DNA of 39,105 nucleotides from Oscillospiraceae bacterium (GCA_015069195.1 SVJA01000018.1:1-39105); one strand, 5' to 3'. Counted from the first letter of the stretch, positions 1-39,105 are shown. Program-made: numbers and translations. Notes: generated by a model from the letters alone, not told the origin.

Positions 1-89
1 AATTTTGCCTTTAAAAAATGGCGAAATGCTAAAAAACCCAGTAATATCAAGGGTTTTGGACCACTAAAAAATATTTTTGTCCTTACTTG

Positions 90-190
90 ACACAAGCAGA
101 TGACCTTGGGCGTGTGGTGATTCCCAAAGAAATCCGTCGACCATGCGAATCCGTGAGAGAGATCCCTCACAAATATTTACTTTTAACATA
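90..190 (+). pseudogene. Frameshifted remnant of an AbrB/SpoVT-type DNA-binding domain
   Basis: From 99 the plus strand encodes DDLGRVVIPKEIRR, the hallmark core of the SpoVT/AbrB swapped-hairpin DNA-binding domain. After codon 138-140 the frame runs into unrelated residues. The next frame, from 143, gives MRIRERDPSQIF, which matches the usual continuation (LRIREGDPLEIF) at the correct spacing. The two halves fit if one base was lost at about 141-142. No start codon with a ribosome binding site is visible, and the second frame soon runs into non-homologous sequence. I read this as a decayed fragment of a transition-state-type regulator. A sequencing error or an off-window 5' part could mimic this. 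Confidence 0.7.
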
Positions 191-195
191 AACAT

Positions 196-225
196 GGCGT
201 GCAAATTTTGATGTATTTGCACGCC
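196..225. terminator. Hairpin between the AbrB remnant and the ClC gene
   Basis: A perfect 11-bp stem (196-206 with 215-225) closes an 8-nt loop. It is followed on the plus strand by a T-rich run (226-251), so it suits plus-strand termination of the remnant. It could also end the minus-strand ClC gene, whose stop is at 258, but no good U tract follows on that strand. Upstream at 33-57 there is a weaker 7-bp inverted repeat (AAAACCC/GGGTTTT). Confidence 0.6.
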
Positions 226-257
226 TTAAATTTTAAATCTCTTTTTTATTTGTAATT

Positions 258-1832
258 TTATTTTTCCTGCACACCCACAATCGCTTCCAGCTCATCTGTA
301 GTTCTTTCTTCGTCAAATGTAGTGTAACGGATGTGAAGTATGTCACCTTCCTGGATACCGTTGCCCTTATGCTTGGTTGCTTTTTGATTATTATTTTCTG
401 CGTGTTTTAACGAAAGGACGAAAAGACTCGGAGGCCAGAAGATGTCACGGATTTGCTTGCCGACTGCGAAAGAATCTTTTTGTATCGTCACGCATGTATC
501 GATGACTTTTGATTGGTGACTGACGGCGAGCTCCTCGAAGCGTTCCTCTACAACAGTGTCATTTATCGACATTACATCAAAAATTTCTGTCAGAATGTAG
601 GCTGTTGCGGCTACAATTATTACGTGAATGATATTTTCGTAACAACCCAAAACTTCTACTGCAAAAATGATGGCGGTAATAGGCATTTTCATCAAAGCTG
701 CGATGCATGCCGTTATTCCGAGAACCAGTATTACGGAGTGGAATTGTCCCGAAAGTCCGAAAATTGCCGTGAGTGATTTTTCTATCAATGTTGCAAGCAC
801 TGCACCGATTGCGAGCAAAGGAATAAACATTCCGCCTGTGATACGGTTTGTATTTGCACACAGAGTAAGCGTTGTTCTGATTACCAAAATCAATAACAAA
901 GTGATGATGGCTATGTTGCCATCAAATAATGACATTATAACTTCATGACCTGTCGATATGTAGGATTGTGACAAAAGTCCCAAAAGCAGTGTCACTGTAA
1001 AAATCGCGAAAATCTTTACTGCGTGCGGTATTTTCTTTAAATGAGTGTTAAAAAGATTTTTCAGCAGTTTGTAGTAGTTAAGGAAGATAACTGCAAACAG
1101 TCCCATAACGACACCGATAATTATCGGTATCCATATATTCTTTAAGCTCAGCGACACTATTTCCATTTTCGGAAAAAGACTGGTGCTGACACCCAGAATC
1201 GGTGATAATATTTCTGCGGTAATATTTGCAAATAAAACTGAGATAGAGGACACCATTATAATCATAGGAGAGATTCTCTGGTGGGCTTCTTCTACGGCAA
1301 ACATAATTCCGGAAATAGGAGCACCTGTTGCAACTGCAAAACCTGCACAAGCACCGCCTGTCATAGAATACCTGTTCCAAGCCTTGTGGGTTTTGGCCAT
1401 AGTTGAAACTGTGCCGCTTCCGATAGCTGTACCCATTTGCACCGAAGGACCTTCGTTTCCGAGAGGTACTCCGATAAGGAATGATACGAGGGATAAAAAG
1501 AAAACTCCGATAAGATTTCTAAGCCACTTAAACGTAATAATGCCCCTTAAAACCGCTATGGAAGTAGGAATACCGCCACCCCTTAAGTTTGGTGCTTTTT
1601 TGTGTATAAATACTACCAAAAATGAAAGCCCGAGAAGTCCTGCTAAAACAAACGGAACAAAAATAAGATTCTCTTTAAGAAGCGCATATCCTTTTTCTGA
1701 TAAGTGGATTATATGTGATGCACAGAATTTGTACAGCATGACAATAGCGCCGGTCAGGATACCGGTCGTAGAGCCGAAAATTATTGCCGGAAAGATTAAA
1801 TTTATCAGATAGTTTTTTAAATCTTTTTTCAT
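258..1832 (-). CDS. ClC-family chloride channel/antiporter with C-terminal TrkA-C domain
   Basis: This is a 524-residue polytopic membrane protein of the ClC family, which moves chloride or exchanges it for protons. The three ion-pathway motifs are visible: GGGIP (usually GSGIP), GNEGP carrying the gating glutamate, and GGMFIP. The last roughly 80 residues form a TrkA-C (RCK-C)-like ligand-binding domain, starting near IDTCVTIQ. That tail suggests control by a small ligand or by cell status. I chose the ATG at 1832 because it is preceded by AGGAAA. The longer open frame to 1901 would start upstream of the transcription start implied by a near-consensus promoter at 1872-1901. The Ser-to-Gly change in the first filter motif is notable. 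The GNEGP/GGGIP pattern argues against a fluoride-type ClC. Confidence 0.9.
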   Translation of the reverse strand: MKKDLKNYLINLIFPAIIFGSTTGILTGAIVMLYKFCASHIIHLSEKGYALLKENLIFVPFVLAGLLGLSFLVVFIHKKAPNLRGGGIPTSIAVLRGIITFKWLRNLIGVFFLSLVSFLIGVPLGNEGPSVQMGTAIGSGTVSTMAKTHKAWNRYSMTGGACAGFAVATGAPISGIMFAVEEAHQRISPMIIMVSSISVLFANITAEILSPILGVSTSLFPKMEIVSLSLKNIWIPIIIGVVMGLFAVIFLNYYKLLKNLFNTHLKKIPHAVKIFAIFTVTLLLGLLSQSYISTGHEVIMSLFDGNIAIITLLLILVIRTTLTLCANTNRITGGMFIPLLAIGAVLATLIEKSLTAIFGLSGQFHSVILVLGITACIAALMKMPITAIIFAVEVLGCYENIIHVIIVAATAYILTEIFDVMSINDTVVEERFEELAVSHQSKVIDTCVTIQKDSFAVGKQIRDIFWPPSLFVLSLKHAENNNQKATKHKGNGIQEGDILHIRYTTFDEERTTDELEAIVGVQEK

Positions 1833-1871
1833 AATGCAATTTCCTGTAAATTTGCTTTTGAATTCTGTAAA

Positions 1872-1901
1872 AGTATACTTCTCGCAAATAACAGATGTCA
1901 A
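1872..1901 (-). promoter_or_regulatory. Sigma-A promoter of the ClC gene
   Basis: Read on the minus strand, TTGACA (1896-1901), 18 nt and TATACT (1872-1877) form a near-consensus vegetative promoter. Transcription would begin near 1865, about 33 nt before the ATG at 1832. Confidence 0.75.
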
Positions 1902-1999
1902 TGTTTTTCACCGGAAACGGACTTGATATTGATAATAGAAAAATAATCTGATATTTTAAGACTATAAAAAACAAAAAAGTACGGACGGAGTTGTTTTGT

Positions 2000-2920
2000 A
2001 TGACAGAAACGCAGTATTTAAAAAATTTAGAAGTTCCGACAGAGAAAATTGATGTGGTGCTTGATACTGATGCCTGTAATGAAGTCGATGATCAGTTTGC
2101 GATAAGTTATATGCTTAAAAGTAGCCATAAATTAAATGTAAAGGGCATTTGTGCAGCTCCTTTTCTGAATGACAGATCAATATCTCCGAAAGAGGGTATG
2201 GATAAAAGTTACGATGAAATATTGAAACTTTTGACTCTTGCCGGGAAAGAAAATCTGAAAGAGTTTGTTTTCAAAGGTTCTGAGACATATTTGAGCGATG
2301 AGGAAACTTTTGTGAATTCAGAGGCAGCTGATTTTATTGCTGACCTGGCAAACGAATATTCTTCCGAAAAACCTCTTTATATTGTAGCAATAGGTGCGAT
2401 TACGAACGTTGCTTCGGCGATTCTGAAAAATCCGTTGGTGAAAGAAAATTGTGTAGTTGTCTGGCTCGGCGGTCACGGCACGCATATGCCGCTTCCTGCG
2501 TCAGAGTTTAATATGCAACAGGATATTGCCGCTGCGAGAGTTGTTTTCGGTTGCGGAGTACCGCTTGTACAGCTTCCTTGTTTTGGTATAGTAGATCATT
2601 TTGCAGCTTCAAAATATGAATTGGAACATTGGCTGAAGGGTAAAAATGCCTTATGTGACTATCTGTGTGAAAATACCGTAAAAGAGGCCGAGTCTTATGC
2701 ATCGGGAAAACCGTGGACTCGTATAATATGGGACGTCACTGCGATAGGATGGCTATTGAATGAAAATTCAAGGTTTATGGCAGATACACTTATTTTGAGT
2801 CCGATACCTGAGTATGATCATACATATTCTTTTGATGAAAAACGCCATAAAATAAGATATGTGTATCAAATATACAGAGATAATTTGTTTGAGGATTTGT
2901 ATGAAGCACTTTTGAGATAG
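2000..2920 (+). CDS. Nucleoside hydrolase (IUNH family)
   Basis: The 306-residue protein has the N-terminal calcium/ribose-binding signature of inosine-uridine nucleoside hydrolases as DTDACNEVDD (residues about 22-31). These enzymes cleave the N-glycosidic bond of nucleosides to give ribose and free base, in salvage or catabolism. The length fits the family (about 300-330), and no signal peptide is seen, so it is probably cytoplasmic. The ATG at 2000 is chosen because GGAG (1987-1990) lies 9 nt upstream; the in-frame TTG at 1991 would abut that site. It is transcribed alone, divergent from the ClC gene, and ends before a strong palindrome. The substrate preference cannot be told from the sequence. 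Confidence 0.88.
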   Translation: MTETQYLKNLEVPTEKIDVVLDTDACNEVDDQFAISYMLKSSHKLNVKGICAAPFLNDRSISPKEGMDKSYDEILKLLTLAGKENLKEFVFKGSETYLSDEETFVNSEAADFIADLANEYSSEKPLYIVAIGAITNVASAILKNPLVKENCVVVWLGGHGTHMPLPASEFNMQQDIAAARVVFGCGVPLVQLPCFGIVDHFAASKYELEHWLKGKNALCDYLCENTVKEAESYASGKPWTRIIWDVTAIGWLLNENSRFMADTLILSPIPEYDHTYSFDEKRHKIRYVYQIYRDNLFEDLYEALLR

Positions 2921-2938
2921 TGAAGCAGTATAAAAACG

Positions 2939-2996
2939 CATAAACATAAAAGGCATATCAAGCGTTGATCTCGCTGACATGCCTTTTATGTTTATG
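2939..2996. terminator. Bidirectional terminator between nucleoside hydrolase and GH36 genes
   Basis: A perfect 18-bp outer stem (2939-2956 with 2979-2996) encloses a small inner stem (AGCG 2961-2964 with CGCT 2972-2975). It sits between two convergent stop codons (2920 and 3019) and is AT-rich on both flanks, so it can serve both genes. Confidence 0.8.
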
Positions 2997-3018
2997 TAGA
3001 ATCTAAATCGAGTGTGTT

Positions 3019-5274
3019 TTATACCGGTTTAATAAGTGTGATGACACAATAATTTGCATTTGGAACCTTTATTTTTACACCGTTTGTCATAAGGTCTTTT
3101 CCTGTAGCTGTTACCGAAACAAGTCCGTCAAAGTCAGTAATTTTGTAAGTCTTTGATGCGTCAAGACCTTTGAGCTTAAATGTTTTTGTAAGTTCTGTAG
3201 ACTTTTCTGTGCAGTAGAACTGTGCAAAACCGCTTGAATCTTTCTTGTCAAAGAATTCCCATGCGTTCCATCTGTTTGCGTTAGTGCTGTAGGTTGTGAG
3301 CTGATAGTAATCGTCGTAATAATAATCACGTATCTGGTTGAATTCGCTGTAACTCTGTTTCATAAGATCCCAGCCTGCCTTGCTTGTGTTTGCATTAGCA
3401 GTGAGCATAGAGAACATAGAGTAATTCATTCTGTTTTTTACAAGGGAACTCTGATATGCCTGGTTTTTGAAATAAGGGAACCATGCAAAAAGTGTTTGTG
3501 TCATTTTTGCTTTCATCAGATAATCTTCGTGGTGTGCGTCAAACCAATCGGTATAATGGAGCGGTACTGAACGCTTCATTGTTTCAAGGTCGTTACGACC
3601 GCCGCCTGATGCGCAAGAGTCGATTACGAGTCCGGGGAATTTCTTGAGGAGAGAATCCCAGAAAGAAAGATAACCCTGTACATATTTGTTCTCTGTAATA
3701 CCGTATCTGTTAGTCTTGTCTGCAGATGCCCATGATGTTGCGGGATTTTCATTAAAGTCCTGTCTGTAGATATCTACACCGGCTTTTTCTATGACGGAGG
3801 TAATTTTATTGAACATCCATTTTTCACAATCTTTGTTGCCGAGGTTAACAATCTGATATGTATTGCTTCCGTTTTTACACTCGAGAAGCCATTCTGCTTT
3901 GAAGTCCGGATATTTCTTTAAGAAACCGGATTTACTTAATCTGACAACCTCAGGTTCGAACCAAAGAAGAAAATCAATATCGTTTTTATTTGTATAATCT
4001 TTTATATCGGACATACTGTTAGGGAATTTTTTCGTATCTATTTCCCAGACACCTGTTTTTAACTGTTCGCCTACAGAGCCGAAGAGTCCGTTATACCAGC
4101 CTGCGTCAAGCCATATCGATTCCACTTTAAGACCGTTGTCTTTAAATGCTTTGAGTGTTGCAACTGCGCTTGCTTCAGCGTCAGAGTCTTTATTTACTGA
4201 AGGTGACCAGGTACAAAGTGATGTATCGACGGTCTTGCCGTTGTCTTTGGGCATAACATCGTTAAGATAGTAGTGACGCCATGCATTTGTCTGTTCGTCT
4301 TTGCTGAGGTTTTCGTACTCTACAAAACCCATAAGAGGTGTTCTGATATTTTCACCGGGTGCGATGTAAGTCTGAATGCGACGTTGACCAGCAGTAACTA
4401 TAGTTTTGTTTGCGGATTTTGTGTATGTAAATGATGAAGACCAGGTTCCGGGCCAACCTATTGCAATGAAAGTGCCGCCGTTTCCGTGACGAAGATTGTA
4501 ATAGGGGAATGCTTCGTGAGTAGGTCTGCCGGTTGTGGAATTGTATGAGATTGTCTGAGCTGACAAAGCGATATCTATCTCGTTGTACTGTCCGTTGGAA
4601 TCACCTGAAAGAGTAGCAAGGCTCGGATTACTTCCGGAAAATTCGGGACAGAACATAAGGTCTTTTATAACCTTTGTATTGGTCTTGGAGTCATTTGTGA
4701 TATTAACAACATATTCGTATGCTTTTTCTGATGGGAAAACACGTGATGTAAGAGTGAACAATGCATTTATATCTGCACTGCGAAGTTTAATTTCCGTTTC
4801 TGTTCCTCGGTCAATACTTTTAAATGAACTGCCTTCTATTCTGAAACCCTTGAAACCTTTGTACGCTTTTGAACCGTAAGTGAATTCAATAGGGAAGTTC
4901 TCCAACTTTAAGAGCAGGTTGTCGTATTGAGATACAGCATTTGTCGGGTCGGGAGAAAAAGTTTTTTTGCCGGCCGAAGTCTTATAAAGAAAACTTGTAT
5001 CGCTTACAGGAATGCTTTTGTCAACGTTACTTGCACCGGGGGTAGAGGTCGCCGCTTGTGTGGCACCAGTAGTGCTTTCGGGATTTGTCTGACTTTCTGT
5101 TTCTTCCGGTGTGATATTATCTTCTGATACAGTTTCACCGGGTGTGCTCTCTGTGACGGAGTCTGTAGATTCGGGTGCAGCCGTTTGACTGTCACGGGGA
5201 TCTTTTGTACAGCCGGGGATGAGCATTGCTAAAATGAGTATCAATGATAATACTTTGCAAAAATTTTTCATCAT
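3019..5274 (-). CDS. GH36-like alpha-galactosidase lipoprotein
   Basis: This 751-residue protein is exported and lipid-anchored: a hydrophobic N terminus ends in the lipobox IPGC with the modified cysteine at 22. A Ser/Thr/Glu/Pro-rich spacer follows to about residue 85. A beta-sandwich region precedes a TIM barrel of the melibiase (GH36) type. Barrel landmarks are WLDAGWY, LLWFEPEVV, IYRQDFN with the expected nucleophile D506, and CASGGGRND with the expected acid/base D562. Family knowledge predicts release of terminal alpha-galactosyl residues from raffinose-type sugars or galactomannan at the cell surface. An alpha-N-acetylgalactosaminidase role is the main alternative. The first of two adjacent ATGs is preferred because AAGGAAA sits at good spacing. 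Confidence 0.85.
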   Translation of the reverse strand: MMKNFCKVLSLILILAMLIPGCTKDPRDSQTAAPESTDSVTESTPGETVSEDNITPEETESQTNPESTTGATQAATSTPGASNVDKSIPVSDTSFLYKTSAGKKTFSPDPTNAVSQYDNLLLKLENFPIEFTYGSKAYKGFKGFRIEGSSFKSIDRGTETEIKLRSADINALFTLTSRVFPSEKAYEYVVNITNDSKTNTKVIKDLMFCPEFSGSNPSLATLSGDSNGQYNEIDIALSAQTISYNSTTGRPTHEAFPYYNLRHGNGGTFIAIGWPGTWSSSFTYTKSANKTIVTAGQRRIQTYIAPGENIRTPLMGFVEYENLSKDEQTNAWRHYYLNDVMPKDNGKTVDTSLCTWSPSVNKDSDAEASAVATLKAFKDNGLKVESIWLDAGWYNGLFGSVGEQLKTGVWEIDTKKFPNSMSDIKDYTNKNDIDFLLWFEPEVVRLSKSGFLKKYPDFKAEWLLECKNGSNTYQIVNLGNKDCEKWMFNKITSVIEKAGVDIYRQDFNENPATSWASADKTNRYGITENKYVQGYLSFWDSLLKKFPGLVIDSCASGGGRNDLETMKRSVPLHYTDWFDAHHEDYLMKAKMTQTLFAWFPYFKNQAYQSSLVKNRMNYSMFSMLTANANTSKAGWDLMKQSYSEFNQIRDYYYDDYYQLTTYSTNANRWNAWEFFDKKDSSGFAQFYCTEKSTELTKTFKLKGLDASKTYKITDFDGLVSVTATGKDLMTNGVKIKVPNANYCVITLIKPV

Positions 5275-5310
5275 GGTAATTTTCCTTTCAAAATAATAAA
5301 CACTGACTAT

Positions 5311-5339
5311 ATTATAGTTACTAATTCATGTAAATTCAA
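5311..5339 (-). promoter_or_regulatory. Sigma-A promoter of the GH36 lipoprotein gene
   Basis: On the minus strand, TTGAAT (5334-5339), 17 nt and TATAAT (5311-5316) form a good promoter about 37 nt upstream of the ATG at 5274. No clear operator palindrome or catabolite-repression site was recognised beside it. Confidence 0.7.
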
Positions 5340-5369
5340 TAAAGTTAATTGAATGTTAATAAAATTTCC

Positions 5370-5399
5370 TTGCCGTGAATAATTTTCTTGTGATATCCT
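5370..5399 (+). promoter_or_regulatory. Possible promoter of the VanZ-like gene
   Basis: TTGCCG (5370-5375), 18 nt and TATCCT (5394-5399) make a weak vegetative promoter 25 nt before the TTG start at 5424. The fit is only moderate. Confidence 0.35.
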
Positions 5400-5423
5400 T
5401 AAAAAACGTGGGGGTGAGTCTGT

Positions 5424-6041
5424 TTGCTACAAGCTGCATGGAGTTATATTGAAAATGCTGTGCCGTTTATGTTGATAGCATTGCCTATTATAATCGGTTG
5501 GCGAATTATATCTGCTTGGATTACGGCAAAGAGTGCCGGCAGAACAATCAGAGAAACTTTGACTGTTTGGCGCGAGATTCTTGTTATATCGTTTGCAATT
5601 TATATCATATGGCTTGCGTCGCAGACAATTATTCCTCATATGGAATGGATTGACGGCGGTTTTGTTGTAAGTATTCCTGAAAACTATGTAGCCAAATTCA
5701 ACTATATTCCGTTTGCCGCGATATCTGATGCGATTTATAAGATTTTCGTGGATGTGAATTTGTATTATGTGATTTTTTTGGTGGGAAATATTCTTGTTTT
5801 TATTCCGATAGGTTTTTTTACAGGGCTTTTGACTACGAAAGAATTAAAATTCGGGCACGTAACGCTTATATCATTTTTGTCATCGGTTTTTATAGAAACT
5901 GTTCAGATTTTTCTGTCGAGAATGGTAGATATTGATGATGTGATATTAAATACTTTGGGCGGAGTTGTAGGGTATCTGTTGTTTATTTTGCTGATGAAAT
6001 CAGCACCAAAGTTTGTTGAAAAAGTGAAGTGTTGTTCTTGA
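5424..6041 (+). CDS. VanZ-like family membrane protein
   Basis: The 205-residue protein has about five hydrophobic helices. It carries the VanZ-like signature in its second half: NILVFIPIGF, then ETVQIF, R, and DIDDVILNTLGGVVGY. VanZ itself confers low-level teicoplanin resistance, but most VanZ-like proteins have no known substrate. This one is best called a membrane protein of that fold, not a resistance gene. It appears to start at TTG 5424 with GGGGGTGA (5409-5416) at 7 nt; the next in-frame ATG (5472) lies inside the first helix. It is monocistronic, with a hairpin immediately downstream. Confidence 0.8.
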   Translation: MLQAAWSYIENAVPFMLIALPIIIGWRIISAWITAKSAGRTIRETLTVWREILVISFAIYIIWLASQTIIPHMEWIDGGFVVSIPENYVAKFNYIPFAAISDAIYKIFVDVNLYYVIFLVGNILVFIPIGFFTGLLTTKELKFGHVTLISFLSSVFIETVQIFLSRMVDIDDVILNTLGGVVGYLLFILLMKSAPKFVEKVKCCS

Positions 6042-6046
6042 TAAAA

Positions 6047-6076
6047 TTCCCGGAGAATATTGAAAATTCTCGGGAA
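6047..6076 (+). terminator. Terminator of the VanZ-like gene
   Basis: An 11-bp stem with one bulged G (6047-6058 with 6066-6076) lies just after the stop at 6041. It is followed by a moderately T-rich stretch. Confidence 0.6.
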
Positions 6077-6149
6077 ATTGTTTATTATACAAGTATGAAA
6101 TACGATTGAAAAAGTTTATAAGATTATTATACGGAAACGAGGGATTTTT

Positions 6150-7769
6150 ATGAAATTAACTTTCCTTGGTGCAGCTCACGAAGTTACGGGTTCTTGTTCG
6201 CTTCTTGAAGCTTGCGGAAAGAATATCCTTATTGACTGCGGTATGGAGCAGGGCGCAGATATTTACGAAAACTGCGATTTGCCGATATCTCCTGCAAATA
6301 TTGATGCTATATGCCTTACGCATGCGCACATTGACCATTCGGGATTGGTCCCGGCGATGGTTGCTCAGGGTTATAAGGGTCCTGTATATGTGACACAGGC
6401 AACAGGCAGGCTTTGCAATATTATGCTTCGCGATTCTGCGTACATCCAGGAGCATGAGGCCGAGTGGAGAAACAGAAAGGCTAAACGAAACGGAACACCT
6501 CCTTATGTTCCGATATATACTGTAAACGATGCGGAACAGGCTCTTTCGCAGTTTGAAACTTTCGGTTATAACGAAACTGTTGATATTTTTGACGGTATAC
6601 AGATATTCTTTTCCGATGCAGGTCATTTGCTTGGATCTTCTTCTATTCACATTAAAGTAATTGAAAACGGCGAAACGAGAACGTTGCTTTTCTCAGGTGA
6701 CCTCGGAAATGTCAGCAGACCTCTTATCAGAGATCCGCAATCACCTCCTGATGCAGACTATGTGATTATAGAGTCTACATACGGCGACAGACTTCACGGA
6801 GCGCGCCCTGATTACGAAGTTCAGCTCTCTGCCATTATGCAGGACACTTTTGACCGCGGAGGAAATCTTGTAATACCGTCATTTGCCATAGGTAGGACAC
6901 AGGAACTTTTGTATCTCATAAGAAATATAAAGGAAAAACAACTCATAAAGGGTCATGACAATTTCCTTGTGTATGTAGATTCACCGCTTGCGGTAGAGGC
7001 TACAAAAATTTACAGCGACGGACTTACTGATTACTATGACAAAGAAACTCTTGAATTACTTGATAAAGGCATAGATCCGATAAATTTTGAAGGGTTGAAA
7101 CTAAGTATTACGTCCGCTGAATCAAAGGCGATAAACTTCAATACCACTCCGAAAGTGATAATTTCAGCTTCGGGTATGTGCGAGGCAGGTCGTATAAGAC
7201 ATCACTTAAAACACAATCTCTGGATGGATTCCAGCACAATTCTTTTCGTCGGATATCAGTCAGAAGGTACGGTCGGCAGAAAACTTGTTGACGGTGCAAA
7301 GTCGGTTCATCTTTTCGGAGAGGAAATTCAGGTGAATGCTAAAATTGCTTCTCTTGTGGGTATAAGCGGTCACGCAGACCGTGATATGCTGCTTAATTGG
7401 CTTGGTGCTATGAAACAAAAGCCGCGCAAGGTTTTTGTAAATCACGGTGATGATACCGTTTGTGATGACTTTGCCCAGACTATAAGTGACAGGCTTTATA
7501 TAAATGCCGTTGCTCCGTACAGCGGTGATGAGTTTGATTTGCTTACAGGAACTTGCACCGGAAAAGGAACTGTCAAAAAAGTCAGCAAACTTTCAAACGG
7601 TCGCCGCAGAGCAAACACGCTTTACAACAGACTTCTTGAAGCTCACAAAAGACTTCGTGTCGTTATCGATTCAAATCGCGATATTCCGAACCGCGATGTA
7701 GAGAAACTCATAGAGCAGATCAATTCACTGTGCGAAGAATATGCAAGAGAGTTGAATGATAAGAAATAA
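6150..7769 (+). CDS. MBL-fold/beta-CASP ribonuclease-like protein (CPSF73/YSH1 type)
   Basis: This 539-residue cytoplasmic protein has a metallo-beta-lactamase core with HAHIDH at 58-63, the Asp of SGDLGN and the His of the GHLLGSSS segment. These are zinc ligands of the RNA-processing MBL branch. A beta-CASP insertion follows (SFAIGRTQELL, then ISASGMCEAGRI). A C-terminal RNA-specificity region has GHADRD and a conserved His before GDD. Family members act as endo- and/or 5'-exoribonucleases in RNA maturation or decay. The start is well supported by GAGGGA before the ATG. It precedes the DUF1295 gene closely (16 nt to the chosen start), so the two are probably co-transcribed, although no functional link is known. 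It is distinct from RNase J in size and motifs. Confidence 0.88.
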   Translation: MKLTFLGAAHEVTGSCSLLEACGKNILIDCGMEQGADIYENCDLPISPANIDAICLTHAHIDHSGLVPAMVAQGYKGPVYVTQATGRLCNIMLRDSAYIQEHEAEWRNRKAKRNGTPPYVPIYTVNDAEQALSQFETFGYNETVDIFDGIQIFFSDAGHLLGSSSIHIKVIENGETRTLLFSGDLGNVSRPLIRDPQSPPDADYVIIESTYGDRLHGARPDYEVQLSAIMQDTFDRGGNLVIPSFAIGRTQELLYLIRNIKEKQLIKGHDNFLVYVDSPLAVEATKIYSDGLTDYYDKETLELLDKGIDPINFEGLKLSITSAESKAINFNTTPKVIISASGMCEAGRIRHHLKHNLWMDSSTILFVGYQSEGTVGRKLVDGAKSVHLFGEEIQVNAKIASLVGISGHADRDMLLNWLGAMKQKPRKVFVNHGDDTVCDDFAQTISDRLYINAVAPYSGDEFDLLTGTCTGKGTVKKVSKLSNGRRRANTLYNRLLEAHKRLRVVIDSNRDIPNRDVEKLIEQINSLCEEYARELNDKK

Positions 7770-7785
7770 TTTGTGTGGTGAACGG

Positions 7786-8652
7786 ATGAAAAGTTTAAAA
7801 CAAAACCGTGCGGCGAGCTTTGTCGTTGTAGTGTTGGTGTATGTGATAGCTGCCGTTGTAGGTGTTTTCGTTTATCAGGCTTTTGCAGTTGATTGGTGGT
7901 TGTCGCTTTTGATTGCGGATATTGTTGCAACCGTTGTAACATTTGTTTTCAGTGTGATATTCGGCAACGCATCGGTCTATGATCCGTATTGGAGTGTCCA
8001 GCCACCTGTGATCCTGGCAGCATTTGCTGTGGGGCAGAAATTAAATGCTTTCGGGGTTCTGCTGATTGTTGTTGTAGTTTTTTGGGCTCTTCGTCTGACA
8101 GCTAACTGGGCGTATACTTTTGCAAATCTTAATCATCAGGATTGGCGCTATACGATGCTCAAAGAAAAGACCAGTGTGTTATATCCGGCTATAAACTTTG
8201 TGGGAATTCATATGGTTCCGACGCTTGTGGTGTACGGATGTGTGTTGCCTGCCGTGTATGCTGTAAAAAGTAGTTTGGCTTTGAATGCAGGTAGTGTAGT
8301 CTTTCTGTGCGTGTCGCTTGGTGCGGCAATTATGCAGGGCACTGCGGATATACAGATGCACAAGTTCCGCAAAAATAAAAATGCACCATTTATACGAAAC
8401 GGTCTCTGGAAGTATTCAAGACATCCGAATTACCTCGGTGAAATACTTATGTGGTGGGGCATAGCTCTTTCTGTGATATGCGCTGCACCCGATGTGTGGT
8501 ATCTTGCGGTAGGTGCGATTGCGAATACCGTGTTGTTCTTGGCCGTAAGCATCCCGATAGCAGATGCCAGACAATCACGAAAGGACGGTTTTGCCGAGTA
8601 TAAAAGTGAGACGAGAATGTTGTTGCCGATAAAAAAGTTTTCCGAGACATAA
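7786..8652 (+). CDS. DUF1295 (steroid 5-alpha-reductase-like) membrane protein
   Basis: The protein has 288 residues and about seven hydrophobic segments. It carries the DUF1295 landmarks DPYWSVQPP near the N-terminal third and RHPNYLGEILMWWG near the C terminus. The latter is the cofactor-binding signature shared with steroid reductases and isoprenylcysteine methyltransferases. A role as an NAD(P)H-dependent membrane reductase is plausible, but the substrate is unknown. The start is uncertain: ATG 7786 follows GGTG and avoids overlap, while ATG 7756 would overlap the preceding gene by 14 nt and add ten residues. The stop codon lies inside a long palindrome. Confidence 0.8.
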   Translation: MKSLKQNRAASFVVVVLVYVIAAVVGVFVYQAFAVDWWLSLLIADIVATVVTFVFSVIFGNASVYDPYWSVQPPVILAAFAVGQKLNAFGVLLIVVVVFWALRLTANWAYTFANLNHQDWRYTMLKEKTSVLYPAINFVGIHMVPTLVVYGCVLPAVYAVKSSLALNAGSVVFLCVSLGAAIMQGTADIQMHKFRKNKNAPFIRNGLWKYSRHPNYLGEILMWWGIALSVICAAPDVWYLAVGAIANTVLFLAVSIPIADARQSRKDGFAEYKSETRMLLPIKKFSET

Positions 8653-8707
8653 ATTGCCATCAAAACAGCGAGGCGTTTCCGCCTCGCTGTTTTGATGGCA
8701 ATTTATG
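8648..8707. terminator. 28-bp perfect palindromic bidirectional terminator
   Basis: Bases 8648-8675 pair perfectly with 8680-8707 around a 4-nt loop. The stem has a GC-rich core and AT-rich base, and it contains the TAA of the DUF1295 gene (8650-8652). It stops one base before the stop of the convergent tcdA (8709). The symmetry gives a T-rich 3' arm on either strand. Confidence 0.88.
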
Positions 8708-8708
8708 T

Positions 8709-9434
8709 TTAAACTTCTTGATTCTTTTTAGCCAAATCTTTAACAACTTCACCTGCAAGTATTAAACCTGCAACAGACGGCACGAATGAAATGCTTCCGG
8801 GGTAGCCGAGGTCGCTTTTTTTCGGTTCTTCCTTGGAGTACACGACTTTGACCGGCGGGAGATTTCTTTTTCTGAGCTCGGTGCGGATAACTCTTGCTAA
8901 AGGGCAGACCGATGTTTTGTCGATACGTGCGACTTCAAACATCGTTGGGTCTAGTTTGTTCCCGGCGCCCATACAGCAGATGATTTTTGTGTTTGATTCG
9001 TGGGCTTTTTCTATTAAGAGCAGTTTTGATGAAACACAATCAATGGCATCGATAACATAGTCGTATTTTGTGAAGTCAAACTGCGATGCTGTTTCGGCAG
9101 AGTAGAACACAGGGTATTCTTCTGTCATAATGTCCGGGTTTATGCTGTGAATGCGCTTTGCCATAGCTTCCGTTTTGTTGAGACCTACTGTGTCTGACAA
9201 TGCAATAATCTGCCTGTTTATATTTGAACGGCTTACCGTGTCGTTGTCAACGAGTGCAATGTGTCCGACTCCGGCTCTTGCAAGTGCTTCGGCGGCGAAG
9301 CCGCCGACACCGCCGATTCCGAAAATTATTACACGGGAATCGGCGAGTTTTTTTACACCGGCCGCACCGAGCAACGCTTCGGTGCGGCTGTGTATCGATT
9401 CATTTTCTTTAAAATTTTTATCAATCGGTTTCAT
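8709..9434 (-). CDS. tcdA: tRNA threonylcarbamoyladenosine dehydratase
   Basis: The protein has 241 residues and is of the E1/ThiF/MoeB-like superfamily. An N-terminal RTEALLG segment is followed by the adenylate-binding loop GIGGVGG (about residue 39) and SNINRQI. These, with the length, fit TcdA (YgdL/CsdL). TcdA uses ATP to cyclise t6A at position 37 of ANN-decoding tRNAs to ct6A. No C-terminal rhodanese domain or CxxC zinc pair is present, which argues against MoeB or ThiF. ATG 9434 is preceded by GGAG at 9 nt. The gene follows ychF on the same strand, but a hairpin and an inverted repeat lie between them, so it may have its own control. Confidence 0.88.
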   Translation of the reverse strand: MKPIDKNFKENESIHSRTEALLGAAGVKKLADSRVIIFGIGGVGGFAAEALARAGVGHIALVDNDTVSRSNINRQIIALSDTVGLNKTEAMAKRIHSINPDIMTEEYPVFYSAETASQFDFTKYDYVIDAIDCVSSKLLLIEKAHESNTKIICCMGAGNKLDPTMFEVARIDKTSVCPLARVIRTELRKRNLPPVKVVYSKEEPKKSDLGYPGSISFVPSVAGLILAGEVVKDLAKKNQEV

Positions 9435-9461
9435 AAAAATTTTCTCCGTTTTATCGGTTTA

Positions 9462-9513
9462 TTAATCAATCGGTTTAATAGTCAATCAGTTGGTTATTAA
9501 ACCGATTGATTAA
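9462..9513. repeat. 19-bp inverted repeat upstream of tcdA
   Basis: Bases 9462-9480 are the perfect reverse complement of 9495-9513, with a 14-nt spacer. The arm contains ATCGGTTT. Further direct copies of that 8-mer lie at 9453-9460 and at 9424-9431, the latter inside the first codons of tcdA. The structure could be a second terminator arm, an mRNA hairpin or an operator. Confidence 0.6.
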
Positions 9514-9520
9514 ATTAACA

Positions 9521-9554
9521 GCCGCGGCGCCTCAAACGATAAGCGCGCCGCGGC
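9521..9554 (-). terminator. GC-rich hairpin after ychF
   Basis: Ten GC-rich base pairs (9521-9530 with 9545-9554) lie 22 nt beyond the ychF stop, read on the minus strand. The following tract is only moderately U-rich, so efficiency is uncertain. Confidence 0.55.
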
Positions 9555-9575
9555 ATCTGAATAATTCGTTAAAAA

Positions 9576-10670
9576 CTAAACGTTAAATCTGAACAAAGTA
9601 ACATCACCGTCACTCATGACGTATTCTTTACCTTCGGAACGTACAAGACCTTTTTCTTTTGCGGCATTGTAGGAGCCGCAGGCGATTAGGTCGTCGTAAG
9701 CTACAATTTCGGCACGGATAAATCCTTTTTCGAAGTCGGAGTGAATTTTTCCTGCTGCGCCCGGTGCTTTTGTACCTTTTGTGATAGTCCATGCGCGGAC
9801 TTCTTTCGGACCTGCAGTGAGGTAGCTGATGAGACCGAGAAGTGCGTAGCTTGCCTTTACGAGTTTGTCGAGACCGGAGCTTTCGACGCCGAGTTCCGCG
9901 AGGAATTCTTTGCGTTCTTCTTCCTCAAGCATAGATGTGTCTTCTTCTAATTTGCTGCAGACTACGATAATCTGTGCGCCTTCTGATTCAGCAACTTTTG
10001 CAAGTTGTTGTACGTATTCACAAGAGTCTGGGTCTGCCAAGTCGTTTTCTGAAATGTTTGCCGCATATATGACGGGCTTTGAAGTTAAGAGGAAGAGTGA
10101 ATTTATATATTCTTTTTCTTCGTCGCTCGCGTTGATTGTTCTGGCAGGTTTGCCGTTTTCGAGATGATCTTTTATTTTGCGGAGAAATTCAACTTCTGCA
10201 ATGATTTTTTTGTCGCCGCCTTTTGCCATCTTACTTGTGCGGTCAATTCTGCGCTCTATGAGTTCGATGTCGGAGAATATGAGCTCGAAGTTTATCGTTT
10301 CGGCATCGCGCGCAGGGTCTACGCCGCCGCTTACGTGAATAATGTTTTCGTCATCAAAGCAACGTACAACGTGAATGATGGCATCCGATTCGCGGATGTT
10401 TGCGAGAAATTTGTTTCCGAGACCTTCGCCTTTACTTGCGCCTTTTACAAGACCTGCAATGTCCAAAAATTCGATGGTGGCAGGTGTGACTTTTTCAGGA
10501 TTATACATTTCGGAAAGCACGTCAAGTCTTGAGTCCGGAACTGTTACAATACCGATATTCGGCTCGATTGTACAGAAAGGATAGTTTGCGCTTTCTGCAC
10601 CGGCCTTTGTGAGAGCGTTAAAAAGTGTACTTTTTCCGACGTTAGGAAGTCCTACGATACCTAGTTTCAT
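9576..10670 (-). CDS. ychF: YchF/Ola1-family ATPase
   Basis: The 364-residue protein begins with GLPNVGKSTLFNALTKA (P loop), then DIAGLVKGASKGEGLGN (switch II). It carries NISE in place of the usual NKxD base-specificity motif; that change makes YchF prefer ATP over GTP. A TGS domain forms the C-terminal 80 or so residues and ends in FRFNV. Full length for the family. YchF binds ribosomes and is linked to translation and stress responses. No clear Shine-Dalgarno sequence precedes the ATG at 10670. A TATACT (-10; 10699-10704, minus strand) with a poor -35 is the best promoter candidate. Confidence 0.95.
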   Translation of the reverse strand: MKLGIVGLPNVGKSTLFNALTKAGAESANYPFCTIEPNIGIVTVPDSRLDVLSEMYNPEKVTPATIEFLDIAGLVKGASKGEGLGNKFLANIRESDAIIHVVRCFDDENIIHVSGGVDPARDAETINFELIFSDIELIERRIDRTSKMAKGGDKKIIAEVEFLRKIKDHLENGKPARTINASDEEKEYINSLFLLTSKPVIYAANISENDLADPDSCEYVQQLAKVAESEGAQIIVVCSKLEEDTSMLEEEERKEFLAELGVESSGLDKLVKASYALLGLISYLTAGPKEVRAWTITKGTKAPGAAGKIHSDFEKGFIRAEIVAYDDLIACGSYNAAKEKGLVRSEGKEYVMSDGDVTLFRFNV

Positions 10671-10803
10671 ATATTCTGTGTGCCGCGAAGCATTAATGAG
10701 TATAATACGAGAGCTTTGCGGCGCCCCCTTTCATTAGTTTTAAGCATGAAATTTGCAAAAACAAAAATAAAAAAATTTTAAGGATTTTTTAAGAAAATTG
10801 TAT

Positions 10804-10809
10804 TATAAT
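10804..10809 (+). promoter_or_regulatory. Possible -10 box for the regulator-htrA unit
   Basis: A perfect TATAAT lies about 100 nt upstream of the GTG start at 10909. It sits in an A/T-rich tract, and no convincing -35 box is found at 16-18 nt. It may depend on an activator, or be chance in AT-rich DNA. The rest of 10671-10908 shows no gene. Confidence 0.35.
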
Positions 10810-10908
10810 GCAAACCGTAGAACAGTATAAGCTATTTTGTGCGAATTGTTAAGTAAGTTTTTTATTTTTCATTAGGATTTGACTTTAATTTATACAGAGG
10901 TGTCAGAA

Positions 10909-11658
10909 GTGGAGAATCAGAGACAGTTGATATTGTTTGTCGGTGCTGTAAATGATGCGGACCGAGATGTTTTGGATAGACTTACAGAAGCCGGTTATGA
11001 TGTTATGACTACGGAGTTCACAAATGACTTTGAAAGTATATATTCGGAAGTTTGTGAAAAAAATGTTGATGTGATAGTGATAAACGAAGTTGCTACGGAA
11101 TGTTGCGGCGGATACAATCTTTTGAAATTTGTCACAAATCGCGTTGATTGCGGAATAGTATTTGTAGGCAGGACACAGGATATTGTAAAAGAGGTTCTTG
11201 TGTTGGAGCTTGGCGCGGATGATTATGTTTCATATCCTATTCATTCGGGCGTGTTGATTGCCAGAATAAGAAACATTCTGAAGCGACGTATGCCGAAGTT
11301 GTTCAAAAAAGATGAAGAAATAAGATATCCCGGTCTTGTGGTTAATTTGTCTCAATACAGAGCAGAAATAGACGGAGAAGTGATAAAAATGCCTCCGAAA
11401 GAGCTTGAATTGTTGTATTTGCTTGCTTCGAATCCGAATACGGTATATACTCGTGAAAAGTTGCTTGATATGGTCTGGGGTTATGATTTTGATGTGGGGT
11501 CCAGAACCGTTGACGTGCATATAAAGAGACTTCGTGATAAAATAGAGAAGGATTCAAATGTATGGCAGATTGCCACTGTGTGGAGTGTAGGATATCGTTT
11601 TGAGTTTAAAAACGGTTACCCGGAAAACAAAACCAATGCGGATTTGATGCAAAATTAA
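10909..11658 (+). CDS. OmpR/PhoB-type regulator with a degenerate (pseudo) receiver domain
   Basis: This 249-residue protein keeps the fold of an OmpR/PhoB regulator: residues about 7-124 align as a receiver and about 135-235 as a winged-helix DNA-binding domain. The receiver has lost every phosphorylation residue. The acidic pair region reads FVGAV, the phospho-acceptor Asp is N59 (VIVINEV), the Thr/Ser switch is G87 and the conserved Lys is Y109 (DDYVSYP). The DNA-binding half looks intact (ELELLYLL, then VDVHIKRLRDKIE and GYRFEF). It should therefore act without phosphotransfer, and no histidine kinase is nearby. GTG 10909 is chosen because AGAGG lies 8 nt upstream; TTG 10879 has poorer spacing. 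It lies 35 nt before the HtrA gene, whose control it may share. Confidence 0.88.
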   Translation: MENQRQLILFVGAVNDADRDVLDRLTEAGYDVMTTEFTNDFESIYSEVCEKNVDVIVINEVATECCGGYNLLKFVTNRVDCGIVFVGRTQDIVKEVLVLELGADDYVSYPIHSGVLIARIRNILKRRMPKLFKKDEEIRYPGLVVNLSQYRAEIDGEVIKMPPKELELLYLLASNPNTVYTREKLLDMVWGYDFDVGSRTVDVHIKRLRDKIEKDSNVWQIATVWSVGYRFEFKNGYPENKTNADLMQN

Positions 11659-11693
11659 AGCGATAGTTTATCATATGAAAAGAGGTATAAAAT

Positions 11694-13109
11694 ATGACTA
11701 ACGAAACAAATTCTTTTCAGGAAGAAAATAAAGTCGAGGTAAAACCGGTATTCACTTTTGATGACGGTTACAGACCGCTTTTTACAGATAGTGTAAACGA
11801 ACAGGCGGCTCCGGAGGTTTCTGCGATTTCGGGTGAACCCGTGGTTGCTACGGAAACGGTAACTCAGCTCCCGGCAGAAACACAGCCTGTTGTTGAGGTG
11901 AAAGAAGAAAAAAAGAAAAAGACAGTCGGAGTCGGTACTTGTATTGCGATATCCTCAATATGTACAGTTATCGGTTGTATAATAGTTGCAGTTCTTATGA
12001 TATGCCTTTACGGAATATTTGATGACGGAAAAGATCGTAATAATAACGCTTCTCTTAACAACGGAATTGTAGATAACGGCAGCGATACGACGGTATCCGG
12101 TGAAGTTATAAAACCGGGCAGCGATGTTACTATTAATGTTGAAACCGACAATGTGGCTAATGCAGTATACGCAAAGGCAAACCAGTCTGTTGTAGGCATC
12201 AGAGTAGTTACTTCAACATCTTATGCTCCGTGGGCAAATGAAACTTATCAGATAATGGGTGAGGGATCGGGTGTTGTATATTCCGAGTACGGTATTATTG
12301 TTACAAACTATCATGTTATAAGTGCTGCACTCAATTCTAAGGGTACAATGGATTCAAGCTGTGAAATAAGAGTTCACCTTGACACATCACTTGAAACTTA
12401 TTCAAAGGCTACTCTTAAGGGATACGATGCTACTACCGACCTTGCAGTACTCAAAATAGACATAAAGGGACTTACTCCGGTCGATTTTGCAGACGCGGAA
12501 AAAGTTGAAATAGGTGAAACTGCTATAGCTATCGGAAGTCCGGGAGGTCTCGAATTTATGAATTCTGTGAGCAGCGGTATTGTAAGCGGACTTAACAGAA
12601 ATCTTCAGACTGAAGACGGTATCGCTTATGATTTGATTCAGACTACTGCTGCGATAAATCCCGGTAACAGCGGTGGTGCATTGCTTAATGCAGAGGGCGA
12701 ATTACTGGGTATATGTGTAATGAAACTCGTTTCAACCGGTTATGAGAGTATGGGTTTTGCTATAAGTTCAGGTACTGTAAAGAGTGTTGTTACCCAGATT
12801 CTTAAAGAAGGTAAAGTTACAAGAGCTGCACTCGGTGTTATGATAAGCAATGATTATGACGCTACTGAAGCTGCGCAATACGACTTGCCTGTAGGTGCTT
12901 GGGTACATTCGGTAAATGATGGTTCTGCTGCTGAAAAGGGCGGTATTAAAAAAGGTGATATTATCGTAGGATTGGATGAGTTTGAAATATCAAGCTTTTA
13001 CGATTTGAGAAATGCCCTTTTGGAGCATAAGCCGGGTGAAACCATAAAAGTAAAGGTTTACAGAAACGGTAAATATTTGACTTTGACGGTTGTTCTTGAT
13101 TCTCAATGA
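11694..13109 (+). CDS. HtrA/DegP-type membrane-anchored serine protease with PDZ domain
   Basis: The 471-residue protein has an acidic cytoplasmic N terminus (about 75 residues), one membrane helix (about 80-104), an Asn/Asp-rich linker, a trypsin-like domain and one C-terminal PDZ domain (about 375-470). The catalytic triad is H207 (TNYHVI), D249 (TDLAVL) and S326 (GNSGGAL). HtrA proteases degrade or refold misfolded exported proteins outside the membrane. The single-PDZ, N-anchored layout is the usual Gram-positive one. AGAGGT precedes the ATG. It lies just after the pseudo-receiver regulator and 18 nt before nth. Confidence 0.93.
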   Translation: MTNETNSFQEENKVEVKPVFTFDDGYRPLFTDSVNEQAAPEVSAISGEPVVATETVTQLPAETQPVVEVKEEKKKKTVGVGTCIAISSICTVIGCIIVAVLMICLYGIFDDGKDRNNNASLNNGIVDNGSDTTVSGEVIKPGSDVTINVETDNVANAVYAKANQSVVGIRVVTSTSYAPWANETYQIMGEGSGVVYSEYGIIVTNYHVISAALNSKGTMDSSCEIRVHLDTSLETYSKATLKGYDATTDLAVLKIDIKGLTPVDFADAEKVEIGETAIAIGSPGGLEFMNSVSSGIVSGLNRNLQTEDGIAYDLIQTTAAINPGNSGGALLNAEGELLGICVMKLVSTGYESMGFAISSGTVKSVVTQILKEGKVTRAALGVMISNDYDATEAAQYDLPVGAWVHSVNDGSAAEKGGIKKGDIIVGLDEFEISSFYDLRNALLEHKPGETIKVKVYRNGKYLTLTVVLDSQ

Positions 13110-13127
13110 TGACAGCGGTATTTTTAT

Positions 13128-13787
13128 ATGGAAAAGAAATTAAAAAAAGAAGCCGCGGCAAAATTGCCGCGGCTTTTCGAAGAATTTGATAAGTTATATC
13201 CTGATGCGGAATGTTCATTAAACTATGATAATCCGCTCCAACTTCTGATAAGCACAAGGCTTTCGGCACAATGTACCGATGCCAGGGTAAATATGGTAAC
13301 ACCGGCATTATTTGAAAGATACCCGGATTGCAAAGCTTTTGCGGAAGCTGATATAGAAGAACTTGAAGGTTATATCCGTTCAACGGGATTTTTCAGAAGT
13401 AAGGCGAGAAATATCATAGATTGCTGTAAGGCGCTGCTTGAACGTCATAACGGAGAAGTTCCGGATACGATGGAAGAATTGACCGCACTTGCCGGAGTGG
13501 GGCGAAAAACGGCTAATTTGGTGCTGGGTGATGCATTCGGGAAACCTTCTTATGTGGTCGATACTCATTGCATAAGGTTGTGTAACAGAATAGGTCTTAC
13601 AGATAATTCTGATCCGGTGAAAATTGAAAAAGATTTAAGGGAAATATTACCACCGGAACGGAGCGGAAGATTTTGTCATCAATTGGTTTTACACGGAAGG
13701 GCATATTGCACGGCGCGAAAACCTAAATGCAGTGAATGCAGTATTCGGTCAGTTTGCCGGATGGCAAAGACTCTCCCGTTAAAGTAA
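13128..13787 (+). CDS. nth: Endonuclease III (DNA glycosylase/AP lyase)
   Basis: The 219-residue enzyme removes oxidised pyrimidines and nicks the resulting abasic site in base-excision repair. The helix-hairpin-helix (LAGVGRKTAN) carries catalytic K127, and D145 is in VDTHC, 18 residues later as in E. coli Nth. The C-terminal four-cysteine loop has C-x6-C-x2-C-x5-C spacing and holds a [4Fe-4S] cluster. The ATG at 13128 has no strong ribosome binding site; TTG 13164 is an in-frame alternative. A terminator-like hairpin lies in codons 8-16. The last 65 nt overlap a convergent gene. Confidence 0.94.
   Translation: MEKKLKKEAAAKLPRLFEEFDKLYPDAECSLNYDNPLQLLISTRLSAQCTDARVNMVTPALFERYPDCKAFAEADIEELEGYIRSTGFFRSKARNIIDCCKALLERHNGEVPDTMEELTALAGVGRKTANLVLGDAFGKPSYVVDTHCIRLCNRIGLTDNSDPVKIEKDLREILPPERSGRFCHQLVLHGRAYCTARKPKCSECSIRSVCRMAKTLPLK
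13151..13174 (+). terminator. Terminator-like hairpin inside the nth 5' coding region
   Basis: Ten GC-rich pairs (13151-13160 with 13165-13174) close a 4-nt loop and are followed by TTTC. It lies 41 nt after the htrA stop and inside nth codons 8-16. It may terminate or attenuate read-through from htrA, or fold over the nth start. The short U tract leaves efficiency open. Confidence 0.5.
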
Positions 13788-14316
13788 CGGAATTTATAAG
13801 CTCATTGTTTGCTTTTTTCAATATATTGCTGTCTCTCAGAGGTGAAGAAAGACTGAGAATATACATTGAATTGCCCTTTTGCCAGAGAGTCTGTATAACT
13901 TGCGTATCAAATTTATCACCTTTTATTTTAAAATTGATTTCAAAGCCTGTGCTGCCGTTTTGAAGCACAGGCTTTTTTTCATAATCATAAACGGCTGCGG
14001 AAATGTTTGATTCAGATTGCTTTATATAATCTTCAATGGGATAAGTAAGTTGCCAAACTTGTATATAGCCGCTGATTTTAGAGTACTCATCTTTACCGGA
14101 AAGAGCAAAGTGCTGTGTGATTTCGTTTCCGATTACATAGTTTTCTTTTTTGTAGTTTATGTTTTCGGGTATTTTTATCGTGAAAACATTATTCAGATTC
14201 AGCAGAGCAGACTGCTCGGCTTTTGTTATGGAAATTAATCCGCAGGTGACGACTGCAAACAACACTAATGAAATAAAAATGATAAAAAATTTTTTTTGAT
14301 GTTTGAATTTTATCAA
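13723..14316 (-). CDS. Membrane-anchored exported protein of unknown function
   Basis: I do not recognise the family with confidence. The 197-residue protein has a basic N terminus and a hydrophobic segment (about residues 10-28, FFIIFISLVLFAVVTCGLIS) that acts as signal or anchor. A soluble alpha/beta-looking domain follows, with FTIKIPENINY and TLWQKGNSMYILSLSSP. This resembles the small PsbP-like lipoproteins of Firmicutes, but that is only an impression. The start is TTG 14316; no in-frame ATG is available near the hydrophobic segment, and the ribosome binding site is weak. Its last 21 codons overlap the 3' end of nth. The tail CIHCI comes from bases antisense to the nth iron-sulphur cysteine codons, which suggests an extended C terminus after loss of an earlier stop. 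Confidence 0.65.
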   Translation of the reverse strand: MIKFKHQKKFFIIFISLVLFAVVTCGLISITKAEQSALLNLNNVFTIKIPENINYKKENYVIGNEITQHFALSGKDEYSKISGYIQVWQLTYPIEDYIKQSESNISAAVYDYEKKPVLQNGSTGFEINFKIKGDKFDTQVIQTLWQKGNSMYILSLSSPLRDSNILKKANNELINSVTLTGESLPSGKLTEYCIHCI

Positions 14317-14364
14317 AGCCGTTAAACCTGCCGACGCTTCTGTATTTACGGAATATGGATATGC

Positions 14365-14445
14365 TCAGTCTCCTTTTTTAATTCCGAAAACTAACTTTAA
14401 CAGACAGCCCAGAGGTTTGCAGGGCTTTAAAACTAAAATCTTCAT
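14365..14445 (-). CDS. Possible 26-residue hydrophobic peptide
   Basis: A short frame starts at ATG 14445 (minus) with AGGAG about 10 nt upstream. It encodes a cationic, hydrophobic peptide (MKILVLKPCKPLGCLLKLVF, then a short polar end). It stops at TGA 14365-14367 and is in the same frame as the 197-residue gene downstream, with no other stop between them. It might be a leader peptide, a small membrane peptide, or the former 5' end of the downstream gene. Coding status is uncertain. The rest of 14446-14575 is AT-rich with no visible gene. Confidence 0.3.
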   Translation of the reverse strand: MKILVLKPCKPLGCLLKLVFGIKKGD

Positions 14446-14575
14446 GATGAATCGGACTCCTGTTGATATCGTGCAATATCAGTATATTATTTTTGAATGA
14501 GAAGGGTTACATAAGAACGGAAAAATACTAAAAATACGACAATTTTTTCAAATAAAAATTTTTTGAATTTCGGTA

Positions 14576-14605
14576 TTGATTTTTCTGTTACAACTATGGT
14601 AGAAT
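14576..14605 (+). promoter_or_regulatory. Sigma-A promoter of rpmB
   Basis: TTGATT (14576-14581), 18 nt and TAGAAT (14600-14605) with a TGG extended -10 form a convincing promoter. It lies about 43 nt upstream of the rpmB ATG. No L28-type or other recognisable leader structure was seen. Confidence 0.65.
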
Positions 14606-14647
14606 ACATACCGCTGTTTAATAGATATTATTAGGGAGGTGTGTTAG

Positions 14648-14866
14648 ATGGCAAAGTGTGAAATATGTGAAAAGAACATGTTGTTTGGTCGTCACATCAG
14701 CATAACACGTTCACAAGTCAGTAGACGTGCAAAGAGAAACTGGAAGGTTAATGTTAGACATGTAAAGATTGATGACAATGGCACTCCCAGATATGCTTAT
14801 GTGTGTGCTTCTTGCCTCAGATCCGGTAAGGTGACAAGAGCTGTGAAGCAGGCTGCAGCAGAATAA
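14648..14866 (+). CDS. rpmB: Ribosomal protein L28
   Basis: The 72-residue protein of the large ribosomal subunit matches L28 along its length: CEICEKNMLFG at the start, RRAKRNWKVNVR in the middle and CLRSGKVTRA at the end. It keeps two CxxC pairs (C4/C7 and C53/C56), the zinc-binding form. It is about ten residues longer than the shortest Firmicutes versions. GGGAGGTG precedes the ATG. It is monocistronic, with its own promoter and a hairpin after the stop. Confidence 0.95.
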   Translation: MAKCEICEKNMLFGRHISITRSQVSRRAKRNWKVNVRHVKIDDNGTPRYAYVCASCLRSGKVTRAVKQAAAE

Positions 14867-14907
14867 TTATTCACAAAAGTACAGAAACGATTTTTTTGTA
14901 TAAATCG

Positions 14908-14935
14908 GGACATGTGAGCGAGCGCTTACGTGTCC
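14908..14935 (+). terminator. rpmB terminator
   Basis: An 11-bp stem with two G-U pairs (14908-14918 with 14925-14935) is followed by TTTTC. It lies 41 nt beyond the rpmB stop. Confidence 0.7.
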
Positions 14936-14992
14936 TTTTCTGCATTATAAGCTTAGTTTTTTATTTAGTTACAAAGGGACGGTTTTTATCGT

Positions 14993-15862
14993 ATGAAAAA
15001 TGCGGCAACTGTATATGTATTACTCGCAGGTATACTTTGGGGCGCAATGGGTGTGTTTTCAAGCAAACTAAATTTGCTAGGAATGGGTTCGTTTGACATA
15101 GCGCAGGTTCGTGTAACGCTCGGACTTGTACTTGTCGGTTTGTACCTTGCGATTTTCGACAGAAAAATGTTTAAAATAAAATTGAAAGATGTCTGGTGTT
15201 TCATCGGTACCGGAATAGTCAGTTTGCTTCTTTTCAGTTGTTGCTATTTTTCTGCAATAGAACTTACCGGACTTTCCGTAGCCGCAGTTCTTTTGTATAC
15301 AGCGCCGACATTTGTAATGATAATGAGCCTGATTTTATTTAAAGAAAAAATGACCGCTAACAAATTGATTGCGCTTGTGATGTCGCTTTTAGGTTGCATT
15401 CTCGTGTCAGGTGTTCTGAGTGGCGGATCCGTGAGTTTTGCCGGGGTACTCTTCGGGATAGGCTCGGGATTTTTCTATGCCCTTTATTCTATATTCGGAC
15501 GTTTCGCAATAAACCGCGGTTACGGCTCATGGACGATGGTTTTCTATACATTTTTATTCTGCTCAATAGGCTGTGCATTTTTTACCGATTGGAAAGTTGT
15601 TTATGAAGTTGCAACATTATCGCCGAGTTCATGGCTTATTTTCGGTGGAACTGCACTTATTACGGCATTTCTTCCGTATGTTTTTTATTCAAAAGGTCTT
15701 GAAGGTCTGGAATCTTCAAAGGCTTCAATCGTTGCGTCTGTGGAACCTGTTGTCGGCACGATTATGGGAATGATATTTTTCGGACAGTTCCCGTCTGCGA
15801 TGGGGTATGTCGGTATAGTGCTTGTACTGGGGGCAATAGTAATATTAAACAGGAAATCATAA
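14993..15862 (+). CDS. EamA-family (DMT superfamily) transporter
   Basis: The 289-residue protein has ten hydrophobic helices in two EamA repeats (AGILWGAMGVF near the start; GIGSGFFYALYSIFGR opening the second repeat). It contains the SSKASIVASVEPVVG segment typical of these drug/metabolite exporters. The substrate is unknown; relatives export amino acids, nucleosides or other metabolites. A purine-rich AAAGGGA site lies rather far (about 13 nt) from the ATG. The stop codon falls within a long inverted repeat shared with the convergent recG. Confidence 0.88.
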   Translation: MKNAATVYVLLAGILWGAMGVFSSKLNLLGMGSFDIAQVRVTLGLVLVGLYLAIFDRKMFKIKLKDVWCFIGTGIVSLLLFSCCYFSAIELTGLSVAAVLLYTAPTFVMIMSLILFKEKMTANKLIALVMSLLGCILVSGVLSGGSVSFAGVLFGIGSGFFYALYSIFGRFAINRGYGSWTMVFYTFLFCSIGCAFFTDWKVVYEVATLSPSSWLIFGGTALITAFLPYVFYSKGLEGLESSKASIVASVEPVVGTIMGMIFFGQFPSAMGYVGIVLVLGAIVILNRKS

Positions 15863-15910
15863 AACAAATTCTGGTATAGCTACGCTAAAAAGGATTTGTT
15901 TTATGATTTC
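15853..15910. terminator. Bidirectional terminator between the EamA gene and recG
   Basis: A perfect 17-bp AT-rich stem (15853-15869 with 15894-15910) encloses a small TAGC/GCTA hairpin (15877-15887). It contains the EamA stop codon and ends 16 nt before the recG stop at 15927. Confidence 0.7.
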
Positions 15911-15926
15911 ATGTTTATTTGCAAAG

Positions 15927-18008
15927 TTATAATTGTATCAAATCAACCATTTTTGTTGAAATATAATCCATATACGATTTATATTCTTTTTTCGCGGCGT
16001 TTTCTGCAATGAGCGCCGCGGCTTTTTGTGCGTCTTTTAATATCGGTATATCTTCGTAAAGGTTTGCAACTTTAAATGCCGGTATGCCGTGCTGTGCCGT
16101 GCCGAAAAATTCACCGGGACCACGCAGTTCGAGATCTTTTTCCGAAATTGCAAAACCGTTGCAACCGGAAGTCATAACTTTCATTCGCTTTTTTGCGAGT
16201 TCCGATTTGCTGTCTGTTATGAGTATGCAGTGCGATTGTAGTTTTCCTCTGCCGACTCTTCCTCTGAGCTGGTGGAGCTGTGCTAAGCCGAATCGCTCTG
16301 CATTTTCGATAACCATTACTGTGGCGTTGCTTACGTCTACACCGACTTCTATTACGGTGGTGGAGAAGAGCACTTTTATATCACCGCTTGCAAAACGGCG
16401 CATTATATCATCTTTTTCTGACGCTTTCATTTTTCCGTGGAGAAGGGCGGTGGATATTCCTTTGAATGCTGTGCCTGACAACGTTAAATAGTTTTCTGTT
16501 GCTGAGACTACACCGGTGTCTTCTGTTTCACTGTCATTTTCTATCATAGGGTGGACTATATAGGCTTGTTGACCTTGTTCGACAAGCTTTCGTACCCATG
16601 TGTAGACCCGGTAGTGCATATCGCTGTTTGCCAGGTATGTTTTTATCGGAAGTCTGCCGGAGGGCAGTGCCTTTATTGATGAAATGTCCATATCACCGTA
16701 CAAAATGAGTGCGAGAGTTCTCGGAATCGGTGTCGCAGTCATTACGAGTATGTCGGGCATTGTCGATTTGTCTGACAGCATTGCACGCTGACGCACACCG
16801 AAACGGTGCTGTTCGTCGGTGATTACGATGCCGGGCTTGAAAAATTCTACACCGTCTTGTATCAGTGCCTGTGTGCCGATGATACAATCAATTTCACCGC
16901 CGGCAATTTTCTCTTTTGTTTCTCTCTTATTCTTTGCAGTGAGAGAGCCCGTTAGTATACCTACGGTTATTCCGAGCGGTTCTAAATATTTTTTGATGTT
17001 TGCAAAATGTTGCTCTGCAAGTATTTCCGTGGGAGCCATGTATACTGCCTGATAGCCGTTCCTGATCGCCTTGAACATCGCAGTAACTGCAACGATTGTT
17101 TTACCGGAACCTACATCGCCGATGACAAGACGGTTCATTATTTTTTGAGACTCCATATCCTTTTCGATGTCGAGCCAGACTTCTTTTTGCGAATCGGTTA
17201 ATTCAAAGGGCAATGTGTCTGTAAGTTCCTTTATATCGACACGACCAAAACTTATTCCGGAGAGGCTGTTTTGTTCGCAATTGCGTTTCATATTAAAGAG
17301 CATCATCTGAAGTTCTAAAAGTTCGTCAAATGCAAGCCGTCTGCGTGCATCTTCTGCTTCGACAACGCTTTCGGGAAAATGAATTGCTTCTTCTGCGGCG
17401 CTTTTGCTTAAAAGATTGAATTGATTTGTGATTTCGCTCGGCAGTTCTCTGTTTTGATTTTTTTGACAGTCTCCGTGTTTTTTTGCAAGAAGCAACGCTT
17501 CTTTTACTGCACTTCTGATTGTTTTTTGTGTCAAACCGTTTGTGAGCGGGTAAATCGGCTGCAGTTTTGCAAATTCTTCTATCTTATTTAAGTCTTCCGC
17601 TGTTTCAAATATCGGATTTTGCATAACAAGTGCGCCGCCGAAACCTTTTTCGATATTTCCGAAGAAAATATATCTGTAATTTTTTTTGAAAGTTCTTTCT
17701 ATGTAGTTCTGGTTAAAAAATGCCACTTGCATCGTGCCTGTGCCGTCGGAAACCGTCACTGTGTAAAGTGTAAGATTTTTTCGGAGAGATTTTTTTGAGA
17801 TGCTGTTAATGTAAGCGACGACCGAAACTTCGTCGTGCAATTGCAATTCGTTGATTTTTTTTATAACAGCTCTGTTTTCATATCGGATGGGGCAGAGCGA
17901 CAGCAAGTCATTTACGGTATAAACACCGAGCCGTGCAAAAGCATTTGCACGGACATCTTTAATTCCTTTTAATTCAGTTATATTTTTGTTTTTATAAGAG
18001 TTTTCCAT
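15927..18008 (-). CDS. recG: ATP-dependent DNA helicase RecG
   Basis: The 693-residue helicase remodels stalled replication forks and branched recombination intermediates. An N-terminal wedge/OB-fold domain is followed by superfamily 2 motifs: GDVGSGKT (Walker A), TDEQHRFG (DExH box), TATPIPRTL (motif III) and QLRGRVGRG (motif VI), with the RecG C terminus after it. The ATG at 18008 (MENSYKNK) fits the family; the frame continues to 18038 without a better start. This start overlaps the prmC end by 17 nt, suggesting translational coupling. Last gene of the yqhQ-prmC-recG unit. Confidence 0.95.
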   Translation of the reverse strand: MENSYKNKNITELKGIKDVRANAFARLGVYTVNDLLSLCPIRYENRAVIKKINELQLHDEVSVVAYINSISKKSLRKNLTLYTVTVSDGTGTMQVAFFNQNYIERTFKKNYRYIFFGNIEKGFGGALVMQNPIFETAEDLNKIEEFAKLQPIYPLTNGLTQKTIRSAVKEALLLAKKHGDCQKNQNRELPSEITNQFNLLSKSAAEEAIHFPESVVEAEDARRRLAFDELLELQMMLFNMKRNCEQNSLSGISFGRVDIKELTDTLPFELTDSQKEVWLDIEKDMESQKIMNRLVIGDVGSGKTIVAVTAMFKAIRNGYQAVYMAPTEILAEQHFANIKKYLEPLGITVGILTGSLTAKNKRETKEKIAGGEIDCIIGTQALIQDGVEFFKPGIVITDEQHRFGVRQRAMLSDKSTMPDILVMTATPIPRTLALILYGDMDISSIKALPSGRLPIKTYLANSDMHYRVYTWVRKLVEQGQQAYIVHPMIENDSETEDTGVVSATENYLTLSGTAFKGISTALLHGKMKASEKDDIMRRFASGDIKVLFSTTVIEVGVDVSNATVMVIENAERFGLAQLHQLRGRVGRGKLQSHCILITDSKSELAKKRMKVMTSGCNGFAISEKDLELRGPGEFFGTAQHGIPAFKVANLYEDIPILKDAQKAAALIAENAAKKEYKSYMDYISTKMVDLIQL

Positions 18009-18846
18009 AAACAACACGCTCGATACCGCCGTAATCACGCACGGTTTTTATGTCGGTAAAGTTTTCTTTTAAAAGCTTTGCAACGTCTTCTGACTGACCG
18101 ATCCCGACTTCAAAAAGAATATATCCGTCTTTGTTCAAGTAGAGCGGCGCAGCTTTGATTATTTTTCTATATGCAAAAAGTCCGTCGCATCCGCCGTCAA
18201 GAGCTGATATAGGTTCGTGATTTTTAACACAGTCATCAAGTGATTTAATATCTTCTGTCGGGATGTACGGCGGATTTGAAACTATTATATCAAACTTTTC
18301 ATTATCTTTAAAAGGTTCAAAAAAACTTCCGTGATAGAAAATGATTTTATTTTCGCAACTGTTTTGCAGAGCGTTTGCTTTTGCAACTGCAAGTGCCTTT
18401 TCTGATATATCCGATGCCGCAATATCTGCATCATCCGTGAAATTTGCAAGTGAAACCGCAATACAACCGCTGCCTGTGCACAGGTCAAGAATTCTTGCTT
18501 TGCCGGAATTAGATTTTACGATATCAAGAGCCTCGTTTACAAGAATTTCGGTGTCGGGGCGTGGGATAAGAACATCACTATTAACTTTAAATCGAAGCCC
18601 CATAAATTCGGTAAATCCGATGATATGCTGGAGCGGAATTCCGTCAGCGCATTTATGTGCCGCAATTTTTATCTCTTCGGCAATGTTTTCCGGAACTGTG
18701 ATTTTGCTGTCTGTAAGCATTTTGAGTTTAGTAATTCCGGCCAAATGCTCAAGTAAAAGGTCAGCATTAAACGCCGCAGGAGTTCTTCCTGCGGCGTCAA
18801 GTATTTCAATAATTTCTTTTCTTAAATCGTATGCTTTTATATCCAT
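17992..18846 (-). CDS. prmC: Release factor glutamine methyltransferase
   Basis: The 284-residue S-adenosylmethionine-dependent enzyme methylates the glutamine of the GGQ loop of peptide-release factors. It has an N-terminal helical domain (LLLEHLAGI), the substrate-proximal GLRFKVNSDVLIPRPDTE segment, the SAM motif ILDLCTGSGCIAVSLA and the catalytic NPPY (VSNPPYIP). The start at ATG 18846 matches the usual N terminus. The open frame continues 36 codons upstream, but those overlap the yqhQ end. It begins 7 nt after the yqhQ stop. Confidence 0.94.
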   Translation of the reverse strand: MDIKAYDLRKEIIEILDAAGRTPAAFNADLLLEHLAGITKLKMLTDSKITVPENIAEEIKIAAHKCADGIPLQHIIGFTEFMGLRFKVNSDVLIPRPDTEILVNEALDIVKSNSGKARILDLCTGSGCIAVSLANFTDDADIAASDISEKALAVAKANALQNSCENKIIFYHGSFFEPFKDNEKFDIIVSNPPYIPTEDIKSLDDCVKNHEPISALDGGCDGLFAYRKIIKAAPLYLNKDGYILFEVGIGQSEDVAKLLKENFTDIKTVRDYGGIERVVYGKLL

Positions 18847-18853
18847 AGCAATT

Positions 18854-20038
18854 TTATTCTTCCGTATCCGTATCGATTGTTTCGGTATCTTTTGCTGTTT
18901 CGCCAGATGCTTCGTCAATAATGTTTTCTTCAGAAGCCTTTCCTTCAACAGCATCTTCTTCTTCGGAAACTGTATCTTTTGCCGAGTAGTCGGGTGTTTC
19001 GTTATCCAGATTAAGTGCTTCCGTAAGTGCTACGATGGCGAGTTCTATCATATCGTCTTCAGGCTCGACAGTTGTGAAACGTTGCATCGCCATACCGGGT
19101 GCTCTGAGTATTTTTGTGAGTGCGTTATCGTGTGCTCCCGCATATCTGTTGAACTCATAAGCGATACCTGCAACAACCGGTATCAATATTATTCTGAGTA
19201 AAATATTGAGTATGTATGCCAAAAATCCGTTAGGTACATAGAATGAATATCCCACGGTGGCAGTACTGAAACTCGGAACAATTGCAAATAAGAGAATGCT
19301 TATTATCATAACCACGAAGAGGAATGCAGTTCCGCATCTGGGGTGGTGTTTTGACATTTTACGAACATTTTCTACTGTGAGGTCAAGTCTTTGCTCATAG
19401 CAATGTATCGTCTTATGCTCAGCTCCGTGATACATGAAAACACGTCTTATGTCTTTCATTTTGGAAACTGCAAACATATAGGTCATAAAGATCAATATTC
19501 TTACAACGCCTTCGACAGCTCTGGAAAGGAAGTGAATAAGCCAACCATTCTTTATATAAGGTTCGAGTAAATATTTTTCTATAGGTGACGAAATAACAAG
19601 CGGCAAAATAAAGAAAAGCGTAACAGATATAATCAATGCAAGAACAAGTGAAATGCCCATTATAACATTCATTGCCTTGTCTCCTAGCTTCTTTTCAATC
19701 CAAAGATCAAACTTTGTCGGAGTATAAGCCGGATCGTCTTCCGTGGCGCTTATCTCTGCCGAATTAAACAATGCCCTCATACCGACAACCAGAGAATCGG
19801 CAAGTCTTATAGAACCTCTGACTACCGGAAGACTTAAAAATTTATTTCCTGCTCCGAAAGGAAGCTGACGCTTTTTCTCAATGACTAACTCTCCTTGTGG
19901 GTTTCTGACTACCTGAGCGTATCCGTTCGGGGCTCTCATCATAATACCTTCCATAAGAGCTTCTCCGCCTACGCTGCAGATGATGTTACCGTTTTTGTCG
20001 CATTGTTCGTTTCCTGTATATTTCAATTTTTCACTCAT
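18854..20038 (-). CDS. yqhQ: DUF1385 (YqhQ-like) membrane protein
   Basis: The 394-residue protein starts with the family signature CSVGGEALMEGIMMRAP (residues about 22-37) and has about four membrane helices. The conserved YHGAEHKTIHCYE and HPRCGTAFLF segments suggest a metal or heme site in the membrane. The biochemical role is not known. The last 55 or so residues are an unusual acidic, low-complexity tail. AAGGCGG lies 8 nt before the ATG. It leads an operon with prmC and recG; yqhQ-prmC adjacency is common in Clostridia. Confidence 0.88.
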   Translation of the reverse strand: MSEKLKYTGNEQCDKNGNIICSVGGEALMEGIMMRAPNGYAQVVRNPQGELVIEKKRQLPFGAGNKFLSLPVVRGSIRLADSLVVGMRALFNSAEISATEDDPAYTPTKFDLWIEKKLGDKAMNVIMGISLVLALIISVTLFFILPLVISSPIEKYLLEPYIKNGWLIHFLSRAVEGVVRILIFMTYMFAVSKMKDIRRVFMYHGAEHKTIHCYEQRLDLTVENVRKMSKHHPRCGTAFLFVVMIISILLFAIVPSFSTATVGYSFYVPNGFLAYILNILLRIILIPVVAGIAYEFNRYAGAHDNALTKILRAPGMAMQRFTTVEPEDDMIELAIVALTEALNLDNETPDYSAKDTVSEEEDAVEGKASEENIIDEASGETAKDTETIDTDTEE

Positions 20039-20076
20039 TTAAAAAACCGCCTTAAACACATATTAAAACTACGTTA

Positions 20077-20105
20077 AGTATAATACTCACGGGAGAAAGT
20101 TTCAA
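20077..20105 (-). promoter_or_regulatory. Sigma-A promoter of the yqhQ-prmC-recG operon
   Basis: On the minus strand, TTGAAA (20100-20105), 17 nt and TATACT (20077-20082) form a near-consensus promoter about 39 nt upstream of the yqhQ ATG. Confidence 0.75.
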
Positions 20106-20208
20106 GTTTTCATAATTATTTTGATGAATAAGGTAGTGCATAAGTACGCACCGCAATGATTTGGTAAAAATTTTATACGAATTTGTCGAAATTTTTATGT
20201 TGCATATA

Positions 20209-20237
20209 TTGAATTGCCGGCACTTTTTTAGTATTAT
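20209..20237 (+). promoter_or_regulatory. Promoter of the first surface-protein gene
   Basis: TTGAAT (20209-20214), 17 nt and TATTAT (20232-20237) form a good promoter. The leader is about 75 nt. The AGAGGAGGT ribosome binding site (20305-20313... before ATG 20320) is nearly ideal, so high expression is expected. Confidence 0.65.
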
Positions 20238-20319
20238 AAACAGAGCTCTATAATGTTGAGTTATAGATGTTGATTCGTTTTAAATTTTTAGAAAGATATT
20301 TTTTAGAGGAGGTCTTCTT

Positions 20320-21900
20320 ATGAAGAAAAAACTTTTAGCTTTATTGGTTGCTCTCACATTGATTTGCTCAATGTTTGCGACCGTAAGCGTAAGTGCTGCT
20401 ACCAGCTACAATGTTGATTTGTCTGTTGCAGGCGGTACTACAGGTTTCACAGCTCACGGATATGATGCATCTACTGTAGGTATTATGTTCGGATACGGTA
20501 AGGTTGTAGATCTGGGAAGCATAAATCTTGCCGATTACAAGTCTATTGCAATTACTTATGCGAATGACCCCAGCTTTACTGCTATGCAGAGCGGAATGGC
20601 TATGACTGCTTGCTTTGCTATTGCGAAGAGCAATGTATCTATCGGTAATCCTGATCCTAATTCCCCGGTTGATAATTCAGGTCACGCAGACATTCTTGCA
20701 AAGGCTGATTGTACAAATGCTTCCGGTACACCGAGTGCTTGGAAAGCAAACGAGAGAACAGCTACTATAGATATTTCAGCTATTACTTACTCAGGTAAAG
20801 TATATCTCTCGCATTTCAACTCTAGAGGCCATGAGTCTTTGGTTACAAAAATCAGACTTGTCGCTGCTGATACAGGTTCAAGCAACCCCGGTTCATACGA
20901 TGCTCAGATAAATCTTGATGCTATGAATATTTCATGCTGGACAGCAAAGAAAACTATTATTTTCGACAATGATTATAAGGATACGGCATATAGAGGTAAG
21001 TATCACAACACCATAGTTTGTACATACAGCGACACAGAAGGTACGTACGTTGTTACAAGCAAATCCGTCATCGGTGAGCCTGCAGGCAATCTTAACTCCA
21101 CAACTATTGCTGACAATCAGATTGTAATTGATGCTACAGGTACAGAGGCAGTTGCTGCGAACCAGGCCGGTTGGGATGCGGTTCAGGTCGGCTCGCTTAT
21201 CTATCTTGAAGGTGTAGATCGTGAAGCTAATACTATCGAGGCAGGTGCTTTTGCAGGTATCGTAAACAAAGATGGCGTCCAGATTCCGGATGCTCCGGAC
21301 CTTCCGGATCCGCCGGTTGCTTTCCATACATCTATTGATTTTGTTATTACCGATGGCGTTCAGGAAATGACACCGGGTAGCGGTGGTGCAGCGACATTCA
21401 CATATTCCAACGCTTTTGATATCGAACAGTCTATTGCATTCGGTGGTTGGGCAGCTACTCCGAACGGTGTTGCTAAATATCAGTATTCGATTGATGGCGA
21501 AAATTTCTATGACATAACAGACGCGACTATTTCAGCCAGACCTGATCTTGCAGGGCAGCCTCACGAAGGTGGACACTCTACCGCAGGATTTGTTGTTACA
21601 ATTCCTGTTACAGCATTTAATGACGGTCAGAACAATCTCACAATCCGTCTTATTGATACACAGGACGGCTATGCAGACATTATCAAAGCTACTGTAAATG
21701 CAGATAATCCGGCAGGTGCTCAGATCCCCGGCGGTGATTCTGATGATGACCAGAACAATGATCAGAATAACAATCAAAATAACAATAATAACCAGAACAA
21801 TGCAGGTACAGACGATTCTGTTGCAGTTGTTTTTGTGATGATGGTTGCTATTGTTGCTATGGCAGCAGTTGTTATTAAAAGAAGAAAAGAAAACGTTTGA
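20320..21900 (+). CDS. Modular surface protein 1 (signal peptide, GTDD motif, C-terminal anchor)
   Basis: No family is recognised for the whole 526-residue protein. It has a signal peptide (to about residue 28), then a module A to about 185 resembling the carbohydrate-binding-like second module of the next gene. Module B (about 207-320, around KTIIFDNDY and GSLIYLEGVD) and module C (about 335-470, around GGWAATPNG and RPDLAGQP) are shared with both downstream paralogues. An Asn/Gln/Asp-rich linker leads to AGTDD (495-499), a 20-residue hydrophobic helix and KRRKENV. The architecture is that of a cell-wall-attached protein, but there is no LPxTG. A role in binding polysaccharide or in the cell-surface layer is inference. 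It has its own promoter and terminator. Confidence 0.85.
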   Translation: MKKKLLALLVALTLICSMFATVSVSAATSYNVDLSVAGGTTGFTAHGYDASTVGIMFGYGKVVDLGSINLADYKSIAITYANDPSFTAMQSGMAMTACFAIAKSNVSIGNPDPNSPVDNSGHADILAKADCTNASGTPSAWKANERTATIDISAITYSGKVYLSHFNSRGHESLVTKIRLVAADTGSSNPGSYDAQINLDAMNISCWTAKKTIIFDNDYKDTAYRGKYHNTIVCTYSDTEGTYVVTSKSVIGEPAGNLNSTTIADNQIVIDATGTEAVAANQAGWDAVQVGSLIYLEGVDREANTIEAGAFAGIVNKDGVQIPDAPDLPDPPVAFHTSIDFVITDGVQEMTPGSGGAATFTYSNAFDIEQSIAFGGWAATPNGVAKYQYSIDGENFYDITDATISARPDLAGQPHEGGHSTAGFVVTIPVTAFNDGQNNLTIRLIDTQDGYADIIKATVNADNPAGAQIPGGDSDDDQNNDQNNNQNNNNNQNNAGTDDSVAVVFVMMVAIVAMAAVVIKRRKENV

Positions 21901-21933
21901 TAAAATTTAATAATAATTTTATTAAGATTTTTG

Positions 21934-21956
21934 CCGCGACGGCGTTGCCGTCGCGG
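21934..21956 (+). terminator. Terminator of surface protein gene 1
   Basis: A perfect 10-bp GC-rich stem (21934-21943 with 21947-21956) with a GTT loop is followed by six Ts. The same 23-nt hairpin sequence ends surface protein gene 2. Confidence 0.92.
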
Positions 21957-21995
21957 TTTTTTGTTTCCGTTGATTAACGAATAGGGTTATTGATG

Positions 21996-22024
21996 TTGCA
22001 AGAAAAAAGGTTTTGTTGTATACT
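21996..22024 (+). promoter_or_regulatory. Promoter of surface protein gene 2
   Basis: TTGCAA (21996-22001), 17 nt and TATACT (22019-22024) form a strong promoter 40 nt after the preceding terminator. The same two hexamers and spacing occur before surface protein gene 3. Confidence 0.75.
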
Positions 22025-22087
22025 TCAAAAAGAATTACTGTTTTTAGTTTTTTATGTGATTTTAAATTTTTTAAGGAGGATTTTATA

Positions 22088-25000
22088 ATGGTAAAATCTA
22101 GTAACAAGATTCTTTCCTTGGCGCTTGCATTGATACTTGTTGTCAATGTTTTTGCCGGAGTGACCTTGTCATCGGATGCTGCGACTTCCTGGATTTGGGA
22201 ACCGTACAGTATGGGATATTGCGGAAGTCATAACGTTACTGCCGTAAATAATACTGCCAGCGGCTATACCACGTTTACGGTTACCGGTGATGACCCGTAT
22301 ACGTATCCGGGCGTTACTGCAGGTTCTGTTGCGAGCAGCTCTATGGGTACGTTATCTGCAGGTTCTTTAAAGTACGGTGTTGTACGTTACAGAACGTCTA
22401 CTGCAGCTACAGGCTCTATACTTGCTAATGCCGGTGCGGCGGTTACTTCTTTGGGTGCGTATAACGGCACAGGCGAGTGGACTGACTTTAAGTTTGACTC
22501 TAATTTGACGGGCACTATTGATTGGTATAGGTATGATATGTTTGACGGAAATGCCGGTGTTATCGACGTTGCTTTTGTTGCATACTTTGATACTTCCGCA
22601 AACCGTGATACATACCTTGCAAACAGAGCTGTGCCTGTTGAGTATACGACGGAGGAAATTAGTGTAAACGGTCCTTATCTGGAGTCTATAAACAGTACAG
22701 GTACGTATCAGATCCAAAACGGTACAGGTGCTGCGACTGACTATGCCGCTTTTGGCACTTCGTGGACTGCTGCGGGTTTTGCCGAGGGTTCTTCATTTGT
22801 AAGACTCGGTTACGATAACTACGTATACCTCGGAGATTATAATTTTGCAAACGTTGATCAGATTATAATCACTTACCACACAGACGGAGGTCTTAATGTC
22901 GATAATACAGAGAGACCCGGCGCCAAGTATTCCGTTGGTCTTGCAAAAACTGCATCTTCGTTTGGTTGGGCAGATCAGGAACCTAATTTCTCTCAGGCTA
23001 TTGCATATGGTGCGCTTTCGAACGGAACAACGAATGGTTGGCCGGAAGCCAGAACTGTGACTTTGACCAATATAGATAAAACGTACAGCGGCGGCGTATG
23101 GCTTACGTCTTATGCTTGTAATACTAATATGCTTGTCGTTACAGGTATTACGTTGGTAAGGGCAGAGGCTCAGTTTGATCCTTCTATGGAGAAGGTTGTA
23201 GACGTAGAGTTCTCCGAGTCCGGAATCGTAGACAATCTCAGCGGTGCTTTCGGTGATGTTACGGGAGCCGCTACGTCATATGCAAAGGATTCCGTAGCAG
23301 ATATTTATGCAGCAAACTTTGATAACTCTTCAAGTAATTCAGCTGCTATTAAAACAGCTCCGCTTCCGAAAGCTGCTTTGAATGTTTTGGCTGCTACGTC
23401 TACGTACGAGACTTATTTTAAAATGACTCCTTCTGCAGCAGCTGAAGAAGCAGTATTCTCTTCTTGCGAGGCTGCAGGCGTAGGTTTGTTCAGCCCTGCT
23501 AACGAGACTTCTAAATATGAGTTCTATATCCGTGACAGTGCAGGATACAAAGTTCTGACATTCAGCGGAGCTACTAATGATACTTGGTATCATATGGTTG
23601 TAGTTGTAAACAACAAAGTTGCTACTATGTACGTTAACGGTGTTTCTGTTGCTACAGCTACGCTTGAAAGTGATATCGTGTGGACGAATGACGGCGGATA
23701 TACTCCGAATACGTTTGTTATCGGCGGTGACATCAGTGCTACAGACGGTATTACGGAATATGCAAAAGATCTCAGCGTAGGTTTTGCGAGAGTTTATACA
23801 AGAGCTTTGAGTGCTACAGAAGTTCTTACTGCTTATGAAGCTTTAGAAGTAAAATACAACGTATCTGTAGGAACAGTTACAAACGGTACAGTTACTATCA
23901 ATCCTACAGGTTCTGTAAATGACGGTACGGAAGTTACGGTTACAGCTACTCCGGCTACAGGATATGAGCTTGACGAGATTCTCGTAAACGGATCAGCTAT
24001 CACAGGAAATACATTTACAGTTACGGAAGATGCTGTAGTTACGGCTACGTTTAAGAAAATTAAATACAACGTTTCCGTAGGAACAGTTACAAACGGTACT
24101 GTTACCACAAGTGCTACAGGCAGCATTGATTACGGTACAACGATTACTGTTACAGCGACACCTGTCGACGGATATCAGCTTGAAGCGATTCTTGTAAACG
24201 GCTCTGCTATTACAGGAAACACGTTTACTGTTACTGAAGCTGCCGTTGTTACAGCTACGTTTAAAGAAATTCCCGTAACTGCAACTACGTATGAAGTTTC
24301 AACAGGTACAGTTACAAACGGTACCGTTGCAGCTACTCCGAACGGAACTGTTGAAGAGGGCACAACGATCACGGTTACGGCGACTCCCGCTGCCGGATAT
24401 CAGCTTGATGCAATCCTCGTAAACGGTACTGCTATCACAGGTACAACTTTTGAACTCACAGAGGATGCTGTTATTACAGCTACGTTCTCTTTGATTCCCG
24501 TTGCAAAATACGACGTATCGGTGGGTACTGTTGAAAACGGTACAGTTACGGTTGCTCCGAACGGCGAGGTAGAAGAGGGTACGACTGTTACCGTTACTGC
24601 TACTGCTGCTGACGGATATACTCTTGATCAGATTTTTGTAAACGGTACGGCTATTACAGGTACAACTTTTGAAGTAACAGCTGATTCTGTTGTAACTGCA
24701 ACCTTCAAGTCAAACATTGTTTCCGTAGGAAATATTCTTATCGACAAGATGAACTTCAATATTTGGGCACAGCCTTACAATACAATCATTTTTGATGATA
24801 CGTATGCAGGTCCTTTCAGAGGTCCTTGGCAGTATACACTTGTTTGCCGTTACAATTCTGTTCTCGGTAAATACGTTGTAGAAGAAAAATACGTTCCTAA
24901 GGCTGACAGTAATACTTCTTTCAGTCTTGCACCTAACCAGATAATCATCAATGCCGTAAATTCTTCTGCAAGTTATACCGCTTGCGCTGATGTATGGGCT

Positions 25001-25729
25001 GCTACCGACGTAGGAAGCGTTCTTACACTTTCAGGCGTTGATCTTGTAAATCAGACCGTTTCCGCAGGTGCTTACGCTGCTGTTGAAAACGGCGTAACAA
25101 TTCCTGAGGATCCTAACGGCAACGGTACAGAGTATGAAGGAAACAGAATTTCTGCTTACTATATGAACTTTGACTTTATCGAAGCTGATGATAATAAGAT
25201 TGCTGCTACTGACGTAGGCGGTATGGGCGGAGAAGGCTACAAGTACACAGGCGGTAACTTTGACGTTGCCGATAAGCTGGTACTCACAGGTTGGAATGCT
25301 ACTGCTAACGGTATCGATCACTATGAATATTCATTTGACAGATTGAACTTCACAAAGATTGAAGATGCTGTTATCTCTGACAGACCTGACCTTGCAGGTG
25401 CTGACGTTCCTTATCCTACAGGTCACTCAACTGCAGGTTGCGTAATTACAATTCCTGCATCTGCTTTCGGTACTGACGGTACGTACAATCTTACCGTTCG
25501 TGCAGTTGATAAGCAGGGCAACTATTATGATATCTTTACATCTGTTATAAATGCTGACGTTCCCGAAGGTACTGGCGATGATAATCAGGGTGGTCAGACT
25601 CCCGGCGGAAACGGCGGACAAGAAGATAACGTCGGCACAGACGATACTATGGCATTTACTGTCGTAGGACTTATGGTAATGGTTGCTATGGCTGCTGTAG
25701 TTCTTAAAAGAAGAAAAGAAAATATCTGA
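22088..25729 (+). CDS. Modular surface protein 2 with four InlB-type B-repeats
   Basis: A 1213-residue exported protein. The order is: signal peptide (about 1-32); N-terminal module (about 33-185, starting SWIWEPYSMGYC) shared with protein 3; a second carbohydrate-binding-like module (about 200-365) related to module A of protein 1; a LamG/concanavalin-A-like domain (about 370-585); four tandem InlB-like B-repeats (589-874); module B (about 890-990); module C (about 1015-1160); a Gly/Gln-rich linker; GTDD (1183-1186); a membrane helix; and KRRKENI. ATG 22088 is chosen because it has AGGAGG at good spacing and a clean signal peptide; the frame extends upstream only into the promoter. Adhesion or glycan binding is the likely role; no enzymatic motif is seen. 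Confidence 0.87.
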   Translation: MVKSSNKILSLALALILVVNVFAGVTLSSDAATSWIWEPYSMGYCGSHNVTAVNNTASGYTTFTVTGDDPYTYPGVTAGSVASSSMGTLSAGSLKYGVVRYRTSTAATGSILANAGAAVTSLGAYNGTGEWTDFKFDSNLTGTIDWYRYDMFDGNAGVIDVAFVAYFDTSANRDTYLANRAVPVEYTTEEISVNGPYLESINSTGTYQIQNGTGAATDYAAFGTSWTAAGFAEGSSFVRLGYDNYVYLGDYNFANVDQIIITYHTDGGLNVDNTERPGAKYSVGLAKTASSFGWADQEPNFSQAIAYGALSNGTTNGWPEARTVTLTNIDKTYSGGVWLTSYACNTNMLVVTGITLVRAEAQFDPSMEKVVDVEFSESGIVDNLSGAFGDVTGAATSYAKDSVADIYAANFDNSSSNSAAIKTAPLPKAALNVLAATSTYETYFKMTPSAAAEEAVFSSCEAAGVGLFSPANETSKYEFYIRDSAGYKVLTFSGATNDTWYHMVVVVNNKVATMYVNGVSVATATLESDIVWTNDGGYTPNTFVIGGDISATDGITEYAKDLSVGFARVYTRALSATEVLTAYEALEVKYNVSVGTVTNGTVTINPTGSVNDGTEVTVTATPATGYELDEILVNGSAITGNTFTVTEDAVVTATFKKIKYNVSVGTVTNGTVTTSATGSIDYGTTITVTATPVDGYQLEAILVNGSAITGNTFTVTEAAVVTATFKEIPVTATTYEVSTGTVTNGTVAATPNGTVEEGTTITVTATPAAGYQLDAILVNGTAITGTTFELTEDAVITATFSLIPVAKYDVSVGTVENGTVTVAPNGEVEEGTTVTVTATAADGYTLDQIFVNGTAITGTTFEVTADSVVTATFKSNIVSVGNILIDKMNFNIWAQPYNTIIFDDTYAGPFRGPWQYTLVCRYNSVLGKYVVEEKYVPKADSNTSFSLAPNQIIINAVNSSASYTACADVWAATDVGSVLTLSGVDLVNQTVSAGAYAAVENGVTIPEDPNGNGTEYEGNRISAYYMNFDFIEADDNKIAATDVGGMGGEGYKYTGGNFDVADKLVLTGWNATANGIDHYEYSFDRLNFTKIEDAVISDRPDLAGADVPYPTGHSTAGCVITIPASAFGTDGTYNLTVRAVDKQGNYYDIFTSVINADVPEGTGDDNQGGQTPGGNGGQEDNVGTDDTMAFTVVGLMVMVAMAAVVLKRRKENI
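23852..24709 (+). repeat. Four tandem InlB-type B-repeat units
   Basis: Units begin near 23852, 24062, 24287 and 24506, each about 70 residues. They share the pattern VSVGTVTNGTV, GTxVTVTATPAxGYxL, ILVNGxAITG, VTATF. Short linkers separate units 2-3 and 3-4. This is the divergent InlB B-repeat (beta-grasp-like stalk) family. A fifth copy lies in protein 3 (27182 to about 27385). Confidence 0.85.
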
Positions 25730-25764
25730 TAAAATGTGAATGAGAAGTTTTACTGAATATTTTA

Positions 25765-25787
25765 CCGCGACGGCGTTGCCGTCGCGG
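25765..25787 (+). terminator. Terminator of surface protein gene 2
   Basis: The hairpin (25765-25774 with 25778-25787) is followed by TTTTTT and is identical in sequence to the one at 21934-21956. Confidence 0.92.
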
Positions 25788-25831
25788 TTTTTTCTGTAGT
25801 TTTAAAAAAGTTTAAGAAAGAAAAAATTGTA

Positions 25832-25860
25832 TTGCAAAATAGTTAAAAATTTAATATACT
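25832..25860 (+). promoter_or_regulatory. Promoter of surface protein gene 3
   Basis: TTGCAA (25832-25837), 17 nt and TATACT (25855-25860) are identical in hexamers and spacing to the gene 2 promoter. AGGAGG then precedes the ATG at 25922. Confidence 0.75.
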
Positions 25861-25921
25861 CTACAAAGAATTACTATTGTTATTCGGTGTATTTTTTATT
25901 AAATTTTAGGAGGAATTCAAA

Positions 25922-28378
25922 ATGATGAAATCTAAAAAGATTCTTGCATTTGTTGTTTCATTAGCTTTAGTGATCAATCTTTTTGCAGGGATTTCATTGA
26001 CAACATCAGCTGCGACACCCGCTTGGGTATGGTATCCGGCTACTCACGGATATTGTGTTTTGACAAATATGACGTCTGTTGATAATACGACTGAAAATTA
26101 TACAACATTCACCGCAACTGCTGTTGATGGTTTTGCTTATCCCGGTACACAGGCTGCAGGTGTCTTGTCACAGAACACAGGACTCAGTGCGATAAATGCT
26201 ACTGCGAATAAGTATATTGCTATTAAGTACAGAACTTCTGTTGCTAATGGTAGAGCTGAACTTCTCGCTACCGGCGCGCATATAGCAAATTTACCTGCTT
26301 ATATCGGTGATGGTCAGTGGCACACTCTTATTTACTATATTGCAGAGCCTACATGGACGGGTACTATTGAGTGGTTCAGACTTGACTTTATCGATAACCT
26401 CTCAAGCGGAAGTATTGATATTGCCAGCGTTGCTATGTTCCCGACTTTGGCAGCTGCTGAAGAGTTTGCTGGTTTTGGTGATGCGAGCTATAACAAAGTT
26501 ATCGACATCAGTTTCAGCGCAAGTGGTGTTGTAGATAATATGAGCGGAAAATACGGTGCTGTTACCGGTGCTGCTACATCTTATGTAAATGATACTGAAG
26601 CAGATATGTATGTCGGTAAGTTCTCCGGTAATCCGGAAGGTACAGATACTGTTATTTCAGGTAATGTTCCTGCTACAGCTCTTGCTGCTATGGCTAAGAC
26701 TTCTACATACGAAGTATACTTCAACATGGGTTCTGTTCCGGATGTAGAAGAAGGTATCTTCTCTGCATGTGAGGGTGCCGGTGTAGGTCTTTACGGTGTA
26801 TCCGATGGTAGTGATTATGACTTTACTGCTATTGCACGTGACACATCAGGCGGATATGTTACATTGACATATGAGAATCCTACTCTCGGTGAGTGGTGCC
26901 ATCTCGTATTTGTAATAAATAACAAGACTGCTACTTTGTATGCTAATGGTGTCGCTGTTGACACAAAGACTCTTGCCAGTGATGTAGTTTGGGTAAACGC
27001 TGAAAACTTTACTCCTAACAGATTTGTTGTTGCAGGTGACTACAGCAAGGGCGGTGTTCCTTCTGAAGTTGCAGATGATTTGAGTGTTGGTTTTGCAAGA
27101 GCATATGCTAAAGCTTGGACAGCGCAACAGGTTTCTGAAGCATACGCTAACATTCAGGGCGGTACTCCTATTGTTCCTGCTAAGTACAACGTATCAGTAG
27201 GTACTGTTGAAAACGGTACTGTTACAGTTTCTCCGAGCGGTGAAGTAGAAGAGGGTACAACAGTTACTGTTATTGCTACTCCCGCAAGCGGATATGAGCT
27301 TGATAAGATTCTCGTAAACGGAAATCCTATCACAGGTACAACATTCACTGTTACAGATGATTCAGTTGTTACAGCTACATTCAAAGATCCTTCTGCTATT
27401 GTTGCGACAATAAAGATCAACTCTATGAACACAAACGTTTGGACAGGAAACACAACAATAATTTATGACAACAGTTATGCCAGTGACAAAACAGGTACAT
27501 ATCACCATGCTATCATCTGTACATACAGTGCTGAGGAACAGGCATATGTAGTTACACAAAGATGGAACAACGGTGAATCCAGAAATCAGAAACCTGTATT
27601 GGCAGACAATCAGATTTTGATTGACTCTTGCGGAACAGGTATTACAAGCAACCAGGAAGGTTGGGATGCGGTTTATATCGGTTCTCTTATTTACCTCGAA
27701 GGTGTAGATCTTGTTGCTAAAACTGTTGCTGCAAATGCTGTAGCCGGTATCGTAAACGGTGACGACATCATTATTCCTCCGACACCGGTAAGCGGCATAC
27801 ATACATCTATTGACTTCAGCATCGTTGATGCCGGTGGTCAGAATCTCACAGGTGGTGGTGGCGGTGCTAATACCACATACACTTTCACTGATACTTTTGA
27901 TGTCGAAAGTTCTATTGCTTTCGGCGGATGGGCTGCTACTCCTAATGGCGTTGCAAAATATCAGTACTCCATCGATGGTATACACTTCTATGACATAACA
28001 GATGCGACTATTTCAGACAGACCTGACCTTGCAGGTCAACCTTATCCGGAGGGACACTCTACAGCGGGATTTGTTGTGACTGTTCCTGTTACAGCATTTA
28101 ATGACGGTCAGAACAACCTTACAATCCGTCTTATCGATACACAGGATTTGTACTTCGATATAATCAAAGCTACTGTAAATGCTGATAATCCGGGCGGTGC
28201 TCAGATTCCTGATCCGGACGGCGGAAACCAGGATACAGGTAACCAGGGTAACGGAAACCAGGATACAGGAAACACAGGAAATGCGGGTACAGACGATGCT
28301 GTGGCCTTTGTTCTTGTTGCTCTCATGGCTATCGTATCTATGGCAGCTGTAGTTCTTAAAAGAAGAAAAGAATATTGA
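25922..28378 (+). CDS. Modular surface protein 3 with LamG and one InlB-type repeat
   Basis: An 818-residue paralogue of protein 2. It has a signal peptide (about 1-31), the N-terminal module starting AWVWYPATHGYC (about 32-185), a LamG-like domain (about 190-410) and a single InlB-like B-repeat (about 421-488). Module B (about 495-620), module C (about 625-765), a Gly/Asn/Gln-rich linker, AGTDD (788-792), a membrane helix and KRRKEY follow. Module C is almost identical to that of protein 1 and much less like protein 2, so the three genes are mosaic. AGGAGG lies 8 nt before the first of two ATGs. Function is probably surface binding; no catalytic motif is evident. Confidence 0.86.
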   Translation: MMKSKKILAFVVSLALVINLFAGISLTTSAATPAWVWYPATHGYCVLTNMTSVDNTTENYTTFTATAVDGFAYPGTQAAGVLSQNTGLSAINATANKYIAIKYRTSVANGRAELLATGAHIANLPAYIGDGQWHTLIYYIAEPTWTGTIEWFRLDFIDNLSSGSIDIASVAMFPTLAAAEEFAGFGDASYNKVIDISFSASGVVDNMSGKYGAVTGAATSYVNDTEADMYVGKFSGNPEGTDTVISGNVPATALAAMAKTSTYEVYFNMGSVPDVEEGIFSACEGAGVGLYGVSDGSDYDFTAIARDTSGGYVTLTYENPTLGEWCHLVFVINNKTATLYANGVAVDTKTLASDVVWVNAENFTPNRFVVAGDYSKGGVPSEVADDLSVGFARAYAKAWTAQQVSEAYANIQGGTPIVPAKYNVSVGTVENGTVTVSPSGEVEEGTTVTVIATPASGYELDKILVNGNPITGTTFTVTDDSVVTATFKDPSAIVATIKINSMNTNVWTGNTTIIYDNSYASDKTGTYHHAIICTYSAEEQAYVVTQRWNNGESRNQKPVLADNQILIDSCGTGITSNQEGWDAVYIGSLIYLEGVDLVAKTVAANAVAGIVNGDDIIIPPTPVSGIHTSIDFSIVDAGGQNLTGGGGGANTTYTFTDTFDVESSIAFGGWAATPNGVAKYQYSIDGIHFYDITDATISDRPDLAGQPYPEGHSTAGFVVTVPVTAFNDGQNNLTIRLIDTQDLYFDIIKATVNADNPGGAQIPDPDGGNQDTGNQGNGNQDTGNTGNAGTDDAVAFVLVALMAIVSMAAVVLKRRKEY

Positions 28379-28412
28379 TTAATCTGTTTTGATTAATAAC
28401 GATTGATTTTCG

Positions 28413-28439
28413 CGGCGATTTGCTTCTTGCAAATCGCCG
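28413..28439 (+). terminator. Terminator of surface protein gene 3
   Basis: A perfect 11-bp stem (28413-28423 with 28429-28439) with a 5-nt loop is followed by a run of Ts. Confidence 0.9.
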
Positions 28440-28457
28440 TTTTTTTATGTTTAGGGG

Positions 28458-28486
28458 TTGACTTAGGTAAGTACAGGTTTTATACT
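28458..28486 (+). promoter_or_regulatory. Promoter of the EF-G-like gene
   Basis: TTGACT (28458-28463), 17 nt and TATACT (28481-28486) form a near-consensus promoter. The leader to ATG 28602 is about 110 nt, with no recognised riboswitch. Confidence 0.75.
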
Positions 28487-28601
28487 GAAAATACTGTTTA
28501 GGACGATTATTCACAATATTTTTCTCTCGGAATTATCCGGAGTGTTTTTGTATATAAATTTTTGTGAATACAGAAAAAATTTAATAGAGGAGGAGTTTTT
28601 T

Positions 28602-30677
28602 ATGAGAAGCGCTGATTTGCGTAATGTTGTATTGCTAGGACACGGAGGAACCGGTAAAACATCAATTGCAGAAGCTATGCTTTTTAATGCAAGATTGATT
28701 GACCGTATGGGAAGGATTGCAGACGGAAATACTGCCCTTGACTATGATGCGGAGTCTGTAAAGCGCAGTGCTTCGGTTAGTGCGAATGTTACTCCGATTA
28801 CATGGCTTGCCAGAAAAATAAATATTATAGACACTCCCGGATATTTTGATTTTGCCGGAGAGATGCTTTCGGGGCTTTCTGCTGCTGCTTCTGCCCTTAT
28901 TGTTGTTGCAGGCGGAGTTGAGGTAGGCGCTGAGAAGGCTTGGGATTTAGTTATTGAAAAGGATATCCCCAGAGCTATTGTTATTAATAAAATGAATGAC
29001 GAAAATGCTGAGTTTGAAAAGATTTATGCGAAAATTCGTGATAAGTTCGGTAAGTCCTGTGTTGCGTTGCAACTTCCTATCAGAAAGGACAGAGCCTTGT
29101 ACGGTTATGTAGATACTGTTACATTGAAAGCTAAAGTTTTTGACAAAAACGGTGATGTGTCCGATCTTGATGACATTCCGGATGATTTGGTTGCTGAGGC
29201 CAAAATGCTTCATGAACGCATATCGGAGGCTGTTGCCGAGTCTGAAGATGCACTTATGGAAAAATACTTCGGCGGCGAGAAATTCACGCAGGAAGAGGTT
29301 ATACGTGGTTTGAAAGCTGCTGTACGTATGGGTGTTTGTACTCCTGTACTTATTGCATCTGCGTATGAGAATCTCGGTATAAAAGAACTGGCTGATAATA
29401 TTATTAAATATATGCCTTCTCCGATTGATATCGGTGATACAACTGCTGAAACTCCGGATGGGAATATAGTTAATATTACAAAAGATCAGGACGCAGAACC
29501 TGTTGCATTCGTGTTTAAGACAGTTGTAGATCCTTTTGTCGGAAGATTGTCATATTTTAAAGTGTTCTCAGGCACTGTAAGGTCTGATTCAGTGCTTTAC
29601 AATCCTGAAAAAGATGCAGAAGAAAAAATCGGACAGCTTTATAATATGAGAGGTAAAAAACAGATTCCGGTTACGGAACTTGTGGCAGGTGATATAGGTG
29701 CTGTTGCAAAACTTTCTGTTACTGTGACAAATGACACACTCTGTACAAAGGTAAATCCTGTAATATTGCCCAAAATAGAATTCCCGGCACCACAGCTTGC
29801 TCGTGCGATTTCAGCAAAGGCTAAAGGTGATACCGATAAAATAGTTCAGGGTCTTACAAAGATTGCAGATGAAGACAAAACATTTAAGTTTGAACAGAAT
29901 TCTGTTACTTCACAGCTTATAATTACAGGTGTGGGCGAGCAACATATTGACGTGATAGTAAGCAAACTTGCAAGCCGATATGCCGTTTCTTGTGAATTGT
30001 CAGACCCAAAAGTTGCTTACAGAGAAACTATTAAAAAGAAAGTTACTGCAGAGGCTACTCATAAGAAACAGTCAGGCGGCAGCGGTCAGTACGGCAAGGT
30101 TGTTATTGAATTCGAACCCGGATATGATGATGAACTTGAATTTGCTGAAACGGTTGTTGGCGGAAGCGTACCGAAACAGTTTTTCCCGTCGGTAGAAAAA
30201 GGACTTCAGCAGAGTATAGAGCATGGTGTTTTGGCAGGATATCCTGTTGTTAAACTGAAAGCGACACTTCTTGACGGTAAGTATCATCCGGTAGATTCAA
30301 AAGAAGTTGCATTCATAAGCGCTGCAAAGATGGCATATAAAAAGGCAATGCCTGATGCTCAACCGGTGCTTCTGGAACCTGTCTACTCGGTGAATATCTA
30401 TATTCCCGATAAGTATATGGGTGATATAATCGGTGATATTACAAAACGCCGCGGCAGAATCCTTGGTATGAATCAGATGCCGAGAGGTATACAGGAAGTA
30501 AATGCCGAAGTTCCTTATGCGGAGATGTTCAGCTATGCTACAGACCTTCGTTCAATGACTCAGGCTAGAGGTTATTTCAATATGGAGTTCGTTCGATATG
30601 AGGAAGTTCCGTCAAATATCGCAATAAAGATTATCGCTGAAGCAAAGAAAGACTTTGTTGACGATGATGAGGATTGA
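28602..30677 (+). CDS. Elongation factor G-like GTPase (EF-G paralogue)
   Basis: The 691-residue protein has all five EF-G domains. The P loop is GHGGTGKTS (13-21) instead of the canonical GHVDAGKTT, switch I has the KRSASV pattern, and DTPGYFDF and NKMNDE form G3 and G4. This matches the EF-G-like (EF-G2-type) branch rather than the main FusA. Such paralogues may act in translocation under special conditions or in ribosome recycling; the exact role here is unknown. The start at 28602 has AGAGGAGGAG upstream; the frame extends 20 codons further without a ribosome binding site. The absence of str-operon neighbours supports the paralogue reading. Confidence 0.9.
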   Translation: MRSADLRNVVLLGHGGTGKTSIAEAMLFNARLIDRMGRIADGNTALDYDAESVKRSASVSANVTPITWLARKINIIDTPGYFDFAGEMLSGLSAAASALIVVAGGVEVGAEKAWDLVIEKDIPRAIVINKMNDENAEFEKIYAKIRDKFGKSCVALQLPIRKDRALYGYVDTVTLKAKVFDKNGDVSDLDDIPDDLVAEAKMLHERISEAVAESEDALMEKYFGGEKFTQEEVIRGLKAAVRMGVCTPVLIASAYENLGIKELADNIIKYMPSPIDIGDTTAETPDGNIVNITKDQDAEPVAFVFKTVVDPFVGRLSYFKVFSGTVRSDSVLYNPEKDAEEKIGQLYNMRGKKQIPVTELVAGDIGAVAKLSVTVTNDTLCTKVNPVILPKIEFPAPQLARAISAKAKGDTDKIVQGLTKIADEDKTFKFEQNSVTSQLIITGVGEQHIDVIVSKLASRYAVSCELSDPKVAYRETIKKKVTAEATHKKQSGGSGQYGKVVIEFEPGYDDELEFAETVVGGSVPKQFFPSVEKGLQQSIEHGVLAGYPVVKLKATLLDGKYHPVDSKEVAFISAAKMAYKKAMPDAQPVLLEPVYSVNIYIPDKYMGDIIGDITKRRGRILGMNQMPRGIQEVNAEVPYAEMFSYATDLRSMTQARGYFNMEFVRYEEVPSNIAIKIIAEAKKDFVDDDED

Positions 30678-30690
30678 TTTTAACAATTGA

Positions 30691-30755
30691 TTTTGATAAT
30701 TACAAACGGTGCCCGCAAGCTTTTGGCTTGCGGGCACCGTTTGTAATTATCAAAA
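30691..30755. terminator. 30-bp perfect palindromic bidirectional terminator
   Basis: Bases 30691-30720 pair perfectly with 30726-30755 around a 5-nt loop. The stem has a GC-rich tip and an AT-rich base. It separates the convergent EF-G-like gene (stop 30677) and GH78 gene (stop 30764). Confidence 0.9.
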
Positions 30756-30763
30756 AATATTTA

Positions 30764-33436
30764 TCAGAACTCTGCAACTATTTTATATTTGCCGTTTGAT
30801 ACATTAAATGCCGTGCCTTTGTCGGTGTTTACGTTTGGAGGTATTGAGTTACCTTTTTCGTCAAAACACTTAATTGAGGCGTTTTTGAAGGCGTTTACGG
30901 TCGGGATAACGACTGTTCCGGATGTGTTCGGCGGTAACTCTATGCTGTAGACGAAATCGCCTGTTTCGGTGTTTTTTGTCCACGATGCAACGATTTTTCC
31001 GTAGAGACTCTCGTAACTTCCGGCGGCGTTTGTGATTTCACCGAAAACATAAGGTTTGAAGAGTATATCTTTAAATCCGGGATTACTTTCCGACGGATTT
31101 ATTCCGAGGATGTGAGAGTAGTACCAGCTTGTGAAAGCACCTTGCATAGGGTGGTTAAGTGAAGCCGGATCTGAAACTTCAAGCGGTACTACAAAACCTT
31201 CGTAAAGACTTGTTGCTCCCGTCTCAAGCATTCTTCTGAAATTGTTATTTCCTTCTGAGAATAATCCTTTCAGAAGTTCTGTGCCGTAGCCGTATTCCGT
31301 AAGTGCAGGTACTAAGTGTTTGTTTGCAAAGATACCTGTATAGATCTGATATTCGGAATCTTCAAGAAGTTTTACATAATCATATGCAATGTCACCGTCT
31401 TTTCCGTCGGGACAAAGTCCGTAGCGGAGAGCTACTCCGTCGGCTCCCTGTGTACCGAATGAATTCTTATCAGAGTCAAAGAAGTTTCTGATGAATGACT
31501 CCTTGATTTTTTCTGCGAGGTCGGTAAAGTATTTGACATCCGCTTCGTTTCCGAGGATTTTTGCAATTTTTGTCATTGTATATGCACAACGGTAAAATTC
31601 TGCAGTAGAGCTTACTTTTATGGGTATTCTGTATCTTTCCGCTTCGGGATCGTCCTCTGTCTTTTTAGGTCTCGGAGGACACCAATCTCCTAAACCTTCG
31701 TCGATAATATAGTCTTTTGAACGGTTAAGTTCGTGCTGTACCCATTCGCACATAAGGCCGTAGTATTTTTCCAGAACTGCTTTGTCGTTATAGTAAAGGT
31801 AAAGGTTCCACGGAATTACAATCTGCGCGCAACCCCAAAGCGGAGTAGCCTCACCGCATGTTCTTCTGCCGGGAGAAATCATCTGCCATACACCGTGAAT
31901 CTCTTTAGTTGTTCTGATGTCTTCGAGATATTTTTCGTATGAGTCAGGCATATAGAAGTTGTACATCGCAGCTTCCGAAACAAGCTGAGCATCACCGAGC
32001 CAACCGCATTTTTCTCTTACGGGGCAATCTTCGGGGAAGCCGTGATAGTTTGAAAGAATCGTGCGGCGCGTGAGTTCCTGAATTTTGTTTATGTATGAAT
32101 CGGAGCAAGTAAATTCACCGGCTGTTTCAAGGTCGGTATTTACCGCGTATCCTGTGAGGAAATCTTCTGCCGGCATACCGAATGTGTATACACCTGTAAC
32201 TTCTACATATCTGAAACCGTGATATGCAAATCGGGGCTCCCATTCAGTGTCCTTTCCGAAGCCTTTTGCTATATAAATGTCCTGTTGTAAAGCACACGTT
32301 GCTCCCGGTCCTGCGGATGCGTACCAAAGCGCACCGGAAGGTTCTCTTTCTTCGGAAAATCTGAGTACGTATGTTGAACCGGGTGGCGAGTCGGGAATTT
32401 TTATTTTTACAAAACCTGCGAAGTTTTCTCCCATATCATAAACGAAAACCTGATCCGGTGTGCCGGCTCTGCGTGTTGTAACGGAAACCGGTTTTACTTC
32501 TCTTACTTTTCTGACCGGCGGTATAGTGATGCTTGTGAGTTTTCCGCCGGGTGCATCCGTAAGTGCGGCATAAGTCCAATGTGAATCGTCAAAACCTGCG
32601 GTGCACCAACCGTCCTGTTCAAGTCTTGAATCATACGTTTCGCCTACATGAACGTTGTTTGTAGTAATCGGGCTGAAGTCGCATTTGAATGACTCATCGG
32701 AAAGTATCTTCTGAACGCTACCGTCATCGTATGTGATGTGGACTTCAATCAAAACACGGCAGTCACCGTAGTGAGTCCAGGGGTACCATGCGTGGCGCTG
32801 ACAGTACCATCCGTCACCGAGAAGAATACCTATCGCATTGTCCCCGTCGGCAATGTTTTCTGTTATGTCATAACACACATACGGTGTGATTTTTTCGTAG
32901 TTTGTAAGAGCAGGGTCAAAAATCGCGTCACCGATTTTAGAACCGTTTATGTAGAGTTCGCCGCAACCGAGAGCACTCATATATGCACGGCAACTTGCGA
33001 TTTTTTTGTCGGCTTCGGTTTTAAACTCTTTTCTGAGATACTGTGCCCAACTGTAACGAAAGTTCTTCTGGCAAATCCATTTTGCCGTGAAGTTTTCATC
33101 ATAAAGAGCAGTTTCAAAAGTGCAGACATCTGAAACTGTTTCTGTTTTGCCGTTTATTTCTGCTGTTACGATGACTTTTACCCAATATTTTGTTGTAGGG
33201 GAAAGTTCTGTTCCGTTGTACACGATGTTTTCCGAACGGTCATATGTCACTGTTCCGCTGTCCCACATATCGGGTGTGTCAAGTAAACTTTCGGATGTGG
33301 CAACTTTTATTGCGTAATTTTGCTGAAAAACATTGCATAAGTCACTTGAAATCTTCCATGCAAAACGCACGTTTTTGTTTTCAAGACCGAGCGGATTTTT
33401 TTTGAAGTCCACGGTCAAGTCGGTTATTTTAAGCAT
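30764..33436 (-). CDS. GH78 alpha-L-rhamnosidase
   Basis: This 890-residue enzyme removes terminal alpha-L-rhamnose from pectin fragments, flavonoid glycosides or similar compounds by inversion. An N-terminal Ig-like domain and jelly-roll (Bac_rhamnosid_N) precede an (alpha/alpha)6 barrel and a C-terminal beta domain. The barrel motif DCPVREKCGWLGD places acidic residues D470, E475 and D482 at the 5- and 12-residue spacing of Bacillus RhaB. E746 (TSLYEGF) fits the distant catalytic Glu. No signal peptide is seen, so it should work on imported oligosaccharides in the cytoplasm. ATG 33436 has AAGGAG 9 nt upstream; the frame runs on to 33487 without support. It has its own divergent promoter. 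Confidence 0.92.
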   Translation of the reverse strand: MLKITDLTVDFKKNPLGLENKNVRFAWKISSDLCNVFQQNYAIKVATSESLLDTPDMWDSGTVTYDRSENIVYNGTELSPTTKYWVKVIVTAEINGKTETVSDVCTFETALYDENFTAKWICQKNFRYSWAQYLRKEFKTEADKKIASCRAYMSALGCGELYINGSKIGDAIFDPALTNYEKITPYVCYDITENIADGDNAIGILLGDGWYCQRHAWYPWTHYGDCRVLIEVHITYDDGSVQKILSDESFKCDFSPITTNNVHVGETYDSRLEQDGWCTAGFDDSHWTYAALTDAPGGKLTSITIPPVRKVREVKPVSVTTRRAGTPDQVFVYDMGENFAGFVKIKIPDSPPGSTYVLRFSEEREPSGALWYASAGPGATCALQQDIYIAKGFGKDTEWEPRFAYHGFRYVEVTGVYTFGMPAEDFLTGYAVNTDLETAGEFTCSDSYINKIQELTRRTILSNYHGFPEDCPVREKCGWLGDAQLVSEAAMYNFYMPDSYEKYLEDIRTTKEIHGVWQMISPGRRTCGEATPLWGCAQIVIPWNLYLYYNDKAVLEKYYGLMCEWVQHELNRSKDYIIDEGLGDWCPPRPKKTEDDPEAERYRIPIKVSSTAEFYRCAYTMTKIAKILGNEADVKYFTDLAEKIKESFIRNFFDSDKNSFGTQGADGVALRYGLCPDGKDGDIAYDYVKLLEDSEYQIYTGIFANKHLVPALTEYGYGTELLKGLFSEGNNNFRRMLETGATSLYEGFVVPLEVSDPASLNHPMQGAFTSWYYSHILGINPSESNPGFKDILFKPYVFGEITNAAGSYESLYGKIVASWTKNTETGDFVYSIELPPNTSGTVVIPTVNAFKNASIKCFDEKGNSIPPNVNTDKGTAFNVSNGKYKIVAEF

Positions 33437-33468
33437 TTTATAACGCTCCTTATTTTTGTGAGAATTAT

Positions 33469-33497
33469 TTGCAATACAATTAGACAAAATATATCAT
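33469..33497 (+). promoter_or_regulatory. Promoter of the DUF5665 gene
   Basis: TTGCAA (33469-33474), 17 nt and TATCAT (33492-33497). The overlapping -10 boxes of the two divergent promoters imply mutually exclusive polymerase binding. Confidence 0.5.
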
Positions 33498-33516
33498 AAA
33501 AAGCTTTTTATTACAA
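33488..33516 (-). promoter_or_regulatory. Promoter of the GH78 gene
   Basis: On the minus strand, TTGTAA (33511-33516), 17 nt and TATATT (33488-33493). Its -10 box overlaps that of the plus-strand promoter at 33469-33497. Confidence 0.5.
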
Positions 33517-33534
33517 TAAGAAGGAGAGTAAAAG

Positions 33535-33840
33535 TTGCCTGAAAGTCCGGAAAATGAAAAAGATGGTGCAGATGTTACCTCTAGAATAGAAGCGACCGTC
33601 GAACGAATATCTGAAAAGGTCGAGAAAATGCGTACACTTGACTATGTGTTCTTTGTTGATCATCCGTACAAAAGGATATGGCACAATTTTGTGAACGGAG
33701 TGGCAAGAGGGGTCGGTTCTGCCATCGGATTCTCTGTTGTTTTTGCATTGATAATAATGATACTGGAATGGATAGGAAATATAAATTTGCCGATTATAAG
33801 TGAACTGGTGAATTTTATACTGGGACTGACCGAAAAGTAG
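33535..33840 (+). CDS. DUF5665 small membrane protein
   Basis: The 101-residue protein has a charged, probably coiled N-terminal half (residues 1-35, rich in Glu/Lys). The motif FVNGVARGVGSAIGF leads into one strong membrane helix, and a short tail follows. This matches the DUF5665 family of Firmicutes, of unknown function. The start is TTG 33535, with AAGGAGAG 6 nt or so upstream. It heads a run of envelope-related genes on the plus strand. Confidence 0.75.
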   Translation: MPESPENEKDGADVTSRIEATVERISEKVEKMRTLDYVFFVDHPYKRIWHNFVNGVARGVGSAIGFSVVFALIIMILEWIGNINLPIISELVNFILGLTEK

Positions 33841-33935
33841 ACTTGATGATAAAATGGATTCACTTTCCATTGATGACTTTTGCTTTAGACTATAGAATGA
33901 TATTGCAAAATCATTGAAACGGAGAGTGAATTTAT

Positions 33936-34214
33936 ATGAAAATTTTACGTTATATAAGACATATGGATGAAGCTGCTTACAATGTTTTTGAAAATTTGAC
34001 AGCTTGTTCCAAAAGTTTGATATTGAGCGGACTTGTTGCGTCTGTATTGGTTGCGGTACTTGCATTGGCTGCTGCTATTTACATAATATTCAACGGATAC
34101 ACACCGATGCTTTCAGATATTTTCGGTTCGTTTGCAGACAGAAGTGCGGCTTTACCTGCCGTTGCGATGTTTGCCTGTGTTATTTCGGAGATTTCTTCAA
34201 AAAATATTAAATAA
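33936..34214 (+). CDS. Small two-helix membrane protein of unknown function
   Basis: Not recognised. The 92-residue protein has a polar N terminus (MKILRYIRHMDEAAYNVFEN), a long hydrophobic helix (about residues 29-52) and a second, weaker helix (about 68-85), with a short polar end. GGAGAG precedes the ATG, but the site can pair with an upstream complementary stretch (33858-33868). It lies 54 nt before the 888-residue protein and may be in the same transcript. Confidence 0.6.
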   Translation: MKILRYIRHMDEAAYNVFENLTACSKSLILSGLVASVLVAVLALAAAIYIIFNGYTPMLSDIFGSFADRSAALPAVAMFACVISEISSKNIK

Positions 34215-34222
34215 TTCTTTAG

Positions 34223-34240
34223 TTGCTTGCTTGCTTGCTT
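34223..34240 (+). repeat. TTGC tetranucleotide microsatellite
   Basis: Four perfect TTGC units (34223-34238) plus TT lie in the 54-nt gap between the small membrane protein gene and the ATG at 34269. The tract is about 28 nt upstream of that start, where a change in repeat number could alter expression. Confidence 0.75.
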
Positions 34241-34268
34241 TGTGTTACGATTGTAGTCGGTGAATTGT

Positions 34269-36935
34269 ATGAAAGATAAGAAAAGCTTGAAGATAAGAAT
34301 TGCCGTCATTGTTGCGGCAGTGATATATATAACCGTATCCGTTGTACTCGGAGTAGTTTTTTGGAATGATGACGAAGGACTTATTCCGGGGGTGAAAATC
34401 TACGGTTTGACCGGTATCGGTACAGAGGAGTCAGTACCGATGGAGATAAACGGTCTGAAATTGATTACAAACGGTGTGAATAATTCTGTGTATTATACTT
34501 CACCTGAACTTGATCTAGGTTATCTTTCCGAAAGCGATTTGTACGGCTCTGATACTGAGTATTATTCGCCGGCTATAGTTGTTGGGGAGGGTAAGTATGC
34601 CGATAACGGAACCGTCGTGAGAATATACAACGAAAAGCAGGTTTGTACGGCACAGTTTTCGGCGTTCCCGTCAAGTGTAAAAGGTGGTGTACTTGTTGCT
34701 GCAGGCAGAACCGTTATTGACGGAAAGAATGTTACTTTGATTGCGACAGCGGCGTACGGTGCTTTTAACGACGATGCTCGTTGCGTACGTGTTTACGACA
34801 GCCACGGCATGCTCTATATGAAGATAATCCCCGAGTTTTATGCAAAAGCTCCTTTTACCATAGCTACGGGACATTTTATAAAGGGTGATTCAAGCGAATA
34901 CCTTTTGGTTTCGGAATCTGTGATAAAAGACGGAAAAATACAGGCAGTGATTTATTCACTTTCTGACGGTTCGGTAAAAGGGGAGTATGTTTATGACCTC
35001 GGAAAAGAAAATGACGAAAAAAATGTTTCCGTAAGTGTCAGAAATAAAGCTGACGGAAATGACAAAATCATTCTTTTTGCGGAAAGTCCCAAACCTTACA
35101 AAAATAAATACTTTAATATCGAAGAAGAAGTTGCTCCCGAGGAAAAAGATACATCTGATATGTATGCTGTTTTTGAGGGTGATGCGACCGGATTGCTCGA
35201 AAAGGTTGACATGGTTTTGCCGTATGGGGCGACCGGTGTGTATTCTTCGTCTGAATTTGGTGAGAAGTATATTGTTACCGCAAACAATGAGTTTTTCGAA
35301 AATGATGTATCTTATGTATATGTGTACGGATACGGTGAGAAAAACGGTACATTGCGCTATGTAGATTACGAAGAAAAACGCTTTTATTGGAATGCCGATA
35401 AATCGGTTAACGATGTAGAGGCGTTGTCTTTGATCGAATCTTCTTTTGTGAGCTATGCCGATGAACTCGAAATGGCAAACAGTGAAGATGTTACGAAATT
35501 GATAAAAAAAGCTGAGAGGGCGGCAGAGTTTGCATATTGGAAAGTAAAACTTGCCGGTTACGGAATAGAACCGGCAAAGGCTGTTTATGATGCGCTCACT
35601 GCGGAGTACAGGAGATCCCCGAGCAGTGTAGTTTCAATGGAGATTTTTTCAACTACTGATGTTTTAAGTGGTGTTACACTTAGCGACAGCGGAGAGGAAA
35701 TAAGAGCTGCATTTGCGGAATATCTTTTAAATCTGTACGGAAATATCGATAATATAAATAAAAAATTCGGTGCATCTTTTTCATCGATTAAGGATATAAA
35801 TATTCCGAAAACTGATGAGGCATCATTTGATTTGAAAAACGACGATTATTACAGGGACTGGTATAGGTTTACAAGATACAGGGTCGGTAAAAGAATTACC
35901 GCGCTTTACGGTGCTGCGATATCAAGCGGATTGCCACCTGCATTGGTTACATGTGATGCAGAATTGTCGGACTATCTGCCGGAAGAAAGTGACGCTGCGG
36001 ATTACAATATAGAAAATAAATATTACATTGATGGCCTTTCTATTATTCCTGAGAGTGTTATGTATAATGTCGGCGCTTCGCTCGGTCTTAGCAGAGTGGG
36101 CGTGTGGTATACAAACCCTCGTCATGCTGTTTCTCTTGCTTTTTCAGCAGGATTTAAGGATATTACGTTATCATCCTATTCGTCGGGAACTGATTCATAC
36201 GAAAAATCATTTTATCAGCTTTTGTATATGTACAGAAACGGTTGCAAATATGTCGGTATCGAAAGTGCAAATCCGGACTATGCGGTTGCCGAGTTGAATG
36301 CTATCGAGTTGTTGTTGCAAAGAGATACTTCACGAAACAGTTATGCAACCGGCACTGCGGGAGTTAGGGCAGTGATGTACAACGGAAAAAAATACAACAT
36401 TGTTACGCTGGGATCTTCGTCTAACGGTCTTCTTAAGTCTGTAGACAAAGAAGGAAAACGCGAAGGGTCGGTATATTCGGTTCCTTTCCATTCGGATATC
36501 CAAAGCGAAGGGGCTAAGGTTCATAACAATCCGAGAAAAGGTCTGAATACTGCGACATTTCACGATTTGGCTCCCGGTTCGTCTATAGAGGTCCGCTTTG
36601 TTGCAACGGGTGGTAAAACCGAAAACTCATATGTGAAAGTAAATGTTTATCACGACGGATTTTTACTTGAAGATGCTTGTATAAGTTATAAACTTGATGA
36701 TTCTGACAAATACTACAGATATGTATTTAAAAATGATTTGGAGCTTGGCAGTGTAAAAATCGAAATCGAATGTGTATGCGAAGATTACACAGAGTTTAAG
36801 TTGAATGATGTGGATGTGATTCTGCAGAGAGAGAATAATATATATCCTGCTGCAGACGATTACAAAGGTTCTTCGTCAGCCGGTGGTATAACGATGGATA
36901 TCCTTGACCGTGATGCTTTGTACGAAGAAGCGTGA
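34269..36935 (+). CDS. Large anchored exported protein with possible propeller and glycosidase-like barrel
   Basis: Not assigned to a known family. The 888-residue protein has one N-terminal membrane helix (about 8-32) and no lipobox. Residues about 50-385 look like repeated beta blades (VVVGEGKYAD, LIATAAYG, TIATGHF, YIVTANNEF). Residues about 470-570 contain FAEYLLNLYGNIDNINKKFG and YYRDWYRFTRYRVGKRI. This resembles the segment in GH42-type glycosidases where the chain is said to contain a short cohort 'EYL..KYG.i..LN..fG' before DW..F. A C-terminal beta-sandwich (about 740-865) could bind glycans. Catalytic glutamates cannot be placed, so it may be non-enzymatic. ATG 34269 (after GGTGA) is preferred over GTG 34260. 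YugP follows 16 nt later. Confidence 0.7.
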   Translation: MKDKKSLKIRIAVIVAAVIYITVSVVLGVVFWNDDEGLIPGVKIYGLTGIGTEESVPMEINGLKLITNGVNNSVYYTSPELDLGYLSESDLYGSDTEYYSPAIVVGEGKYADNGTVVRIYNEKQVCTAQFSAFPSSVKGGVLVAAGRTVIDGKNVTLIATAAYGAFNDDARCVRVYDSHGMLYMKIIPEFYAKAPFTIATGHFIKGDSSEYLLVSESVIKDGKIQAVIYSLSDGSVKGEYVYDLGKENDEKNVSVSVRNKADGNDKIILFAESPKPYKNKYFNIEEEVAPEEKDTSDMYAVFEGDATGLLEKVDMVLPYGATGVYSSSEFGEKYIVTANNEFFENDVSYVYVYGYGEKNGTLRYVDYEEKRFYWNADKSVNDVEALSLIESSFVSYADELEMANSEDVTKLIKKAERAAEFAYWKVKLAGYGIEPAKAVYDALTAEYRRSPSSVVSMEIFSTTDVLSGVTLSDSGEEIRAAFAEYLLNLYGNIDNINKKFGASFSSIKDINIPKTDEASFDLKNDDYYRDWYRFTRYRVGKRITALYGAAISSGLPPALVTCDAELSDYLPEESDAADYNIENKYYIDGLSIIPESVMYNVGASLGLSRVGVWYTNPRHAVSLAFSAGFKDITLSSYSSGTDSYEKSFYQLLYMYRNGCKYVGIESANPDYAVAELNAIELLLQRDTSRNSYATGTAGVRAVMYNGKKYNIVTLGSSSNGLLKSVDKEGKREGSVYSVPFHSDIQSEGAKVHNNPRKGLNTATFHDLAPGSSIEVRFVATGGKTENSYVKVNVYHDGFLLEDACISYKLDDSDKYYRYVFKNDLELGSVKIEIECVCEDYTEFKLNDVDVILQRENNIYPAADDYKGSSSAGGITMDILDRDALYEEA

Positions 36936-36951
36936 GAAAGAGGTAATATAA

Positions 36952-37641
36952 ATGTATATTGATCCTTTGTATATTATTTTGGTTATGCCCGCCGTTATCT
37001 TGGCTTTTATTGCACAGATCGGCGTTAAAACGACTTTTTCAAAATATTCTAAAGTTTCACCTGCGAGGAGAATAACAGGTGAGGATGCCGCAAGAGCGGT
37101 ACTTCGTGCAAACGGAGTAGAAGGCGTAAGATTTGAATATGTTGCAGGTGATTTGACTGACCATTTTGATCCTAAAACAAACACTATAAGACTTTCCGGA
37201 AGTGTAGGAAGTGCTTCTTCGATAGCTGCAATAGGTGTTGCAGCTCATGAAGCCGGTCACGCAGTACAACATGCAAAAGGTTATGCTCTGATAAAATTCA
37301 GAATGGCTATTATCCCAATTACAAATATCGGTTCGATGTTAGCGTTCCCTCTTATATTGATAGGAATTCTCATCGAAATGACTGCGCTTGCATATTTGGG
37401 CATAGCATTCTTCGGATTTTCTACTGTGTTCCAACTTGTAACTTTGCCTGTGGAGTTGAATGCTTCAAAACGTGCGGTACAGGCAATCAAAAACGAAGGT
37501 TTGCTTGATGGTGACGAGCTTAAGGGTGCGAAAAAAACTCTTACAGCCGCAGCAATGACTTATCTTGCGGCATTGTTTGTATCAGTTATGCAGTTGCTGC
37601 GATTGGTTTTAATGGTTGGCGGCAGCAGAAGAAGAGATTGA
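36952..37641 (+). CDS. yugP: YugP-family zinc metallopeptidase
   Basis: The 229-residue integral membrane protein has an N-terminal helix and a zinc-binding HEAGH at 99-103. Two or three C-terminal helices flank a conserved LPVELNASKRA, which probably supplies the third ligand. It belongs to the neutral zinc peptidase family of B. subtilis YugP; substrates are unknown, and membrane-protein quality control or envelope processing is plausible. AGAGGT precedes the ATG. It sits 16 nt after the 888-residue protein, which suggests co-transcription. Confidence 0.9.
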   Translation: MYIDPLYIILVMPAVILAFIAQIGVKTTFSKYSKVSPARRITGEDAARAVLRANGVEGVRFEYVAGDLTDHFDPKTNTIRLSGSVGSASSIAAIGVAAHEAGHAVQHAKGYALIKFRMAIIPITNIGSMLAFPLILIGILIEMTALAYLGIAFFGFSTVFQLVTLPVELNASKRAVQAIKNEGLLDGDELKGAKKTLTAAAMTYLAALFVSVMQLLRLVLMVGGSRRRD

Positions 37642-37662
37642 TAAATTGTTGATTGTTTGATG

Positions 37663-37686
37663 CCCCGCCGGTGATAGCCGGTGGGG
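37663..37686. terminator. Terminator between yugP and the radical SAM gene
   Basis: A 9-bp GC-rich stem with one G-U pair (37663-37671 with 37678-37686) lies between convergent stop codons and is followed by a short T-rich stretch on the plus strand. Confidence 0.65.
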
Positions 37687-37700
37687 TATATTTGTAATAA

Positions 37701-38594
37701 TCAGATGCCGCTCAGATTAAAATTTGGTATATATTCTTCTTTTGCGGAAGAGAGTTCCTGAACAAAGCCGTCACAAATATTTGTGTTGTACATATATTCA
37801 ACTGCCTTCTTGTGTTCATATTCCGTAAGTTTTCTGTTGAGTTCGCTAAAACCGGTTTTTACATACGGTGTGTATTGGCTCATCAGGCTGAACATCACAT
37901 CTCCCTGGTTGAACGTTTCATTCACCCAATCAATAATCGAAAAAGTATTTTGTAAATTTCCCGGAATTATCATATGTCTTATGATGACACCTTTCTTCAT
38001 TTGTCCGTTATCATTGATTTCAAAAGGTCCGGTCTGCCTGAACATTTCCGTAATTGCCTCTTTTGCGATGTCGGGATAATCGGGCGCATTTGAATATTTT
38101 AATGCCGGCTTTGATAAACCGTACTTCATGTCGGGAAGATATATATCCACCTTGCCGTCTAATTTCTTCAATGTATCAGTACTTTCGTAGCCACCGCTGT
38201 TATACACAAGCGGAACGTTAAGCTTGCCGTGTATTTCAAGAGATTTTAAAATCGCATCGGTAAAGTGCGTAGGAGTGACAAGATTTATGCACGATGCACC
38301 TTGCATAATAAGTTCGTCATATATTTCACTCAGTCTTTGCGGTGTGATGGTTTTACCTTTTGCAATATGTGCATCGATACCGCTGATTTCACTGTTCTGA
38401 CAGTAGTAACATTTTAAATTGCAACCGCTGAAGAAAATATTTCCTGCTCCGCGCTTTCCGCTGATGCACGGTTCTTCCCAAGGGTGAAGTGCCGCTTTTG
38501 CGCAAACAGGCATAAGTCCGCTGCGGCAAAAACCGTTGCCTTCGTATTCATTTCGGAGGGCATTACACTTTCTGGGACAGTCGTTGCAAATCAA
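37701..38594 (-). CDS. PflX-like radical SAM protein
   Basis: The 297-residue protein carries the radical SAM cluster motif CNLKCYYC in the family-typical spot after FSGC. An N-terminal cysteine set (CNDCPRKC, then GFCRSG) suggests an auxiliary site, as in the PflX/COG1313 group related to pyruvate formate-lyase activases. The real substrate of this group is unknown; it probably makes a glycyl radical on, or modifies, a partner protein. I prefer TTG 38594, which has AAGGAGA 6 nt upstream and gives the family-like start ICNDCPRKC. The frame extends to GTG 38672 without a ribosome binding site. No glycyl radical enzyme is in the window. Confidence 0.87.
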   Translation of the reverse strand: MICNDCPRKCNALRNEYEGNGFCRSGLMPVCAKAALHPWEEPCISGKRGAGNIFFSGCNLKCYYCQNSEISGIDAHIAKGKTITPQRLSEIYDELIMQGASCINLVTPTHFTDAILKSLEIHGKLNVPLVYNSGGYESTDTLKKLDGKVDIYLPDMKYGLSKPALKYSNAPDYPDIAKEAITEMFRQTGPFEINDNGQMKKGVIIRHMIIPGNLQNTFSIIDWVNETFNQGDVMFSLMSQYTPYVKTGFSELNRKLTEYEHKKAVEYMYNTNICDGFVQELSSAKEEYIPNFNLSGI

Positions 38595-38672
38595 AACAGT
38601 TCTCCTTGCAGTAAAATTTTGTAAGTATGTATCAATTTTTACATTTGTGTGCGATTTAGTCAATACTTTCAC

Positions 38673-38701
38673 TTGCTAAATATTAAAACTAGGACTAAAA
38701 T
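38673..38701 (+). promoter_or_regulatory. Possible promoter of the last gene
   Basis: TTGCTA (38673-38678), 17 nt and TAAAAT (38696-38701) lie about 59 nt before the ATG at 38760. Confidence 0.45.
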
Positions 38702-38759
38702 ATATCCGTTAAAGGATAATTTTGATGACCTTTACCGGGTCGTGAAAGGGCGATTGCTT

Positions 38760-39105
38760 ATGGGCGGAATGGAAGTACTTTTTATAGTTGTAGCGGCTAT
38801 ATCGATAATTGTATCTGCTTTTATACTTATAAAATTCAGAAATATTAAGTTTTCACTTATTGCGGGCCTTGCTGCTGTTGCGATAATTCTCGGATTGGTG
38901 CTGTTTGCTGCCGATAATCCGAAGGATGACGGAGATGATGTTATGAAAAATACTCCCACGCAGTCAGCTACTTCTGTGGCTTCGCCGACTGCGACTGCAG
39001 GCGCTACGCCTGAAAGTACAAAGGATGCTTCTTCTGATATTATTTTAACTGCCGCTCCGACGGTTAAGCCTACTGCGACTCCTGTGCCTACTCATATAAG
39101 ACTCC
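38760..39105 (+). CDS. Membrane protein with Thr/Pro-rich segment (3' end beyond window)
   Basis: The frame is open from ATG 38760 to the window end (115 codons). Two membrane helices (about residues 4-23 and 31-51) are followed by an Asp-rich turn and then a Ser/Thr/Ala/Pro-rich stretch (SPTATAGATPES, VKPTATPVPTH). Such linkers in Clostridia usually connect a membrane anchor to an extracellular domain that would lie beyond 39105. AAAGGG (38745-38750) lies 9 nt before the ATG. The function is not visible. Confidence 0.75.
   Translation, partial: MGGMEVLFIVVAAISIIVSAFILIKFRNIKFSLIAGLAAVAIILGLVLFAADNPKDDGDDVMKNTPTQSATSVASPTATAGATPESTKDASSDIILTAAPTVKPTATPVPTHIRL

Follow-up and report, generated by a model that had tools for sequence, protein, structure and literature searches.

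A tandem locus of secreted surface proteins

The window analysed here is the whole 39,105-nt stretch SVJA01000018.1:1-39105 of an Oscillospiraceae bacterium, a Clostridium-like gut organism; the stretch belongs to a 2.0 Mb assembly of 23 contigs (GCA_015069195.1). It contains three tandem paralogous genes, all on the plus strand, which encode secreted surface proteins with Lys-rich signal peptides. The features of the locus are the following:

20320-21900, + strand: surface protein 1 (526 aa), with a signal peptide, a shared two-part C-terminal region, an N-rich linker and an NAGTDD tail
21796-21897, + strand: sorting-signal-like tail of protein 1 (N-NAGTDD, 20-aa helix, KRRKENV)
21933-21957, + strand: terminator-like (intrinsic) hairpin after gene 1, with an almost identical counterpart after gene 2
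22088-25729, + strand: surface protein 2 (1213 aa from ATG), with a signal peptide, a LamG-like domain, four InlB-type B repeats, the shared C-terminal region and an NVGTDD tail
25625-25726, + strand: sorting-signal-like tail of protein 2 (D-NVGTDD, 20-aa helix, KRRKENI)
25764-25788, + strand: terminator-like (intrinsic) hairpin after gene 2
25922-28378, + strand: surface protein 3 (818 aa), with a signal peptide, a LamG-like domain, one InlB-type B repeat, the shared C-terminal region and an NAGTDD tail
28277-28375, + strand: sorting-signal-like tail of protein 3 (G-NAGTDD, 20-aa helix, KRRKEY)
28412-28440, + strand: terminator-like (intrinsic) hairpin after gene 3
28542-30677, + strand: EF-G-like GTPase gene, a flanking marker that also adjoins the homologue in a sibling species

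For gene 2, the TTG start at position 22013 given in the ORF list was rejected as too early, and the ATG at 22088 is preferred because AAGGAGG lies immediately 5' of it. The C-terminal region shared by the three proteins comprises about 270 residues, over which proteins 2 and 3 show 42% and 65% identity to protein 1, respectively. A Pfam search with protein 1 gave no match, and the AlphaFold model of the shared region had a mean pLDDT of 55.7 and was left unused. Each gene has a hairpin of its own downstream, and those of genes 1 and 2 hardly differ, which suggests that the three genes arose by tandem duplication rather than forming a single operon. The surface-protein gene is thus tandemly expanded 5' of the EF-G-like gene, with three copies in the window (20320-28378) and one homologue in the sibling species (L172:573-3344).

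C-terminal tails and their register

All three proteins close with the same series of elements: a polar linker of low complexity, then N-(A/V)-G-T-D-D, then a hydrophobic stretch of exactly 20 residues and finally KRRKE. The tails read NAGTDD-SVAVVFVMMVAIVAMAAVVI-KRRKENV in protein 1, NVGTDD-TMAFTVVGLMVMVAMAAVVL-KRRKENI in protein 2 and NAGTDD-AVAFVLVALMAIVSMAAVVL-KRRKEY in protein 3. A degenerate DNA pattern for N-(A/V)-x-T-D-D followed by the helix and the basic end matched the window three times, at these three tails, and never in 100 dinucleotide shuffles. A motif, a hydrophobic helix of about 20 residues and a basic end also make up the tripartite tail of class B sorting signals. The first-pass annotation had correctly recognized both the tripartite tail common to three consecutive proteins and its sortase-type character with a conserved motif other than LPxTG. 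The conserved core of this motif is N..TDD, however, and not GTDD.

Homologous tails set the register as N-x-x-T-x-D, in which NAGTDD corresponds to NPxTGD with Pro replaced by Ala or Val and Gly by Asp. The NF033846 (Rumino_NPXTG) profile places the Thr of NAGTDD and NAETDD on the Thr of NPxTG, and does the same with the NPGTGD tail of a relative; in this alignment residue 5 of the tail falls on profile position 4, with end points consistent with no gap. The assignment for the genus is accordingly Asn at P4, Ala, Val or Ile in place of Pro at P3, a free P2, Thr at P1, Asp in place of Gly at P1' and Asp at P2'. The first Gly of GTDD is the free position and is occupied by Glu in the sibling species (NAETDD, NIETDD). 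The earlier reading of the motif as a T-G pair in reversed order was an error of register, ruled out by the NF033846 alignment together with the intermediates NPETDG, NAGTAD and NPPTAD. On sequence grounds, every position of the NAGTDD tails has its homologous counterpart in the NPxTG(D) sorting signal, which is common in this order.

The curated profiles score these tails unevenly. With NF033846 the tail of protein 1 reached 11.3 bits, below the curated cut-off of 23.5, and tails 2 and 3 were not among the matches listed. Against TIGR01167 (LPXTG_anchor, cut-off 15.9 bits) the whole proteins scored 19.1 (ORF2) and 13.8 bits (ORF3), ORF1 not being among the matches listed, and the tails alone of proteins 1, 2 and 3 scored 18.6, 25.5 and 20.3 bits. 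ORF2 also reached 22.6 bits with PF00746 (Gram_pos_anchor, cut-off 20 bits), for which ORF1 and ORF3 were not among the matches listed. The curated models therefore label ORF2 as an LPXTG-type anchor and catch one of the three whole proteins. As the TIGR01167 and PF00746 matches begin at or after the pentapeptide positions, they rest on the helix and the basic end and not on LPxTG.

Conservation in a second species

Genome contigs were scanned with the shared C-terminal region; a first scan gave no match and a second found only the sibling genome, Clostridia bacterium RGIG4242, a roe-deer colon MAG, which was used as the second species of the genus. RGIG4242 has three more genes with N-x-x-T-D-D tails, including a homologue of proteins 1-3 that likewise lies directly 5' of the EF-G-like gene. 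This genome additionally encodes a protein with a conventional PAPETGDD tail. Two contigs there carry almost the same pair of genes, with NIETDD and NAETDD tails (L173; G001 C11:74300-76500), through either true duplication or an artefact of assembly.

Compared in pairs, the six genes of the two species are fully identical (1.0) at N, T, D and D, a set that includes the Asn at P4, the Thr at P1 and the Asp at P2' of class B signals, and have an identity of 0.4 at P3 and P2, the two x positions. Across the 20 upstream linker residues the mean pairwise identity is 0.14, against 0.34 for the helix; four invariant columns out of six were obtained in 0 of 200,000 draws from shuffled linkers. Twenty residues separate the P2' Asp from the basic end in every one of the six tails. 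Two positions depart from class B signals: Pro, common and non-essential at P3, is replaced by Ala, Val or Ile, and P1', small or neutral there (Gly, Asn, Ser, Ala), is Asp in 6/6 TDD tails. The three tails of the window differ per pair by 7-8 synonymous and 9-13 non-synonymous codons; these differences and the retention of the motif in the second species exclude recent duplication as the sole cause of the conservation. The first-pass annotation had described a motif kept while the linkers vary, and had proposed comparing it with its flanks in homologous C termini. This holds for N, T, D and D, invariant beside linkers of 14% identity, and fails for the G of GTDD, which is E in the sibling.

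Distribution across the order and class

NPxTG-type tails match in 27 of the 31 genomes of the order, none of them within this genus, and score above the curated cut-off in 13 of the 31. The motifs in other genera of the order are NPGTGD, NPPTAD, NPQTSD, NPGTND, NAGTAD and NPETDG, and the residue after Thr in the order's tails is Gly, Ser, Ala, Asn or Asp. In a collection of 107 tails, Gly occupies P1' in 86, and the other residues there are Asp (8), Ala and Ser (6 each) and Asn (1). The collection was chosen by profiles and by a rule favouring T and D, which makes these counts descriptive. P2' is Asp in 94 of the 107 (a set chosen partly for T and D), and the spacing from this Asp to the basic end is 18-21 residues in 93. 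Outside the genus, Asp at P1' was found once among the collected tails, as NPETDG in a genome of the same family. Several genomes of that family (L067, L069, L110-L112, genus g3) share a sub-family of tails spelled NPPTAD, a variant with Ala at P1'.

When N-(A/V/I/T/M)-x-T-D-D and a spacing of 20 residues were strictly required, a sample of 391 genomes from the whole class yielded 1 genome with the tail, the source genome itself; RGIG4242, which has such tails too, was not part of the sample. These spellings suggest that NPxTGD gave way in steps, by way of forms like NPxTD and NAxTAD, to N(A/V/I)xTDD, a spelling confined to one genus, with the steps presumably taken in this order.

Sortases and other candidate enzymes

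The window contains no sortase gene, as the first-pass annotation had stated; the sortase genes of the genome lie on two other contigs, with a class B gene on C17 and a class C gene on C16. The class B enzyme SrtB (C17:84687-85220) scored 190 bits against the TIGR03064 cut-off of 154, and by inspection its gene stands beside a DnaD-like gene. Its catalytic His, Cys and Arg are intact. The pocket residues checked were those given for P3/P4 recognition in Bacillus anthracis SrtB (PMC11987632); they are conserved, and a search for a changed pocket in the SrtB of the genus found no obvious compensating change at these residues. Since SrtB is encoded in 30 of the 31 genomes of the order, its co-occurrence with the tails is uninformative. 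The same genome encodes a 992-aa secreted protein, alpha-amylase-like by eye (L174:2958-5936, contig C17), with an NPQTADN tail scoring above the srtB_target cut-off, so SrtB has an obvious conventional client with a residue other than Gly at P1'. The gene of this protein adjoins a glycoside phosphorylase-like gene on contig C17.

The class C pilus sortase is intact-looking and scored 265.7 bits against a cut-off of 160. It belongs to a complete-looking pilus cluster (L175:41-6220, contig C16) comprising a large LPATG protein, a major pilin with LPETG, the sortase and a minor pilin with PPHTGD. The cluster also contains a small sortase-like protein (L175:6217-6807) with a weak PF04203 match over model positions 50-104; by eye it has neither the catalytic His nor the Cys, and it is possibly an inactive sortase relative.

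No exosortase gene of an exosortase/archaeosortase sorting system is present in the genome (PF09721 absent). One rhomboid protease is encoded; as rhomboids occur in 14 of 14 control genomes, its presence is uninformative. A search for sortases and rhomboid or exosortase-like enzymes co-occurring with the motif, proposed in the first-pass annotation, was thus productive for the two sortases and the rhomboid and negative for exosortases, co-occurrence with SrtB telling little. Plain C-terminal anchors with no motif at all are also found in this genome (L012, L014). Tails of the genome were collected by profile searches, which may miss divergent ones.

Probable processing of the tails

With the tail anatomy, the register, the conservation of N, T, D and D, the homology to NPxTGD and the intact class B sortase gene taken together, the three tails are most likely a variant, restricted to this genus, of the class B (NPxTG-type) sorting signal, spelled N-(A/V/I)-x-T-D-D. 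A matching sortase in the genome and a tag that is only slightly altered from a known one point to a modified known system and not to a new one. We consider it fairly probable that SrtB processes the N-(A/V)-G-T-D-D tails at T|D despite the Asp at P1' and the non-Pro P3. In this mechanism, the signal peptide would export each of the proteins 1-3, and the C-terminal helix with its KRRKE stop would hold them in place. The membrane-bound housekeeping SrtB encoded on contig C17 would then recognize Asn at P4, Thr at P1 and Asp at P2', cut after Thr (T|D) and join the protein to peptidoglycan. The invariant second Asp of the N..TDD tails fits published work on B. anthracis SrtB, which is fully active only with Asp at both P5 and P2' (PMC11987632).

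A possible though less convincing explanation is that the tails are relic sorting signals, descended from NPxTGD, which lost the P3 Pro and the P1' Gly, and with them cutting by SrtB, and now serve as plain membrane anchors. The helix and KRRKE would keep the proteins in the membrane, and Asn, Thr and Asp would be retained as a helix cap or for topology. Asp at P1' and Val at P3 are poor or unreported for characterized sortases: our literature search found no NPxTD-type motif and no documented sortase substrate with Asp at P1', eleven P1' residues reached the reporting threshold with an engineered class A sortase, Asp and Glu not among them (PMC8361268), and NVQTG, a motif with Val at P3, was not cut by Clostridium difficile SrtB in vitro (PMC4155245). 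The SrtB pocket, unadapted at the residues checked, points the same way, and the NF033846 score below cut-off counts against the class B reading. With no precedent found for Asp at P1', the relic is a serious rival to cleavage by SrtB. However, the six genes of the two species agree at N, T, D and D without exception even as the other tail residues drift, and a decaying signal would not be expected to keep its Asn and Thr. The genome's own plain anchors bear on both sides, since they demonstrate that such anchors exist there and yet carry no motif. A non-Pro P3 is also documented for Listeria SrtB, for which Pro is not absolutely required (PMC3208642).

It is very unlikely that the class C pilus sortase, rather than SrtB, handles the GTDD tails: although this enzyme appears intact, it sits among its own pilin genes, the genes of the GTDD proteins are located elsewhere and their products are unlike pilins, and Asn at P4 is class B-like. 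Least probable of all is the proposal, raised in the first-pass annotation as a new signal with a dedicated transpeptidase, that N-(A/V/I)-x-T-D-D is a separate signal served by an unrecognized transpeptidase or intramembrane protease distinct from SrtB. The rarity of the exact tail in the class sample, which left out the sibling genome, and the encoded rhomboid protease would agree with it, but rhomboids are present in every control genome and there is no exosortase. With tails homologous to NPxTG(D) and a SrtB available that is an ordinary class B sortase, its His/Cys/Arg triad intact, no new enzyme needs to be invoked, and the proposal found no support.

If SrtB does cut these tails, they would be a natural class B signal in which Asp directly follows the Thr at the cleavage site and Pro is missing ahead of it, widening the motif for finding sortase substrates. 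If they are uncut, a sorting signal would have been retained in form with its function lost. In either case, the N..TDD tails call for no new enzyme.

Comparison with known sorting signals

The genus tails resemble the LPXTG anchors described by TIGR01167 and PF00746 in the helix and the basic end, and ORF2 exceeds both curated cut-offs; they differ in that the tails hold no match to LPxTG itself. The likeness to the Rumino_NPXTG anchor (NF033846), which covers the NPxTG(D) signals of the order, extends to the N-x-x-T-x-D core, the register, the helix length and the basic end, whereas Ala, Val or Ile for Pro at P3, Asp for Gly at P1' and a score below the family cut-off set the genus tails apart.

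Among individual class B substrates, the IsdC signal of B. anthracis, DNPKTGDE, shares Asn at P4, Thr at P1 and Asp at P2', as well as an acidic P5 in the case of protein 2, but retains the P3 Pro and P1' Gly that are replaced in the genus tails. The SrtB substrates of Listeria include NAKTN followed by Asp (PMC11987632). This signal, from Lmo2185/SvpA of Listeria monocytogenes, has the same N-A-x-T-x-D pattern, without Pro at the second position, and is likewise matched to a class B sortase (PMC11987632, PMC3208642). It differs in having Asn at P1' where the genus tails have Asp, and in belonging to a haem-uptake protein rather than to surface proteins with LamG and InlB-type repeats.
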